The notes beneath the pieces were generated by a model that searched no databases, had not been told where the DNA came from, and was given only the letters and a program-made list of their open reading frames with translations. Shown piece after piece: positions 1 to 64,000 of a DNA stretch of 64,000 bases. This stretch comes from Formivibrio sp. (GTDB taxonomy: Bacteria > Pseudomonadota > Gammaproteobacteria > Burkholderiales > Chitinibacteraceae), in the NCBI GenBank assembly GCA_031291275.1, contig JARLJJ010000633.1:1-64000 (forward strand). The letters run 5' to 3'. A program made the translations under genes and the position numbers. Every line of letters starts with the position of its first letter. The stretch's first letter is position 1.

Positions 1-10
1 CTCTCGGAAT

Positions 11-1654
11 GTGATGGCTGATGGTATGTCCATTGGTTCTTCATATGTAGAACAATATGCACCTGAACCGAAAAAAGGATGGCTGACTGAAGCACAAGCT
101 GTGGGTACCGTGTTGCGCAATTTCTTTTCTTCAAACAGTCTTCATTCCGAAGACCATTATCCGAGCACTTTAAACTCGCAAGGATCGGATAGTTTCGCCA
201 TAGACAATACGGCCTCTACGCTAGTTAATTCCATTCATTTATTCCAGCAATCAAGCATCCCTGATGCGGCAGGGATGCTGACCGAAGAGGGCGGGATACG
301 TAATCTTATTTTGGAACGTCGGGATGAACTTAGCGAGATGAGTCGCGATGCCGATGAACAGATGATCATCGACATAGTGGCAATGTTGTTTGAATTTATC
401 CTACGTGATACGGAAGTGCCCGCGGAGGTTCGCGCTCAGTTAGGGCGTTTGCAGTTCCTTGTATTGAAAGTTGCGTTGCATGACCCTGCTCTTTTTACGC
501 AGGAAAATCATCCGGCGCGCATGCTGGTCAATCGGATTGGCTCCATCGTGCAGGCATTGCAAGAACAGGATCCAGATGGAGAACGGGTGACCACGGAAAT
601 CTGTCGCATTGTAGAGGAACTCCTTTCGGATTTAACCGGGGATGTATCCCTGTTTTCCCAGATGCTGGACGAGTTTGACGAATTTGCGGCCAGGGAGTTG
701 CGCAAGGCTGACTCGCAGATCGATCGTGCTGTGTCCGTAGTGGAAAAAGTCGAAAACAGGACACTTGAATTTGCCCGTACGACGGCAATGATTGCCAATG
801 CATTGTCCACGTTGAAAGTTGACGACTATTTGCACGATTTCTTGGTTAATACCTGGGCGCGGGTCATTGAACGCTCCAGTCGCACCGATCCGGATCAGGC
901 CAAGTCGTTCCGGCTTCTGGTGCCTGATTTGATCTGGAGTATCGCGCCAAAACCGGATGAAAATGACCGGAAAGAATTATTCGGACTGATACCTGTTTTG
1001 CTCAATATGCTACGTGAAGGCTTGACCTTGTTGGGCTGGACGGCGCCAGAGCGGCAAGTGTTTATCGACTGGCTTGTGGATTCGCATCGGCATGCCTTGC
1101 GTGCAACAACAGTGTCCGCACAGTTGCCTCCACGAAGCTTTGTTGATGCACATTTCCGTCAGTTTGTAGATGCATGTCCAACTGAACTTTTGTATCCAAA
1201 TACGGCTGAAATTCAACCTGTGCTGGATGGGAAATTACTGGAAGAAGCCATTAATGAAATGGAGATTCAACTGAATTCACTGGATCATCTGCTTGTTCTC
1301 GATATGGAAGAGCATGATGAAAATTCAATGAAAACCTTGTCTGGTGAAAGTAAGGAGATCTGTCTGGAAGATATTTTTGATCGCATGCGCCGTGGTGTCC
1401 CGATTGAAATGACACTGGATCGAGAACCTACACGAGCGCGTTTGAATTGGATAAGCCCAGCAGCGACTAACTTGGTGCTTAGTATTGAGAACCAACTCAT
1501 CCCTTCGGTGATTAGCGTAAAGGCGTTTCGTCGGCTCTTTGCCGTTAACCGGATACGTTTTCTGGAAGATGCCCCGTTGTTCGAACGTGCCGTGCATGCC
1601 CTGCTGGCTTCTGCCGACCATCTTGATCACCAAGCTGAATCTCTGGCTGCTTGA
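11..1654 (+). CDS. DUF1631 family protein (5' end possibly truncated by the window edge)
   Basis: Long ORF; the segment 'LLVPDLIWSIAPKPDENDRKELFGLIPVLLNMLREGLTLLGWTAPERQVFIDWLVDSH' resembles the DUF1631 family. Confidence 0.7.
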   Translation: MMADGMSIGSSYVEQYAPEPKKGWLTEAQAVGTVLRNFFSSNSLHSEDHYPSTLNSQGSDSFAIDNTASTLVNSIHLFQQSSIPDAAGMLTEEGGIRNLILERRDELSEMSRDADEQMIIDIVAMLFEFILRDTEVPAEVRAQLGRLQFLVLKVALHDPALFTQENHPARMLVNRIGSIVQALQEQDPDGERVTTEICRIVEELLSDLTGDVSLFSQMLDEFDEFAARELRKADSQIDRAVSVVEKVENRTLEFARTTAMIANALSTLKVDDYLHDFLVNTWARVIERSSRTDPDQAKSFRLLVPDLIWSIAPKPDENDRKELFGLIPVLLNMLREGLTLLGWTAPERQVFIDWLVDSHRHALRATTVSAQLPPRSFVDAHFRQFVDACPTELLYPNTAEIQPVLDGKLLEEAINEMEIQLNSLDHLLVLDMEEHDENSMKTLSGESKEICLEDIFDRMRRGVPIEMTLDREPTRARLNWISPAATNLVLSIENQLIPSVISVKAFRRLFAVNRIRFLEDAPLFERAVHALLASADHLDHQAESLAA

Positions 1655-1665
1655 TGATTTATGCC

Positions 1666-2544
1666 TCAGCGTTTTTTCTTTTTTGAGGGACTTGGTTTCT
1701 TGTTGGCTGGACGATGAGTGTTTTGCGTTGGGTGAGCAATCTTTTTTGCTTTGCTTGCAGTTTTTGCGACAGAGGGCTTGCTGCTAGAGCAGATCGTTTG
1801 GGTGATTTTCTTGCCCTTGCGCTTTAAGACGACTTTGCGGCAACTTTTATTTTCCGCCGAGACCGATACAGAGGCTTGGGATGGCGCTCGCGCCGGACGA
1901 TTCTGCAGCAGCGCCTGGACGTCGATGTTTTCATTATCAAGCTCACTCATCCGCCGGGCGCCATCAAATCGCGAAGTCCAATATTTGTCATCCAGGTTAG
2001 ACACTTCAATGTGGCTACCTGTCCGTGGGGAGTGGATGAAACGATTGTCCCCCAGGTAGATGCCAACGTGCGAAAACCGGCGTTTGAGTGTGTTAAAGAA
2101 CACCAGGTCGCCCGGTTTCAGTTCGTCTTTGTCAATAGGATCACCTGTCCGGCTCATGCCTAACGCTGTACGGGGCAGTGCGATATTAAGTGCGTTCTGA
2201 AATACGTAGCGAATGAACCCACTGCAATCCAGGCCGGATTCAGGGGTGTTGCCGCCCCATTTATATTTCACTCCGATCAGACTCATGGCGGAAAGCAGTA
2301 GATCCTGCGCAGGTGCGTAATCGGTTGCCACCTTGCGCGTCGTTTGACTTGCGGCCGGTTTTCGAGGTTTTGTCGCTGGTTCTGATGCGGCAGTGGCTGT
2401 GCTTTCTGTCGAAGGCACAAGGTTTGTGGCGGGTCGAGTAACGTCTATGCTTCCCGCTGTTGCAGAGGCATTCAGTTCATCCGCATGAGGGGAGTGCATG
2501 GCCAGGACAGAGATGAGTGCAGCCATAGTAAGATGGAATTTCAT
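1666..2544 (-). CDS. C40-family NlpC/P60 cell-wall peptidase, secreted
   Basis: Signal peptide; 'GLDCSGFIRYVF', 'GDLVFFNT...FSHVGIYLGDNRFIHSP' Cys/His catalytic motifs. Confidence 0.9.
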   Translation of the reverse strand: MKFHLTMAALISVLAMHSPHADELNASATAGSIDVTRPATNLVPSTESTATAASEPATKPRKPAASQTTRKVATDYAPAQDLLLSAMSLIGVKYKWGGNTPESGLDCSGFIRYVFQNALNIALPRTALGMSRTGDPIDKDELKPGDLVFFNTLKRRFSHVGIYLGDNRFIHSPRTGSHIEVSNLDDKYWTSRFDGARRMSELDNENIDVQALLQNRPARAPSQASVSVSAENKSCRKVVLKRKGKKITQTICSSSKPSVAKTASKAKKIAHPTQNTHRPANKKPSPSKKKKR

Positions 2545-2768
2545 GGGCTGAACTGTAACGGCGCGACCAAATACTGTAAAGACTTATGGCCACTTTAAAA
2601 ACACGGGGGTCACGTTTAAGCGCCTGGTAGTTGAAAGAATTAGTATCATTTTTTTATGGAAAAACAACGTTTTTGCATCAAATTGCATCTTGCATGCAAG
2701 GTTCTCGCTGCCTGTTTCGATGGCCTGTTAAAATCAAATCAACATTTTCAACTTGGACAGGCTGACCC

Positions 2769-4457
2769 ATGCTCAAGGAAACTTTCCACGTCGTCCGTGA
2801 TCTGCCACGAGTACGTGACATCATTACCATTCTGGTTCGCCATGGCATGGGAAATCTGGTGCAGCGGCTGGGATTGGCCAAAGGCATCGAAAAAGCGGGA
2901 GACCTGCTGCATATCCCTGGTAATCATGAAATCGAGGCAGTTGAGCCAGAAGTACGCATGCGTCGGGTACTTGAGGAGCTTGGACCAACCTTTATCAAAT
3001 TAGGGCAGGTTCTGGCTACTCGGGTTGATATGTTTCCCCCTGAGTGGATCGCTGAGTTTGAGAAGCTACAAAGTGACGCTCCAGCCACTTCGTTTTCAGA
3101 ATTGTTGCCTGAGTTGCAACGGGTTTTGAGGTGTGATCCTGCGGAGATTTTCGCGGAACTGGATCCAATGCCCATCGGGTCCGCTTCAATTGCCCAGGTT
3201 CACCGCGCGCTTTTGAAAAATGGCGAAGAGGTGGTTTTAAAAATCCGCCGCCCAGGCATTATTCCCAAGATCGAGGCCGACCTGCGGGTATTACGTCATA
3301 TTGCAACCTTGGCTGAGTTTGAATTTCCTGAAATGCGTCGGTATCAACCAGGAAAGATCGTCGATGAATTTGCTAAATCACTAAAACGAGAACTTAATTT
3401 CTTGACTGAAGCGCGTCACTTGGAGCGATTCACGCAAAACTTTATCGGCAATCAAGAAATCGAAATCCCTCATATCTACAAGGAGTGGACCTCTGAAAGT
3501 TTAATGGTGCAAAGCTACGTAGGAGGTATACCTGGAAATGAGTTGGCCTCAGTTGATGCCGCAGGACTGGATCGCAAGGTGCTGGCCGCTCGGGGTGCCA
3601 ATGCCGTGCTCAAAATGGTGCTGATTGATGGGTATTTTCATGCGGATCCGCACCCGGGTAATGTCAAATACTTACCGGGAAATCGGGTGGCTTTTCTTGA
3701 TTTTGGCATGGTTGGCCGGTTACCCCATCCTCGTCGCGACCAAATTGTTGATCTTTTGGCTGCGCTCTCTCAGCGCGATGAGCACGGTATCCTAAATGTG
3801 TTACTGGAGTGGACTGGCGATGCAGTTGTCGATGAGGAAAAACTCGCTGCAGATATTGCGGATTTTATTTTCAATTATGAAAATTTAGCGCTCAAGGAAA
3901 TCCAGTTTGGCGCGTTGCTCAACGATATTGTCACATTATCGCGAGAGCACGAGTTGATGCTGCCTGCAGATCTCACCTTGTTGTTCAAGACTCTGATCTC
4001 ATTGGAAGGTTTGGGGCGGCAACTAGACCCGGATTTTCAGATGGTGCCGCATTTAACTCCCTTCGTGAAACAGGTGATCGTCGCACGCTACAACCCCGCT
4101 ACGTTGCTCAAGCGTGGTAAGGATGGCATGTTGGAAGCGTTACATGTGCTGGCAGGGGTTCCCAAGGATATCGGCAAGCTAGTCAAACAAGCGCGGCGTG
4201 GCAATTTGCGTATTGATCTTGATCTGAAACGGCTTGATCATTTTGGGTCGCAAATGACGCGCAGCGCCAATCGCTTAACCATGGGCATTGTGACTGGCGC
4301 GATGATGATTGGCTCTGCGATTATCTCGACAGTACGGGGAGGCCCAACTTTCTTTGGATTGCCGCTATTGGGCTTTCTGGGCTTTCTGTTCGCATTTCTG
4401 GTAACGCTTTGGTTGGTCGTTGCAATCTGGATTTCAGGCAAGGAAGACGAGCGCTGA
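2769..4457 (+). CDS. ubiB: Ubiquinone biosynthesis regulatory kinase-like UbiB (ABC1/AarF)
   Basis: 'LGPTFIKLGQVLATR', 'GSASIAQVHRA', 'HADPHPGN', 'FLDFGMVGRL' ABC1 motifs. Confidence 0.93.
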   Translation: MLKETFHVVRDLPRVRDIITILVRHGMGNLVQRLGLAKGIEKAGDLLHIPGNHEIEAVEPEVRMRRVLEELGPTFIKLGQVLATRVDMFPPEWIAEFEKLQSDAPATSFSELLPELQRVLRCDPAEIFAELDPMPIGSASIAQVHRALLKNGEEVVLKIRRPGIIPKIEADLRVLRHIATLAEFEFPEMRRYQPGKIVDEFAKSLKRELNFLTEARHLERFTQNFIGNQEIEIPHIYKEWTSESLMVQSYVGGIPGNELASVDAAGLDRKVLAARGANAVLKMVLIDGYFHADPHPGNVKYLPGNRVAFLDFGMVGRLPHPRRDQIVDLLAALSQRDEHGILNVLLEWTGDAVVDEEKLAADIADFIFNYENLALKEIQFGALLNDIVTLSREHELMLPADLTLLFKTLISLEGLGRQLDPDFQMVPHLTPFVKQVIVARYNPATLLKRGKDGMLEALHVLAGVPKDIGKLVKQARRGNLRIDLDLKRLDHFGSQMTRSANRLTMGIVTGAMMIGSAIISTVRGGPTFFGLPLLGFLGFLFAFLVTLWLVVAIWISGKEDER

Positions 4458-4465
4458 TCGAGTTT

Positions 4466-4939
4466 CTAAGCCTTGCCAGAAAAACCCTGTTGCCGCCAAG
4501 CCTCAAAAATTGTAATTGCCACTGCATTGGAAAGATTCAGACTGCGATTGTCTGGACGCATCGGTAAACGTATCCGCTGTTCTGGTGGGAAAATGGTTAA
4601 AAGTGTTTCCGGCAGGCCTCGCGTTTCGGGTCCAAACACAAAAACATCCCCTTCTTCATAGGCGACCTGATCGTAACGTGTTGCACCTTTCGTCGTTGCG
4701 GCAAAAAAACGGTGCCCCGCCAACTCATTCTGGCAATCCTCCCAGGATTCGTGAATACGCATCTGGGCGAATTCATGGTAATCGAGTCCCGCGCGTCGCA
4801 TCCGGGCATCATTCAGAGGAAAACCCAGCGGTTTGACAAGATGCAGGGTGGCGCCTGTGTTGGCGGCTAACCGGATGATGTTGCCTGTATTTGGGGGGAT
4901 TTCAGGTTGAAATAGGACGATGTGAAACATGGCGGGCAA
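4466..4939 (-). CDS. trmL: tRNA (cytidine(34)-2'-O)-methyltransferase
   Basis: SPOUT motifs 'LFQPEIPPNTGNIIRLAANTG', 'FGPETRGLP', 'RIRLPMRPDNRSLNLSNAVAI'. Confidence 0.93.
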   Translation of the reverse strand: MPAMFHIVLFQPEIPPNTGNIIRLAANTGATLHLVKPLGFPLNDARMRRAGLDYHEFAQMRIHESWEDCQNELAGHRFFAATTKGATRYDQVAYEEGDVFVFGPETRGLPETLLTIFPPEQRIRLPMRPDNRSLNLSNAVAITIFEAWRQQGFSGKA

Positions 4940-5075
4940 TGGGCTTGGGTCGTGTTTGAGTGGTTGACGCAGATTTTACTCTGATTTTTGGTAAGGATAT
5001 GGAGTGCTTGCGCCATGGATGGCTGGCAACTGCTAGAATTACCGGTTACCCGTTAATCAACCTGTTCGCAATTCC

Positions 5076-5930
5076 ATGAAAAATACTGCCACGCTTTTGG
5101 TGAGCTGCCCGGATCAAAAGGGTATCTCTGCCGCGATTGCCAACTTTCTTCTGACTTATAACGCCAATATTGTCGATTCCAACCAGCACCAAGATGATAG
5201 CGAGTCGCTATTCCTGATGCGCGTGGAATGGGATCTATCGGATTTCACCTTGAATATGGATGCGTTCGCTTCGGCTTTTCAGCCCATCGCTGATAGGTTC
5301 GGAATGCGCTGGCGCGTGGCTCTTTCAAGTGCTCGGCCGAAAATGGCAATTTTTGTGTCGAAATATGACCATTGTTTTGCTGATTTATTACATCGCTACC
5401 ATGGCGGTGAGTTGCACTGCGAAATACCTTTGGTAATTTCCAATCATGAGGACTGCCGACCCTTGGCAGACTTCTACGGCGTGCCGTTTCATGTTGTAGA
5501 AATGAATAAAGAAAATAAACAGGCTGCGGAAAGAAAACAGAGGGAGTTGTTAGACGCAGCAGGGGTCGATCTGATCGTCCTGGCGCGTTACATGCAGGTG
5601 TTGTCGCATGAGTTTACTGCGGCATATCCCAAGCGAATTATTAATATCCATCACAGCTTTCTGCCGGCATTCGAGGGAGCGAAACCTTATCACCGTGCGT
5701 TTGCACGAGGTGTGAAGCTGATCGGTGCAACTAGCCATTATGTGACGGAAGTTCTGGATGATGGGCCGATCATTGAGCAAGATGTGACTCGAATTTCCCA
5801 TCGTGATGATGTTGAAGACCTTGTTCAGCATGGGCGAGACCTCGAAAGAATTGTGCTTTCTCGCGCAGTTCGTTGGCATTTGGATAATCGCGTGCTTGTA
5901 TACGCTAACAAGACGGTTATTTTTTCGTGA
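5076..5930 (+). CDS. purU: Formyltetrahydrofolate deformylase
   Basis: ACT N-terminus plus 'INIHHSFLPAFEGAKPYHRAFARGVKLIGATSHYVTEVLDDGPIIEQDV'. Confidence 0.95.
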   Translation: MKNTATLLVSCPDQKGISAAIANFLLTYNANIVDSNQHQDDSESLFLMRVEWDLSDFTLNMDAFASAFQPIADRFGMRWRVALSSARPKMAIFVSKYDHCFADLLHRYHGGELHCEIPLVISNHEDCRPLADFYGVPFHVVEMNKENKQAAERKQRELLDAAGVDLIVLARYMQVLSHEFTAAYPKRIINIHHSFLPAFEGAKPYHRAFARGVKLIGATSHYVTEVLDDGPIIEQDVTRISHRDDVEDLVQHGRDLERIVLSRAVRWHLDNRVLVYANKTVIFS

Positions 5931-6484
5931 TGCCGAAATTTGTTCGCGATGCGCTCGATTTACTGCGCTTTAGATTTTATCCTTTAAAGCATTACGTTTA
6001 TCCCGCATGGCAGCCGCTTGCCTGGTTGCTCTTGGTTGGCATTGTCGGAGGATTAGCTGCGCAGGAGTTCCAGGCAGATATTCTGGAGAGGATTTTGTTT
6101 TTTGCAGGACTTAACCTGGTTGAGACGATGTTGATGTCAACCTGGTTGATGGTCTGGTGGCGATGGATATTAAAAAGACCAATTTCTGGCAGCCTATTCC
6201 CACTGGTGGTGCTGGCAAGTTCTGCGCAGTTATTTGAACCCTTGATACAGTTGTTTCCAGACAACCTCGCGATGGTCTTGGCATTGCCGTTAGCGATTTA
6301 TGGATTGTGTGTGCTGGTTGCCGGGGTTGCAGCTGCTTTGGCTGAGCGTCGTCTTTTTGTTGTATTGGCGATTATGGCTTATTTGCCGGTAGCCCTGACT
6401 TTGCTGCACTTGGCTACGACACTGGCCCTGAATTTAGGATGGATCGTTTTAGATGTTACGACTTTGCCGGCGACGACGCCTTGA
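5927..6484 (+). CDS. Multi-pass membrane protein of unknown function
   Basis: ORF with several hydrophobic helices, overlapping the purU stop. Confidence 0.65.
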   Translation: MMPKFVRDALDLLRFRFYPLKHYVYPAWQPLAWLLLVGIVGGLAAQEFQADILERILFFAGLNLVETMLMSTWLMVWWRWILKRPISGSLFPLVVLASSAQLFEPLIQLFPDNLAMVLALPLAIYGLCVLVAGVAAALAERRLFVVLAIMAYLPVALTLLHLATTLALNLGWIVLDVTTLPATTP

Positions 6485-6503
6485 ATATGGTGTCAGTGCT
6501 TTT

Positions 6504-7877
6504 TTAATGGGGTAATTCAATTCGGACGATCAGCCCGTGTGGAATGGCGTCACGCAGGCTGACTGTACCGCCATGGCGTTCGGCGATTTCTCTGACAATG
6601 GCCATACCCAAGCCGCAGCCGCTGCCATCTTGCTGGCGGCGATAAAAGCGCTCAAAAACGCGTTGTTTGTCGCTGTCTGGAATGCCAGGGCCATCATCTT
6701 CAACTTCCACGATGAAATGGCCTTTTTGTTCCTGCAATCTGACGGTGACGCAGCTTCCTCGTGGAATGTATTTGATCGCGTTCTCCACCAAGTTCACAAA
6801 CAACTCGCGTAATAGAACTGAATTCCCCTCGATCCAAGCCTCATTCAACGTGCTTTCACACCCAAGATCAATGCCTGCAGCCAAGGCGCGTGGCACGGCT
6901 TCTGCCGTCAGTTCGCGAATTAAACGAGCCAGATCCATGTGGACGCGCAGAATGCTTGATTGATTGCCGGGTTCGGATCTTGCGAGAGTGAGTAATTGAT
7001 TGACAAGGTGAATGCTGCGTGTGGCGCTGGTGTGAACCAAGGCAAGCCGCTCACTTTGAAATTCTGAAGTGGATTCTCGCATGGCTAATTCGGTTTGAGA
7101 TTTGAGTCCCGCCAACGGAGTACGAAGTTGGTGCGCGGCATCGCCAATAAAGTGCCGCTGTCTATCAATGCTTTCACCCGCGCTCACCAGAAGATGATTT
7201 AGTGCGCCAAACAGGGTAACGAGTTCCTGTGGTGCATCGCCGATATCCAATGGTGAGAGATCTTGTGGTTTGCGGGATTCGAGAAGTTGCTGAAGTCGCT
7301 TGAATGGTCTCAGTCCGCGGCCGATCCCCCACCAGACGAGTGCGGATGTGGTTAGGATAAGTAATGCCAACGGGATAACCATGGCAAGAAAAAGATCGCG
7401 ATACAAATGCTGTTGTGCGTCGTGACTTTTAGCCACTTGCACGGTCAGCCATTTTCGCCCCTCTGATGTATCGATGGGTTGAACCAGCGCAATGGCGCGC
7501 AGTTCCTCACCGTTTACTTGCTCGGTATAAAAAACACGTTGTGGGCCTGCACCGTGATTGGGGACGGAAAATTTCAAGTTGCCAAACAATAGCCCGCCAG
7601 GCATGAGATATGCTGAATAGTAAACAGGCTCACCGCTGGATTCGGACAATAACGTACTGGCGTTTTTGGAAAGCGCACTATTGGGGTAAGCGTTATCAGG
7701 ATGCACCATAGCCGCAAGAGCACGCGCTGATTGTTGAAGGCTTTCATCAATCAGTTGATCAGCATAATGGAGCGCGACTTGGTAGGAAAGTGCAGCGCCC
7801 ATTAGCCAGAATGCCAATTGCGGGATTAGCAGCCAAAGTAGTAGCTGCCTGCGAAGGGATGGTTTACAGCGTTGCAC
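6504..7877 (-). CDS. Two-component sensor histidine kinase (QseC/TctE-like)
   Basis: 'HFIGDAAHQLRTPLAGL' H-box, 'NLVENAIKY' N-box, 'VEDDGPGIP', 'GCGLGMAIV'. Confidence 0.92.
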   Translation of the reverse strand: MQRCKPSLRRQLLLWLLIPQLAFWLMGAALSYQVALHYADQLIDESLQQSARALAAMVHPDNAYPNSALSKNASTLLSESSGEPVYYSAYLMPGGLLFGNLKFSVPNHGAGPQRVFYTEQVNGEELRAIALVQPIDTSEGRKWLTVQVAKSHDAQQHLYRDLFLAMVIPLALLILTTSALVWWGIGRGLRPFKRLQQLLESRKPQDLSPLDIGDAPQELVTLFGALNHLLVSAGESIDRQRHFIGDAAHQLRTPLAGLKSQTELAMRESTSEFQSERLALVHTSATRSIHLVNQLLTLARSEPGNQSSILRVHMDLARLIRELTAEAVPRALAAGIDLGCESTLNEAWIEGNSVLLRELFVNLVENAIKYIPRGSCVTVRLQEQKGHFIVEVEDDGPGIPDSDKQRVFERFYRRQQDGSGCGLGMAIVREIAERHGGTVSLRDAIPHGLIVRIELPH

Positions 7878-8562
7878 CCTGCATGCCTGCTTGCTGCTTT
7901 TCGAGCAGGTAGCCCAAGCCGCGAATGGTTCGGATTACTACGCCGCAGGGTTCCAATTTTTTACGGAGGCGGTGAACATAAACCTCAATTGCATTGAGCC
8001 CAACTTCTGCGTGGTCACTACCTAGTTCGGCAACGATCTGTTCTTTTGTAACCACACGATCAATATTGCCCATCAAAATTTCAAGTACGGTGAGTTCGCG
8101 AGCAGAAAGATCCAGTGGGGTGTCATTGCACCAAGCACGCTGTCCTGCACGGTCGAGACGCAGATTGCCTAGTTGTTGCACAGACTGGGGCAGTATCTGG
8201 CTGCGACGCAGTAGTGCGCGCAGGCGGGCTTCCAGTTCGGCAAATTCAAATGGTTTGGCAATGTAATCGTCAGCGCCAGCATCCAATCCGGCCACGCGGT
8301 CTTCCAAGCCATCAAGCGCTGTCAGGATCAGGATGGGCAGTGATGGTTTATGCTGACGGACATTACGCAAAACAGCTAGCCCGTCCATATTGGGTAGCCC
8401 AATATCAAGTACGACAACGTCATAGTCGTTGTGCAACAGAATTTGCAGAGCAAGTGCACCGTCATTAACACAGTCCACTTGAAAATCAGCCTGACAAAGG
8501 CTGGTTTTAAGCGCATCTGCGAGAATCAGATCATCTTCAGCCAGAAAAAGCCGTGTGGCCAT
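7864..8562 (-). CDS. OmpR-family response regulator
   Basis: 'RLFLAEDDLILADAL...DVVVLDIGLPNMDGL' receiver plus winged-helix C-terminus; start chosen at MATRLFL. Confidence 0.92.
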   Translation of the reverse strand: MATRLFLAEDDLILADALKTSLCQADFQVDCVNDGALALQILLHNDYDVVVLDIGLPNMDGLAVLRNVRQHKPSLPILILTALDGLEDRVAGLDAGADDYIAKPFEFAELEARLRALLRRSQILPQSVQQLGNLRLDRAGQRAWCNDTPLDLSARELTVLEILMGNIDRVVTKEQIVAELGSDHAEVGLNAIEVYVHRLRKKLEPCGVVIRTIRGLGYLLEKQQAGMQGATL

Positions 8563-8630
8563 TTTTGTCCCCTTCATTGTAAGATTAAGCTTACCGATGA
8601 GTGTAGCGCCAATTCGGGGAAATCCCAAGA

Positions 8631-9734
8631 TTATTTTTTTGCACCGATTTTCAATGCGTATGTAAGGGTTTGATTAACCATATTTTTTTGCGTTGATGGA
8701 TTAAAACTATCTGCTAGCCAGCCGTTCATCTCCAGGCAAACACGGTGACCAAGCGCTGCAATCCAATCAGGTCGGTCATTGAGTGCTGGGATGTAGCGAT
8801 ATTCCCCGCCTCCAGCTGCCAGAAAGGTTTGCTTACCTTCAAGTGCGATTTCTTCCAGTGTTTCCAGGCAGTCGGCAACGAATCCTGGGCAGATGACATC
8901 GAGCTTTGCCGTCTTTCTTTTTCCTATACTGTTGAGCATATTTTCGGTGCTGGGTTCAAACCATTTTGCTCGGCCAAAACGCGACTGAAACGATACGCTG
9001 TATTCGGTTTTATCCAGTTGTAGAACTTCAGCAAGCAGTCGAGCAGTCTTTTGGCAGTGGCAGAAATAGGGGTCGCCGCGCTCTAACGTGTAACGTGGGG
9101 CGCCGTGGAAGCTCATCAATAGATGATCACCCCGACCATTTCTATACCAGTGTTCCCGCACGCTTGCAGCAAGTGCTGAAAGATAGCCAGGGTCGTCGTG
9201 AAATGACTTCACAATGCGCAGTGCTGGTTGATTGCGGATTTTCGCCATTACTTTACCCATAGCATCGACCACACTTGCTGTGGTGCTGGCGGCATATTGT
9301 GGATAGAGCGGAACAAGCAAAAGACGGTCGCAGCCAGCGGCTTTTAACTTGTTGATTGCAGATTCAATGGACGGGCTACCATAGCGCATGGCCATTTCAA
9401 CAAGCAAGGGCTCTGCTACATTTTCCCCTAGCCATCCTTTGAGTAGCTTGGCCTGTTTTTCAGTCCAGACCCGCAAGGGGGAGCCTTCATTGCTCCAGAT
9501 GGCTGCATATTTTGCCGCTGATTTTTTGGGACGGGTATTTAATATGATGCCGTGCAGTATTAACCACCAGGGCAGGCGCGGGATTTCTACAACTCGCCGG
9601 TCAGATAAAAACTCAGCAAGGTAGCGTTTAACTGCTGCAGGGGTAGGAGCTTCGGGGGTGCCAAGGTTGACCAGGAGTACACCTATCTTGCGGGCACTAT
9701 CGTGGCGGAATTCTGGTTCTTTCAGGTAGCGCAT
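8631..9734 (-). CDS. hemH: Ferrochelatase
   Basis: 'KIGVLLVNLGTPEAPT', 'LLMSFHGAPRYTLERGDPY', 'CPGFVADCLETLEEIA'. Confidence 0.95.
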   Translation of the reverse strand: MRYLKEPEFRHDSARKIGVLLVNLGTPEAPTPAAVKRYLAEFLSDRRVVEIPRLPWWLILHGIILNTRPKKSAAKYAAIWSNEGSPLRVWTEKQAKLLKGWLGENVAEPLLVEMAMRYGSPSIESAINKLKAAGCDRLLLVPLYPQYAASTTASVVDAMGKVMAKIRNQPALRIVKSFHDDPGYLSALAASVREHWYRNGRGDHLLMSFHGAPRYTLERGDPYFCHCQKTARLLAEVLQLDKTEYSVSFQSRFGRAKWFEPSTENMLNSIGKRKTAKLDVICPGFVADCLETLEEIALEGKQTFLAAGGGEYRYIPALNDRPDWIAALGHRVCLEMNGWLADSFNPSTQKNMVNQTLTYALKIGAKK

Positions 9735-9960
9735 AACGTTGGATTCCTTGCAAACAAAGGAGCGATCTGCAGCATGACCGCTGTGCACCACCATCGTGAT
9801 CTGCTGGGCAATTTATTAAATCTGAAAATGTCTTGGAAGATGCTGAATGATTCGAAATATCGTGGTACAACGCATTGTATCGGATCAACGATTTGGATTG
9901 ACGATTCCCCAATGAAATTATCGATGCGACGAGAGATTGGGCATGATTGCTACGGAATAA

Positions 9961-9995
9961 AATAACGGCGCGGAGAGTGACTCAGCGCCGTTATT
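9961..9995. terminator. Hairpin between hemH and pit (11-bp stem)
   Basis: aataacggcgc...gcgccgttatt perfect inverted repeat. Confidence 0.7.
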
Positions 9996-10008
9996 AAGTT
10001 CAATTGGA

Positions 10009-11487
10009 TCAATGGATGATGAGGGTGCCGATCCAGAAAAATCCACTCGCCAGCAGCATTGCCGCTGGCATGGTTAGAACCCAGGCAATCAAGATATTTT
10101 TGATGGTACCGCCCTGCAAGCCGCTGCGATTAGCGACCATGGTTCCGGCAACGCCAGAGGATAAAACATGGGTGGTCGATACCGGCAAACCCAATATGTT
10201 GGCTATGCCAATGGCGCAGGTGGCGGTAATCTGCGCACAAGCACCTTGGGCATAGGTCATGCCTTTTTGACCAATTTTCTCGCCAACTGTCAGTACTACG
10301 CGGCGCCAGCCAATCATGGTGCCGAGACCTAGTGCCATTGCAATGGCAAAAATAACCCAGGTGGGGGCGTATTCGGTGGTGGCAGTCAGATCTTTGCGCA
10401 ACTTGTCCAGATCGTTGCGTTCAGCCGTTGTAACGCCTGGGAGCGAGCCTACCTTCTTGGCTGTGTCGTCAAGACACAGCAGCATGCGGCGTACTTTGCG
10501 ACGGGTGTCACCATCCAGCACTTCATAGTCCTTGACGGTACTTGGATCTAGCGTGGTGGTAAGCTCATTAATGGTGGGAAGAGTCAGTTCCGGGCTACAT
10601 TTGAACGCTTGCGGAAGGGTGTGGTTGGGTATCTTGCCGAGTGCCAAATATTGAGCCAAACGATCGCCATTGCGCTCGTAAAACTGTTGCATATGGACCG
10701 CTGCGTCGTGCGTACGCTGGATTTCATAGGCGGTGCTATCCATATCCAGAACGAATTTTCCAGGCACGATGCCAATCAGAACCAGCATGACCAAACCGAC
10801 ACCTTTTTGGCCGTCGTTGGAACCATGTGCAAAGCTGACGCCCATGGCCGAGGCAATCAATACCAGTCGAGTCCAGAATGGGGGGTGTTTTTTTCCATCG
10901 ATGGACTGACGTTCCATCGGTGTTTTGTGCATGCGGGAGTTGGCACGGAAACGCTTGAGCAACAGTAACAAGATCGCTGCAATCACAAAGCCCAGCGTGG
11001 GAGAGATAACCAGAGAAAGCATGACTTCAGTGGCTTTTTTCCAGTTGATCCCGTGAGTAATTGGAATACCTGTGATAAGTGCGTTGGTTAGTCCAACGCC
11101 CAGGATCGAGCCGATCAAGGTATGTGAGCTAGAGGCGGGCAGACCTAGGTACCACGTACCAAAATTCCAGAGAATGGCTGACGCCAGTAGTGAAAACACC
11201 ATGACCATACCCTGGGTTGATGCGGCATTCAGCAATAGATCTACCGGAAGCAAGTGGACAATCGCATAAGCCACGCTCAAGCCACCGAGCAAGACCCCAA
11301 AGAAATTAAAGATACCGGACGCGCCGACTGCAAGATGCGGCGGCATGGCCTTGGTGTAAATCACTGTGGCAACGGCATTGGCGGTGTCGTGAAACCCGTT
11401 GATGCATTCAAAAGCCAGTACAAAGGCGAGTGCAAAGAACAGGCTGATGCCGACAGTGAAATCCAGACCGGAAAAAAGACTGAACAT
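10009..11487 (-). CDS. pit: Inorganic phosphate transporter (PiT family)
   Basis: 'GFHDTANAVATVIYTKAM', 'FAHGSNDGQKGVGL', 'GLPVSTTHVLSSGVAG'. Confidence 0.93.
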   Translation of the reverse strand: MFSLFSGLDFTVGISLFFALAFVLAFECINGFHDTANAVATVIYTKAMPPHLAVGASGIFNFFGVLLGGLSVAYAIVHLLPVDLLLNAASTQGMVMVFSLLASAILWNFGTWYLGLPASSSHTLIGSILGVGLTNALITGIPITHGINWKKATEVMLSLVISPTLGFVIAAILLLLLKRFRANSRMHKTPMERQSIDGKKHPPFWTRLVLIASAMGVSFAHGSNDGQKGVGLVMLVLIGIVPGKFVLDMDSTAYEIQRTHDAAVHMQQFYERNGDRLAQYLALGKIPNHTLPQAFKCSPELTLPTINELTTTLDPSTVKDYEVLDGDTRRKVRRMLLCLDDTAKKVGSLPGVTTAERNDLDKLRKDLTATTEYAPTWVIFAIAMALGLGTMIGWRRVVLTVGEKIGQKGMTYAQGACAQITATCAIGIANILGLPVSTTHVLSSGVAGTMVANRSGLQGGTIKNILIAWVLTMPAAMLLASGFFWIGTLIIH

Positions 11488-11591
11488 GGGAGAACCATGA
11501 AGGAGTAATGATGGCGCGGATTATCCCGTAATGCGTTCACCTCGGGTTGATCTTGGGTAGAAGTTTGTCACTTTTTTTACAAAGTCGTTGC

Positions 11592-13064
11592 TTAAGAAGA
11601 ACAACTGACACTGATTTCCTGCGCCCAGTCGGGGGGTGCGGCGGCATAGTTGGCAAATTCATTCTGCTCTTCGAATGGATGAGCTAGGCATCGCTGCAAG
11701 CGTTCAATCTCAGTGAAGTTGCCTGACTTGACGGCTTCGCGAATGGCTGATTCGGCAAGGTGGTTGCGTAATACGTAGAGTGGGTTGACCCGATTCATGC
11801 GCTCGGCACGAGTACTGGCAATGCTGTGTTCCTGATCAAGACGAGCGCGATATTGCGCGGACCATGCGTCGAAGGCTGGCCGATCAATAAAGAAGTTGCG
11901 CAACTTGGCATTGTGGAGGTCGCTCTCGGCATCAAAATTGGCCAGTGCGCGCCAGAATAAAGTCCAATCCGCGGTGGATTGTTGCATCATTTCCAGCAGT
12001 CTGCTGACCAGATTCCAGTCGTCCTCCTGCCAGTGCACCAGGCCAAGTTTCTGACGTAGTTGGTTGGCAAAGGCCGATTCGAACATTGATTGGTACTGTT
12101 GCAGCGCTGCGGTCAGTGCTTCCTTGTCGGCTAAGGGTAGCAAAGCTTGCGCCAGGCAATGCAGGTTCCACAGCCCAATTTCCGGTTGGTGGTGCCAGGC
12201 GTAACGACCGGTATGGTCGGAGTGATTACATATGTGTCCGGCATCAAAGCCATCAAGAAAACCGAATGGACCGTAATCGAGCGTCAGACCAAGGATCGAC
12301 ATATTGTCTGAATTCAGTACCCCATGGCAAAAGCCGACACTCTGCCAGCGAGCAATGAGTTGCGCTGTGCGCTCGGCAACTGCGAGTAGCAAGGCGGCAT
12401 AGGGTTGTGGTTCATCCCGGCATTGCGGATAGAAGTGTGTGATAACCCAGTCGGTCAGAATACGCAGAGAAGCATGGTCGCCAGTACGGTGGAAGTATTC
12501 AAAGTGTCCAAAGCGCACGAATGTGGGTGCCACCCGAAGAACCACTGCAGCTGTTTCCAATTCCTCGCGCCAGACCGGTTGTGGCGAGCTGACTAATCCC
12601 AGTGCCCGAGTGGTCGGGATGCCGAGGCCTTGCATGGCTTCGGAGCAAAGATATTCCCGAATACTGGAGCGCAACACTGCCCGACCATCTCCCATACGCG
12701 AATACGGGGTGAGGCCCGCTCCTTTCAATTGCAATTCGTAAATTTCACCATCTGGTGCGCGATGTTCCCCGATCAGCAGCGCACGCCCATCACCCAATTG
12801 CGGGACGTAAGTGCCAAACTGGTGTCCCGAATAAACGCTGGCCAGTGGACTTGCTCCCTCAGGAAGCTGGTTGCCGGCAAGTAAATGGGCCAGATCAGGA
12901 TGGGCTTGTGGGTCGGTATGCAAGCCAAGTTTTTCCGCCAGTTCTGAATTCCATGCAACCAGCACGGGGTCGGGTAGCGGCGTTGGGTTTAGCCGGGTGT
13001 AGAATTCGGGCGGCAGGGCACCGAAGCGTGGAGTCTGCGGAAAGTTCGCCAGTGTGAAAGCCAT
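11592..13064 (-). CDS. selO: SelO/YdiU protein adenylyltransferase
   Basis: 'VYSGHQFGTYVPQLGDGRALLIGE', 'LQLKGAGLTPYSRMGDGRAVLRSSIREYL', 'GVLNSDNMSILGLTLDYGPFGFLD'. Confidence 0.95.
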   Translation of the reverse strand: MAFTLANFPQTPRFGALPPEFYTRLNPTPLPDPVLVAWNSELAEKLGLHTDPQAHPDLAHLLAGNQLPEGASPLASVYSGHQFGTYVPQLGDGRALLIGEHRAPDGEIYELQLKGAGLTPYSRMGDGRAVLRSSIREYLCSEAMQGLGIPTTRALGLVSSPQPVWREELETAAVVLRVAPTFVRFGHFEYFHRTGDHASLRILTDWVITHFYPQCRDEPQPYAALLLAVAERTAQLIARWQSVGFCHGVLNSDNMSILGLTLDYGPFGFLDGFDAGHICNHSDHTGRYAWHHQPEIGLWNLHCLAQALLPLADKEALTAALQQYQSMFESAFANQLRQKLGLVHWQEDDWNLVSRLLEMMQQSTADWTLFWRALANFDAESDLHNAKLRNFFIDRPAFDAWSAQYRARLDQEHSIASTRAERMNRVNPLYVLRNHLAESAIREAVKSGNFTEIERLQRCLAHPFEEQNEFANYAAAPPDWAQEISVSCSS

Positions 13065-13152
13065 ACATGTTCAGACGGAAAGCCGCCGCTCCAGGGTTAT
13101 TGTTGAGTTATTTGGTCGGATATTATGCCATTTTGTTCCGCAAGGTTTAGAT

Positions 13153-13644
13153 ATGAGTGAAAAATTCCCGGTTACACCAGCGATTCGTTCTCTGCGTCAG
13201 CGTGGAGTGGTATTTTCAGAGCATCTTTATGCTTATGAAGACAAAGGTGGGACGGCGGTTTCAGCACGAGAACTGGGCGTAGATGAGCATTGCGTGATCA
13301 AAACACTGGTGATGGAAGACGAGCGTCGCCAGCCGCTGGTAGTGTTAATGCATGGCGATTGTGAAGTCTCGACCAAAAATCTGGCGCGTCTCCTGAACGT
13401 CAAAACGATCGTGCCTTGCTCTCCGGAAATGGCCAACAGGCATTCAGGTTATCTGGTCGGTGGCACATCACCGTTCGGGACGAGAAAAATGATGCCGATT
13501 TATATGGAACGCAGCATCCTTGAGCTTGATCGGATTTATATCAATGGTGGAAAGCGGGGGTTTTTGGTGGGAGTGACCCCGAAAGATGTGCAGGCTATTT
13601 TGCAGCCGATCTTGGTGGATGTTGCGATCGGGAAGAATAACTGA
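13153..13644 (+). CDS. ybaK: YbaK-family aminoacyl-tRNA deacylase
   Basis: 'LGVDEHCVIKTLVMEDE', 'GYLVGGTSPFGTRKMMPIYME'; start chosen at MSEKFPVTPA. Confidence 0.85.
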   Translation: MSEKFPVTPAIRSLRQRGVVFSEHLYAYEDKGGTAVSARELGVDEHCVIKTLVMEDERRQPLVVLMHGDCEVSTKNLARLLNVKTIVPCSPEMANRHSGYLVGGTSPFGTRKMMPIYMERSILELDRIYINGGKRGFLVGVTPKDVQAILQPILVDVAIGKNN

Positions 13645-13679
13645 TTTTGGTAATGTAATTAACTGAATGGCAGAGCAGA

Positions 13680-15299
13680 TCATGATGTTTTGATAAGCGC
13701 ATCAAGGTCATTGCGTAAACTCAGGCGTGTGCCTTCGTCCAGAGTACCCTTCAGGCGGTCAATAAAATCGTTTGCCGAGTTGATGATATGTTCGCGTTCG
13801 TTGTGCGGAACCTCTACCGTTTTAAGGTATTTAAGTGCAGCATGTGAGGCGGAAAGCATAAGCCGGTTATTTCGGGTTTCTTCGGCGGATGGCAGCAACA
13901 GGTTGACAGCGTCGGCCGTGCGATTCTTCAGCATCATCTGCACCCCTTGTTTGTTCAGTTCGGTGATTTCCGCACCGCATTGCTGGATGAAGTCTCGCCA
14001 TGCGTGGCGTTGACCTGCTGCGGTTTCTAGCAGGCTCGACAAATGTTTGGTCGTGATGAAGCGCCGCGCAATGGCATACAACCATTTGTATGGAGCTGTT
14101 AATGGGTTGGCTTCTTCTTCCAATAGCGATGGTGGGCAGATCATATCGGCAGTCATCAAAAAGCCAATGGCGGCTTCTTGGGTGAATGCTTCATTGGTGA
14201 TGTAAGATTCAAGTTCTGACAGCAAGTCGGTTTTGTTGTGAAAAATGGCCGCGGCGAGCTTGCCGACGACGCGATTGATGATGGTATCGTCGCGCTTTGC
14301 AAGTTCTTGCGCCATTCGCAGATATTTGTCAGCGTCTCCCATGGCCCCATCCCGTCGTGCAGCAAGGGCGAGTTGCAACACGGTTTCCGGAGAAAGTGCC
14401 GACGAGTTGCCGCCGCAAAAAACAGCACGTTCCAGTAGTTGGCGTGCTTTGCCAGAGTCGCCCATCATGTTGGCCAGATTGCCCGCTTTTTGCAGGCGTG
14501 AAACGTTGTTGGGTGAGATGGCCATGCATTTTTCGTAAACACCCATGGCTTCATCCATACGGCCTTCAGCCATATAGAGATTGGCAAGTTCTTCGTACGC
14601 ATCGACATAGTGGGTATGGGTCAGGATGGCAGCGTGCAGCATGCTTTCTGCTTGCGATTGGTTGCCTTGACGTGCCAAAACTTTGGCGAGTCCCAGTTTG
14701 GCCCAAGGAACCACTTTACTGGTCAGCGTTTCCTCGAAGAGTTTTTGTGCCTCATCCAGTCGGCCGGCTTCGACCAAAAGATTGGCGAGCAGTCGAATCA
14801 AGTCCGGACGGTACTGTTCGGCCGAGGGCAAGGCTTCTTGTGCTGTTGCGATAGCACCCTCAATATCGCCAGCGTTGATTCGCTCCAATATCGGGCGAAG
14901 AAACGCTTTGCGTGTCCACGCGACATGTAACCGAGTTGCCAGTAGTGCGCTGGTGAATGGTTTGATCAGATAATCATCTGGGCCGACTTCTGCTACGGCG
15001 ACGACTTTCTCGTAGGAGGCTTCAGCTGTAATCATGAACCAGATGGTGGAGAGCGGGAGCTCGCCTGATCGGCGCAATTCTTCCAGTAGCTCCTGACCGT
15101 TCATGCCTTCGCCAAAATGGTAATCGCACAAGACAATATCGTAATCGCCATTGCGAACCCTGCGCCGGGTCTCGCCGATGCTGTTGGCGGTGTCGACGCG
15201 GGTGATGCCAGCCTGAGACAGCGTCATGCGAATTGACTGACGCACTGTCGGGGCATCATCGGCAACAAGGACGTGGGCTTGGCTCAAATCAAGGGGCAT
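13680..15299 (-). CDS. Response regulator with C-terminal TPR repeats
   Basis: N-terminal receiver 'VLVADDAPTVRQSIRMTL...IVLCDYHFGEGMNGQELL' followed by TPR-like helices. Confidence 0.85.
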   Translation of the reverse strand: MPLDLSQAHVLVADDAPTVRQSIRMTLSQAGITRVDTANSIGETRRRVRNGDYDIVLCDYHFGEGMNGQELLEELRRSGELPLSTIWFMITAEASYEKVVAVAEVGPDDYLIKPFTSALLATRLHVAWTRKAFLRPILERINAGDIEGAIATAQEALPSAEQYRPDLIRLLANLLVEAGRLDEAQKLFEETLTSKVVPWAKLGLAKVLARQGNQSQAESMLHAAILTHTHYVDAYEELANLYMAEGRMDEAMGVYEKCMAISPNNVSRLQKAGNLANMMGDSGKARQLLERAVFCGGNSSALSPETVLQLALAARRDGAMGDADKYLRMAQELAKRDDTIINRVVGKLAAAIFHNKTDLLSELESYITNEAFTQEAAIGFLMTADMICPPSLLEEEANPLTAPYKWLYAIARRFITTKHLSSLLETAAGQRHAWRDFIQQCGAEITELNKQGVQMMLKNRTADAVNLLLPSAEETRNNRLMLSASHAALKYLKTVEVPHNEREHIINSANDFIDRLKGTLDEGTRLSLRNDLDALIKTS

Positions 15300-15432
15300 G
15301 GCTGGAAATGGATGTTAGATTTTGTTAACCAGATTGCAATATAAGGCATTAATACCAAGGAATGGATATTGCGCGAAAAATAAGTAAGGAATTCAGCGGG
15401 GGATTGAATGTTGTTGATGTGATGCGTGAATG

Positions 15433-15465
15433 AAAAAACGCCCCGATTTGGCATCGGGGCGTTTT
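15433..15465 (-). terminator. Rho-independent terminator downstream of the tRNA-Leu pair
   Basis: aaaaaacgccccgat-ttggc-atcggggcgtttt. Confidence 0.85.
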
Positions 15466-15473
15466 CTGAATGC

Positions 15474-15560
15474 TGGTGCCCAGGAGAAGACTCGAACTTC
15501 CACGGCCTTGCAACCGCTAGGACCTGAACCTAGTGCGTCTACCAATTCCGCCACCTGGGC
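15474..15560 (-). tRNA. tRNA-Leu(CAG)
   Basis: Reverse complement GCCCAGGTGGCGGAATTGGTAGACGC...CTAGGTTCAGGTCCTAG...GTTCGAGTC...CCTGGGCACCA; long variable arm, encoded CCA. Confidence 0.95.
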
Positions 15561-15590
15561 ATTACCCTGTGCATATTATATTCAAGAGAT

Positions 15591-15677
15591 TGGTGCCCAG
15601 GAGAAGACTCGAACTTCCACGACCTTGCGATCGCTAGGACCTGAACCTAGTGCGTCTACCAATTCCGCCACCTGGGC
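15591..15677 (-). tRNA. tRNA-Leu(CAG), tandem second copy
   Basis: Near-identical to the copy at 15474; differs mainly in the variable arm. Confidence 0.95.
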
Positions 15678-15744
15678 TCTTGAACTGCGCTAAAATGAAC
15701 CAGCGCCCCACAGAGAGGCGTGATTATCAGAAAAAGAAGAAACC

Positions 15745-18087
15745 ATGTCAAGAAAACAAACAAAACAAAATGAAGCCAGCCCTGCCGCCTTGTTGAGCCC
15801 GCTACCGCTAGCGAAGTCAAAGCCGCGCAAAGTCAAAGGTTTACGTGCTCAAGATCCTTGGCTTGAGCGTGAACGCGAGCGCTACGAAAATCCCTTGCCC
15901 TCGCGCGAATTCATTCTGCAGATACTGGCAGAGCAGGGTGCCCCGGTATTCCCGGACGAATTAAAGAAGCAATTATCGATACATCAGACTGAAGGCGAAG
16001 CGTTTGCACGCCGCCTGGCCGCGATGGAGCGCGAGGGCGAGCTGATGCTCAACCGCAAGGGCGCACTCTGCCTGCCGGCCAAAATCGATCTGATTGCAGG
16101 ACGGGTACAAGGTCATCCTGATGGTTTTGGCTTTTTGGTGCCGGATAATGGCGGTGACGATTACTATCTTGGCCCGAGAGAAATGGACAAAGTACTGCAC
16201 GGCGATCGCGTGCTGGTGCGCCATATCGGAGTTGACCGGCGCGGACGTCCTGAGGGCAAGATTGTCGAAGTGCTTGAACATGTGAACACCCGCCTCGTTG
16301 GCCGTTTTTATACCGACCGCGGTATTCATTTTGTTGTGGCTGAAAACAAGCGTATCAGCCAGGACATTCTGATCGAGCCGAAAAGTACGTTGAAGGCACG
16401 TCCGGGACAGGTGGTGACGGTCGAGCTGCTGACCCAGCCGGCACGTAATGCGCAACCGGTGGGCAAGGTGGTCGAGATTCTCGGCAACTATAATGATCCG
16501 GGAATGGAAATCGAAATCGCCTTGCGCAAGCACAGTCTCCCGCATGAGTTTTCCGAAGCGGCAGAAGCACAAGCCGCAGCGATTTCACAAACGGTGACAA
16601 AGAAAGACTGGAAGCCGGTGTTGGGCGTGGAGCGCGTGGATTTGCGTGAGTTGCCACTGGTGACGATTGACGGCGAAACCGCCAAGGATTTCGATGATGC
16701 CGTGTTTGCCGAGAAAAAAGGCAAAGGATGGCGTTTGGTCGTAGCGATTGCTGATGTCAGTCATTATGTATTACCAGACGATGCGCTTGATGAAACCGCA
16801 TTCGAGCGTGGCAATTCGGTTTATTTTCCGCGCCGGGTTATTCCGATGCTGCCAGAAGCGCTTTCAAATGGCATCTGTTCCTTGAATCCGGCAGTCGAGC
16901 GTCTGTGCATGGTCTGTGATATGCAGATCAGCCAGAAAGGCGAGATCAAGGATTACCGTTTCTACCCGGCGGTGATGTTGTCCAAAGCCCGGCTGACCTA
17001 CAACAAAGTTTGGGACATGTTGTCGAACCCGCAGGGCGAAATCGCACGCCAATATGCCAATGTACTGCCGCATATCAATAATTTGTATGCACTCTTCAAA
17101 GCTTTCAGCGGTGCTCGCCAGGATCGTGGTGCGATTGACTTTGAAACGACTGAAACGATGATGTTGTTTGATGAAAATGGCAAGATTCGCGAGATCGTTC
17201 CCGTGGTTCGCAATGATGCACACAAGTTGATCGAAGAATGCATGCTCGCAGCCAATGTTTGTGCCGCGCACATTTTCATGGAGCACAAACACACTGGCCT
17301 GTACCGTGTGCATGAAGGCCCAACGCCGCAAAAATTGGAAAAACTGCGCGAATATCTGCGCGGTCTTGCTCTGGCTTTGCCGGGAGGGGAGTTGCCGGAG
17401 GCGAGCGATTACGCCACCTTGCTGGGGCAGATCAAGGATCGGCCGGACGCACCACTGTTGCAGACCATGCTGCTGCGTTCCCTGCAACAGGCGGTTTATA
17501 GCCCGGATAATTTGGGGCACTTCGGTCTGGGTTATGAAGCGTATACCCATTTCACTTCACCGATTCGGCGCTATCCCGATCTGCTGGTGCATCGCACGAT
17601 CAAGGCGATCATTGCGGGCAAGAAATACAAGCCTTCACGCAAGTGGGAAGCGCTGGGCGTTCAGTGTTCAATGACTGAGCGGCGGGCTGATGAAGCCAGT
17701 CGCGATGTGGAAAACTGGCTCAAGTGTTATTACATGCAGGACAAGATTGGCGAAGAATTCGATGGCGTGGTGGCGAGCGTGACGAGCTTTGGCTTGTTTG
17801 TATTGCTGGAGGGCGTCTTTGTCGAAGGACTGGTGCATATTTCGGAACTGGGAACAGATTATTTCCATTACGACGAAGTTCGGCACGAGTTACGGGGCGA
17901 ACGCAGCGGACAGGTATATCGCATGACGGATCGTGTCCGTATCAAGGTGGTTCGTGTCGATATGGATAGCAGCAAGATTGATTTTGTTTTGGTCGAAGAC
18001 CCTAAAGCGCCATCGCTGGCTGGCGGTCGATCTGCAAAAGCAGGCGCTCGTAAAACAAGTGCTGCAACCAAGCGTAAACCCAATTGA
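15745..18087 (+). CDS. rnr: Ribonuclease R
   Basis: RNB motif 'LPLVTIDGETAKDFDDAVFAEK', 'HFTSPIRRYPDLLVHR', C-terminal S1 domain and basic tail. Confidence 0.96.
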   Translation: MSRKQTKQNEASPAALLSPLPLAKSKPRKVKGLRAQDPWLERERERYENPLPSREFILQILAEQGAPVFPDELKKQLSIHQTEGEAFARRLAAMEREGELMLNRKGALCLPAKIDLIAGRVQGHPDGFGFLVPDNGGDDYYLGPREMDKVLHGDRVLVRHIGVDRRGRPEGKIVEVLEHVNTRLVGRFYTDRGIHFVVAENKRISQDILIEPKSTLKARPGQVVTVELLTQPARNAQPVGKVVEILGNYNDPGMEIEIALRKHSLPHEFSEAAEAQAAAISQTVTKKDWKPVLGVERVDLRELPLVTIDGETAKDFDDAVFAEKKGKGWRLVVAIADVSHYVLPDDALDETAFERGNSVYFPRRVIPMLPEALSNGICSLNPAVERLCMVCDMQISQKGEIKDYRFYPAVMLSKARLTYNKVWDMLSNPQGEIARQYANVLPHINNLYALFKAFSGARQDRGAIDFETTETMMLFDENGKIREIVPVVRNDAHKLIEECMLAANVCAAHIFMEHKHTGLYRVHEGPTPQKLEKLREYLRGLALALPGGELPEASDYATLLGQIKDRPDAPLLQTMLLRSLQQAVYSPDNLGHFGLGYEAYTHFTSPIRRYPDLLVHRTIKAIIAGKKYKPSRKWEALGVQCSMTERRADEASRDVENWLKCYYMQDKIGEEFDGVVASVTSFGLFVLLEGVFVEGLVHISELGTDYFHYDEVRHELRGERSGQVYRMTDRVRIKVVRVDMDSSKIDFVLVEDPKAPSLAGGRSAKAGARKTSAATKRKPN

Positions 18088-18092
18088 GGGAT

Positions 18093-18128
18093 GAATGTCG
18101 TTGCCCTTCATTCCGGGCAACGACATTC
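18093..18128. terminator. Hairpin between convergent genes (14-bp perfect stem, 8-nt loop)
   Basis: gaatgtcgttgccc-ttcattcc-gggcaacgacattc. Confidence 0.7.
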
Positions 18129-18133
18129 GATAC

Positions 18134-19492
18134 TCAAATAATCTTTAGTCCGTGCAATAGTACGATCGCAATGGATAACGGGGCGACAAATCGCACCAGT
18201 ACAAATACCAGTTGAACAAGCTTTTCGTTGGCCAGGTTGCCATGATTGCCCAATTGATTTTCCAGTTGCGGTAATCCATATATCCATCCGGCAAACAGAC
18301 AGATCAGGATGCCTCCGAGTGGCAGGAGTACGTTGGAGCTGAGAAAGTCAAACAAGTCGAATGGGTTCATTCCGAAGATTTTCATTTCTGCCGTGATGCT
18401 CTGAGAGAGGGATGCAGGTATACCCAAAAGCAGGATCGCGCCGATGGTCATCAGTGAAGCGCGCTTCCGGTTCAGTTTGTAGCGTTCTGTCAGAACGGCG
18501 ACGGGGACTTCCAAGAGTGACAGCATGGCGCCAATACTGGCGACTGCGGTGAGCACAAAGAAAATCGTCATGAACAGTCTGCCGCCCGGCATGCTGGTAA
18601 AGACGGCTGGAATTGTCATAAAGACCAGCGATGGGCCGGCTGCCGGAGCAAATCCAAAGGCAAAAACGGCTGGAAAAATGGCGATGCCGGCGAGTAGTGA
18701 AACGGAAAGGTCAGCGAACATCACGCGCGTAGCCGTCACCGGAATATTCTGATCGTCGCGGAAATAACTGCCGTAGGTCAGCATGCAGCCCATACCAATC
18801 GATAGCTTGAAGAAAGCCAATCCCAGCGCGGTAAGGACAACGGCAGGTGTAATCTTGGCAAAGTCAGGAGAGAACAGGAATTTAAGCCCTTCTGAAGCAC
18901 CAGGCAGCGTCAGGCTGCGGATACACAGTATCAAGAGCAAGCCGAATAGCAGGGGCATCAATTTGCGTGCTACGGCTTCGATCCCTTTGGACACCCCCAG
19001 CATAATGATGCTGCCGGTCAGCGCCAGCACAATCCATTGCCAGAGCAAGGACGCTACCGGGTTCGATACCAACTTGCCGAATGCTGCGCCGGCGATCTTG
19101 GGATCGGTAGTGGCGATTTCGCCGGAAAATGCTTTGAAAATATAAGCAAAAACCCAACCCGCGACGCTGGTGTAGAACGCCATGATCAGCAAGGCCGCGG
19201 TAAAACCCATCCAGCCGATTATTTTCCAGCTACGTTGATTTGGCGGTGCAATGCGCTCAAATGTGGTGACAGCATTGGCCCGGGCCGCGCGACCGAGCGA
19301 TGTTTCAACCATGAGCAACGGCAAGCCGACTAGCAGAGTGGCCAAAAGGTAAACCAGTAAAAAACCAGCGCCACCGTTGGCGCCTGTCAGATAGGGAAAC
19401 TTCCAGATATTGCCGAGCCCGACTGCCGAGCCCAAAGTGGCGACCAGTACGCCAAAACTGCTGGTGAAACCGTCGCGTGTGGATTGATTCAT
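18134..19492 (-). CDS. Neurotransmitter:sodium symporter (NSS) family transporter
   Basis: 'LVATLGSAVGLGNIWKFPYLTGANGGAGFLLVYL'. Confidence 0.92.
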   Translation of the reverse strand: MNQSTRDGFTSSFGVLVATLGSAVGLGNIWKFPYLTGANGGAGFLLVYLLATLLVGLPLLMVETSLGRAARANAVTTFERIAPPNQRSWKIIGWMGFTAALLIMAFYTSVAGWVFAYIFKAFSGEIATTDPKIAGAAFGKLVSNPVASLLWQWIVLALTGSIIMLGVSKGIEAVARKLMPLLFGLLLILCIRSLTLPGASEGLKFLFSPDFAKITPAVVLTALGLAFFKLSIGMGCMLTYGSYFRDDQNIPVTATRVMFADLSVSLLAGIAIFPAVFAFGFAPAAGPSLVFMTIPAVFTSMPGGRLFMTIFFVLTAVASIGAMLSLLEVPVAVLTERYKLNRKRASLMTIGAILLLGIPASLSQSITAEMKIFGMNPFDLFDFLSSNVLLPLGGILICLFAGWIYGLPQLENQLGNHGNLANEKLVQLVFVLVRFVAPLSIAIVLLHGLKII

Positions 19493-19588
19493 AAGGCCTC
19501 CGCCCCCGTTATTGTGAGGGCGACTATCCTCTGCACCACAATGTAGCGTCCATTCGGGAAAACCCGTTTCTACCGGGAATGACGGGAT

Positions 19589-20758
19589 TTATTCCAGATA
19601 CCTGCTGCCTGCATATCCGGATAGTGCCATCATCAGTCGGGTGATACTGAAAGCGACCCAAGAAAGTAACCGTTGAATCAGGCGAGCATGGCGCAGATCT
19701 TCAAGTTTTATTTCCATCGTGTCCTCAGTCAGTACGCGCTGAAGATCTTCACGCAATGTTGTGCTAAACGCGATATCCCGGATGAACAGGTTAGCCTCGC
19801 GGGCCAGCAACAAACTGAGCGGATCGATATTGCTGGAGCCTATCGTGCTCCAGCGACCATCAATCACTGCGACTTTGGCATGCATGAAACCGCGGGGGTA
19901 TTCATGAATTTCCATGCCGGCATTCAGGAATTGGTGATAAAAGCCGCGACTCGCATAATGTAATAAAGCGTGGTCCACTTTACCTTGCAAAATCAATATG
20001 ACGCGCACACCGCGCACTGCCGCGCGCATCAATGCACGGCGGAAACGCAGTCCAGGTAAGAAATAGGCATTGGCAATGATGATTTCATGCCGAGCTGATT
20101 CAATCGCCCGCAAGTATTCAATTTCAATATCACGTCGGTGGCGCAGATTGTCGCGAGTAACAAATTTTGCCTGTACATGCCCGGCCATTTCGCCCAGTGG
20201 GCGCAAGTGGCTTTTATGCAGCCAGTCCTTCTTCAGTTGGGCCCAGGCGGTATGGCGCCACACCCGGTCAACAGCATCATGCATGCGCCGCACTAATGGG
20301 CCATGCACTTCCACAGCATAGTCATAACGTGGCGGTAGGTTCGGAATCTGCGTATTGAAGTCGGAAATAATATTGATGCCGCCGATGAAGCCTACAATGC
20401 CGTCAATTACGGCGAGCTTGCGGTGCAGACGACGTAATCGGGTGCGGTCAAAAGTCAGCGGGCTGATGCTGGGGCGGAAAAACAGGAGCTGTACCCCATT
20501 CGAGATCAGTTTTTCTCGCCACGCCATTGGGAACGTGCGCGCACCAAACCCATCAAGATGCAGTTTCACGGCGACATGGCGCTTAGCTGCTTGAATTAGA
20601 GCCTCTGCCACCTCTTTGCCAATTTCATCGAGTTCATACAAATAGGATTCGATGAAAATTTCATGTCGAGCGGTGTGGATGGCTGCAATCAGCGCAGGGA
20701 AGTAATCCTGCCCGTTGTAAAGCAGGCGTAACTGATTACCATGGACAAATCCAAGCAT
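19589..20758 (-). CDS. clsB: Cardiolipin synthase B-like phospholipase D family protein
   Basis: Two HKD motifs 'LHRKLAVIDGIVGFIGG' and 'MHAKVAVIDGRWSTIGSSNID'. Confidence 0.9.
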   Translation of the reverse strand: MLGFVHGNQLRLLYNGQDYFPALIAAIHTARHEIFIESYLYELDEIGKEVAEALIQAAKRHVAVKLHLDGFGARTFPMAWREKLISNGVQLLFFRPSISPLTFDRTRLRRLHRKLAVIDGIVGFIGGINIISDFNTQIPNLPPRYDYAVEVHGPLVRRMHDAVDRVWRHTAWAQLKKDWLHKSHLRPLGEMAGHVQAKFVTRDNLRHRRDIEIEYLRAIESARHEIIIANAYFLPGLRFRRALMRAAVRGVRVILILQGKVDHALLHYASRGFYHQFLNAGMEIHEYPRGFMHAKVAVIDGRWSTIGSSNIDPLSLLLAREANLFIRDIAFSTTLREDLQRVLTEDTMEIKLEDLRHARLIQRLLSWVAFSITRLMMALSGYAGSRYLE

Positions 20759-21522
20759 CAGGCATCTCTTCTGTGCAGTACGGTAAAAAGAGGCACGTGG
20801 TCGGAAAGTCCAATCCAATGTGCATCAGTCAATACGTCAGCGACTTCTATGTTGAAGCCTCGAGTGTAAATCCGGTCAAGGCGCAGGAAGGGCATCCGTG
20901 CGGGGAAACTTTTGGCCGCGGTACCGTGAAGGGTTTCAAATGCCTCGGCCAACCCCAATTCGTGCTTCAGTGTAAAGGTGGCTTCACGGGACCAGTCGTT
21001 GAAGTCCCCAGCCAGAACAAGCGGTTCTAGAGGCGGGATGCTGTTCTGGATATATTGGACCAGCATGGAAAGTTGCCGACGCCGATCATGCGCGAGTAAA
21101 TTGAGATGGACGCACAGCGCGTGCAGTGGTTGATTCCATGTGGCAGGTTGAAGGACACAATGCAGCAGACCGCGTTGCTCAAAGCGGTGCAAGGTCAGAT
21201 CAAGGTTGTGGGTGTCCCCGATAGGAAAGCGCGAGAGCAGAGCGTTACCGTGATGACCTAAACGGTGGTTGGCATTGCGGCCGTAGGCGGAGCTGAGGTG
21301 TTCACCGGCCAGGAATTCATGCTGCGGAGTATCGGGCCATGTATCAAAACGAAGCGCTCGGCGCAAATGCTCGCCTTGGACTTCCTGCAAGAAAACAAGA
21401 TCAGGATTGAGTCGAAGCAGCTCGCGACGCACTTCATGCAAGATCAGTCTGCGGTTGAAGGTTGAGACGCCTTTGTGGATGTTGTACGACGCAATTCGTA
21501 GACGTTTATCCATATTAATCAA
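20758..21522 (-). CDS. Endonuclease/exonuclease/phosphatase family protein
   Basis: 'LRIASYNIHKG', 'PDLVFLQEV', 'LAGDFNDW', 'GLSDHVPL'. Confidence 0.9.
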   Translation of the reverse strand: MINMDKRLRIASYNIHKGVSTFNRRLILHEVRRELLRLNPDLVFLQEVQGEHLRRALRFDTWPDTPQHEFLAGEHLSSAYGRNANHRLGHHGNALLSRFPIGDTHNLDLTLHRFEQRGLLHCVLQPATWNQPLHALCVHLNLLAHDRRRQLSMLVQYIQNSIPPLEPLVLAGDFNDWSREATFTLKHELGLAEAFETLHGTAAKSFPARMPFLRLDRIYTRGFNIEVADVLTDAHWIGLSDHVPLFTVLHRRDA

Positions 21523-21616
21523 GCACCTATATTATTTTTGTGGCGCTTAAATGTAAGTGATAACACGTGTTTATGACCTAATGAAATCAATGGGTTAAGT
21601 ACTCATTTTGAGTTAA

Positions 21617-22729
21617 TTATAGCCCTGAAGGAGGGGCAATGTTGACCCATTCCGAGCCGCGCACATCAAGATAAATTGCTGATGTATTCGCGTTGCGGTG
21701 CCCCCAGATAGCCTGAGAAAAGTCCTTTCCATACTGCTTTTCATAGAGTCGTCCCGATAAGCTGCGGATTTCGTGCAGAGTCGGTGGATTCTCTCCCATG
21801 ATTTCGGCCTTTTCGCGCGCAATAGCAAATCCATTGCTGAGAATTGAGATATACAGAGGATCACCGTGCTTGGCCTTCCCGCTGTTCCGGGTGTGGTAGA
21901 GCAAGGTTTTCGCGGTATACGATCCTTTCCGGCAGGATTCGATCACGCTGCCCAGTGTGGCGCCTGGTAGATCCGGGAGCGACAACTCCAGAGACAGGGC
22001 CACTTTCTGTCCGGTCTTGATCTGCTGCACAAACAGGTGGTTGTCGCGCACGTCCGTAAATTTCATATTGGCCAGATCCTCGCGCCGCTGCCCGGTAAGT
22101 AAAGCAAGCTCGATCATTCTGGCAATCCATGGCCGCGCGCGCTCTTCTTTAGCCTTGGTGTAGATCAGCTCAAACTGCTCCAGCGTCAGGCGCTCACGCT
22201 TCACTTTTACGCCGCGCACTTTAGTGATTTCTGCGGGGTTTTGTTGAATCCATCCTGCTGCCTGTGCTTCCCTGAACAGATCAACCAGACGTGAGCGAAC
22301 GTGCGTGGCCATGCGATTTTTCCCTGCGTCAGTCCATTCCTTCAGCAGATCGGCGATGTCGAGTGTCGTGATGGATGAAATGGGCCAGTTGTCCCACTTC
22401 TTGCGTGCGACCACCAGATAGGCCCGAACGCTGTTTAGACTTGTGGCGCGTAGCTCACGGGTTTCCTCAAGTAGCGTTTTATATCGATCGCACCAGTCGC
22501 CGAACGTTTTGTCATTGCTCATCCCGTTGAGCCGGTCAACCACGCGCAGGGATGTTTGAGGGCCGGAAATGTGTAGATTTGCCTCAATGGACTGATCGAA
22601 CGCTTCGCGCTTGTCCCGACCGATCCCGTATTCCTTGCCATCGCGCGGATCGCGCCAAGAATAGTATCCGTTGCGTTCGTAGAGGTTTTCCGGGAATGCC
22701 CGGTGCTTACTATTTCTTGGCCGTGCCAT
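21617..22729 (-). CDS. int: Phage tyrosine recombinase integrase
   Basis: 'ELALLTGQRREDLANM', 'LHEIRSLSGRLYEKQYG', 'IWGHRNANTSAIYLD'. Confidence 0.92.
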   Translation of the reverse strand: MARPRNSKHRAFPENLYERNGYYSWRDPRDGKEYGIGRDKREAFDQSIEANLHISGPQTSLRVVDRLNGMSNDKTFGDWCDRYKTLLEETRELRATSLNSVRAYLVVARKKWDNWPISSITTLDIADLLKEWTDAGKNRMATHVRSRLVDLFREAQAAGWIQQNPAEITKVRGVKVKRERLTLEQFELIYTKAKEERARPWIARMIELALLTGQRREDLANMKFTDVRDNHLFVQQIKTGQKVALSLELSLPDLPGATLGSVIESCRKGSYTAKTLLYHTRNSGKAKHGDPLYISILSNGFAIAREKAEIMGENPPTLHEIRSLSGRLYEKQYGKDFSQAIWGHRNANTSAIYLDVRGSEWVNIAPPSGL

Positions 22730-22731
22730 GA

Positions 22732-23022
22732 TTACCGTCCTGCTGCTCTGACGCGATCAACTAGCCGGCTTCCCTTGGATGGCAAAGCAGATTCATTACT
22801 GGCAGGCAGGGCGGTGTGATGCATTGATGGTCCGCGTTTTGGTAGTGGGGTGTAACGAGATTCTCGACGAACGAACCAGGTAGCGCCGACCTTCTCGGGC
22901 GTAGGCATGATCAGTCCTGATCGTGCCCATTTACGTAGCGTGTCCATATTGGGTGCTTTGTCGCCATATTCATTTTCTGCCCACACATCCAGTGTGATCC
23001 AGGCGGGTTGTTTTTGGCTCAT
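22732..23022 (-). CDS. xis: Excisionase-like DNA-binding protein
   Basis: 'WAENEYGDKAPNMDTLRKWARSGLIMPTPEKVGATWFVR', adjacent to int. Confidence 0.8.
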   Translation of the reverse strand: MSQKQPAWITLDVWAENEYGDKAPNMDTLRKWARSGLIMPTPEKVGATWFVRRESRYTPLPKRGPSMHHTALPASNESALPSKGSRLVDRVRAAGR

Positions 23023-23549
23023 GCCGCTCTCCCAACCTTCAAAAGTTTTTCGTCTACCATCTTTGCCGCTTCCAGTAGTGCCCTGGTTAGGTGTGACCGA
23101 TCGGCTACACGGATCAAGGCATCAAACCAATTGATGCTGGCGCGGATGGCTTCTATTTCCGTCATCGTTGCGATGTAGTGTCCTCGCAGGACAAAGCGTT
23201 CACCAATATCGCCAAGCGCATCTGCAGCGGCTTCAAAAATCGGCATGCTGGGTACGACCTGGTCTCGGGTACCGTCATTTGCCGCCCAGGTGTGAATCTC
23301 TTTCGCTAAGCAGAACGCGCCGCAGTTGCTTTCGTTCAGCTCAATGAACCCTGTGGTATCAAGCTTGCCGGCCATCAACTTTTCGACCAGGACGAAAAGC
23401 GGGGTGATGAGGTGGCTGCAGTCCTCATCGCCTGCTTGAGTGGCGTTGGCCAGCGCAAGGCGCGTGTTGAATGCCTTGACTGCGGCATCGCGGTTCAGGA
23501 TTTGTTGGGGCTTGGCGCGCGCGGCGGCGCGGCGTTGGGCGCGGTTCAT
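23019..23549 (-). CDS. Phage hypothetical protein
   Basis: ORF overlapping neighbours in the leftward operon; start MNRAQRRAAAR. Confidence 0.6.
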   Translation of the reverse strand: MNRAQRRAAARAKPQQILNRDAAVKAFNTRLALANATQAGDEDCSHLITPLFVLVEKLMAGKLDTTGFIELNESNCGAFCLAKEIHTWAANDGTRDQVVPSMPIFEAAADALGDIGERFVLRGHYIATMTEIEAIRASINWFDALIRVADRSHLTRALLEAAKMVDEKLLKVGRAA

Positions 23550-23872
23550 GCTGCCTCCCGTAAAGTCATCCATTCGGTGTCTTCTGGCGTAACCAGTAGT
23601 GCGGAATGCTGGAATGTGGCGGTTAAAAGCTCGTTAACCAGGCACTTGGCTGTCTTGATAAGCGCTTCAGGCGTTGTTGGAAAGCGCGGATAATTTACCA
23701 GGCCAACTACAAATCCAGCTTCTTCGCCGCCGGTGTAGATGAATGTTGTTGGCTCGATCGTGACGCACAGCCCTTGGTGAAAGCAGTATTGCCTAATTGC
23801 TTGTTTCGCAACCTCGATAGGTCCGCTCATAAAAATATGAACTCGGTATGTTTTTACGGATTTGATTTGCAT
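23546..23872 (-). CDS. Phage hypothetical protein
   Basis: ORF in the leftward operon; start chosen at MQIKSVKTYRVHIF because the longer track ORF overlaps the upstream gene. Confidence 0.6.
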   Translation of the reverse strand: MQIKSVKTYRVHIFMSGPIEVAKQAIRQYCFHQGLCVTIEPTTFIYTGGEEAGFVVGLVNYPRFPTTPEALIKTAKCLVNELLTATFQHSALLVTPEDTEWMTLREAA

Positions 23873-23879
23873 GGCAGCG

Positions 23880-24815
23880 TTACTCGCAAAGCCCATAGAT
23901 GGATGAGCAAAGCGGCCCGTCATCCATGCGGATAAAGTCAAATTGCTTGCCGCCGCGACTGGTCTGTGCCCACTCGACAAATACGTCGATGGTTTGTGTG
24001 GCTGACCATGCGCTATCGCCTGATGGCGCAGCAAAGAAGGTTGAAGCGCCGCGCTTGCTTGCTTCTTTGACGGCTAATTCCCATTGCCGGATGCGGTCGA
24101 TTTCTTCTGGGAAACGCTTGCTTATTTCCAACAACTCATCCTTGCGGCAGTTGATGCAGGGCATGCAGCCAACGCGGCCCATACCCTGCTCATACAGCGG
24201 GTTGTGCTTTATTCCGTGCTTTTTGTGCATGTCAAAGCAGTCTTGCGCTGTCCATTTCAGGATGGGCCGGTAGTTCCACATTTCCGCGCCGTTGTTGTTG
24301 GTCAAGGCTAGATCGTTTTCTATCAGTAAACTTCGGCGCAGCGATTCATCAGCCCGTACGCCCTGCCATGAAATCACATCATGCCCAGTGTCCATCAGCG
24401 GGAATTGCACTTTCCGCTGAATCGGGTTGCGCTTCAATTCCTCGCTGCAGAAAGCGGCCTTAGCCGACGGGAAGCGACCCTTCCAGATGCATAGATCGAG
24501 AAACGGAATGCCGCTCGGCACCAGCGCAGCAGCAGCGCGATCAATTGCGGTTTGCGGCACGCCTTTATCGGCCCAATGTGCCAGCACGTATTCGCGCTTC
24601 TTGGTGATCTGCGCAGAAAAATCCCCTTTGACCCAGCGAATTTGCATTCCGGTAGCTTGTTCCAGATAGTGCAGGTAATCATAGGTCTGCGGGTGCTCAT
24701 TGCCGGTATCGGCAAACACGGCCTGCATGTTTTCCGGCTGGCGCTCTCTGGCCAGCAATAGCAGTGCTGTTGAGTCCTTGCCTCCGCTAATGCTTAGGAT
24801 GTTGTGTTCGCTCAC
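23880..24815 (-). CDS. PAPS-reductase/ATP-PPase-like phage protein
   Basis: 'ILSISGGKDSTALLLLA' PP-loop, 'VFADTGNEHPQTYDYL', C-terminal 'RVGCMPCINCRKDELLEI'; GTG start overlaps the RT stop (GTGA). Confidence 0.87.
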   Translation of the reverse strand: MSEHNILSISGGKDSTALLLLARERQPENMQAVFADTGNEHPQTYDYLHYLEQATGMQIRWVKGDFSAQITKKREYVLAHWADKGVPQTAIDRAAAALVPSGIPFLDLCIWKGRFPSAKAAFCSEELKRNPIQRKVQFPLMDTGHDVISWQGVRADESLRRSLLIENDLALTNNNGAEMWNYRPILKWTAQDCFDMHKKHGIKHNPLYEQGMGRVGCMPCINCRKDELLEISKRFPEEIDRIRQWELAVKEASKRGASTFFAAPSGDSAWSATQTIDVFVEWAQTSRGGKQFDFIRMDDGPLCSSIYGLCE

Positions 24816-26173
24816 GCGGCTCTCCTGTATGTCTTGGTAATGTCGTAATTGATGGTCTGCCCGCGACTGCGCAGCAGGTTTGCCAGTGCGGTGCGGTCTT
24901 TGTGGCTGTGGCTGGCTTGGCGCAGCAGTCCGAAGTAGCTGTTGCCGACTTCAAACAGGTCTGCGCTCGGCAGGCGCTCGAGGCGGTGCATGCCGGTATT
25001 GATCGTTCTGCGGCGGGTGGTACGGCGCCATGGGCTGATCACCTGGCCGATGAAATCCACGCCGCGATCAACCGGCTGCAGAATGGTTTTCTTGTGGTTC
25101 AGCTGTGCGCCCAGTGTGGCCGGCAGGAATTCTGCGATGCGTGCATGCGCGGCATTCAGCCATTGCGGTGACTGGTGCAGCAGGATGAAGTCATCGACAT
25201 AGCGCACGTAATGCTTCGCGCCGATATGGTGTTTGGCGAACTGATCCAGATCGTTCAGGTAGACGTTGGCGAAGAACTGGCTGCTCAGGTTGCCGATCGG
25301 CAGGCCGAGGTGTTCCGGCTGATTGGTCAGGCGCTTGTGGTGCGGCACCAAGTCCAGCAGCTCCGGGCTGCAGCGTAGGTCATAGTTCTGGCGCGGATCA
25401 TGCAACAGGATGGTTTCGGCCAGGCTTAGCCACCATGGATCGCTGATATGGGCGGCCAGCTGCTTGCGCAGGATGCGTTTGTCGATGCTGACAAAGAAAT
25501 TCGCCAGGTCGAGCTTCAGGTAGTGCGCCGGCTGCTGCCAGTTCTGGGTGATGCTGCGGATTTTGCTTTCCAGCCGCTGGGCTGCGTAGAGCGTGCCGCG
25601 TCCTTTGATGCAGGCGCAGCTATCGGCAATAAATCGCGCTTCGATGCTTGGGGAGACGTGGTTGTAAAACAGGTGGTGCACGATCCGGTCACGGAATTCT
25701 GCCGCCCATACTTCCCGCGGCTTCGGGTGGGTGACCACAAAGCAGATCGAGCGACCGGGCTGGTAGGCGCCAGCGCGCAGCGCGGTATTCAGCTCGATCA
25801 GGTTGCGTTCAAGGTTTTGCTCGAATGCCAGTGCGGAGCGGCTGTTGCGCTTGGTGCGCCGGCAATCAAAGTAAGCTTGTACCAGGTCGGAAAAAAGGAA
25901 AGCCGCATCGCTTTCATCTGCGGACTGCCCGAGCGCAATACTCGTTGTCCTTGTCGTTGTTGTTCTGGTTGCCATTGTCGAAGTTCTGAATAAAGGCATA
26001 GTGGGCTCCATCGTGCTATCTACGTCGCCGCGCCGATTACTCAGTGCGGAAACTGCGTCGGACCTGATCCCGCATGGGCGAGTGGTATCCGGGCTACGCG
26101 TGGCGGTGGCTTTACGGGGCCAGCGGCACGACCAGATTAAAATTCGCATAGGCATGGCCGCCGTGGCGGTCAT
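24812..26173 (-). CDS. DGR reverse transcriptase (start uncertain; in-frame ATGs at 26173, 26011, 25999 and 25975)
   Basis: RT motifs 'YLKLDLANFFVSIDKRIL', 'LGLPIGNLSSQFFANVYLNDLD', 'YVRYVDDFILLH', 'FIGQVISP'. Confidence 0.95.
   Translation of the reverse strand: MTATAAMPMRILIWSCRWPRKATATRSPDTTRPCGIRSDAVSALSNRRGDVDSTMEPTMPLFRTSTMATRTTTTRTTSIALGQSADESDAAFLFSDLVQAYFDCRRTKRNSRSALAFEQNLERNLIELNTALRAGAYQPGRSICFVVTHPKPREVWAAEFRDRIVHHLFYNHVSPSIEARFIADSCACIKGRGTLYAAQRLESKIRSITQNWQQPAHYLKLDLANFFVSIDKRILRKQLAAHISDPWWLSLAETILLHDPRQNYDLRCSPELLDLVPHHKRLTNQPEHLGLPIGNLSSQFFANVYLNDLDQFAKHHIGAKHYVRYVDDFILLHQSPQWLNAAHARIAEFLPATLGAQLNHKKTILQPVDRGVDFIGQVISPWRRTTRRRTINTGMHRLERLPSADLFEVGNSYFGLLRQASHSHKDRTALANLLRSRGQTINYDITKTYRRAA
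25917..26007 (-). repeat. DGR template repeat (TR)
   Basis: 91 nt collinear with three downstream VRs; coding-strand sense is AAC/GAC-rich and in VR frame reads AHYAFIQNFDNGNQNNNDKDNEYCARAVRR-stop. Confidence 0.96.
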
Positions 26174-26523
26174 ACAACGAGCGACGATGCGGATTTTCGC
26201 CAGCCACTGGTTTGCTTCCCGATGCTGTCCGTAAGTGCGATGGCTGTGGCGTACTGGGCGACCGAGATGAAGCGCTTATCTTTCGATAGGCGAATCAGCA
26301 GCTCGGCCACTTGCAGGCGCTCCAGCAGGTCTTCCAGGTGCGGCACCTTGTTCTTGGCGACGTTGGCCCGGAAGATCAAAACAATCAGGGACAAGCACTC
26401 GTCCCGAATTCGTCCGCCGATCGATGCCTTATAATCGCGGGGCATGTTGCGAACCAAATCAGTGGCCAAGTCCAGTAGGTCGTAGGCTGATTTGTAAATC
26501 GGTAGTTGCGTATGCAGTGCCAT
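26170..26523 (-). CDS. avd: DGR accessory variability determinant (Avd-like four-helix protein)
   Basis: 'LPIYKSAYDLLDLATDLVRNMPRDYKASIGGRIRDECLSLIVLIFRAN...LLERLQVAELLIRLSKDKRFIS'; start set after the VR1 hairpin. Confidence 0.88.
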   Translation of the reverse strand: MALHTQLPIYKSAYDLLDLATDLVRNMPRDYKASIGGRIRDECLSLIVLIFRANVAKNKVPHLEDLLERLQVAELLIRLSKDKRFISVAQYATAIALTDSIGKQTSGWRKSASSLVV

Positions 26524-26541
26524 GGCGAAAAATTTTCCAGC

Positions 26542-26557
26542 GCGGGCTTGCGCCCGC
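26542..26557 (-). promoter_or_regulatory. DGR target hairpin downstream of VR1
   Basis: gcgggc-ttgc-gcccgc; exactly 32 nt from the VR1 3' (coding) end. Confidence 0.85.
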
Positions 26558-26574
26558 TTCAAATGGTTAAAGGG

Positions 26575-27054
26575 TTAAATAACTGAGACTCTGCGGACTG
26601 CCCGAGCGCAATACTCGTAGCCCTTGACGTCGCCGTTCTGGCCGCCACCGTCGAAGGTCTGAACAAAGGCATAGCGGGCTTCTGTGGGATGCTCTTCGCA
26701 GGACCAGTGCCAGCGCGGCTTAAAGTGTTTTTTCAGGTTGGCGTAGAGCAGCGACTGCTCGCGGCGGGTAGGGAGTTCGCCGCCTTGCTCGGCGGCCCAA
26801 TCCTTGGCGGCTTGCCACTTGATGTCTTCAATGCTTTCAGGAAGTAGGATCAGGTGGTAGTCGGCGGCGCCATCCTCGCCCAGGATGATGCCGGCGTAGT
26901 GTTCGCCATCCGCTAGTGTGGGGCGGGTCGGCGCGGCAACGGATGCTGGTTTAACTGCCTGCTGGCAGATGGTTTCTAGGATCTGCTTCACGATCGACGT
27001 GGCCGGTAGAGTGATCGTGGCCTCGCCGACTTTCAGGGTTACTTCTTGTGTCAT
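26575..27054 (-). CDS. DGR target protein 1 (DUF1566/Lcl-type variable C-terminus)
   Basis: C-terminal 'ARYAFVQTFDGGGQNGDVKGYEYCARAVRRVSVI' encoded by VR1. Confidence 0.9.
   Translation of the reverse strand: MTQEVTLKVGEATITLPATSIVKQILETICQQAVKPASVAAPTRPTLADGEHYAGIILGEDGAADYHLILLPESIEDIKWQAAKDWAAEQGGELPTRREQSLLYANLKKHFKPRWHWSCEEHPTEARYAFVQTFDGGGQNGDVKGYEYCARAVRRVSVI
26590..26680 (-). repeat. DGR variable repeat VR1
   Basis: 91-nt alignment to TR; 13 mismatches, all at TR T on the + strand (A in coding sense). Confidence 0.96.
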
Positions 27055-27080
27055 GGTTTAATCCTCAAAAATTTCACCAC

Positions 27081-27096
27081 GCGGGCTTGCGCCCGC
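27081..27096 (-). promoter_or_regulatory. DGR target hairpin downstream of VR2
   Basis: gcgggcttgcgcccgc, 32 nt from the VR2 end. Confidence 0.85.
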
Positions 27097-27110
27097 TCTG
27101 AATGGTTGAA

Positions 27111-27509
27111 TTACTCAATGACTGAGACTCTGCGGACTGCCCGAGCGCAATACTCGTTGCCCTTGTCGTGGAAGTCCTGGTCGCCATAGTCGAAGTTCTG
27201 AACAAAGGCATAGGGGGAATAGTTCGGATACTCTTCTCCCGACCAGTACCAACTTGGCTTGAATCGCTCTTTCAGATTGGTGAAAAGCAGCGACTGCTCG
27301 CGGCGGGTAGGAAGTTCACCGCCTTGTTCTGCTGCCCAATCCATAGCGGTTTGCCAGTTGACGTCCTCGACTTCGCCCGGGATCAGGATTAGGTGGTAGT
27401 CGGCGGCGCCATCCTTGCCCAGGATGATGCCGGCGTAGAGTTCTCCCGCTGCCAAGGTCTGTTTCGCGATCGATGTAGTTGGCAGAGTGATGGTGGTTTC
27501 TTGGTTCAT
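27111..27509 (-). CDS. DGR target protein 2 (paralogue of target 1)
   Basis: Shares 'YAGIILGKDGAADYHLIL...WAAEQGGELPTRREQSLL' with target 1; C-terminal 'SPYAFVQNFDYGDQDFHDKGNEYCARAVRRVSVIE'. Confidence 0.9.
   Translation of the reverse strand: MNQETTITLPTTSIAKQTLAAGELYAGIILGKDGAADYHLILIPGEVEDVNWQTAMDWAAEQGGELPTRREQSLLFTNLKERFKPSWYWSGEEYPNYSPYAFVQNFDYGDQDFHDKGNEYCARAVRRVSVIE
27129..27217 (-). repeat. DGR variable repeat VR2
   Basis: 89-nt alignment to TR; 9 mismatches, all at TR T on the + strand. Confidence 0.96.
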
Positions 27510-27535
27510 GATTCAATCCTTAAAAATTTGACCAC

Positions 27536-27551
27536 GCGGGCTTGCGCCCGC
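27536..27551 (-). promoter_or_regulatory. DGR target hairpin downstream of VR3
   Basis: gcgggcttgcgcccgc, 32 nt from the VR3 end. Confidence 0.85.
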
Positions 27552-27565
27552 TCTGAATGGTTGAA

Positions 27566-28177
27566 TTACTCAATTACTGACAATCTGCGGACTGCCCGAG
27601 CGCAATACTCGTTGCCCTTGGCGTTGCCGCACTGGTGGCCAGTGTCGAAGTACTGAAAAAAGGCACAGTGGGCGGAATACTGGGTGCTGGACCAATGCCA
27701 GCGCGGTTCGAAGGCCTCTGCATTGCCTTGTTGGAAGGCCTCGACGCTGGTTTGCGCTGGAGAGGTTTTGGTGTACGGATAGCTGACCGGTACGCTGCTG
27801 GCGTTGTCGCCATCCCGGAAGCTGCACCAGTTCTGCTCTGTGGTCGGTTTCAGGTTGCGATAGCAGATTTCCAGCTCGTCGCGGCTGGGTAGATACCAGT
27901 CGTCCAGATCCGCAATGCGCAGGGCCAGAATACGCTTCGCCAAGCCGCTGCCTGCCGCTGCCATAGCCAAAGTGTTGCTGCGGCCGTCGAAGCACGAATC
28001 TGCGCCATCGACTTCTTGCGGGTATTCGCCCCATGCAATATCGATGAATTCGCCTTCGGCTTTTGGGCTTACGATCAGCGCATGTAATTGGTCGCCATTG
28101 CGGAATAGACCGGCGAAAAATCCGCCAGAAAGCACTGATCCGATAGCGGGGAGGGTGGTTTTGTTGATGTGGTTCAT
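27566..28177 (-). CDS. DGR target protein 3 (DUF1566-like)
   Basis: 'DDWYLPSRDELEICYRNLKP...RWHWSSTQYSAHCAFFQYFDTGHQCGNAKGNEYCARAVRRLSVIE'. Confidence 0.9.
   Translation of the reverse strand: MNHINKTTLPAIGSVLSGGFFAGLFRNGDQLHALIVSPKAEGEFIDIAWGEYPQEVDGADSCFDGRSNTLAMAAAGSGLAKRILALRIADLDDWYLPSRDELEICYRNLKPTTEQNWCSFRDGDNASSVPVSYPYTKTSPAQTSVEAFQQGNAEAFEPRWHWSSTQYSAHCAFFQYFDTGHQCGNAKGNEYCARAVRRLSVIE
27584..27673 (-). repeat. DGR variable repeat VR3
   Basis: Alignment to TR; 11 mismatches, all at TR T on the + strand. Confidence 0.96.
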
Positions 28178-28278
28178 TTGATGCTCCAGATGATGGTGAT
28201 AAAAGTGATACAAACTGGTACTGCGATAAGTGCGACGACAAATGGGAATGCGGCACGAGCAAGCTGGCGACGGGTCAT
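28174..28278 (-). CDS. 34-aa single-TM peptide MTRRQLARAAFPFVVALIAVPVCITFITIIWSIK
   Basis: Not in the ORF track; start overlaps the kinase stop and stop overlaps the target-3 ATG (ATGA junctions). Confidence 0.55.
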   Translation of the reverse strand: MTRRQLARAAFPFVVALIAVPVCITFITIIWSIK

Positions 28279-28940
28279 GCCACGCCTCGGCGTGCTCGGT
28301 CCATCATCATCAGGGCGTGTTCTGCTTGCTTGTGCAGTAGGGCGATGTCCCCGGTGTTGTCCAGATCGCGGTCTATCAGATAGCGCGGCAATGGCATTTC
28401 GCTCTTGTGTGTGGCGATGAGGGCTAAATCTGGCCGGTGCAGTTTCCAGATTTCTCCGCCATGCACACTGATGAATTCGGCTTCACCTTCAAAGCGACAG
28501 TCCGGGATGACGACCGGTCCATTGATATCAGCCAGACTCTGCGCAAGTTCGGTAATCCAGTAGTCTTCGCCGAAGACTTCGCGACGATATTCAGTTCCCC
28601 AAAGCTGCATTGCCCAGCGCGGGCTGCGCGGCTGGCTGATATGCGCTTCAACAATTTCATTACTGGCCTCGTCCATCTGCAATTCTTTGGCAAGGATCAG
28701 GCCGACAAAGCGGTGATCATTGCAGCGGCTAAGGCTTAGCTGCTTGCATGGCACTTCTTTACCTTCGCGATCGAGAAGCTTGTCAACGTGCACGCCAAAT
28801 GCGGCGCAGATTTCAAGGCGTAGGGCATCGGCAAAGGCGATCTTGGTGTAGCCGTAGCGATCACTAAGGTGGTCTGCCACAGTGTCTTTCCCGCTGCCGG
28901 CCGGGCCGGTGAGTGCGATGATGGGATAGTGTTTGGTCAT
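28275..28940 (-). CDS. Phage deoxynucleoside monophosphate kinase-like P-loop protein
   Basis: 'IIALTGPAGSGKDTVADHLSDRYGYTKIAFADALR'. Confidence 0.82.
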   Translation of the reverse strand: MTKHYPIIALTGPAGSGKDTVADHLSDRYGYTKIAFADALRLEICAAFGVHVDKLLDREGKEVPCKQLSLSRCNDHRFVGLILAKELQMDEASNEIVEAHISQPRSPRWAMQLWGTEYRREVFGEDYWITELAQSLADINGPVVIPDCRFEGEAEFISVHGGEIWKLHRPDLALIATHKSEMPLPRYLIDRDLDNTGDIALLHKQAEHALMMMDRARRGVA

Positions 28941-28955
28941 GTTGTCCTGTCCTGG

Positions 28956-29213
28956 TTAAAGCAAACAAAGTTGCCCGGCGCGTTCAAGCTCAAGTTTTGA
29001 GGCCATGTAGAGGCGGCCATCAATGTTGTGGTCCTCATCGGCACCTTCTTGGCAGCAGGATTCAGCGTCATCCTCATTGATGTGAATCACCCCACATTCA
29101 GAGCACTTGAACATGGTGGTTACCTTCGGCTCGCAACACTCTTGGGCGTCTTCGTAGGTGTCGTGAATGTCGTCACATGCGCCGCAGCAAAAAACCTCAA
29201 CAACTCTCTCCAT
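28956..29213 (-). CDS. Cys-rich (zinc-ribbon-like) phage protein
   Basis: 'FCCGACDDIHDTYEDAQECC...FKCSECGVIHINEDDAESCC'. Confidence 0.6.
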   Translation of the reverse strand: MERVVEVFCCGACDDIHDTYEDAQECCEPKVTTMFKCSECGVIHINEDDAESCCQEGADEDHNIDGRLYMASKLELERAGQLCLL

Positions 29214-29237
29214 GGTTTTCTCCGGTGGTTAAAGGCC

Positions 29238-29444
29238 TTATCGGCCGGGAAAATTCATCTGATCCAGCGCGGAAATCTCGGCGCCCACGTATGTGCTGGC
29301 GATCACATTGATCGTGCGGCAGCGGCCATCAGGCTGGCGGTGGGTGATCGATATGGCGCGAGTGCTGCCGTAGTGGCCATCGTTGGCGGCAGTGCGTGGT
29401 GTGGAGAAAGGTTTACGCGGTAAGAACTGGCGAGCGGCATTCAT
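29238..29444 (-). CDS. Small phage hypothetical protein
   Basis: ORF in operon context. Confidence 0.5.
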   Translation of the reverse strand: MNAARQFLPRKPFSTPRTAANDGHYGSTRAISITHRQPDGRCRTINVIASTYVGAEISALDQMNFPGR

Positions 29445-29641
29445 GCTGCAGCCCCTTCCATTGCGGGGACGGCAACATCTTCTTTAATGACGATGCTGCA
29501 GTAGTTCTGTCGTGTATCTGTGGAGAAAGCAATGTAGTGGTCAATGCGACTGTCTCTGCTGCGGGTGACGCAGGGCCAGCCTGCTGCGGCGTTTTGTAAT
29601 TCGCGGATGGCTTGGTTGATGGCGTTGGTGATGAGTGACAT
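29441..29641 (-). CDS. Small phage hypothetical protein
   Basis: MSLITNAINQAIRELQNAAAGWP...; overlaps the next gene by 4 nt; the longer track ORF (to 30328) runs antisense to a better-supported gene. Confidence 0.5.
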   Translation of the reverse strand: MSLITNAINQAIRELQNAAAGWPCVTRSRDSRIDHYIAFSTDTRQNYCSIVIKEDVAVPAMEGAAA

Positions 29642-29730
29642 AGCTATTGCTCCTTTGCGTTGTTGGGCGGCGGTTCCTAGGGCTAGAATGTGCGAACACC
29701 AATCCACACAATTTCGCGAAAGGAACCGCC

Positions 29731-29850
29731 ATGGGAAACTTTGATGAATTTGAAAAGCGATCACAGGTGCCGCGCCGGATGCCGCCACCGCCAGATCCGA
29801 ACAAGAAAGGACAAAGCAATGACGGAAGAAGTCAGGGACTATCTGCGTAG
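29731..29850 (+). CDS. Short Pro/Arg-rich leader ORF upstream of the SLATT-like gene
   Basis: MGNFDEFEKRSQVPRRMPPPPDPNKKGQSNDGRSQGLSA; upstream purine-rich RBS; overlaps the next gene. Confidence 0.45.
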   Translation: MGNFDEFEKRSQVPRRMPPPPDPNKKGQSNDGRSQGLSA

Positions 29851-30304
29851 CCATTACGAAGCTGTTGGCGATGTGCGTTACCATGCGCGATTGCATTACT
29901 TGCATGCCGCGTTTTACCGGCGAATTCGCATGGTGATGGCAACTATTAGCTTGATGTCCGGCACCGCAAGCTTTGCTTCGGTTGTCGGTAATTACCCGTT
30001 GATTGCTAGTGTTGCTGGCGTGGTAATTGCCGTGATCGCAGTGCTTGATGCTGTTTCCGGACTTCCGGATAAGGTCTTTTCTCACCAGTCCTTGTACAAG
30101 CGATTCACTGAACTGGCTGGCCGAGCCGCCAAATTGGAAATGGATGCGATTGATGCTGAAAGCGCTGCGATAGAGGCTGATGAGACTGGAGAAATCGAGT
30201 CTTTGCGGTTGCGCGCCTACAACGACAGCGTTCTTAGCGCTGGGCGACCGGATTATGTCGTTCCGGTTTCCTTCCTGGCTAAGCTGCTGTCCTTGATCGT
30301 CTAA
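29819..30304 (+). CDS. SLATT-domain-like two-TM membrane protein
   Basis: Two hydrophobic helices ('MVMATISLMSGTASFASVVGN', 'IASVAGVVIAVIAVLDAVSGL') followed by a helical 'LYKRFTELAGRAAKLEMDAI' region. Confidence 0.55.
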   Translation: MTEEVRDYLRSHYEAVGDVRYHARLHYLHAAFYRRIRMVMATISLMSGTASFASVVGNYPLIASVAGVVIAVIAVLDAVSGLPDKVFSHQSLYKRFTELAGRAAKLEMDAIDAESAAIEADETGEIESLRLRAYNDSVLSAGRPDYVVPVSFLAKLLSLIV

Positions 30305-30326
30305 GCGCATTTCTACTTCGCTCCAC

Positions 30327-30348
30327 AAACCCGCTTCGGCGGGTTTTT
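30327..30348 (+). terminator. Rho-independent terminator
   Basis: aaacccgc-ttcg-gcgggttttt. Confidence 0.85.
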
Positions 30349-30462
30349 ATTGGTTAATGTTGTTTAATTATTTTGGTGCCCGTTACTGCTACAAAGATCG
30401 CGTCGGCGTCCTCGGAAATTAAGGAAAAGCTGGTCATGGCATCTGCTCCGCTTTAATCATAT

Positions 30463-30555
30463 CTACAACTTTTCAACCAAAACTACAGCTTGATATTACA
30501 ACTAAGTTTTTATTATTGCAAACTAAAGTTGTAGTTTTTTCTGTTTTTGTTGTAT
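30463..30555. promoter_or_regulatory. Distal operator-like cluster (GTTGTA/TACAAC sites)
   Basis: TACAAC at 30464 and 30497, GTTGTA at 30528 and 30549, degenerate TACAGC at 30484; same core as the CI/Cro intergenic region. Confidence 0.5.
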
Positions 30556-30659
30556 GCAAAAGCGTTGGCGACAAAAAGCCCGCAGATGCGGGCTTAGACT
30601 GGATGGAGTTGAGGGAGGTGGAGGTCAGGTCTATGCTGTATCAACAACAAGGGAGAAAA

Positions 30660-30875
30660 ATGACTACTCACAAGAATATCGCGCTATTTCAAACACAAGC
30701 TGAAGTGCTTGATGTTGCAGGAAGCATTGCTGGGTTAGATGATGCTGTTGCCGAACTGGCTGGATGGATTGAATTAGCCAGAAATCGCCTATCTGATGAT
30801 GACCGAGTTGTGCTGACGTGGATCGGCGGGGTTCTTTATCGAGAAGGGCTAAGGCGCAGGAATTCCGGGCAATAA
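30660..30875 (+). CDS. Small phage hypothetical protein
   Basis: MTTHKNIALFQTQAEVLDV... preceded by 'agggaga' RBS. Confidence 0.55.
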   Translation: MTTHKNIALFQTQAEVLDVAGSIAGLDDAVAELAGWIELARNRLSDDDRVVLTWIGGVLYREGLRRRNSGQ

Positions 30876-30918
30876 AAAACCGCCCGAAGGCGGTTAGCAG
30901 AGGAGAGATGCTCTGATT

Positions 30919-31392
30919 TTATTGGCAAACGCAGTCCTGCAATTGTTTCTCTGCGGTAGGTATCCAGCCGCCGCTTTCTTCTCGCAATATGAGCTTCTCA
31001 TTCACGGCACGATCCATCATGTTTAAGAATGCGACCATTTTTCGCACAGAGTCGTCCCCGTCAAAGTGACTTAAGAACAGAACTCGGGCCAGCTTTTCTG
31101 CTGTGGGCTCAACGTGACCAGACTTCTCCCAGCGGGCAACAGATTGAGCATCTTTCCCAAGGAAAGAACCAAGATCGGCTTGGGATAAACCAATAAACTG
31201 ACGAACGAATCGCAGTTCTTTGCCTGTGAGTGGCGCAGTTCCGTTCAGTAGTGATTCGGCAATGACTCGGTCAAGGCTCTCGGAGTCCTCAATGCGTATT
31301 GCCTCTCCGTACGGAGTTTGCTCAATGGTGTAGCCGTTTACCAGCCAGACGTTATCAAGCCCGCATAACGTGTAGTGAAATAGATTTTCCAT
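30919..31392 (-). CDS. HTH antitoxin-like protein (type II TA)
   Basis: 'LTGKELRFVRQFIGLSQADLGSFLGKDAQSVARWEKSG', immediately downstream of a DUF4258-like gene. Confidence 0.75.
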   Translation of the reverse strand: MENLFHYTLCGLDNVWLVNGYTIEQTPYGEAIRIEDSESLDRVIAESLLNGTAPLTGKELRFVRQFIGLSQADLGSFLGKDAQSVARWEKSGHVEPTAEKLARVLFLSHFDGDDSVRKMVAFLNMMDRAVNEKLILREESGGWIPTAEKQLQDCVCQ

Positions 31393-31397
31393 GGTCC

Positions 31398-31682
31398 TTA
31401 CTCCAACACAGTAATGATGATGAGGTTGGGGTTGTCTTCATAAATTGCAGCAATGACAGAGTAGCTTTCTCCGGCACGGTAATGATCAAGCCGGCATTCA
31501 AGCGAGCCTTTCATGATGTTTGGTTCTGGCTCTCGGTTGATGCGACCAAGATGCAGCGCGTCATAAACCATTTTTCGCGAAATTTCGCGCTCCTTCATTC
31601 GAACCTCTGCATGCCTTGTGATCAGGACTTGATCCCTTGCTGCCGCTTGCCGAATAAAATTCAACGCATCGTGCTTATTCAT
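31398..31682 (-). CDS. DUF4258-like toxin candidate
   Basis: 'ITRHAEVRMKEREISRKMVYDALHLGRI...CRLDHYRAGESYSVIAAI'. Confidence 0.72.
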   Translation of the reverse strand: MNKHDALNFIRQAAARDQVLITRHAEVRMKEREISRKMVYDALHLGRINREPEPNIMKGSLECRLDHYRAGESYSVIAAIYEDNPNLIIITVLE

Positions 31683-31939
31683 TAGGTTGGCTAGTCTACT
31701 TTAAGTTCCTATCAAAATGATAGGTCATTGATGGTATTTTTCAACTTGATACACTGGTTGGCAGTGGCAAGTGACGAACGGCAAATTGCTCTTTCCCGCC
31801 AATTTACCTCGATTTTGAGTTGTTCGTCCGCTTCCACTCATTAATCATCTCTTGCGTCACATCCTTCGAGAAGCAAAGCGGGGCATATCCGCCAGGCCTG
31901 CTGTAGGCGCTACGGCGCCCGCAACTGTGTCCTGCGCGG

Positions 31940-32530
31940 TCAGTTCTGGATGGCTGTGAGCCGCCCATTGGTGAAATACAGGTAGCCCCCATCGTAGACC
32001 CATTGTTCGTGAATAATGTTTGATGTTATCGTTCTGTTGACTGACTCAGGCTTGCCCCAGTTGGTCTTTTCGATAACTTCCTTCTTTGTCATTCCGATCC
32101 GAACGCCATGCTTCTTGGCTTGGTTTTCTTTTTGCTTTTCTTCTGCGGCGCGTCGTATGCTTGGGTCTGTTGTATATAAGCAACGATACTCGTCCGAATC
32201 TACAGCACTGAGCGCTAATTTAGTATTGAAAGCACTTATATAGCGCTTACTACCATCGCTTAAAATAACTTCAAACGTGTCAATTGGCTGATTAATTATT
32301 TGCGAAAATGTGCCCTGCATAGATTTTGCTTGTTTGGAGTAGTCGCCAAGTTCATACCCTAGGCAGTGGGCAGGGCTTGGAAGATCAAACCAAAATGTTT
32401 TCCCGATAACATTTTCAGGAGCGTTGCCGTCGGATGCTTGAGCACTCTCAATAAGAAGACAGCTGCATATCAGGATGACAGTGCTTATTGCTCGGGCTGG
32501 AAAAGCATTGCTATTCATCTTTATCCTCAT
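31940..32530 (-). CDS. Secreted protein of unknown function with SmpA/OmlA-like C-terminus
   Basis: Signal peptide; 'GVRIGMTKKEVIEKTNWGKPESVNRT...EQWVYDGGYLYFTNGRLTAIQN'. Confidence 0.55.
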   Translation of the reverse strand: MRIKMNSNAFPARAISTVILICSCLLIESAQASDGNAPENVIGKTFWFDLPSPAHCLGYELGDYSKQAKSMQGTFSQIINQPIDTFEVILSDGSKRYISAFNTKLALSAVDSDEYRCLYTTDPSIRRAAEEKQKENQAKKHGVRIGMTKKEVIEKTNWGKPESVNRTITSNIIHEQWVYDGGYLYFTNGRLTAIQN

Positions 32531-32563
32531 TAAGTGTTATGAGTTGGCCTCCAGTAGTAATTT

Positions 32564-33289
32564 TTATATCTTGCCACCAGCCAGCCCAACAACTTCCCCA
32601 ATCAAACTGAATTCATCAATATGCTCTGGCGGAATAATTCTGTCTGGGTATGTGGACTTGTCTGTGTTATTGCTAACTAGGCGAAGTCCACCCCCGGGCT
32701 CTTTAAATACGCGTTTGATGTAGTGCTCGCCCAACCAGACAAAAGCGTAAATTTTCCCATCCAGAATAGTCTGGCGGCAATAATCAACAAGCACGGAATC
32801 GCCATCCCATAAGCGCGGCTCCATGCTATTCCCACTAACCCGCATTGTCGCTGCACATTCGGGCTTCAAACCAAGACCTTCGATGTAATCGCGCTGGAAT
32901 ACACGTCCGCGGCCTTTATAGTCAATCTCAAACATCTGCTTTCCTGGGCCTGCAGATAGATTAACCACAAGGTCCCGAATAACGACATCTCTATCATCTA
33001 GTTCGTCTTCATTGTCCCAGGTGCGGATTGGACGGGGTGGTGTAGATGAGTTCCCTTGCGCCTCTGCGTACAAATTAGATAGTTCTTCTGTCCCTGCAAG
33101 CATTTCGGAGAGGCTCATTTTTAATGCGTCAGCAATAGATTGTAGGCGTGATTGTCTCGGGCCTCCACCGGACTCCCATTTTTGAACCGCCTGCGGCGTT
33201 ACGCCAACAGCACGCGCTAGGTCCGATTGGTTCAAACCCCTTTTCTCTCGCGCAATTGCGATCGCTTTACCAATAGGCATTTTTTCCAT
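32564..33289 (-). CDS. cI: CI-like repressor with S24 peptidase domain
   Basis: N-terminal HTH 'LNQSDLARAVGVTPQAVQKWESG'; C-terminal 'RVSGNSMEPRLWDGDSVLVD'. Confidence 0.92.
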   Translation of the reverse strand: MEKMPIGKAIAIAREKRGLNQSDLARAVGVTPQAVQKWESGGGPRQSRLQSIADALKMSLSEMLAGTEELSNLYAEAQGNSSTPPRPIRTWDNEDELDDRDVVIRDLVVNLSAGPGKQMFEIDYKGRGRVFQRDYIEGLGLKPECAATMRVSGNSMEPRLWDGDSVLVDYCRQTILDGKIYAFVWLGEHYIKRVFKEPGGGLRLVSNNTDKSTYPDRIIPPEHIDEFSLIGEVVGLAGGKI

Positions 33290-33300
33290 ATCCCTAAAGA

Positions 33301-33379
33301 TTACAACTCATTGTTGTAATAATCACTGCAAATTTAAGTTGTAGCTTCGCCTGGTAAAGTTGTAGAATCCAGTTGTAGA
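33301..33379. promoter_or_regulatory. CI/Cro operator region
   Basis: TTACAAC-tcatt-GTTGTAA perfect inverted repeat plus three AGTTGTAG half-sites. Confidence 0.65.
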
Positions 33380-33397
33380 TCAATCCGGAGTTACAGC

Positions 33398-33592
33398 ATG
33401 TCAATTACCCCTATTCAGCGTGCCGCTGCCGCCGTAGGCGGACAAAGCGCTCTTGCAAAGCTACTGAAGTGCACGCCGCAAACAGTGCAAAAGTGGTGTG
33501 CTACTGGACGTGTGCCTGCCGAAAGAGTCTTGGGGATAGAGCTCTTTACTGGTGTGTCAAAAGAAGATCTACGGCCTGATTTGTATAAATGA
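33398..33592 (+). CDS. Cro/YdaS-like regulator
   Basis: 'AAAAVGGQSALAKLLKCTPQTVQKWCATGRVPAERV', divergent from cI. Confidence 0.85.
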   Translation: MSITPIQRAAAAVGGQSALAKLLKCTPQTVQKWCATGRVPAERVLGIELFTGVSKEDLRPDLYK

Positions 33593-33759
33593 GACCCAAC
33601 ATTCTCCGAGCATGGTTTGACTGAATTGCACATCTTATTCCCTGAACGCTACATGACCGACGTGGCCGACAATGCTTAATCGGGTGCTTTTATTTGTTGT
33701 TGGTGTTGATTGTTGACCAAAAGGGTCGAGTCGTAACCATTTAATAGGAGTTCGCTGAA

Positions 33760-34197
33760 ATGAATCTTGCTGATGCTGCTCATGCAACAGTCTACGACTA
33801 CCCCGGTGGCGCTGAATCACTAGCCCCGCGTCTTGGTATGGGCGCTCAAGTTCTTCGAAATAAAGTGAACCCTAACGGTGATCGCAATGTACTTGGGCTG
33901 CAAGAAGCTTCAAGATTGATGATGGTGACGCGCGATTATCGTTTGTTGCAGGCGATTTGCCTGGAACAAAACTTTGCTGCAGTGCCATTGGTTGATGGCC
34001 CTATTGGTGATGTGAAAATCCTTGAACTCATTACCCGTATATGGAAGGAAATTGGCGACCTGGGTTGTGTCACGCAAGAAGTTCTTGCCGATCACAAGGT
34101 GACGCACGCCGAGGTAGGGCGATTCAAGGAAGAAGTACAACTGGTCGTCGCTGCAGTGATGTCCCTGCAATTCGCATTAGAGGCGCTCGAAGAATGA
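33760..34197 (+). CDS. CII-like phage regulatory protein
   Basis: 'LAPRLGMGAQVLRNKVNPNGDRNVLGLQEASRLMMVTRDYRLLQAI'. Confidence 0.75.
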   Translation: MNLADAAHATVYDYPGGAESLAPRLGMGAQVLRNKVNPNGDRNVLGLQEASRLMMVTRDYRLLQAICLEQNFAAVPLVDGPIGDVKILELITRIWKEIGDLGCVTQEVLADHKVTHAEVGRFKEEVQLVVAAVMSLQFALEALEE

Positions 34198-34454
34198 ACG
34201 CCTTCTATGTAGAACATATGCGGAGACATGCCATGGCAATCAGATACCTGCCGCCAGCCAACAAGAAACCATCAGCACACCAACTCTGCAATAAGTTGGT
34301 AATGCAACTCGATGCGTCGAATTCCCCATGCTATCAGGCCCCGGCCCGTATCCCTTCTGTGCCCCTACTACCCTGTTGTGATCAAGACGCTGCTGCTTCT
34401 ACTCCAACTGAAATGGATAAGGATGGTGGCATTCATAGGAAGTGCACCGAGTAA
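34194..34454 (+). CDS. Phage hypothetical protein
   Basis: ATGA overlap with the CII-like gene. Confidence 0.5.
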   Translation: MNAFYVEHMRRHAMAIRYLPPANKKPSAHQLCNKLVMQLDASNSPCYQAPARIPSVPLLPCCDQDAAASTPTEMDKDGGIHRKCTE

Positions 34455-34563
34455 GCGGGTCCCTTTTGGGAATAGTCACTGCGGGTGCTAACGACCCCGA
34501 TTCTTGTGTAGTTAGTGGCACTACAAGTTACTGAACTCAACAACTATAAGATGGCAGGCAAGG

Positions 34564-36897
34564 ATGGCAGCGAATTACGATGATGTGCTGAACCAGCTGA
34601 CGGCCGCAGGCTTGCTAGTTGAGCGCAGCCTAGAGATTGGAAAGCTCAAGCGGTGCAAGGTCGATGGCGACCGCGAGAAGCGCGGCTGGTATCTGCTTCA
34701 TGACTGGGTTCGCGAAGATGGCACTACGCTGCTAGTCGGTAGCTATGGCATGTGGCGCGGCGCCGACAATAATGCGCAGAAGATTGATCTGCGCGGTGTA
34801 GAAGTCAGCAAAGAACAGGCTGCAGCACTCAAAGCCAAGCTTGCCGAGGACCGCAAGAAAGCTGCAGCCTATGAGAAGGCAGTTCAAGACAAGGCTGCCG
34901 CGAGAGCAGAGCGCGTATGGCGCAAGTGCGAAGTATCCGGCGAGTCTGATTATCTTTCCCGCAAGGGTGTGCCAATTCCATACGGGGTACGTTTTAGCCC
35001 GACAGGTGCTGTTGTCATCCCGATGATGGATACCGTGGGCCGGGTGCATGGCCTGCAATTCATCCTCAACACAAAAAACCCAGACAACAAGAAGCGCATC
35101 GGGAAAACCGGGCGTGACAAAGAGTTCTGGCCGGCTGGGCTGGCAAAGAAGGGCCACTTCCACCTGATCGGCATGCCAACGACAGTCTGCCTGGTAGCAG
35201 AGGGCTACGCGACCGGGGCCAGTTTGCACCTGGCGACGGGCCTGCCGGTGGCGATTGCGTTTGATGCAGGCAATTTACAGCCGGTAACAGAGGCGCTCAA
35301 GAAGCGCTACCGCGATATTAAGTTCCTGATCTGTGCTGATGACGACCGCTTTTCCACCGGTAATCCCGGCGTTACTGCCGCCAGCAATGCCGCGCTTGCG
35401 GTAAATGGCGCATGGATTGCTCCAAGATTCGCTGATGAAGATGCTCGCCAACTGAAATTCAACGAAACTGGCGCGAAGATCAGCGACTTCAACGACCTGC
35501 ATGCTATCGATGGCCTGCATACGGTTCGGGTTCAGATCGAAGGAAAGCTGCGGGAATTAGGCTGGTCAGTTGCCACGCTCGCGCCGCGTCCTGCCGCAAC
35601 AGGGGGGGAGGGGAAGCGCGCTCTCTCACCAATCCAATCTTATGATGAACTGATCAATCGCTATAGCTTGATCTATGGGGGGGGATCAACAGCGTTTGAC
35701 CATGTTGAGCGTCAGATTGTCACGCTGGCAGATATGCGTGACGCCTGTACAAGTAAGGAAATTTCCCGGCGTTGGCAGGAAAGTCTGGATAGAAAGATCG
35801 TTCGTGGTGATGAGGTGGGGTTCGATCCGACAGAAAAAGAAATTGATATTAAATGCAATCTTTGGGGGGGATGGCCTACCACGCCGAAATCCGGTTGCTG
35901 TGACGAGATTCTTGAATTGCTCAAGTACTTGTGTAGCGAAGAGGAAAACCCGATGGAGGTGTGGAGTTGGGTTTTAAAGTGGCTGGCCTATCCGATTCAA
36001 AATCCAGGCGCGAAAATGAAGACTGCATTGGTTTTTCATGGTCCGCAAGGTGCCGGGAAGAACATGTTTTTCGAGGTTGTGGCCAAGATTTATGGCCGAT
36101 ATGGGTTAGTTGTCGATCAGGACGCAGTAGAAGATAAATTCAATAGTATTTTTTCAGCGCGTCTTTTCCTGATTGCTGATGAAGTAGTGGCTAGGCAAGA
36201 GCTGTATCACACCAAAAACAAGCTCAAGGGTTTTATTACTGGCGAAACCATTCGAATAAATCCAAAGAATATTGCGGCGCGAACTGAGAAGAACCAACTC
36301 AATGTAGTGTTCTTGTCAAATGAGTCACAGCCACTTGTGCTTGAGGAATTAGACCGCCGATACATGGTGGTATGGGTTCCGGAAAAGCTTCCCCCTCATT
36401 TTTATTCAAAAATAAAATCAGAGATTGATGCTGGTGGTATCGAAGCGTTGCATGAATTCCTGCTGAGCATCCCGCTCAACGACTTTGCCCCGCACACGTT
36501 ACCGATGATGACCAAGGCCAAGCTCGATCTTATCGATATGAGCATGAACTCCACGGAACGATTCTGGCACATGTACAAATCCGCCCAGATCGATGGTATT
36601 ACACCTCGCCCCATACGTTCTGAGGATTTTGGAGATCTATATCGTGCTTGGTGCAGCCGTTCTGGGATCAAAAATCCTGCGCCAAATCACATCCTGACAG
36701 GAACAATCGGCAAACGCAGTGATGCGCATAAAGGGCAGGGACGTTATCACGATACTGCCGGAAAAACCAAAATGGCCACATTCATTTTCCCACTTGATCA
36801 GCGCGAATCTCCGTCTGGGCTGTCTCAGCCAATGTGGCTTTCGTCTTGCATTCAGGCAACAAAAGCTGAAATTTCTGACTACCGGGGGCAGCAATGA
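34564..36897 (+). CDS. Phage replication Toprim-helicase fusion (P4-type/DUF5906-like)
   Basis: 'VCLVAEGYATGASLHLATG...IKFLICADDDRF' Toprim-like; 'ALVFHGPQGAGKNMFFEVVAKIYG' Walker A. Confidence 0.88.
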   Translation: MAANYDDVLNQLTAAGLLVERSLEIGKLKRCKVDGDREKRGWYLLHDWVREDGTTLLVGSYGMWRGADNNAQKIDLRGVEVSKEQAAALKAKLAEDRKKAAAYEKAVQDKAAARAERVWRKCEVSGESDYLSRKGVPIPYGVRFSPTGAVVIPMMDTVGRVHGLQFILNTKNPDNKKRIGKTGRDKEFWPAGLAKKGHFHLIGMPTTVCLVAEGYATGASLHLATGLPVAIAFDAGNLQPVTEALKKRYRDIKFLICADDDRFSTGNPGVTAASNAALAVNGAWIAPRFADEDARQLKFNETGAKISDFNDLHAIDGLHTVRVQIEGKLRELGWSVATLAPRPAATGGEGKRALSPIQSYDELINRYSLIYGGGSTAFDHVERQIVTLADMRDACTSKEISRRWQESLDRKIVRGDEVGFDPTEKEIDIKCNLWGGWPTTPKSGCCDEILELLKYLCSEEENPMEVWSWVLKWLAYPIQNPGAKMKTALVFHGPQGAGKNMFFEVVAKIYGRYGLVVDQDAVEDKFNSIFSARLFLIADEVVARQELYHTKNKLKGFITGETIRINPKNIAARTEKNQLNVVFLSNESQPLVLEELDRRYMVVWVPEKLPPHFYSKIKSEIDAGGIEALHEFLLSIPLNDFAPHTLPMMTKAKLDLIDMSMNSTERFWHMYKSAQIDGITPRPIRSEDFGDLYRAWCSRSGIKNPAPNHILTGTIGKRSDAHKGQGRYHDTAGKTKMATFIFPLDQRESPSGLSQPMWLSSCIQATKAEISDYRGQQ

Positions 36898-36905
36898 TTG
36901 CATTT

Positions 36906-37173
36906 GTTGAAGGTGTTGAGGGTCGTGTTGAAGGTGATGTTGAGGGTGTAACCAGCGCCATTATTGAAATGTTGAGGGTGTTGAGGGTAACGCGCACACG
37001 TATGTGCGCAAGTGTGCTAAGAAATTTCTTAATAAATGTTTTGCTTTCGCGTACGGAAAACACCTTCAACACCCTCAACACCTTCAACATTAAAAAAGAA
37101 AGTAATAAAAAACAGGTAGTTACAGTTAAAAAAATGTTGAGGGTTGCAATAAGCGACCTTCAACACCCTCAAC
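36906..37173. repeat. GTTGARGGT repeat cluster, 7 direct and 5 inverted copies
   Basis: Direct at 36906, 36915, 36927, 36939, 36971, 36980, 37136; inverted at 37062, 37071, 37080, 37156, 37165. Confidence 0.9.
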
Positions 37174-37189
37174 ACGGAGTTTTTTGATT

Positions 37190-37747
37190 ATGGCAACGAT
37201 GAAAAAATCAGAATTCGCCCGGCATATGGGGGTGAAGCCTAGTTATGTTACCCAGCTCATCAAAGACAACCGCCTGGTGCTGGATGCATCTGGCGATGTT
37301 TTGGTCGAAGAAAGCAAACGCCGAATCAATGACACCAAGGATCCAGCCAAGATTGCCGTAGCAGCCCGCCATGCTGCTGCTCGTGGCGCGGAACTTCCAA
37401 CTTCTAGCCATGAGGAAAACGAGGCTCCTGCGGTACCCCCTAGCACGGAGGAGTGGCAATTCCAGGATAGCAGAGCAAAGCGTGAGCACTTCGCTGCAAA
37501 GCGCGAAGAGATAGCCTATCGAAAGGATGCTGGCGAACTGCTGGAAACGGCAGCGGTTGTTTCTGTTGTGTCGGATGCGGTCACGATCCTGCGCGGGAAG
37601 CTGGAATCGCTGCCTGATCAGATCGCGCCGCAATTGGCCGCTATGAGCGATGAGCAGGGAATTCGAGCAATGTTGGCAGAGTATGTTGAGGAAGCGCTGG
37701 AAAATGTAGCTCGGCAGTTTTCCGGGATTGTGGAGGCAGCTAAGTGA
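37190..37747 (+). CDS. Terminase small subunit-like (Nu1 type)
   Basis: N-terminal HTH 'KKSEFARHMGVKPSYVTQLIKDNRLVL', immediately upstream of TerL. Confidence 0.75.
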   Translation: MATMKKSEFARHMGVKPSYVTQLIKDNRLVLDASGDVLVEESKRRINDTKDPAKIAVAARHAAARGAELPTSSHEENEAPAVPPSTEEWQFQDSRAKREHFAAKREEIAYRKDAGELLETAAVVSVVSDAVTILRGKLESLPDQIAPQLAAMSDEQGIRAMLAEYVEEALENVARQFSGIVEAAK

Positions 37748-39717
37748 GCCACGCCTTTGCAAATCCGCTGATCACGCTTAATCGCGCCATTTCCCGCGCC
37801 ATATCCCCTCGTAAGCCTCTTACCGTTAGCCAATGGTCCGATGCGCACCGTAAGTTATCGAGCAAAGGGAGTGCCGAACCCGGCCAGTGGCGGACTGATC
37901 GCAATCCGCCACTGCGCGAACCGATGGACTGCATGAGTGCACGTAGCTCTGTGCGTGAAGTTGTACTGATGTTCCCGATCCAGTTTGGAAAGACCGAAGT
38001 TGAAGTGAACGTGCTTGGGTATGTGATGGACCACAATCCCGGCCCGGTCATGGTCTGCTTGCCTGGTGAAGTCTCTATGAATAAGTGGGTGAATCAGAAA
38101 CTCAACCCGATGATTGAGGAAACGCCGTCCGTCAAGGAAGCCCTGACCAGTGTATCCAGCCGTGATGCCAGTAATACGCGCACCTTTAAGGATTTCGCGG
38201 GCGGCCAGTTATACCTGGAGCATGCAGGTAGCCCATCACGCTTGAAATCCACCACAGTAAAGTTCCTTCTGGTCGATGAATTGGACGAATTTTCAGCGAA
38301 TCTTGGTGGGGGTGATGATCCACTGGCATTGCTGGAAGGGCGTACGTCCGCATTTCCATCAACAAGCAAGCGCATGTATATCAGCACGCCGGGCATTAAA
38401 GGATTGTCTCGTACCGCAGAAAAATATGAAAAATCAACGCGGGAACGGTTATATGTGTCGTGCCCTCACTGCAGTCACGAACAGCCGCTGGAATGGTCTG
38501 GGCTGCAGTGGTCTCCGGGAGGGAAGGAGGCTTGGTATGTTTGCCGCGATTGCGGCGCGCATATTCAGGAGCACTACAAAACAGAAATGATCCGCGAGGC
38601 GTGCGTTAACCGGCGTTGGGTTTCAGAAAATCCTGATGCAGATGGGAGGATTCGCGGTTTTACGATCAACTGCCTGTATTACCAGATTGGCCTTGGACCA
38701 CGGTGGGCTGATCTCGCGCAGATGTGGCTGGATGCCCAGAACGACTTAGCCAAGCTCAAAACATTTATGAATGATCGTCTTGCTGAGCCGTGGGAAGACC
38801 CGGCAATGCGCGCGGTAAAACACAATGTGATCGCCGATCGTGCCGAACCATACCAGTTGCGTATTGCCCCTTGGGGAGTGTTGATCCTTACCGCAGGCGT
38901 TGATACGCAGGATAACCGGTTGGCAGTGCAGATCGTCGGGTGGGGTCGCGGCATGGCCTTCTGGGTACTCGACTATGTAGAGCTGATGGGTGATCCGGCA
39001 GATGATGCGGTCTGGGATGCGTTGACTGACCTGCTCAATCGGCCGATTGGCCACGCTAGTGGATCCACACTATCTATCCAGGCTACTGCTATCGATGCCG
39101 GTGGTCACCGCACCGAGGCGGTCAAGCATTTCGTGCGCTCGCGTCGTATCAAGCGGCCACTCTGCATCTTCGGTGCCGTACCTAACAATGCACCCGTCCT
39201 GAGTAAGCCGAAGCTGCAGGATGTGGACTGGAAGGGTCGCAGCGACAAGCGTGGCGTCACCATTCAGCACGTTGGCACAGTCGGCATCAAGCATCACCTA
39301 TTCAGCCAGCTTTCCGCCGATGCCGACAAGGAAGCCGATAAACGCATCGGTCATTTCAGCGATGAGCTTCCGCCGGAATATTTCCCTGGCCTGATTTCGG
39401 AAACCTATCACCCCGGCAAGAACCGCTTCGAAAAGCGCCGTGGCGCGCGCAACGAGCCGCTAGATACTTGGGTCTACGCCTATGCCGCCACGCACCACGC
39501 CGAGCTGCGTCTCCACCGTAAGCGTGGTAGTGACTGGGATGCACTGGAAGAGAAGATTGGTCGTCGGCCTACAGTAATTGAAGGGGAGTATTCGGTAGTG
39601 ACTGCGCCGGTTACGCAAGATAGCCCAGAAAACCACGAACCTGCACGGAAAGGGCCAAAAGTTAAGCGACCCGCGCCCACGGCACGTCGTCCTGGTGGAT
39701 TTGCCAGCAACTGGTAA
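37744..39717 (+). CDS. Terminase large subunit (GpA family)
   Basis: 'FPIQFGKTEVEVNVLGYVMDHNPGPVMVCLPGE', 'KFLLVDELDEF', 'VYAYAATHHAEL'. Confidence 0.93.
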   Translation: MSHAFANPLITLNRAISRAISPRKPLTVSQWSDAHRKLSSKGSAEPGQWRTDRNPPLREPMDCMSARSSVREVVLMFPIQFGKTEVEVNVLGYVMDHNPGPVMVCLPGEVSMNKWVNQKLNPMIEETPSVKEALTSVSSRDASNTRTFKDFAGGQLYLEHAGSPSRLKSTTVKFLLVDELDEFSANLGGGDDPLALLEGRTSAFPSTSKRMYISTPGIKGLSRTAEKYEKSTRERLYVSCPHCSHEQPLEWSGLQWSPGGKEAWYVCRDCGAHIQEHYKTEMIREACVNRRWVSENPDADGRIRGFTINCLYYQIGLGPRWADLAQMWLDAQNDLAKLKTFMNDRLAEPWEDPAMRAVKHNVIADRAEPYQLRIAPWGVLILTAGVDTQDNRLAVQIVGWGRGMAFWVLDYVELMGDPADDAVWDALTDLLNRPIGHASGSTLSIQATAIDAGGHRTEAVKHFVRSRRIKRPLCIFGAVPNNAPVLSKPKLQDVDWKGRSDKRGVTIQHVGTVGIKHHLFSQLSADADKEADKRIGHFSDELPPEYFPGLISETYHPGKNRFEKRRGARNEPLDTWVYAYAATHHAELRLHRKRGSDWDALEEKIGRRPTVIEGEYSVVTAPVTQDSPENHEPARKGPKVKRPAPTARRPGGFASNW

Positions 39718-39740
39718 CAGACAAAACGAAGGGGGAAACA

Positions 39741-40097
39741 ATGAATTCAAGGATGGAAGTGTTGCTGTCAGGATGGGGTAGATGGGCGGCCAAAGGCGGG
39801 GCGAAGAGTGTTGGCTACCCACGGGTTTCCCCGATGTTTCGCGATGCGCGTAGCGGTAATTACGAGTCATCACTTCCGTCTGGTCTTGGTAGTGCAGATT
39901 TCGAATGTGTCGATAAAGCCGTGAATGGATTGCCAGAATTTTTGCGAGCCGTGTTGATACATCGCTATGTCATGGGGAGGTCTGATCGTGAAATAGCCTG
40001 TTTCGTCGGATGTACTCATGTATGTGTTGGGCGTTTCATTCGGAGGGCGTTCGAATTTCTTGAAAATATTATGTTTGAGGACTTGACCGTAGCGTAG
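39741..40097 (+). CDS. Putative Q-like/HTH late regulator
   Basis: C-terminal sigma-region-4-like 'LPEFLRAVLIHRYVMGRSDREIACFVGCTHVCVGRFIRRAFEFLE'; followed by a terminator hairpin. Confidence 0.5.
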   Translation: MNSRMEVLLSGWGRWAAKGGAKSVGYPRVSPMFRDARSGNYESSLPSGLGSADFECVDKAVNGLPEFLRAVLIHRYVMGRSDREIACFVGCTHVCVGRFIRRAFEFLENIMFEDLTVA

Positions 40098-40145
40098 TTC
40101 GTTACCATAATATGCAAAGTTAGATAGACTTTTATAGCTACGTCC

Positions 40146-40176
40146 AAAGCCCGAGTGCATCCGCCTCGGGCTTTTT
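40146..40176 (+). terminator. Rho-independent terminator upstream of the tail/portal block
   Basis: aaagcccgag-tgcatccgc-ctcgggcttttt. Confidence 0.85.
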
Positions 40177-40191
40177 GCATTCGAGGCCCGC

Positions 40192-40770
40192 ATGATCAAA
40201 ATCAACGTCCAGGTGGATATTGATCGTGCGATCAGTAAGCTCGCCCATGTTCCAAGCGAAGTGCAAGATAAGGCGCTTCCGCGCGCACTCAACAAGACTG
40301 CCAGTCAAGCCAAAGTCCAAGCATCCCGCGAAATACGTAACGCTGGGTATGGGTTAAAAGTATCTGAAATTAAGAAAGCCATTGCTATCCGCCGCGCTAA
40401 TCGTAGCGATCTCGTTGCTTCGGTCTATGCGTCTGGTCGGCCTATTGCGCTTATCAATTACAACGCGAGGCAAACCAAGGCTGGCGTCACGGTATCCGTA
40501 AAAAATGGGCGCAAGCTGATCCGTGGTGCCTTCATCGCCACGATGCCTAGCGGGCACACCGGCGTCTATGAGCGTGTTGGCAGCGGTCATAAAAAGGTGA
40601 TGCATAACGGCGCTGCCCAGTGGCGCGGCCTGCCGATCAAGGAACTTTTCGGGCCCTCTATTCCTTCGGCTTTTATGAATGAAACCGTGCAGAACGCACT
40701 GGTGACCGCTATTCGCGAGCGCTTCCCGCGCCTATTTGCGCATGAGATCGCCTACTTGGGGCTGAAATGA
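40192..40770 (+). CDS. Prophage minor tail protein Z-like
   Basis: 'LPRALNKTASQAKVQASREIRNAGYGLKVSEIKKAIAIRRANRSDLVASVYASGRPIALINYNARQTK'. Confidence 0.78.
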   Translation: MIKINVQVDIDRAISKLAHVPSEVQDKALPRALNKTASQAKVQASREIRNAGYGLKVSEIKKAIAIRRANRSDLVASVYASGRPIALINYNARQTKAGVTVSVKNGRKLIRGAFIATMPSGHTGVYERVGSGHKKVMHNGAAQWRGLPIKELFGPSIPSAFMNETVQNALVTAIRERFPRLFAHEIAYLGLK

Positions 40771-41309
40771 GGATTTTTTCCAAACTCCTGCAGGGTGATT
40801 CAGCTTTTTGGATCGACGATGCGCTGATTGATGGCAATAACCGCGATCTGACCAGCGACCTATATACCCTGTCCTATGTAATCGCCGGCCCGATTGCTCA
40901 ACCGTTGACGCTGACCGCTGATCCAGATGGTGGCGGTTGGAAGACCACTCTGACAACAACTGCTAGTGCCGCACTTGTACCGGGCCGCTACTGGTGGCAG
41001 GCAGTTCTGACATCGGCTACTGAGCGAATCACTGTCGACAGTGGCGAACTGGAAATCAAACAGAACATTGCCCTTGCTGGCGCGAGCTTTGATGGGCGTA
41101 CTCCGGCAGAAAAAGCGTTGTCCGACGCAGAAGCTGCTCTGTCGCAATATAAGGCCAGCGGTGGGCGCATTAAGTCTTACACCATCGGTACCCGTACCAT
41201 GACCTTCGAAGATGGCTCCGCCATCCTGGCGCAGATCAGCTACTGGAAAATCAAGGTCCGTACCGAGCAAGGCCGTTCGCGCAATCTGCTGGCGAGGTTC
41301 AAACGATGA
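40767..41309 (+). CDS. Phage structural protein of unknown function
   Basis: ORF in late operon with overlapping start/stop. Confidence 0.55.
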   Translation: MRIFSKLLQGDSAFWIDDALIDGNNRDLTSDLYTLSYVIAGPIAQPLTLTADPDGGGWKTTLTTTASAALVPGRYWWQAVLTSATERITVDSGELEIKQNIALAGASFDGRTPAEKALSDAEAALSQYKASGGRIKSYTIGTRTMTFEDGSAILAQISYWKIKVRTEQGRSRNLLARFKR

Positions 41310-42946
41310 GCTGGTACAACGAACAGCGCGTGAGCCAGCCGGGATCCGTAATACTGAATGCCTTCGTCGCTCAGCAGCAGGCCGCGCGCCAAGCAAAGAC
41401 CGGCAAGCGCTCCTACGCCGGCGCTGCCGTCAATCGCCTGACCTCCGACTGGACAGCGCTGCAAACCTCTGCCGATTCAGAAATCCTGACCAGCCTGCGC
41501 CTGCTGCGCTCGCGCAGCAGGCAGATGGTGCGCGACAACGCCCATGCCCGCAACGCCGTGCGCATCGTGCAGAACAACGTGGTCGGCCAGGGCATTGGCC
41601 TGCAAGCCACTGTCGCCAATGCCCGTGGGGCACTGCAGGAAAAAACCAATTCTGCCATCGAAACCGCCTGGCTGAAATGGACCGAGAAAACCACCTGTCA
41701 CACAGCCGGACTGCTGGCGTTGCCGGAAATGCTGCGCCTGGCCGCCGGCCAACTGGTCGAAGCTGGCGAAGTGCTGATCCGCAAGGTTAGAAAACAAATG
41801 GGTGGCGGCCAGATCCCGTTGGCTCTCGAAGTGATCGAAGCCGACCGACTGATGGATCAGTGGCAGACCGCTGTTAATCCGGAAACCGGCAATGCCATTC
41901 GAATGGGTGTCGAAAGCGACACATGGGGGCGCCCGGTTGCCTATTGGCTGTGGCCGACACACCCCGGCGATTACCAGTTCAAGACCTTCATCCCGTCGAA
42001 GTTCCTGCGCATTCCGGCCGACGAGATCATCCACCTGTACATCATCGAGCGCTGGCCGCAGACCCGTGGCGTGCCCTGGTTTCATGCCGTGCTGCGCCGC
42101 ATGAATGACATGGCCGGCTACACCGAAGCCGAGATCGTCGCCGCCCGCGCCTCAGCCGCAATCGTCGGTTTCATTAAGAGCCCGGAAGCCGAGCCCGGCG
42201 ACGAAGCCGAAGGCGACGACGCCATCACCACGTTCGAGCCGGGCACCATCAAGAGCTTGCTTCCTGGGGAGGAATTCCAAGGCTTCAACCCGACGCGCCC
42301 GAATTCCGCGCTTGAGCCTTTCATGCGCTACATGCTGCGCGAAATGGCGGCCGGTGTCGGCACCAGTTACGAAAGCCTGTCGCGCGACTACTCCCAGTCG
42401 AACTACTCCAGCTCGCGCCTAGCCCTGCTCGACGATCGTGACCTGTGGCGCGTGCTGCAGGGCTGGATGATTCGCTCGCTGCTGGTCGATGTGTACCGCG
42501 AATGGCTCGATGCCGCCGTGCTGTGCGGCGCCGTGCCCATTGCCGACTACTACAGCAACCGCGAAAAATATCAGTCCTGCCGCTTCAAGCCGCGCGGCTG
42601 GTCGTGGATCGACCCGACCAAGGAAGTCAACGCCTACCGACTGGCCGTCCGTGCCGGCTTCATGACCGTCGACGACGTGATCAGCATCACCGGTGGCGGC
42701 GTCGATTCTGAAGACGTTTTCAAGGCCCGCCGGCAAGAGCTTGATCTGATGGGTGAGTTGGAGCTGGTCTTCGATACCGACCCGGCGCAGGTGAATGACA
42801 AGGGGCAAGTGCAGGCGGCAACTCCCGAAAATGCTGCGGATTCCGATCCAAATGAGTCTCCCTCGCAAGAGATGGATGAAGCCGATCCAGAGCAGGGCAG
42901 TGCAGCTGACGACGTCGCAGCAGACCAGACAACAGGAGATCAGTAA
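41306..42946 (+). CDS. Phage portal protein (lambda family)
   Basis: 'DNAHARNAVRIVQNNVVGQGIGLQA', 'QTRGVPWFHAVLRRMNDMAGYTEAEIVAARASA', 'GTSYESLSRDYSQSNYSSSR'. Confidence 0.93.
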   Translation: MSWYNEQRVSQPGSVILNAFVAQQQAARQAKTGKRSYAGAAVNRLTSDWTALQTSADSEILTSLRLLRSRSRQMVRDNAHARNAVRIVQNNVVGQGIGLQATVANARGALQEKTNSAIETAWLKWTEKTTCHTAGLLALPEMLRLAAGQLVEAGEVLIRKVRKQMGGGQIPLALEVIEADRLMDQWQTAVNPETGNAIRMGVESDTWGRPVAYWLWPTHPGDYQFKTFIPSKFLRIPADEIIHLYIIERWPQTRGVPWFHAVLRRMNDMAGYTEAEIVAARASAAIVGFIKSPEAEPGDEAEGDDAITTFEPGTIKSLLPGEEFQGFNPTRPNSALEPFMRYMLREMAAGVGTSYESLSRDYSQSNYSSSRLALLDDRDLWRVLQGWMIRSLLVDVYREWLDAAVLCGAVPIADYYSNREKYQSCRFKPRGWSWIDPTKEVNAYRLAVRAGFMTVDDVISITGGGVDSEDVFKARRQELDLMGELELVFDTDPAQVNDKGQVQAATPENAADSDPNESPSQEMDEADPEQGSAADDVAADQTTGDQ

Positions 42947-44949
42947 TGACCACCCGAAAAATGCCGGCCATGCTCGGCCCGCAAAAGCGCTCGTTCACGC
43001 TGTCGATCGATGGCGCTGCAGTCGATACCGAGGCCCGGACCTGTGAACTGTCGTTCTCGTCTGAGGCGCCAGTCGACATGTGGTACGGCACAGAGATTCT
43101 GAGCCACGCCCCAGGCTGCATGCGCGTCGGTGATCGGCAGAGCAGCCTGCCACTACTCTTTAACCACGATCTCAACGATCTACTAGGTAAGGTCGAGTCC
43201 ATCTCCATCGACCCCGACCGCAAGGGCCGAGCCTTGGTCCGCTTTGGAAAGGACGCGCGCGGCGACTGGGCGATGGGCCAAGCCGCCGATGGAATTCTAA
43301 TCAACGTCAGCTTCATGTACCGCGTCTTCAAAGCCGTCGAGGACAGCGAAACCGAAACCTACACTGCCATCGATTGGGAGCCGTACGAAATTTCCCTGGT
43401 CACGGTCCCGGCTGATTCCAGTGTCGGTGTCGGCCGTTCGGCTTCCGGAGATACTGAAAACCCGGTCCTGATCACATCGCAGCGCGAGGCGCCCCCACCC
43501 GCTGCAGAACCGCAAACCCAGCCCGCTTCGGCGGGTTTTTTTTCGCCTGACGAAAGTCGGCAACAAGCCCCGGCAGCCGCCGGCAACCCTCCCGAAAGGA
43601 AAATAGAAATGTCCCAAGTCGCCCAACACGGGGCCGGTGCCGCCGTCCCTGAAATCGAAACCCGCCGTCTCGGCGCTGAGGAAGAACGCAAGCGCGCAGC
43701 CGAAATTGATGCCATGTGCCGCGCCCACCAAGTTCCCGAAGAGCTACGCGCCGGCCTGATCCAGCGCGGCGCCAGCATCGAGGAAGCCCGCGGCGCCGTG
43801 CTTGATTTGCAGCTGCAGCGCGGCGCGAAACAAGTCTCCGCCGGCAATGGCAATAGCCCGGATCTCTCTGAAAAGGAAAAGGCCCGCTATTCCATGATCC
43901 GCGCCGTCAATGCCGCACTATCCGGCAGCTGGAAGGAAGCCGGATTCGAACTGGAAGTCTCGAACGACATCGGTAAGCGCATGGGCAAACAGACCGGCGG
44001 CTTTTTCATGCCGACCGACCTTCCGTTCGCGATGCGCGCGCCGCTCTCCGCAGGCGCAGCTGCTACTGGCGGCGTGATGGTGGCCACCAACCTGCTGTCT
44101 GGTGCCTTTATTGAACTGTTGCGCAACAAGGCGCGCGTCCTGCAGTTGGGGGCTACGGTGCTGTCCGGTCTTGTCGGTAACGTCGACATCCCACGCCAGA
44201 TCGGTGCTTCAACTGCGTACTGGGTTGGCGATGCTGATTCCTTGACAGAAAGCGAACCGACCTTCGACAAGCTGTCTTTGGCCTACAAGACCATCGGCGC
44301 GAAGGGGGTGATCTACCGCACCATGCTGGCCCAATCCACGCCGGATGCTGAAATGCTGCTGCGTGCCGATCTGCTGGCCATCATCGCACTCGGTATCGAT
44401 GCTGCCGCCTTGTACGGGGCAGGCTCTGGTGCGGTTCCGCGCGGTATTGCCAATACCTCCGGCATCGGCTCTGTCATCGGCGGTACCAACGGCGCGGCGA
44501 TTACCATCGATAACCTGATCGATATGGAAACTGCCGCATTGTCAGCCAACGTTGACGAAACCAACCTGGCTTACTTGGCCAACGCCAAGACCGTCGGCGC
44601 GCTTAAGAAACTCAAATCTTCCACTGGACAATATTTATGGACGAACAACCCTGGTGGACAGCGGTCTGCCACTCCGGGCGAGATCAACGGCTATCAAGTT
44701 GCCCGCTCCAACCAAGTGCGCAGCAATTTGACCAAGGGCACAGCTTCCGGCATTTGCTCTGAGCTGTTCTTCGGCGATTTCAGTCAGGTGGTCATGGGCG
44801 AGTGGGGGGTTCTGGAAATCCTTCCGAATGCGCTGGCTGAGCCGTATTACAGCCAAGGTGCCGTGCAGCTGCGCGCTCTGCAGTCGCTCGATATCGGCCT
44901 GCGTCATCCGCAAGCTTTCACTGTCATGTCCGATGCGCTGACCTCGTAA
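42946..44949 (+). CDS. Fused prohead protease-major capsid protein
   Basis: N-terminal protease-like 'LPLLFNHDLNDLLGKVESISIDPD...YEISLVTVPADSSVGVGRS'; C-terminal capsid 'PRQIGASTAYWVGDADSLTESEPTFDKLSLAYKTIGA'. Confidence 0.9.
   Translation: MTTRKMPAMLGPQKRSFTLSIDGAAVDTEARTCELSFSSEAPVDMWYGTEILSHAPGCMRVGDRQSSLPLLFNHDLNDLLGKVESISIDPDRKGRALVRFGKDARGDWAMGQAADGILINVSFMYRVFKAVEDSETETYTAIDWEPYEISLVTVPADSSVGVGRSASGDTENPVLITSQREAPPPAAEPQTQPASAGFFSPDESRQQAPAAAGNPPERKIEMSQVAQHGAGAAVPEIETRRLGAEEERKRAAEIDAMCRAHQVPEELRAGLIQRGASIEEARGAVLDLQLQRGAKQVSAGNGNSPDLSEKEKARYSMIRAVNAALSGSWKEAGFELEVSNDIGKRMGKQTGGFFMPTDLPFAMRAPLSAGAAATGGVMVATNLLSGAFIELLRNKARVLQLGATVLSGLVGNVDIPRQIGASTAYWVGDADSLTESEPTFDKLSLAYKTIGAKGVIYRTMLAQSTPDAEMLLRADLLAIIALGIDAAALYGAGSGAVPRGIANTSGIGSVIGGTNGAAITIDNLIDMETAALSANVDETNLAYLANAKTVGALKKLKSSTGQYLWTNNPGGQRSATPGEINGYQVARSNQVRSNLTKGTASGICSELFFGDFSQVVMGEWGVLEILPNALAEPYYSQGAVQLRALQSLDIGLRHPQAFTVMSDALTS
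43519..43543 (+). other. Terminator-like hairpin plus T8 tract inside the protease-capsid ORF
   Basis: cagcccgc-ttcg-gcgggtttttttt located in the linker. Confidence 0.7.
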
Positions 44950-44973
44950 GCGTAACCAACCCATCAAACAACA

Positions 44974-44999
44974 GGGCGGCCATATGTGCCGCCCTTTTT
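44974..44999 (+). terminator. Terminator after the capsid gene
   Basis: gggcggc-catatgt-gccgccc followed by T tract. Confidence 0.8.
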
Positions 45000-45014
45000 C
45001 TTTTGGAGATCGTC

Positions 45015-45173
45015 ATGGCTGTAAAAAAATTCACGGTTCGCGAGGGCTATTCCTATGAGCTCGGTGAAAAAGATTATGCCGCCGGGGAAGTGGTTGAGCT
45101 TGAAGAAGCACTTGGTAACAGTGCCCATCAACTTCAGTCCACTGAAGAAACTCAGACGGCCGGCTTGGCTTAA
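45015..45173 (+). CDS. Small phage protein
   Basis: MAVKKFTVREGYSYELGEKDYAAGEVVELEEALGNSAHQLQ..., RBS ttttggagat. Confidence 0.6.
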   Translation: MAVKKFTVREGYSYELGEKDYAAGEVVELEEALGNSAHQLQSTEETQTAGLA

Positions 45174-45185
45174 AAGGGCAGATCG

Positions 45186-45458
45186 ATGTTCTGCGAGGAT
45201 ATGGCTGCATTTTTTGCCGATGGCGTTGTTGCAACATTCAACGGCGTCGACGCGAATGTCTGGCTCAACATGCCAGACCATTCCGTGCTCGGGGATATGC
45301 AGATTTCTTCCGAATACGCGATTGAGTTCGTGACCGGCGCTCTTCCTGGCATTGCGCATGGGCGATCTATCACTGTTGATGGCATTGCGTACACCGTGCG
45401 CGAAGTCACCAAGATCGACGACGGCGCGACCAGTGTCGCCACATTAAGCAAATCATGA
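45186..45458 (+). CDS. Head-tail joining protein-like
   Basis: Position plus 'VNVWLNM...VTGALPGIAHGRSITVDGIAYTVREV'-type content. Confidence 0.6.
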   Translation: MFCEDMAAFFADGVVATFNGVDANVWLNMPDHSVLGDMQISSEYAIEFVTGALPGIAHGRSITVDGIAYTVREVTKIDDGATSVATLSKS

Positions 45459-45856
45459 CTCCCGCAGAAAACATCCTGTCGACCATAGAGGCCGCGCTGT
45501 TATCGGCTGGGTTGTCGGCCAGTGTCGAGCGTGATCGCACAACCCCATTCCAGATCGATGAACTGCCTGGCGTGGTGATCAAGCCAAAACATGAAGAGTC
45601 GGTGCCATGGGGTAATCGAAATTTGCGCAGCACCTTGATTGTCGAGATTGAAGTGAATGTGCGCGGCGCTGTTCCAAGCACTCTTGCCGACCCTATTACC
45701 GAAAAGATTGATGCTGCGCTGATTGCTAATCAATCGCTGGCGGGGCTCATTGCCAAGCTATTCAGGTCTGGCAAGGAATGGGAGTTCAGCGATAGCGACG
45801 GTACGGGTGTAAAGCTAGTCATCACTTATCAGATTCACCACATAGAGCCGGCTTAG
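45455..45856 (+). CDS. Tail terminator/minor tail U-like protein
   Basis: Position between head-joining and tail tube; overlapping start. Confidence 0.5.
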   Translation: MTPAENILSTIEAALLSAGLSASVERDRTTPFQIDELPGVVIKPKHEESVPWGNRNLRSTLIVEIEVNVRGAVPSTLADPITEKIDAALIANQSLAGLIAKLFRSGKEWEFSDSDGTGVKLVITYQIHHIEPA

Positions 45857-45884
45857 CCGGTTTTTTTTATGGAAAGGAAACATC

Positions 45885-46643
45885 ATGATTAACTTTGGTT
45901 CCGGCATTTTGTTTGCTGTACCGACTGCGGATTCCACTGGTGCGGCGATTGCCAATGCCACGCCAGTGCAATTCGGCAATCTGCAGGATATTTCTGTCGA
46001 TATCAGCTTTGAAGAAAAACTGCTTTACGGTGGTAAGAAATTCCCGATTGCGTTCGGTCAAGGCAAAGGCAAAATCGGCGTAAAAGCCAAAAGCGCCACC
46101 ATTAACGGCAGTATTTTTGGCGACTTGTTCCTTGGGACTGGTTCAACCGCCGGCATCAAGGGGATTGTCCAAAACTTTCCCGCGGCTGTACCGGCAAGTA
46201 CGCCGTATACGCTGACCATTGCCCCACCCAATACTGGCACGTTTACAAACGATCTTGGCGTTCTCAATACTGCTACCGGGCTTCCATTAAAGCGCGTAGC
46301 GAGCGCACCAACCGCTGGCCAGTATTCCGTATCTGCCGGTGTCTACACGTTCGCAGCAGCGGATTCTGGTAATGCCGTGCTGATCAGCTACGAGTACACC
46401 GCAACCAGCACTACGGCCAAGAACGGAACCATCACCAATCAACTGATGGGATATGCCCCCTCGGTCAAAATGTATTTGACCAACCAGTATGGCGGGAACG
46501 GACTGAACCTGGTGCTCAATGCTTGTACCGCTAGCAAGCTTTCCATGCCTTTCAAGAATGACGATTTCAGCATCAATGAACTCGACTTTTCCGCATTCGC
46601 CGACGCATCGGGTTCCATCGGCTACTGGTCAACCACGGAGTAA
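45885..46643 (+). CDS. Major tail tube protein
   Basis: 'NLQDISVDISFEEKLLYGGKKFPIAFGQGKGKIGVKAK', position before the chaperone. Confidence 0.75.
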   Translation: MINFGSGILFAVPTADSTGAAIANATPVQFGNLQDISVDISFEEKLLYGGKKFPIAFGQGKGKIGVKAKSATINGSIFGDLFLGTGSTAGIKGIVQNFPAAVPASTPYTLTIAPPNTGTFTNDLGVLNTATGLPLKRVASAPTAGQYSVSAGVYTFAAADSGNAVLISYEYTATSTTAKNGTITNQLMGYAPSVKMYLTNQYGGNGLNLVLNACTASKLSMPFKNDDFSINELDFSAFADASGSIGYWSTTE

Positions 46644-46949
46644 TTGGCAATGAGCAAGAAAATCACTGTTGGCGAGCGTGAATTTACGCTCTTCCCTTGC
46701 CCGAAAATTGGCCTTTCTGCCATGGGAAACAATTTCCGTGAACTTGGAGCGTATTCCGAAGTTGGCCTTGAGATGCTAGTTCTTGGCATCTATTACGGCG
46801 TCAAACGCGGGGCTTTGAACGATGAAAGCATCACCCGAGAGTTTTTTGAATGGAACATTGATGCGATCAATATGCCGCAACTTATTAAGGATTTTGTTGA
46901 GGTTAATGGCCTTAATGCTGCTGCGGAAGCTGCAGCGGGGGAAGCCTGA
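46644..46949 (+). CDS. Tail assembly chaperone (G-like)
   Basis: Position directly between tail tube and tape measure; followed by -1 frame extension. Confidence 0.7.
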   Translation: MAMSKKITVGEREFTLFPCPKIGLSAMGNNFRELGAYSEVGLEMLVLGIYYGVKRGALNDESITREFFEWNIDAINMPQLIKDFVEVNGLNAAAEAAAGEA

Positions 46950-47254
46950 CCGGGGGAATCGACTGGGACGAAACCACGGCCCACGTCTGCCAGAGTCTTG
47001 GCTGGACGTGGGATTACTGTGAATGGAATCTTGATATCCCCCGGCTGGTAGCGCTTAACCGCTACTGGGCAAATAACCCACCCGTCCATGTAATGGTTGC
47101 CGGATATTTAGGCATTAAGCCAAAAAATGGAAGCAATGCAGTACAACCAACGCCTGAAGAATTGAGCATGTTTGGCGAAGATCCACAGTTACCCCCGCTA
47201 TTTACGTCAGCGGATGATTACCTGTGGCAGAAGGAAAACCATGGCAAACAATGA
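46950..47254 (+). CDS. GT-like -1 frame extension of the tail chaperone
   Basis: Open -1 frame reads TGGIDWDETTAHVCQSLGWTWDYCEWNLDIPRLVALNRYWANNPPVHVMVAGYLGIKPKNGSNAVQPTPEELSMFGEDPQLPPLFTSADDYLWQKENHGKQ-stop with no convincing start of its own. Confidence 0.78.
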
Positions 47255-49568
47255 CGCAGAACTAAGAATTGGCGGAAATATTGATGACTTGAAAGCCGCA
47301 ACCGACAAGGCGACGGCTGAAATCAAGCGTATGTCCGATCAGATGCAGTCTTCGCTGAACTCACTGAATGGCATGTTTCAGAAGTTGCATGGCACTTTCA
47401 TGGCATTCACTGCAGTTGTAGCGGGTGGAGCAGCTTTCAAGGATGTGATTAATGCGTCGAATGATTGGGCGCTTGAATCGCTCAAGCTTTCAAAAATTCT
47501 CGGCGTAACAACTGAGCAGGCCAGCATTATGAAGGTCGCCATGAATCATGTTGGCATCGAGGCAGACCTGGTTATCGCAGCCTCTCAGAAAATGAGTAAG
47601 CAGATTTTTTCCAACGGGGAAGCTTTTAAGACGCTTGGTGTTCAGGTTAAAGACTCATCTGGCCAGTATCGATCTGTTGTCGATGTTATGGGAGAGGCTA
47701 ACCAAAAGCTGCTGGATATAAAGAATCCGATTGAGCAAAATATTGCAGGGCAGCAGGTATATGGGAAGTCCTGGGGAGAGATTAGAACCATCCTCAAGTT
47801 GACTGCTGACCAAATGGATACGGCTAAACAGCGCGCTCAGGATTTGCACCTTGTGGTTGGGGCGGAAGGTGCTGAACAGGCTAAAAGATACAAAGAGCAG
47901 ATGCGTGATCTGAACTTGGTAGGTAAGTCGCTTGAAGTCCAGTTTGGGCAGCAATTAACCCCGGTTTTTGTCAAGCTGGGAGCTTGGATGGGAGAAGAAG
48001 CGCCGGCAATGGGCAATGTATTTAAAACAGTGCTTGAATCAATTGCATTTGTTGCTCAGTCAGTCTGGCTCGCTATCAAAGATATGGGCGATGGATTAGG
48101 TGCATTAGCAGCGCAAGCAAATGCTGTTTTGCACGGCGACATCAAACTGGCTCAAGAGATAGGCCGACTGCGTGATGAAGAGGCGGCTAAGAATGAAGCT
48201 GCTTATCAAAAGCTGGTAGCTAATTTTGGCAAACCAATTGAATCTAGGGTGAGTAAGTCACCTGAAATCAGTAACGGACCAACCTACGACTTCGGGAAGG
48301 ATAAGACCAAGGCCGATAAATCAAGAATGTCTGAATGGGATGCTGAACTTGCTGCGGAAAAGGTTAAATACCAGAAAGAACATGACCTGAGAGAAATGTC
48401 AAAGCAGGAAGAAATAGCCTACTGGAAATCTATTACCGACAACCAAAATACCAGTAAGCAGGAACGTATTGCCATAGCAAAGAATGTATCCGTGCTTGAA
48501 CTGGAGATAATGAAACAGAATCTCCAGCAGAAGAAAGCACTTGATCAGGACGCTATTGATAATTACGAAAAAATAGCAATGGATAACCTCAAGGGCGACG
48601 AACAACTTGCCCAGCAGGAATATGATCAAGGGAAGATCAGCAAGTCTGAATTGATTTCCTTGCAGCAGCAATATGAGGATCGCCGATTTGAGATTCAGCG
48701 CGAAGCCCAATTTGCACGGATTGCTGCGATGCAAGGCGATCCTAATATGGATCCGGTGGCCTATCAAAAACTGCTTGATCAAATGGGAGAGATTGATCGC
48801 ATCCATGAACAGGCCAAAGTAAAACTTAACGGAGACGCAGCTAAGGAATCGCAGCAACGCTGGCAACAAAGCTTGGCACCAATCGGCAGCGCTTTTGAAA
48901 AGTCGATAAACGGCATGATCCAAGGCACGCTGACTATGCGGAAGGCACTGGGTAATCTTTTTCAGTCGATCCTTGGTGAGTTCGTAAATATGGTTGTCCA
49001 GATGGGTGTCCGCTGGGCAGCAATGGAATTGGCAAAGACGGTTTCCACCAAGGAAGGATCGACTCTTCGAGCGCTCTTGGAAAAGATGGGGCTGATTGAA
49101 ACTACCTCAGCACAGACAGAGGCGACTGGCACGACAATTGGTACTAAGGCTACGGAGGCGGAGGCTGTTGTCGGTGCTAATGCTGCTGAGGCTGGATCTG
49201 GTGCGGCAGCATCTGTTGCCTCTATCCCATTTGTTGGTTGGGCTATGGCCGCTGGCGTTTTTGCGACGACCATGGCAATGGTGCTTGGCGCCAAAGGGAG
49301 TATCAAGTCAGCCAGCGGAGGCTTTGACATTCCTGCTGGAGTGAACCCGGTAACCCAACTGCACCAGGAAGAAATGGTGCTGCCGGCGCAATACGCAAAT
49401 GTGATTCGTGGGATGGCTGGTGATGGCGGTAGTGGCGGCGGAGACGTGCACATGCATGTTCATACCCAGTCCACGAAGGATTTCGAGACCTTTTTGACTC
49501 AGAACAGTCATGTGCTGGCCCCGGCAATACGCCGACTTGGACGGAACTTCTCCCCAACAAAAGCATAG
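47241..49568 (+). CDS. Tail tape measure protein
   Basis: Long helical ORF; start MANNDAELRIGGNIDDLKAATDKA overlaps the GT stop. Confidence 0.88.
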   Translation: MANNDAELRIGGNIDDLKAATDKATAEIKRMSDQMQSSLNSLNGMFQKLHGTFMAFTAVVAGGAAFKDVINASNDWALESLKLSKILGVTTEQASIMKVAMNHVGIEADLVIAASQKMSKQIFSNGEAFKTLGVQVKDSSGQYRSVVDVMGEANQKLLDIKNPIEQNIAGQQVYGKSWGEIRTILKLTADQMDTAKQRAQDLHLVVGAEGAEQAKRYKEQMRDLNLVGKSLEVQFGQQLTPVFVKLGAWMGEEAPAMGNVFKTVLESIAFVAQSVWLAIKDMGDGLGALAAQANAVLHGDIKLAQEIGRLRDEEAAKNEAAYQKLVANFGKPIESRVSKSPEISNGPTYDFGKDKTKADKSRMSEWDAELAAEKVKYQKEHDLREMSKQEEIAYWKSITDNQNTSKQERIAIAKNVSVLELEIMKQNLQQKKALDQDAIDNYEKIAMDNLKGDEQLAQQEYDQGKISKSELISLQQQYEDRRFEIQREAQFARIAAMQGDPNMDPVAYQKLLDQMGEIDRIHEQAKVKLNGDAAKESQQRWQQSLAPIGSAFEKSINGMIQGTLTMRKALGNLFQSILGEFVNMVVQMGVRWAAMELAKTVSTKEGSTLRALLEKMGLIETTSAQTEATGTTIGTKATEAEAVVGANAAEAGSGAAASVASIPFVGWAMAAGVFATTMAMVLGAKGSIKSASGGFDIPAGVNPVTQLHQEEMVLPAQYANVIRGMAGDGGSGGGDVHMHVHTQSTKDFETFLTQNSHVLAPAIRRLGRNFSPTKA

Positions 49569-49583
49569 AAAACAACCAAAGCA

Positions 49584-49620
49584 AAAGCCCCTGAACGTTG
49601 GAAGCGTCAGGGGCTTTTTA
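49584..49620 (+). terminator. Terminator after the tape measure gene
   Basis: aaaagcccctga...tcaggggcttttt. Confidence 0.9.
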
Positions 49621-49683
49621 TTTCCAAATCCTTGAAGCAGAAGGACCTAGAACTTGATCAAGTATAGCAAAGGAATATTCAAA

Positions 49684-49818
49684 ATGACACGCGAAGGCTT
49701 TGAATTTAACGCCCCTTTGTCGCCTTGGATTCGGTTTTGCATCGGCGCGGCAATGTTGCTTTTGTCAGCTTCGCCATTGATTTACGCGGTTTCAAAATTG
49801 GTTGAAGCCGCGAAATGA
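49684..49818 (+). CDS. 44-aa single-TM phage peptide
   Basis: MTREGFEFNAPLSPWIRFCIGAAMLLLSASPLIYAVSKLVEAAK; ATGA overlap with the next gene. Confidence 0.55.
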   Translation: MTREGFEFNAPLSPWIRFCIGAAMLLLSASPLIYAVSKLVEAAK

Positions 49819-50432
49819 GCAACTCTGTTTACCCCGATCTACCAGGCATGAAGCTGGACGCGACTGTATCGCCGCGCTTCTCGACCAAGATCCAGTCCGC
49901 GATCTCGGGACGGGAGACACGCGCGGCGTTCATGGCCTACCCGCTGTGGGATATCACCCTGGCGTATGAGTTTCTGCGCAGCAACGGCGCGTTTCCTGAG
50001 CTTGATACGCTGGCCGGCTTCTTCATGCAGATGAAGGGATCATGGGATTCGTTCCTGATCTCAATCCCGAACGATAACGCCGTGACCGATATGCAGTTCG
50101 GGATGGGCAACGGCGTTCAGACGGTATTCCAGTTGACGCGTACACGGGGCGCTGGCGGATTTGGCTTCACTGAGCCCTGCCAGAATCCCGCAGCGCTGAC
50201 CAACATCAAGGGCAATGGCTCGGTGATATCGAGCGGCGGCTATAGCATCGGCTCGACCGGGTTGATTACCTTTGTCACCGCGCCCGCTGTCGGTACCGCG
50301 CTCACCTGGTCCGGCTCGTTCTACTACCGCTGCCGATTCGTCAACGATACCGCCGACTTTTCCCGCTTCATGCAGGACTTGTGGTCGCTGGGCAGTATCA
50401 AGATGACCGGCGCCACCGGGAATAAGGTCTGA
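49815..50432 (+). CDS. TIGR02217/DUF2460-like tail protein
   Basis: 'YPDLPGMKLDATVSPRFSTKIQSAISGRETRAAFMAYPLWDITLAYEFLR'. Confidence 0.85.
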   Translation: MSNSVYPDLPGMKLDATVSPRFSTKIQSAISGRETRAAFMAYPLWDITLAYEFLRSNGAFPELDTLAGFFMQMKGSWDSFLISIPNDNAVTDMQFGMGNGVQTVFQLTRTRGAGGFGFTEPCQNPAALTNIKGNGSVISSGGYSIGSTGLITFVTAPAVGTALTWSGSFYYRCRFVNDTADFSRFMQDLWSLGSIKMTGATGNKV

Positions 50433-50436
50433 TCCC

Positions 50437-51342
50437 ATGAAAAACGTAACTCCCGCCCTGTTAGCGCTGCTGCAGGCTGGTGGCCCGTTCGTCATGGCAG
50501 ACATGTATACCGTGACGCTTACCTCCGGCACAGTGCTGCGCTGGGTGGATTTTGACCGCGATCTGACGCATCCAACCAATGGTTTCGTGTATTCATGCTC
50601 CGGCCCCGTCCTACGGCGGGGCAAGACGCGCATTGTGATCGGGGTCGAAGTCGATACGCTCGATCTGTCAATTTGCCCCGGCGCTACTGATTACGTTGAT
50701 GGCGTGCCGATGCTAGCCGCTGCACGGGCCGGCGCGTTTGATGGCGCAAAACTGAAGCTGGAACGTGTATTCCTCGGCGTCCCGTCATTCATTCTTGGCG
50801 TGTCGGTGCTGGGCGCTGCATACCTGGGCGATATGGCGCCAGTTGGCGCGGTGATTATGTTCACTGGTCGCTTTGCTGATGTCACGCTCGGGCGCACTGA
50901 GTTACAAGTACGCATCAATTCTGATGTCGAGGCGCTGAATATCCAGCTTCCTCGCAATACATACCAAGCGGGATGCATGCATACGCTATACGACACGGAA
51001 TGTGGGCTGAATCGCGCCGCGTGGGGGGTGACCTCGCACGTTGCCATCGGCAGCACGGTCTCCACAATCAATTCCGGGCTGAGTAATGCCCCTGACTGGT
51101 TCACGCGCGGATACATCCGATTCAATACCGGCGCGCTGGCCGGCACGACCCGCACCATAAAAAGCTATGCGGCTGGCCGAGTGACGGTCTTCATGCCGCT
51201 GCCTGCTGTTCCGGCAGTGGGCGATACCTTCACGGTCTATGCGGGATGCGATCGCTTGCAAGGCACCTGCGGCGTCAAGTTCGACAACCTAGGCAGCTTC
51301 CGCGCCACCCCATATACCCCTGAGCCGAGTACAGCAGCATGA
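50437..51342 (+). CDS. TIGR02218/DUF2163-like tail protein
   Basis: 'MYTVTLTSGTVLRWVDFDRDLT', 'YQAGCMHTLYDTECGLNRAAW'. Confidence 0.85.
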   Translation: MKNVTPALLALLQAGGPFVMADMYTVTLTSGTVLRWVDFDRDLTHPTNGFVYSCSGPVLRRGKTRIVIGVEVDTLDLSICPGATDYVDGVPMLAAARAGAFDGAKLKLERVFLGVPSFILGVSVLGAAYLGDMAPVGAVIMFTGRFADVTLGRTELQVRINSDVEALNIQLPRNTYQAGCMHTLYDTECGLNRAAWGVTSHVAIGSTVSTINSGLSNAPDWFTRGYIRFNTGALAGTTRTIKSYAAGRVTVFMPLPAVPAVGDTFTVYAGCDRLQGTCGVKFDNLGSFRATPYTPEPSTAA

Positions 51343-51776
51343 CCGACATTCGCGAAAAGATCATGGCAGAAGCCCGGTCGTGGCTCGGCACGCCTTTCCA
51401 TCATGCCGCGCGCATCAAAGGCGTGGGGGTGGATTGCGTCAATCTGCTGGTTGGCGTGTTCTCAGCAGTGGGCGCTGTGCCTGGCTTTGATATTGAGTAC
51501 TACCCACAAGACTGGCACCTGAACCAAGACGAGCCACGCTTTCTGGCTGGGATTGCCGAGTATGCGGATCCGGTACCTGAAGGTGAAACGCCACAACCAG
51601 GCGACATCGCCATGTTCAAGTACGGCCGGCATGCCGCGCATGGTTCCATTGTTATTGAATGGCCACTGGTTATTCATGCCTGGCGTGATGTGGGCATGGT
51701 TGTTTTGACTGAAGCAGATCGCGGCCCATTGGCTGGGCGCTTTGCTGGTTGTTATCGCTTGCGAGGGATTAACTGA
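51339..51776 (+). CDS. NlpC/P60-type tail-associated peptidase (TIGR02219-like)
   Basis: 'ARSWLGTPFHHAARIKGVGVDCVNLLVGVF', 'AAHGSIVIEWPLVIHAW'. Confidence 0.87.
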   Translation: MTDIREKIMAEARSWLGTPFHHAARIKGVGVDCVNLLVGVFSAVGAVPGFDIEYYPQDWHLNQDEPRFLAGIAEYADPVPEGETPQPGDIAMFKYGRHAAHGSIVIEWPLVIHAWRDVGMVVLTEADRGPLAGRFAGCYRLRGIN

Positions 51777-54070
51777 TGGGTGGCGGCGGATCATCTGTTC
51801 AAACCACTGCGCCCACGCCGCTGACTGGCGTATCGATCCAGACCAGCGCCAATGGCCTGCCAATTGCTTTGGTCTATGGCACGACGCGCGTCACGCCGAA
51901 TCTGATGGGGTATTGGGATTTCACTGCGATTCCACAGACCAGCTCCCAAACTTCTGGCAGCAAAGGTGGTGGCGGTGGGTCGCCCAGCGTATCGGGCTAT
52001 ACCTACACGGCAAGCTTCCAGTTTGCGCTGTGCGAAGGCCCGATTACCGGCATCACCAATGCTTGGATCGACAAGACGCAAGAAAACCCAAGCGCGCTGT
52101 TTTCGTTATTTCTTGGCACGTACCCACAAGCAGCTTGGTCCTATTTGACCAGCAACCATCCGGGCGAGGATTTGGGCTACCCCGGCATCGCTTATGCGGC
52201 GGCGGCGGGTTATGACCTGGGCACCAGCGCGAACCTGCCGAATCACAATTTTGAAGTACAGGGCAAGTTCCTGCTTGGCGGTGGTGTGCTCGATGCTGAC
52301 CCTAAGGACATCATCACTGACTTGCTGACCAATCCGGCAACTGGCGTGCCGAATGCGCCAGCGCTGGGTGATCTGACTCAGTACAGCAAATACTGCAAGG
52401 CATCTGGACTGCTGCTGTCGCCGTGCTACGACACGCAAACCGCCGCAGCATCGATGCTGACCGACTTGTTTCAGCTGACCAATACCGGTGTGTATTTCAG
52501 CGAGGGCGTGCTGAAGGCCGTTCCTTATGGCGATGAGACGATCAGCAACGGCGTGACCTACACGCCCGTCCTGACACCGATTGGTAACCTTGGCGATGAT
52601 GATTTTCTGTCCGATGGCTCGTCCGATCCGATCACGGTAAAGCGTAACGCCATCGCGACAACCGTTAACACGTCGGCTGATGCTTGCAATCAGGTCACGC
52701 TTGAGTTTTTGAATCGGGCGAATGCTTACATCGCGGAAACGGTCACCGTACAGGACCAGGTATCAATCGATACCTACGGTCTGCGCCCGATGAGCACCAT
52801 CACGGCGCACCAGATAGCGGATGCGAATGTGGCGCAAGCGGCAGCAATGCTGATCCTGCAGCGCTCGATTGCCATCCGGGCAACGTATGAATTTCGGCTC
52901 GGCTGGCAGTGGTGCTATCTCGAACCAACCGATCTGATCACGATTACCGATACCGTGCTCGGCCTCAATCTCTACCCGGTGCGCATCCTCTCAATCGAAG
53001 AGGATGAATACGGCACGCTAACTATCTCGGCAGAAGATGCGCCGGCAGGCGTGGCATCGCATGTGGTGGGCAATGTGCCGCAAAACGGCGGCTATAGCGC
53101 CGACTACAACGCGGCGGCGGGCAGCGTATCGGCGGTGTGCATTTTCGAGCCACCGTTTGCGCTGGCGTCCGGTACCGGACTGGAAGTATGGGCGGGCGTA
53201 TCCGGACCGGTCGACTCTGGCATTTGGGGCGGCGCGAATGTCTGGGTCAGCTATGACGGTACAACCTACCAGCTTCTAACCACGATCAACGGCCCGGCGC
53301 GCGTCGGCCACCTTGCCGGCATGATCTCGCCGACCAGTACTGGGCCTCTTGCGGTGCAGTTGGACGGGCAGGGCGGACAACTGCTTGCGGCATCGGCGGC
53401 TGATGCGGCGGCGCTGCACTCGCTGTTCTATGTTGGCGGCGCAAGCCCCGAATTCATGGCCTACCAGGGGGCGACCCTGACCGGTGCGAATGCCTACAAC
53501 CTAAGCAGCCTAGTGCGCGGTGCGTACGGCAGCGCTGAGGCGGCGCATTACGCTGATGACCCGTTTGTGCGCGTGGACGACTCGCTGGCCAAGTCGGGCA
53601 GCCTGGCGCTTTCGTTGATCGGCAGCACGATTCACTTCAAGTTCCAGAGCTTCAACATCTGGGGCGGCGGACTGGAAGACCTATCTACGCTCACTGCGTA
53701 CACCTACACAGTCAGCGGTGAGCAGGCGACTGGCAATGCGGTTTCCGGATTGACCGCTACCGCCGTTTCTGGATCAAGCGTACTGACGACGCTTACGTGG
53801 GATGCTGACCCAAGCGCTGATCATTATGTGGTCGACCAAAGCGGCGATGGGGTGACTTGGCAGCGTACCGGTGAAACAAAGGCGACAACCTGGGCAGATT
53901 CGGCGCTTTACGGAGTATCAACCCGCTTCCGTGTGGCCTCTGTCCGTGCCCTTGCAAGTTCTTGGAGTAGTTCTGCCTTCTTGAATATTGGCTATACGGG
54001 AATGTGGAACAGTAATGGATCAACCTTGATGTGGAATGCCAATTCTGCAACGCATATGTGGAGTTCTTAA
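51776..54070 (+). CDS. Tail tip/host-specificity protein (GTA TIM-barrel/J-like)
   Basis: Large ORF 'ITVKRNAIATTVNTSADACNQVTLEFLNRANAY...DQVSIDTYGLRPMSTITAHQI', C-terminal Fn3-like segment. Confidence 0.83.
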   Translation: MGGGGSSVQTTAPTPLTGVSIQTSANGLPIALVYGTTRVTPNLMGYWDFTAIPQTSSQTSGSKGGGGGSPSVSGYTYTASFQFALCEGPITGITNAWIDKTQENPSALFSLFLGTYPQAAWSYLTSNHPGEDLGYPGIAYAAAAGYDLGTSANLPNHNFEVQGKFLLGGGVLDADPKDIITDLLTNPATGVPNAPALGDLTQYSKYCKASGLLLSPCYDTQTAAASMLTDLFQLTNTGVYFSEGVLKAVPYGDETISNGVTYTPVLTPIGNLGDDDFLSDGSSDPITVKRNAIATTVNTSADACNQVTLEFLNRANAYIAETVTVQDQVSIDTYGLRPMSTITAHQIADANVAQAAAMLILQRSIAIRATYEFRLGWQWCYLEPTDLITITDTVLGLNLYPVRILSIEEDEYGTLTISAEDAPAGVASHVVGNVPQNGGYSADYNAAAGSVSAVCIFEPPFALASGTGLEVWAGVSGPVDSGIWGGANVWVSYDGTTYQLLTTINGPARVGHLAGMISPTSTGPLAVQLDGQGGQLLAASAADAAALHSLFYVGGASPEFMAYQGATLTGANAYNLSSLVRGAYGSAEAAHYADDPFVRVDDSLAKSGSLALSLIGSTIHFKFQSFNIWGGGLEDLSTLTAYTYTVSGEQATGNAVSGLTATAVSGSSVLTTLTWDADPSADHYVVDQSGDGVTWQRTGETKATTWADSALYGVSTRFRVASVRALASSWSSSAFLNIGYTGMWNSNGSTLMWNANSATHMWSS

Positions 54071-54961
54071 ATGACAGCAACCGCACTTCCCGCAGCCTCT
54101 GTGGCGACAAATAGTTCTGCTACCGAGGCTGATGTAAAAAACTGGCTGAATAGTCTTCATGATTATTTGGCTGGTCTGCTCGGAACTACTGGCGTGGCAG
54201 CTGATGCGCTGGCTGCTCTGGGGCTTGCCGGATCAATCGTTTCTACATTTAATGGCCGAACAGGTGCTGTGTCACTTAGCGGCACAGATGTGAGTAATGC
54301 ACTTGGGTACACACCAGCAAATAATGTAGCCCATGCTTGTACTAGCGTAACGACACATACCACTATAGACGGTGGCGGCGGGGTATCCACGTATTGGGAT
54401 TTTAATTGGGCAAATGGTGGTGGAACTACGTCGCTTCTCTTTAATTATTCAGCGCCTTCAGTCGGCGGGAGTTGTATCCACCCGCACAGCCTCGTCCTTG
54501 TTGAGAATGGAAGCTACAAATTTGCAATGGACATCCGCCCCGGCGATTGGATTAAGACAAATACAGGCCAATCCAAGGTGCTGGGGATCTGGCAATCGAC
54601 ACTCGGGGATCGGCCTATGTATTCCATCAACGGGATGGGCGCCATTACATCGGATCACCCAATAAGCACGATTGCTGGATGGGCAGCAATCGACCCCGCC
54701 GCCTATGAATTGGGCAATGTTGGAAAAATACGGCCAGTGAAAACGCGAGCCGGGATGGTCGATGTATTCAGTGGAACTATACCAGCGGAGGAAGTGATGC
54801 AACTGCAGGTGGGGGATACTGTGGTCACAGAGCACGGCAATATTATTGTGGAAACCATCACGCCATTTTCATTTAACCAACAGTATCAGCCTGTCTTGTC
54901 TTTGGCGTTGGAATCCGGTGATTACTTCTTCGCGGATGGGATTGCCGTTTCCAAGCTGTAA
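54071..54961 (+). CDS. Tail fibre-like protein with C-terminal Hint domain
   Basis: Tail-like N-terminus 'FNGRTGAVSLSGTDVSNALGYTPANN'; C-terminus 'GGSCIHPHSLVLVENGSYKFAMDIRPGDWI...AITSDHPIS...LALESGDYFFADGIAVSKL'. Confidence 0.72.
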   Translation: MTATALPAASVATNSSATEADVKNWLNSLHDYLAGLLGTTGVAADALAALGLAGSIVSTFNGRTGAVSLSGTDVSNALGYTPANNVAHACTSVTTHTTIDGGGGVSTYWDFNWANGGGTTSLLFNYSAPSVGGSCIHPHSLVLVENGSYKFAMDIRPGDWIKTNTGQSKVLGIWQSTLGDRPMYSINGMGAITSDHPISTIAGWAAIDPAAYELGNVGKIRPVKTRAGMVDVFSGTIPAEEVMQLQVGDTVVTEHGNIIVETITPFSFNQQYQPVLSLALESGDYFFADGIAVSKL

Positions 54962-55019
54962 TAAATATTAAAACTGACCACACAGCCACCTTTGGGTGGT
55001 TTTTTTATGGGCGGAAAAA

Positions 55020-56351
55020 ATGAGTACTTACAAAGACGGTCAAGCACTGAGTGCGGACGACATGAACGCAATTATGGCGGCAAGGGATACCGCGCTCGCA
55101 TATTTTCCAACAGCACAAGCATTCGCAACTGCTTCCGAGCAAGCCGCAGTAGCTTCCACATCAGCAACAACAGCAAGTAATGCGGCTGGGGCTGCCGCTG
55201 TTAGTGCCTCTAGTGCAGCTAGCAGCTCCTCTGCAGCGGCTAATTCTGCTGCAGCAGCAAGCGCTATTGTTGTTGGTGACCCCGCAGCACTAAGAACTGC
55301 TATTGGTGCGCTTGCAAGCGTAAATCCTAGCAGCAGTGGGGCGTGGAACCACGACGGACCAGCGGTTCTAAATAACGCTGGGTCGGCACTAAATGTCTAT
55401 CGACCTGCCGGTGGGGATGGTGCGGGAACAGGCCCGTTTATTGCTGTTGGTATTCCAGGGCAATATAAATCAGGGCTGCTTCAACTATCCGCAGGAAACC
55501 ACCTAGATTTTTACACGGGTAATGGCTCTAGCGCCTACGTGTTGGGCCTGAGGCTGACCACGGAGCAGCGGTTGCTGGTTAACACCACGATAGACGACGG
55601 AGTAAACATAGCGCAGTTCGCCGGTCCGGTTGGCATTAACACAGGGGGGGTCGCGACACTTACTCTGGGTAATGCCGGTAATTATGGTGTCATAGCGTCC
55701 GGTGGGTACGCTGCCGCCATCTACCTAAATGGTGCTGCGCGCGGAGGCGCAGCAGGTACGGGTACAGCGGATGGTGCGATGGTGTTTGCCACCAATGAAA
55801 CGGTTCGTTTTAGCAACGCGTCTGTCAACGTGGATAAGTTGACGCTAGATACCTCCGGCAACCTGCTGGTGGGAGCGACGAGCACGTATGGTATTGGCGT
55901 AACCATAAAACCTACGGGGGAAATTTCCTCAACCTATTCTGGCACCTCGGGCAATCATTGTTTGTTCTTAAACAATAACAGCACCGTAGGCTCAATCGCA
56001 TCAAGCGGTTCGTCTACTTACTACAACACCTCATCCGATTACCGCCTCAAAACCAACGTCCAGCCGATGCAGGGCGCACTGGCAACCGTCGCCCAACTTC
56101 GTCCCGTCACCTACAATTGGCTGGCAGATAACTCAACCGGGCATGGTTTCATCGCCCATGAACTGCAAGTCGTGGTGCCGGAATGTGTGACAGGCGCGAA
56201 GGATGCCGTGGGTGCAGACGGCAAGCCGGTGTATCAGGGCATTGATACCTCGTTCCTCGTCGGTGTACTCACCGCCGCAATTCAGGAGTTGAGCACTAAG
56301 CTCGACGCCGCGAATGACCGTATCGCCAAACTCGAAGGAGTCGCAGCATGA
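55020..56351 (+). CDS. Tail fibre with C-terminal peptidase S74 chaperone domain
   Basis: 'SSDYRLKTNVQPMQGALATVAQLRPVTYNW...GHGFIAHELQVVVPECV'; Ala-rich N-terminal shaft. Confidence 0.88.
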   Translation: MSTYKDGQALSADDMNAIMAARDTALAYFPTAQAFATASEQAAVASTSATTASNAAGAAAVSASSAASSSSAAANSAAAASAIVVGDPAALRTAIGALASVNPSSSGAWNHDGPAVLNNAGSALNVYRPAGGDGAGTGPFIAVGIPGQYKSGLLQLSAGNHLDFYTGNGSSAYVLGLRLTTEQRLLVNTTIDDGVNIAQFAGPVGINTGGVATLTLGNAGNYGVIASGGYAAAIYLNGAARGGAAGTGTADGAMVFATNETVRFSNASVNVDKLTLDTSGNLLVGATSTYGIGVTIKPTGEISSTYSGTSGNHCLFLNNNSTVGSIASSGSSTYYNTSSDYRLKTNVQPMQGALATVAQLRPVTYNWLADNSTGHGFIAHELQVVVPECVTGAKDAVGADGKPVYQGIDTSFLVGVLTAAIQELSTKLDAANDRIAKLEGVAA

Positions 56352-56632
56352 CCCAATGGATAAACCCCTTAGATCGCGTACCTCAAATCCCACAGGACTG
56401 GGCCAACCATATCAGCCAAGGCGGTCTGTGGTCATGCCTCGTACTAGCCATCCTCGCAATCTGGCTACCCGTTCACGAAGCGGCGCAGCACGCGCTGATC
56501 GGGATGACCATCGTAGCCGTCGGCAAAAAGGTCGTCGATTACGTCAAGGAGTCCGAGCCGGCATGGATGTGCGTTGGCAAGGCGATCGTCACGATTTTTT
56601 GGCCTTTGAGCCTGTGGCTTATTACTCTCTAA
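56348..56632 (+). CDS. Small membrane protein, lysis-region candidate
   Basis: Hydrophobic helix content; overlaps fibre stop. Confidence 0.5.
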   Translation: MTQWINPLDRVPQIPQDWANHISQGGLWSCLVLAILAIWLPVHEAAQHALIGMTIVAVGKKVVDYVKESEPAWMCVGKAIVTIFWPLSLWLITL

Positions 56633-56650
56633 TCACAAGGAAATACTGAA

Positions 56651-56809
56651 ATGACCGAAGCACAATTTAACGCAATGATCGCGTCCTATCAGCGCCAGAT
56701 CGCCCAAGGCGCGGCTGCCATCGCACAGCTTGAAGGTGTGGTAGCAGGACTGCAAGCCGAACTGGCCGCAGCCAAGGGAGCCGTCGATCCAGTCAATGAG
56801 GCACAATAA
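56651..56809 (+). CDS. Small coiled-coil phage protein
   Basis: MTEAQFNAMIASYQRQIAQGAAAIAQLEGVVAGLQAELAAAKGAVDPVNEAQ; overlaps the next ATG. Confidence 0.55.
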   Translation: MTEAQFNAMIASYQRQIAQGAAAIAQLEGVVAGLQAELAAAKGAVDPVNEAQ

Positions 56810-57066
56810 TGGCTATCGTAACCCCGCTCAACTATCGCGGCATTGATCTGCCTGCTGCCTATATCCGCGTCAACCGGGTATTCGGGGGCAAGCGCGAAGG
56901 CTGGAATTCCGTTGTCGGTATTTACGCCAATCAAGCCGCGGCTGCTGATCAAGCACCGCTGGAAGAATTTAACCAAGCCGCGGCATATTCTCCTGACAAT
57001 CTGAACGCGATTGATCTGGTGTACCTGGCGCTGAAAGTGACATACCCGGCAGCGACAGACTGCTGA
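56809..57066 (+). CDS. Small phage protein
   Basis: ORF in late operon. Confidence 0.55.
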   Translation: MAIVTPLNYRGIDLPAAYIRVNRVFGGKREGWNSVVGIYANQAAAADQAPLEEFNQAAAYSPDNLNAIDLVYLALKVTYPAATDC

Positions 57067-57135
57067 AACACCTTTCCCCATTTGATGTGTTGCGCCGCCC
57101 GTGAGGCGGTTTTTTTACGCCTAAAAGGAGGCGCT

Positions 57136-57372
57136 GTGCCAAATCCAAATGACAACGAAAACTGCAGTAATCGTGATTCCTGCCCAATGCTTGATGCTGA
57201 GACGATCGAAAACATTGCCGAGAAAGCTGCCGATCGGGCTATCGAGAAGATGACCGCGCAGGTCTATCAGGATATTGGGCGAGGAATCGTTTCCAAGCTT
57301 TTCTGGCTATGCGGCGTGGTGCTGGTGGGCCTCGCTTTCTGGCTGGCATCTAAAGGAGCAATCAAACCATGA
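57136..57372 (+). CDS. Small membrane phage protein (GTG start proposed)
   Basis: RBS aaaaggagg followed by GTG; C-terminal TM helix. Confidence 0.5.
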   Translation: MPNPNDNENCSNRDSCPMLDAETIENIAEKAADRAIEKMTAQVYQDIGRGIVSKLFWLCGVVLVGLAFWLASKGAIKP

Positions 57373-57692
57373 AATTCCCTATTGTTATTCGCCGCGATTT
57401 CTCGCGGCTTTTTTATCCTCTGCTGATCTGCATCGTATTTTTTGCGATTGCGGCATGGCTGCCGCGCTGGCTTGGTATTCCGGAGTTGGCGCCCGGCATG
57501 ATGTGGGTGTCGTTGGCTTTTGTGGCGCTCTCTTTTGCGCACATCGGCCGCCGGGTGCTGTTCAAGGTTGATCTGCATGTGCTCATCGATGAGGCCCGAA
57601 AAAGCCCTGCCGGCGCAGGCCTGTGTGTGCTGGGCATCTGCATTGTGCTTGCCGTGCTGATTCCAACCTTTGCCCTGCTTTTTTCTCGGTAG
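57369..57692 (+). CDS. Holin-like multi-TM protein
   Basis: Three hydrophobic segments, directly upstream of a lysozyme-like gene. Confidence 0.55.
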   Translation: MKFPIVIRRDFSRLFYPLLICIVFFAIAAWLPRWLGIPELAPGMMWVSLAFVALSFAHIGRRVLFKVDLHVLIDEARKSPAGAGLCVLGICIVLAVLIPTFALLFSR

Positions 57693-57699
57693 CGCCGCC

Positions 57700-58341
57700 A
57701 TGCGCTGGATCCTTCTTTTACTGCTCCCCGTGTGGGCATACGCAACCAATACAACGGTCGAGCGTGCGCGGCCTTATTTGCCAGTGCTGGCATCTATCGC
57801 CGCCGAGTTGACCCCGCAGGTTCAACCTGCAACGACCTACGCGGGCCAGATCGAGCAGGAGAGCCGCTGGAAAGTGCGCGCTGAGCTCAAGACCGACCGC
57901 GAGTACGGGTTTGGTCTTAGCCAGTGCACGGTGACCAAGCGCTTCAACTGCTTCGACGAAATGCGCCAATCAGGCGACAAGACGCTGGCTCGTTGGCAGT
58001 GGGCTGATCGTTTCGATCCTGCCATGAACATGCGCGTGATCGTACTCAAGGATAAGCAGTGTCTGCGCTACGCCGGCGGCGCGACCGGCTCCGACCGTAA
58101 CGCCATGATGCTGGCCTGTTACAACGGCGGCGGCGGAGGTCTGGTAAGTGACAAAGCTATTTGTCGGGCCAAGTCTGGATGTGATCCGGGCCGGTGGTGG
58201 GGCAATGTCGCGACAACCAGCAATAAATCGCGGGTGAAGTGGCAGGGCTACGGCCAGAGCGCATTCGATATCAACCGGCAGTACCCGGACAACATCATCT
58301 GGAAGTTCGCGCCGAAGTACACGAATTACATGAAGCAATGA
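57700..58341 (+). CDS. Exported transglycosylase-like endolysin
   Basis: N-terminal signal/SAR-like helix; 'QIEQESRWKVRAELKTDREYGFGLSQ', 'MMLACYNGG'. Confidence 0.7.
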   Translation: MRWILLLLLPVWAYATNTTVERARPYLPVLASIAAELTPQVQPATTYAGQIEQESRWKVRAELKTDREYGFGLSQCTVTKRFNCFDEMRQSGDKTLARWQWADRFDPAMNMRVIVLKDKQCLRYAGGATGSDRNAMMLACYNGGGGGLVSDKAICRAKSGCDPGRWWGNVATTSNKSRVKWQGYGQSAFDINRQYPDNIIWKFAPKYTNYMKQ

Positions 58342-58352
58342 GGAGTATCGAT

Positions 58353-58853
58353 ATGGGGAAATTAATTGGCGCTATCACCGGCAATCCAATGATCTTGCTG
58401 TGGATCGCAATCGGCGCTTTTGCTCTGGGTCTGGCAACTGGCGGAGGCGGTGCTTGGTGGATTCAGGGATTGCGCCTGGGTGCTGTCAAGGCTGAATACG
58501 CAGGCTTTGTCGCAACCACCAAGGCGCAAGGTGAGGCTGCACAAAAATTAGCGGATGCCGAACGTAAACGTAACAAACAACTCAAGGATGATTCCGATGC
58601 GACATATCAAACTACTATTGATCAGCTTAAGTCTGATGCTCAGCGCTTGCGCAACGCCCGTGCCTCAAGCCGTTACGTGCCCGCCGCAAGCCCCACGTCC
58701 AGCCGTCCTGACCTCGCCTGTTTCGACCGGGCCGACCTTGAGCGATCGATACAACAACTCGATGCTGAAGTTCAAAGCCTCATTGACTACGGCGACGAGG
58801 GAATTGCCGGGCTCAACATCGGACGCAAGTGGTCCGCAAGCCTTGATCAGTAA
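58353..58853 (+). CDS. Rz-like inner-membrane spanin
   Basis: N-terminal TM then coiled coil; encloses most of a lipoprotein ORF in another frame. Confidence 0.75.
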   Translation: MGKLIGAITGNPMILLWIAIGAFALGLATGGGGAWWIQGLRLGAVKAEYAGFVATTKAQGEAAQKLADAERKRNKQLKDDSDATYQTTIDQLKSDAQRLRNARASSRYVPAASPTSSRPDLACFDRADLERSIQQLDAEVQSLIDYGDEGIAGLNIGRKWSASLDQ

Positions 58854-58857
58854 GTGA
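58597..58857 (+). CDS. Rz1-like spanin lipoprotein
   Basis: MRHIKLLLISLSLMLSAC lipobox, Pro-rich, overlapping the Rz frame. Confidence 0.78.
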   Translation: MRHIKLLLISLSLMLSACATPVPQAVTCPPQAPRPAVLTSPVSTGPTLSDRYNNSMLKFKASLTTATRELPGSTSDASGPQALISK

Positions 58858-58938
58858 TATCGCTAAAACGATGGAGATAAAGCAAAACTGATCTGGTATG
58901 CTGGTCAGGCTGCAATTACCCTTGGTCCGGTAATCCGG

Positions 58939-58970
58939 CAGCAGGCCCCGGCGAAAGTCGGGGCCTTTCC
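58939..58970 (+). terminator. Terminator-like hairpin, copy 1
   Basis: ggccccg-gcgaaagt-cggggcc followed by ttt. Confidence 0.7.
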
Positions 58971-58975
58971 AGTTA

Positions 58976-59158
58976 TCACTGCGCTTCTTCGAGCAAATAT
59001 CCACAAGCATCAGGATTTTGGGCTAACATCAGACGCGCAAACGCCTTTGCTTCAGATAATTTTCTTGGAGTTGGATCGGGAGAGCCGCAGACATTAGCGG
59101 TTATGGGGGTGTCGACCTGAAACATCAGACGTACAAAGTAGAGCTTGTTGTTTTTCAT
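58976..59158 (-). CDS. Small hypothetical protein
   Basis: MKNNKLYFVRLMFQVDTPITANVCGSPDPTPRKLSEAKAFARLMLAQNPDACGYLLEEAQ. Confidence 0.5.
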   Translation of the reverse strand: MKNNKLYFVRLMFQVDTPITANVCGSPDPTPRKLSEAKAFARLMLAQNPDACGYLLEEAQ

Positions 59159-59393
59159 GTTTACTCCAAACAGTAGGCGACCACACCCTGCAAAACATGG
59201 AGAACATCTCCGGTTTTGGTGTGGCCTCCCGCCTGTTCGGCGGCTAAAAAACACAAGCTGATTGAAAATCAACTTGAGTACAAGCGTAATAAACTTTTGG
59301 TGCCTGTGTCAAATGAATCAATTCGCACTGTATGTTTTACGGCTTTTACTGACGTCTACTTTGGAGGTGATGGAACGGGGGGAAGGCTCGGCA

Positions 59394-59424
59394 CAGCAGG
59401 CCCCGGCGAAAGTCGGGGCTTTTC
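59394..59424 (+). terminator. Terminator-like hairpin, copy 2
   Basis: 26-nt direct repeat of the hairpin at 58939 (cagcaggccccggcgaaagtcggggc). Confidence 0.7.
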
Positions 59425-59425
59425 T

Positions 59426-59839
59426 TCACTGAAACATCTTTGCTAGTACATGAGCACCAATAGTCTTTATTACGTCAAAGGTTAACTCTGCCCCTTTTGA
59501 TTTTGCGGTAGCCTTAATCGTTTCCCACATAGTTGTCGATCGCATCGTATCAAGGAGATCGTGCCCTGCCATGGTCAACCTTGGTCCAGATAAGCCATAA
59601 GAAAAATGCCCGTCCATTCCTCTGGATACATGAACACCTTCCACATACCCATTGTTTATTAGCATTTCTAAATGGCCCGCTATCCGAGATACGTTGGCGG
59701 TATATTCTTTAAGTTGCTGCTCATACTCGTCAGCAGTTTGAGTGCTCCATTTGGGCTCGTCGGGTATATCTTCCAAGACATTTTTTTCATCTTCGATGTC
59801 AGTTAATTGCTTCCGCAGCAAATCCCAATCTCGCTTCAT
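59426..59839 (-). CDS. DUF2513 family protein (prophage accessory gene)
   Basis: 'MKRDWDLLRKQL...INNGYVEGV...LSGPRLTMAGHDLLDTMRSTTMWETIK'. Confidence 0.78.
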   Translation of the reverse strand: MKRDWDLLRKQLTDIEDEKNVLEDIPDEPKWSTQTADEYEQQLKEYTANVSRIAGHLEMLINNGYVEGVHVSRGMDGHFSYGLSGPRLTMAGHDLLDTMRSTTMWETIKATAKSKGAELTFDVIKTIGAHVLAKMFQ

Positions 59840-60023
59840 GAATATGGACCCTATGTGGAAAATTTGGGGGAATTTCGATATTGTTCTACTAACTCTGTTT
59901 AGAGTGAATAGTGATGCGTTTTGGAGGATTGCGATTTATAGCTATATAAATCAACGTATTGCAAATTCACCACGTACGGATGTTGTAACTGGCGATACGC
60001 AGGCGGCGATCCATGTCAATTCC

Positions 60024-60467
60024 TTAGTGGCCGATATGTTCCGGCAACTCGCGGATAGCTTCTGCATTGGACGGCGAGAACACCATTTCGGCGGCAATAT
60101 TCCAGTCTACCCAGCGAAAATGTCGATGTTCGCGTTCGGAAAGAACAACATCAATGGGTTCGGGAATTTCCAGGCTGAAAACGTGTTCGGTATTGGTGGT
60201 CACGCCCGGTGCATAACGATGACGCCAGATTTCATAAATCTCGAAATCCGAACTTTGCTGCCAGTCACGCAACGTAAACTGGCCAGCATTCAGGCCTGTT
60301 TCCTCGAAGACTTCACGCTTGGCGGTATCGGCCAATAGTTCGTCGCCTTCCTTGCTGCCGGTAATGGATTGCCAGGCATCCTGGAAATCCACGCGCTCCA
60401 GTAACAGCACTTTCAGGTCGGGTGTGTGAACGATAACGAGAACGGAGATAGGTTGTTTATGGCTCAT
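60024..60467 (-). CDS. nudB: Nudix hydrolase, dihydroneopterin triphosphate diphosphatase-like
   Basis: 'GSKEGDELLADTAKREVFEETGL' Nudix box; 'SEREHRHFRWVDW'. Confidence 0.9.
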   Translation of the reverse strand: MSHKQPISVLVIVHTPDLKVLLLERVDFQDAWQSITGSKEGDELLADTAKREVFEETGLNAGQFTLRDWQQSSDFEIYEIWRHRYAPGVTTNTEHVFSLEIPEPIDVVLSEREHRHFRWVDWNIAAEMVFSPSNAEAIRELPEHIGH

Positions 60468-60572
60468 GATGGCATTATAGAGGTGAAGCTGGGTTCTTGG
60501 GTGAGGTCACAAGCCTTGTCTGGGTAGAAATTGATCGGCCCTGATCGGGCCTTATTAATGGAGAGTGTAGCA

Positions 60573-61508
60573 ATGAAAGTATCACTGGTCGGTATGGGTG
60601 CCGTTGGAACAGAAATCGCAGGTCTGTTGGTGAGCATGTCAGATGTGTCGGAAATCGTTGCGCTGGATCGATCGCGCGAGAAAGCCGAGGCGGAAATTTG
60701 GGATTTTTCCCATACCACTTCATTCACCTATTCCAAGAATCCCTTGCTGGTTGCCGGCGACTATCCGGATACGAAAGATAGCGACATCGTGGTGATTACC
60801 GCGGGTGCCCAGATCGCCAAAGGCCAGAGCCGCGATGCCATTTTGCGTGCCAATACCGTGATCATGCGCGAGATCATCGAACAGGTGGAAAAGTACTCAC
60901 CGAATGCGATCATCATCAATGTGACCAATCCGGTCGAGGTGATTACTCATGTCGCGCTGCGTCACTCATCCTATCCACGTACCAAAGTATTGAGTGCAGG
61001 CACGGTGGTGGACTCGGCACGCTTCATGCGCATTCTGAGCGAGCATGTGTGCATCGATCCGAAGAATATCTTCGGCTACATGCTGGGCGAGCATGGTTCC
61101 ACCGGCTTCATTCCGTGGAGCATTTGCAATGTCTGCGGGCTGGATGTGGATACCTACTGCCGCATGAACGATATTGCGCTTATCGACAAGCCTGCGGTTC
61201 AGCAGGCGGTGCTCGATGTGGGCTACGAAATTTTCAACCGCAAGGGCAATACCAACCACGGCATCGCCGCCAGTGTGTTTCGGGTGATCCGTGCGATTGA
61301 ATCCAACGAGCACTCGGTATTGCCGGTCGGTGTATGCCTGGAAAACCAGTACGGCGTCGATGACGTGGTGATGAGTGTGCCGTGTGTGATCGGTCGTGAT
61401 GGTGTGCAGAAAATCCTTAATTACAGCTTCACCGAATCTGAGCTTGCGGCTTTCAAGAAATCGGAGTCGCATTTGCGTGAAATGATAGAATTGACCCACA
61501 CCTTTTGA
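60573..61508 (+). CDS. L-lactate/malate dehydrogenase family
   Basis: 'VSLVGMGAVGTEIAGLL', 'VTNPVEVITHVAL', 'GYMLGEHGSTGFIPWS'. Confidence 0.88.
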   Translation: MKVSLVGMGAVGTEIAGLLVSMSDVSEIVALDRSREKAEAEIWDFSHTTSFTYSKNPLLVAGDYPDTKDSDIVVITAGAQIAKGQSRDAILRANTVIMREIIEQVEKYSPNAIIINVTNPVEVITHVALRHSSYPRTKVLSAGTVVDSARFMRILSEHVCIDPKNIFGYMLGEHGSTGFIPWSICNVCGLDVDTYCRMNDIALIDKPAVQQAVLDVGYEIFNRKGNTNHGIAASVFRVIRAIESNEHSVLPVGVCLENQYGVDDVVMSVPCVIGRDGVQKILNYSFTESELAAFKKSESHLREMIELTHTF

Positions 61509-61525
61509 GTTGCCACATTCCCCTG

Positions 61526-62749
61526 ATGACCATCCCGCAAGGCATTCCCTGTCCGGTTGAGCGCGCCAATTTTCCATTGCTGGCATGCAATCCCGGACTG
61601 GTTTATTTCGATAACGCGGCAACCACACAAAAGCCCGCTTGCGTACTGGATGCCGAACGCGTGTATTACGAAACAACCAATGCCAATGTGCATCGTGCTG
61701 CGCACAGATTGGCTGTTGCCGCCACAGATGCCTTCGAGGGAGCGCGCACCACGGTCGCGCGCTTTCTGAATGCGGCCAGTGCGGACGAAATTGTTTTTAC
61801 CCGTGGCGCCACCGAGGCGATCAACCTGGTGGCGCAAAGCTGGGGGCGCACGCACTTGCGACCCGGCGATGAAATCCTGCTGACTGAGCTGGAACATCAC
61901 GCCAATATTGTCCCGTGGCAATTATTGGCGCAGCAGACTGGCGTGGTGATTCGTGCAGTGCGGGTGCTGGCGGATGGCGCACTGGATCTCGTTCATTTCC
62001 ACGAACTGCTTTCGCCACGCACCCGGCTGGTGGGTTGTACGCTGGCGTCCAATGCCATCGGCACGATGCCGCCGGTGGCGCAGATCGTTGCCGCTGCGCA
62101 TGCGCAGGATGCCATGGTACTGCTCGATGCCGCGCAAGCCGTGGCCCATCAAGTTGTCGATGTGCAAATGCTTGGCGCTGATTTCTGCGTGTTTTCCGGT
62201 CACAAGGTCTATGGCCCGACCGGTATCGGCGCGTTATGGGCCAGAGGTGAGATTCTGGCGTCAATGCCGCCGTGGCAGGGCGGGGGGGAAATGATCGACC
62301 AAGTCAGCTTTGCCGGATCGACCTTTGCCTCCGCCCCAGCACGGTTCGAGGCAGGAACTCCTCCTATCGCTCAGGCGGTGGGCTTGGCGGCCGCGTTGGA
62401 TTGGTTGATGGCACTGGATCGCACGGCCATCGCGTTGCACGAAAATGGCTTGCGCGAACGGCTGGAAGCCGGGCTGCGATCAATCCCCGGCGTACAGATT
62501 TTTGGTTCGGGATCTGCCAAGGCACCGCTCACCGCCTTGGCCTTCGCGCGAGCGCATCCGTTCGATGTGGCGCAGTTCCTCGATGCGCGTGATATTGCCG
62601 TTCGGGTGGGTAGTCATTGCGCCCAACCGTTGCTGGCTGCGCTGGGTGTACCTGCACTGCTGCGTGTTTCCTTTGCCGCTTACAACACGCCGGATGAAGT
62701 GGATCAATTCCTGGCAGCTTTACCCGAAATACTGGAGTTGCTGGCGTGA
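61526..62749 (+). CDS. Cysteine desulfurase (SufS/CsdA type)
   Basis: 'VYFDNAATTQKP', 'FTRGATEAINLVA', 'FSGHKVYGPTGIGALWAR', 'RVGSHCAQPLL'. Confidence 0.94.
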   Translation: MTIPQGIPCPVERANFPLLACNPGLVYFDNAATTQKPACVLDAERVYYETTNANVHRAAHRLAVAATDAFEGARTTVARFLNAASADEIVFTRGATEAINLVAQSWGRTHLRPGDEILLTELEHHANIVPWQLLAQQTGVVIRAVRVLADGALDLVHFHELLSPRTRLVGCTLASNAIGTMPPVAQIVAAAHAQDAMVLLDAAQAVAHQVVDVQMLGADFCVFSGHKVYGPTGIGALWARGEILASMPPWQGGGEMIDQVSFAGSTFASAPARFEAGTPPIAQAVGLAAALDWLMALDRTAIALHENGLRERLEAGLRSIPGVQIFGSGSAKAPLTALAFARAHPFDVAQFLDARDIAVRVGSHCAQPLLAALGVPALLRVSFAAYNTPDEVDQFLAALPEILELLA

Positions 62750-63156
62750 TGACCCCATTAACCCGGGAAAATGTGGCAAGCCGATTGGCCTCCGCCGTGG
62801 GCTGGGAAGCCAAGAATCGCATGCTGGTGCAATTGGCGCGCGATTTGCCGGCATTGCCCGAAGCGCAGCGTACTGAAGTGAACCGCGTCACCGGTTGTGA
62901 AAGTCGGGTGTGGCTGTCGCTGGAATGGCAGGATGGCAAGTTGCAGATGGCTGCAGGTAGCGATTCGCGCGTCGTGCAAGGTCTGCTGGCGCTGGTATTT
63001 GCGTGTTATCACGGACAAACTGCTGCTGAAATTTTGGGGCTGGACTTCGAGGGCTGGCTCTCTGAACTTGGACTGACCCGTTTCCTGTCTGCATCGCGCA
63101 GCAGTGGACTGCGGGCGATTGTGGCACTTATTCGCGGTGCGGCACAGGTAGCATGA
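62746..63156 (+). CDS. SufE-like sulfur acceptor
   Basis: 'NRVTGCESRVWLSLEW', 'LSASRSSGLRAIVALIR'; overlaps the desulfurase. Confidence 0.92.
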   Translation: MMTPLTRENVASRLASAVGWEAKNRMLVQLARDLPALPEAQRTEVNRVTGCESRVWLSLEWQDGKLQMAAGSDSRVVQGLLALVFACYHGQTAAEILGLDFEGWLSELGLTRFLSASRSSGLRAIVALIRGAAQVA

Positions 63157-63238
63157 TGGCAAGGGTGCTGTATCTAATTTCCATCTAATTTTACTCAGAG
63201 GTGTCATGCCAACTGGGTTAGACAACGACTGAAAAACC

Positions 63239-64000
63239 ATGCTTAAAGAAATCGATCCTAAACATGCCGATGAACTGCTGAAAAGCATGGTGATTCCTCC
63301 GCGCCCGACAATCTTGCTGCAATTGGAGCAAGAGCAGATGCGATCGGAGCCGGATTTTGCACATATTGCGCAACTGATTTCCAGCGATCTGACACTTTCG
63401 GCTGCAGTGTTGAAAACGGTAAATTCGCCCTTTTTTAGCCTGAATAGCCGCGTGTCCTCCGTGCGCCAAGCCTTGCAGCTTCTGGGTTTGCGTAATCTGG
63501 GCAATATCGTGCGCGGGGTGCTGCTTCGCCATGCGCTAAGTCCTGAGGGCGAAGCAAAGATGGAGCGATTCTGGACCAATTCATTGCGTGTTGCCTTGGT
63601 GTCGGCACGTCTGGCTGAGCATATCAGCGGTATCGCTGTGGACGATGCCTACACCTATGGATTGTTCCAGGATTGCGGTATGCCACTGATGCAGGCGCGT
63701 TTTGCCAACTATCGCATTACGCTTGAAAAACGCGAAGGACTGTCTCTGAGCAAGATGCTGGAGGTGGAAGATCAGCGCCACCAGACGAACCATGCCATCG
63801 TCGGCTACTTGCTTGCCCGAACCTGGTTTCTGCCGGAGCACCTGAGCTTGGCGATTCTTAACCATCAAGACATCAGTATCTTCGATGTTCGAGAAGATGA
63901 TAACTGGCTGCATGCCTGCAATTTGATCGCCATCTCTGGATTGGCTGGGCATGTGGTCAGAAAGCACTTCATCCAACCGCCGATTCGAGACTGGCGCCTG
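63239..64000 (+). CDS. HDOD-domain protein (3' end outside window)
   Basis: Open frame from ATG 63239 to the window end: MLKEIDPKHADELLKSMVIPPRPTILLQLEQ...LISSDLTLSAAVLKTVNSPFF. Confidence 0.85.
   Translation, partial: MLKEIDPKHADELLKSMVIPPRPTILLQLEQEQMRSEPDFAHIAQLISSDLTLSAAVLKTVNSPFFSLNSRVSSVRQALQLLGLRNLGNIVRGVLLRHALSPEGEAKMERFWTNSLRVALVSARLAEHISGIAVDDAYTYGLFQDCGMPLMQARFANYRITLEKREGLSLSKMLEVEDQRHQTNHAIVGYLLARTWFLPEHLSLAILNHQDISIFDVREDDNWLHACNLIAISGLAGHVVRKHFIQPPIRDWRL

Follow-up and report, generated by a model that had tools for sequence, protein, structure and literature searches.

Within the window, by which we mean the whole stretch of 64,000 nucleotides analysed, the minus strand carries a diversity-generating retroelement (DGR) arranged in the order target gene B, target gene A2, target gene A1, avd (accessory variability determinant), RT-15 RNA, template repeat (TR) and reverse transcriptase (RT), with variable repeats VR3, VR2 and VR1 in the three target genes, respectively. 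The TR (25917-26005, minus strand), delimited by alignment and a DGR scan, is 89 nt long and contains 29 adenines. It aligns without gaps to VR1 (26590-26678), VR2 (27129-27217) and VR3 (27584-27672), all on the minus strand, from which it differs at 13, 9 and 11 sites; all 33 differences fall at TR adenines, and the probability of this by chance, given the base composition, is approximately 8e-17. These counts are exactly those reported in an earlier, sequence-only reading of this DNA. That reading had also described a 91-nt TR that is gap-free against all three repeats, and this length holds for VR1 and VR3; for VR2, the DGR scan gives 89 nt, because an extension to 91 nt would bring in one G-to-T change, and the claimed block is therefore off by two bases there. 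Across the three VRs, TR adenines have become G in 19 cases, T in 8 and C in 6, and the changes fall on 17 of the 29 TR adenines. None lies within the last 29 nt, where five adenines sit, so that the RT-initiation end is indeed invariant, as had been proposed. The 28-nt end motif occurs in exactly four copies in the 5.55-Mb assembly, all at the DGR locus, and a search of this whole assembly, a draft of 677 contigs with 5% contamination, found no remote VR elsewhere in the genome. In DGRs, the VR lies at the 3′ end of the target gene, usually within a C-type-lectin fold; the previously noted placement of three VRs at the 3′ ends of three separate genes, with a single TR, was confirmed. The earlier reading had overlooked the RT-15 RNA and an octamer element, as well as the 6-bp GC hairpin that follows each VR and the fact that the RT frame overlaps the TR.

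The RT open frame (24812-26173, minus strand), in which conserved RT sequence extends from approximately 25900 downwards, matches Pfam RVT_1 (3.5e-17) and contains both of the motifs already recognised in it, YVDD and IGNLSSQ (the YxDD and GxxxSQ types). Its closest solved structure is the BPP-1 DGR RT (8ub7, E 1.4e-56), followed by a group II intron RT (9e-14), and all its close relatives are DGRs, which places it within this class as expected. Avd accessory proteins are present in most, but not all, DGRs. Here, the avd gene (26170-26562, minus strand; likely start ATG near 26523, as in relatives) matches Pfam bAvd (PF22296, 1.7e-16) and phrog_3206, ‘Avd protein of DGR’ (3e-35), in keeping with its first assignment as Avd-like, and scores 62.9 bits against NCBIfam NF033474, under the family cut-off of 80. 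The RT, avd and the repeats constitute a bona fide DGR. The RT reading frame runs through the TR, with in-frame ATGs at 26011, 25999 and 25975, and translation of the RT, as judged from this frame, must begin in or before the TR. Of 31 distinct relatives (window included), 16 have no ATG, GTG or TTG between the TR and the conserved AYxDC motif, and in locus L009 the only ATGs still available as RT starts after an in-frame stop are those within the TR. When the 5′ coding part of the RT was searched for an embedded spacer RNA, no extra synonymous conservation was found, the ratio for the first 24 codons being 1.04, near background. Directly after the RT lies a gene of the PAPS-reductase family (23880-24815, minus strand), which also resembles SspD/DndC; a PAPS reductase follows the RT in locus L034 too.

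What precedes the template? The region between avd and the TR contains the RT-15 structured RNA (RF03018; 26004-26186, minus strand; 151.9 bits, E 4e-37), a match that spans all 192 Rfam positions and supports 24 of 46 base pairs by compensatory change. Its 3′ end adjoins the 5′ end of the TR (RT-15 at 26186-26004, TR from 26005), and it ends within a few nucleotides of the TR in the relatives in which the TR was mapped. The name and type of the Rfam entry describe only an RT-associated RNA, whereas we assign it here to a DGR template, as the leader on its 5′ side. A study of 224 candidate structured RNAs is reportedly the likely source of RT-15, and the RNA is not named in the literature that we searched. 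Each of the 31 scanned relatives with an RT identity of at least 58% contains RT-15 (10/10, 3/3 and 18/18); among 274 genomes of the class, only its own genome matched, indicating that the RNA is rare per genome. No Rfam RNA, RT-15 or other, was found in the more distant RT relatives L044-L053, of which L044, L047, L049, L051 and L053 (RT 44-51% identical where aligned) keep the octamers described below; these five may have another leader RNA between avd and TR. In Bacteroides phage F2 (L062, 4714-4990), approximately 130 nt lie between avd and TR and the RT starts only about 40 nt after the TR, a layout that matches the 5′ arrangement of the RT-15 clade but has no Rfam match. The BPP-1 RNA (RF03022) and the BalMu-1 RNA (RT-14) lie 3′ of the TR, unlike RT-15; a search for an RF03022-like spacer 3′ of the TR in the window gave no Rfam RNA match.

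Behind the VRs, we identified a triple octamer with the pattern TTY-N5-TTY-N5-TTY, which follows the invariant CCGCAG VR end with an onset of 8 nt in most loci and 11 nt in the window. On the minus strand, it lies at 26561-26579 after VR1 (11/11 match), 27100-27118 after VR2 (10/11) and 27555-27573 after VR3 (10/11), and the copy behind VR1 is the only full 11/11 match on either strand of the 64-kb window. In a first set, octamers scoring 9/11 or more, a level attained by 1.5% of randomly chosen positions within these loci, were found behind 58 of 59 unique VRs; in a second set, octamers were found behind 110 of 111, and they follow none of 44 TRs; their self-similarity at lag 8 has a z of approximately 20. 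Because the element crosses the stop codon, it is not explained by protein coding. It could instead be an operon translation-coupling or terminator element with no part in homing, and in many loci the third octamer does stand just ahead of the next start codon. However, the distance from VR to octamer is fixed, mostly at 8 or 11 nt, whatever comes after, octamers are also present behind distant VRs that have a different next gene, octamers two and three are located at the stop codon or past it, and none follows the TR; we therefore regard this explanation as unlikely, and prefer to see in the octamers a homing signal. Each triple octamer is followed by a GCGGGC-GCAA-GCCCGC hairpin (26542-26557, 27081-27096 and 27536-27551 after VR1, VR2 and VR3, respectively; minus strand), which has 6 bp and a GCAA loop in place of the 7-10 bp and GRNA loop of the BPP-1-type GC hairpin. 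In the clade, 49 of 164 VRs have a GC hairpin and 3 of 164 a GRNA loop, compared with 38 and 31 of 45 in BPP-1/VHML-like loci. By position, the octamers would correspond to the IMH of BPP-1 (PMC12875486, PMC3240598). No description of them was found in the freely accessible literature searched. A 7-nt analogue in other DGRs gave weak signals at lag 7 (z 4.5 in 8 loci, 3.7 in BPP-1-like and 2.8 in VHML-like loci). In the BPP-1-like loci L170-L227, the post-VR stretch consists of two 7-nt near-repeats (CCTGNNN CTTGANT) ahead of the hairpin, possibly a shorter cousin of the octamer element.

All three target genes are on the minus strand. Gene A1 (26575-27054) encodes 159 aa and carries VR1; its paralogue A2 (27111-27509; 72% protein identity) encodes a C-type-lectin-like protein of 132 aa and carries VR2; and gene B (27566-28177), aligned with A2, encodes a stand-alone Lcl_C/DUF1566-type protein of 203 aa and carries VR3, with matches to Pfam Lcl_C (9.8e-8, just under the cut-off) and PHROG 4245 (4e-34). 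The AlphaFold2 model of A2 (pLDDT 89) has as its top PDB match the C-terminal domain of Legionella Lcl (8q4e, TM 0.60), and other matches are C-type lectins; in the model of the VR3 protein, the VR part has a pLDDT below 50 and was left out of the fold comparison. Two paralogous target types recur across the family, A (approximately 120-165 aa) and B (approximately 200 aa). Since the window has type A twice and type B once, its third target is a duplication, a second copy of A added to the usual two types. L051 and L053, which are distant relatives, have the target domain at the end of proteins of 592-676 aa, with tail-fibre matches in L053, which suggests, by inference, that the stand-alone targets may once have become detached from tail proteins.

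The DGR lies inside a complete-looking lambda-like prophage, and its description as prophage-borne was thus upheld. The prophage genes include integrase, excisionase, repressor, primase, lambda-type terminase and portal, HK97-type capsid, tape measure, tail proteins and a tail fibre, and the genes on both flanks, named by translation alone, read as chromosomal; no att repeats of at least 14 nt were found. The left (early/lysogeny) operon, which reads leftward (21617-33289, minus strand), contains the integrase (21617-22729), the excisionase (22732-23022), a dNMP kinase (28275-28940) and the repressor (32564-33289), with the DGR between repressor and integrase and away from the tail genes. The phage's own tail fibre gene (54996-56351) has no VR, and the window targets belong to the early operon; a tail-protein target in the structural module, as in BPP-1, is absent. 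Elsewhere in the prophage, a DUF4258 protein beside an HTH protein (30919-31682, minus strand) has a toxin-antitoxin-like layout, and a tail-region protein encoded between the tail tip and tail fibre genes (54071-54961, plus strand) has a Hint/Vint-type (intein-like) domain in its C-terminal half (Pfam Vint, 2.1e-7).

Relatives of the element were found in ten genome loci, 39 viral loci and nine isolate records, nearly all of them close, and an RT profile search gave at least 588 related IMG/VR stretches; among plasmids, only short RT fragments were found. In the RT tree, the window groups with the RT-15 loci (support 91/97), unresolved inside that group, which stands apart (100/100) from BPP-1, VHML and similar RTs, BPP-1 and F2 forming long branches. 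Across 79 further IMG/VR loci, TR-VR differences number 1958 at adenines versus 26 at other bases, and two VRs were found in 58 loci, three in 6 and one in 12. Extra VR genes several kilobases from the RT occur in L012 (1770-2426), L013 (14-397), L017 (near 2752), L035 (2755-3240) and L055 (6039-6130), with other genes between them and the cassette and with octamers present where checked. All 64 BPP-1/VHML/F2-like loci with a VR found have exactly one within the 2.5-kb flanks searched. In the literature, the share of DGRs with several VRs ranges from about one seventh to 29% (PMC3521204, PMC6642488), and as many as eight targets have been recorded (PMC10743442). The view that three targets for one TR are uncommon was thus overstated, two being the norm in the RT-15 family, and, judged as a multi-target DGR, the window element is unexceptional within a common clade.

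Among isolates, the DGR of Burkholderia phage Magia (MT701587; PMC7883833), with an RT 65% identical, shares the Avd, the TR, the RT frame through the TR and the octamers, lies likewise in an early operon between repressor and integrase and, by our scan, has three VR genes, one of which, unlike in the window, lies 6-7 kb from the RT. Its authors annotated two targets, and RT-15 and the octamers are unnamed there (PMC7883833). Pseudomonas phages SC_8_H2H8_2017, Cruim01, Haboob and LPPA56 and Shewanella phage QDWS belong to the same RT clade (63-67%) and have two targets and VRs, without the target A duplicate of the window. RT-15 was found in SC_8, QDWS and LPPA56 and is annotated in the Cruim01 record. 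The DGR occupies the repressor-integrase interval in Haboob, lies upstream of the integrase in QDWS and LPPA56 and among early genes in Cruim01, and is placed as in the window in L012 (repressor, targets, avd, RT, integrase), L052 and L017. In contrast, the DGRs of the more distantly related phages BPP-1, VHML, VP58.5, ACA1, phiARM81mr, BalMu-1, F2 and Dulem 37 lie in or beside structural or tail genes. BPP-1 resembles the window in the order target-avd-TR-RT, adenine mutagenesis, Avd, RT homology and the GC-rich VR end, and differs in having one target in the tail module, a hairpin with a GAAA loop and no octamers.

Is the element still working? In loci L018 and L052, which align over 8451 nt, we counted 33 mismatches outside the VRs, none in the TR and 37 in two VRs, 36 of them at TR adenines; L034 and L041 have 32 VR mismatches, 30 at adenines, and none in the TR; and L022 and L026 show a single-base difference, at a TR-adenine site of a VR. 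Because such closely matching pairs diverge in both VRs almost exclusively at TR adenines, the family is active in nature and rewrites several of its targets there. The VR variation anticipated in related strains was thus found in L018/L052 and L034/L041. For the window itself, the VRs might be the record of past retrohoming by a decayed or silent DGR that no longer works in the present prophage; our evidence for this copy comes from one genome only, and its hairpin is short with a GCAA loop. Nevertheless, the RT, avd, RT-15 and TR are intact, as are the three VR ends and every octamer, and any two of the VRs are separated by 11-14 differences without a non-adenine change in any of them, as recent rewriting predicts. 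We consider a silent element improbable, and the intact parts suggest that the window copy is currently active. That the three repeats are plain gene duplicates changing by point mutation or gene conversion hardly deserves credence, even though the genes that carry VR1 and VR2 are clearly duplicates of each other (approximately 80% DNA identity), because the restriction of all 33 changes to TR adenines already refutes it and the alignment of these two genes is mixed, 39 of 60 differences not being at A.

We are therefore highly confident that the locus is a DGR in which RT-Avd uses a single template to diversify three C-type-lectin-like proteins at adenines. In the mechanism that we propose, an RT-Avd complex would reverse-transcribe the TR RNA, misincorporating opposite adenines, and the mutated cDNA would take the place of the 3′-terminal VR in all three target genes. 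From conservation and position, we infer that RT-15, joined to the 5′ end of the TR, recruits RT-Avd and sets its position, as RNA located 3′ of the TR does in BPP-1, and that the invariant GC-rich end of the VR, together with the three octamers behind it, directs homing. Because the TR has no octamers, it would escape being overwritten. Relative to the textbook DGR, the order of the RNA, the octamer signal, the RT-TR overlap and the lectin targets in an early operon set this clade apart and make it a variant worth study. We further speculate, tentatively and with some doubt, that the RT-15 DGRs form a mechanistically distinct sub-class with a 5′ recruiting and priming RNA (a retron-like order), a triple-octamer homing signal in place of the GRNA hairpin, and small stand-alone lectin-fold binders of the early operon, which, instead of acting as tail tips, may bind molecules of the host or of rival phages within the lysogen. 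The octamer provides a sequence signature by which targets that have no TR close by can be found. To our knowledge, the mechanism of DGRs is known almost only from BPP-1, and the RT-15 clade would offer a second model for RT recruitment and priming, for the discrimination between template and target, and for the roles of DGR proteins that are not tail fibres.
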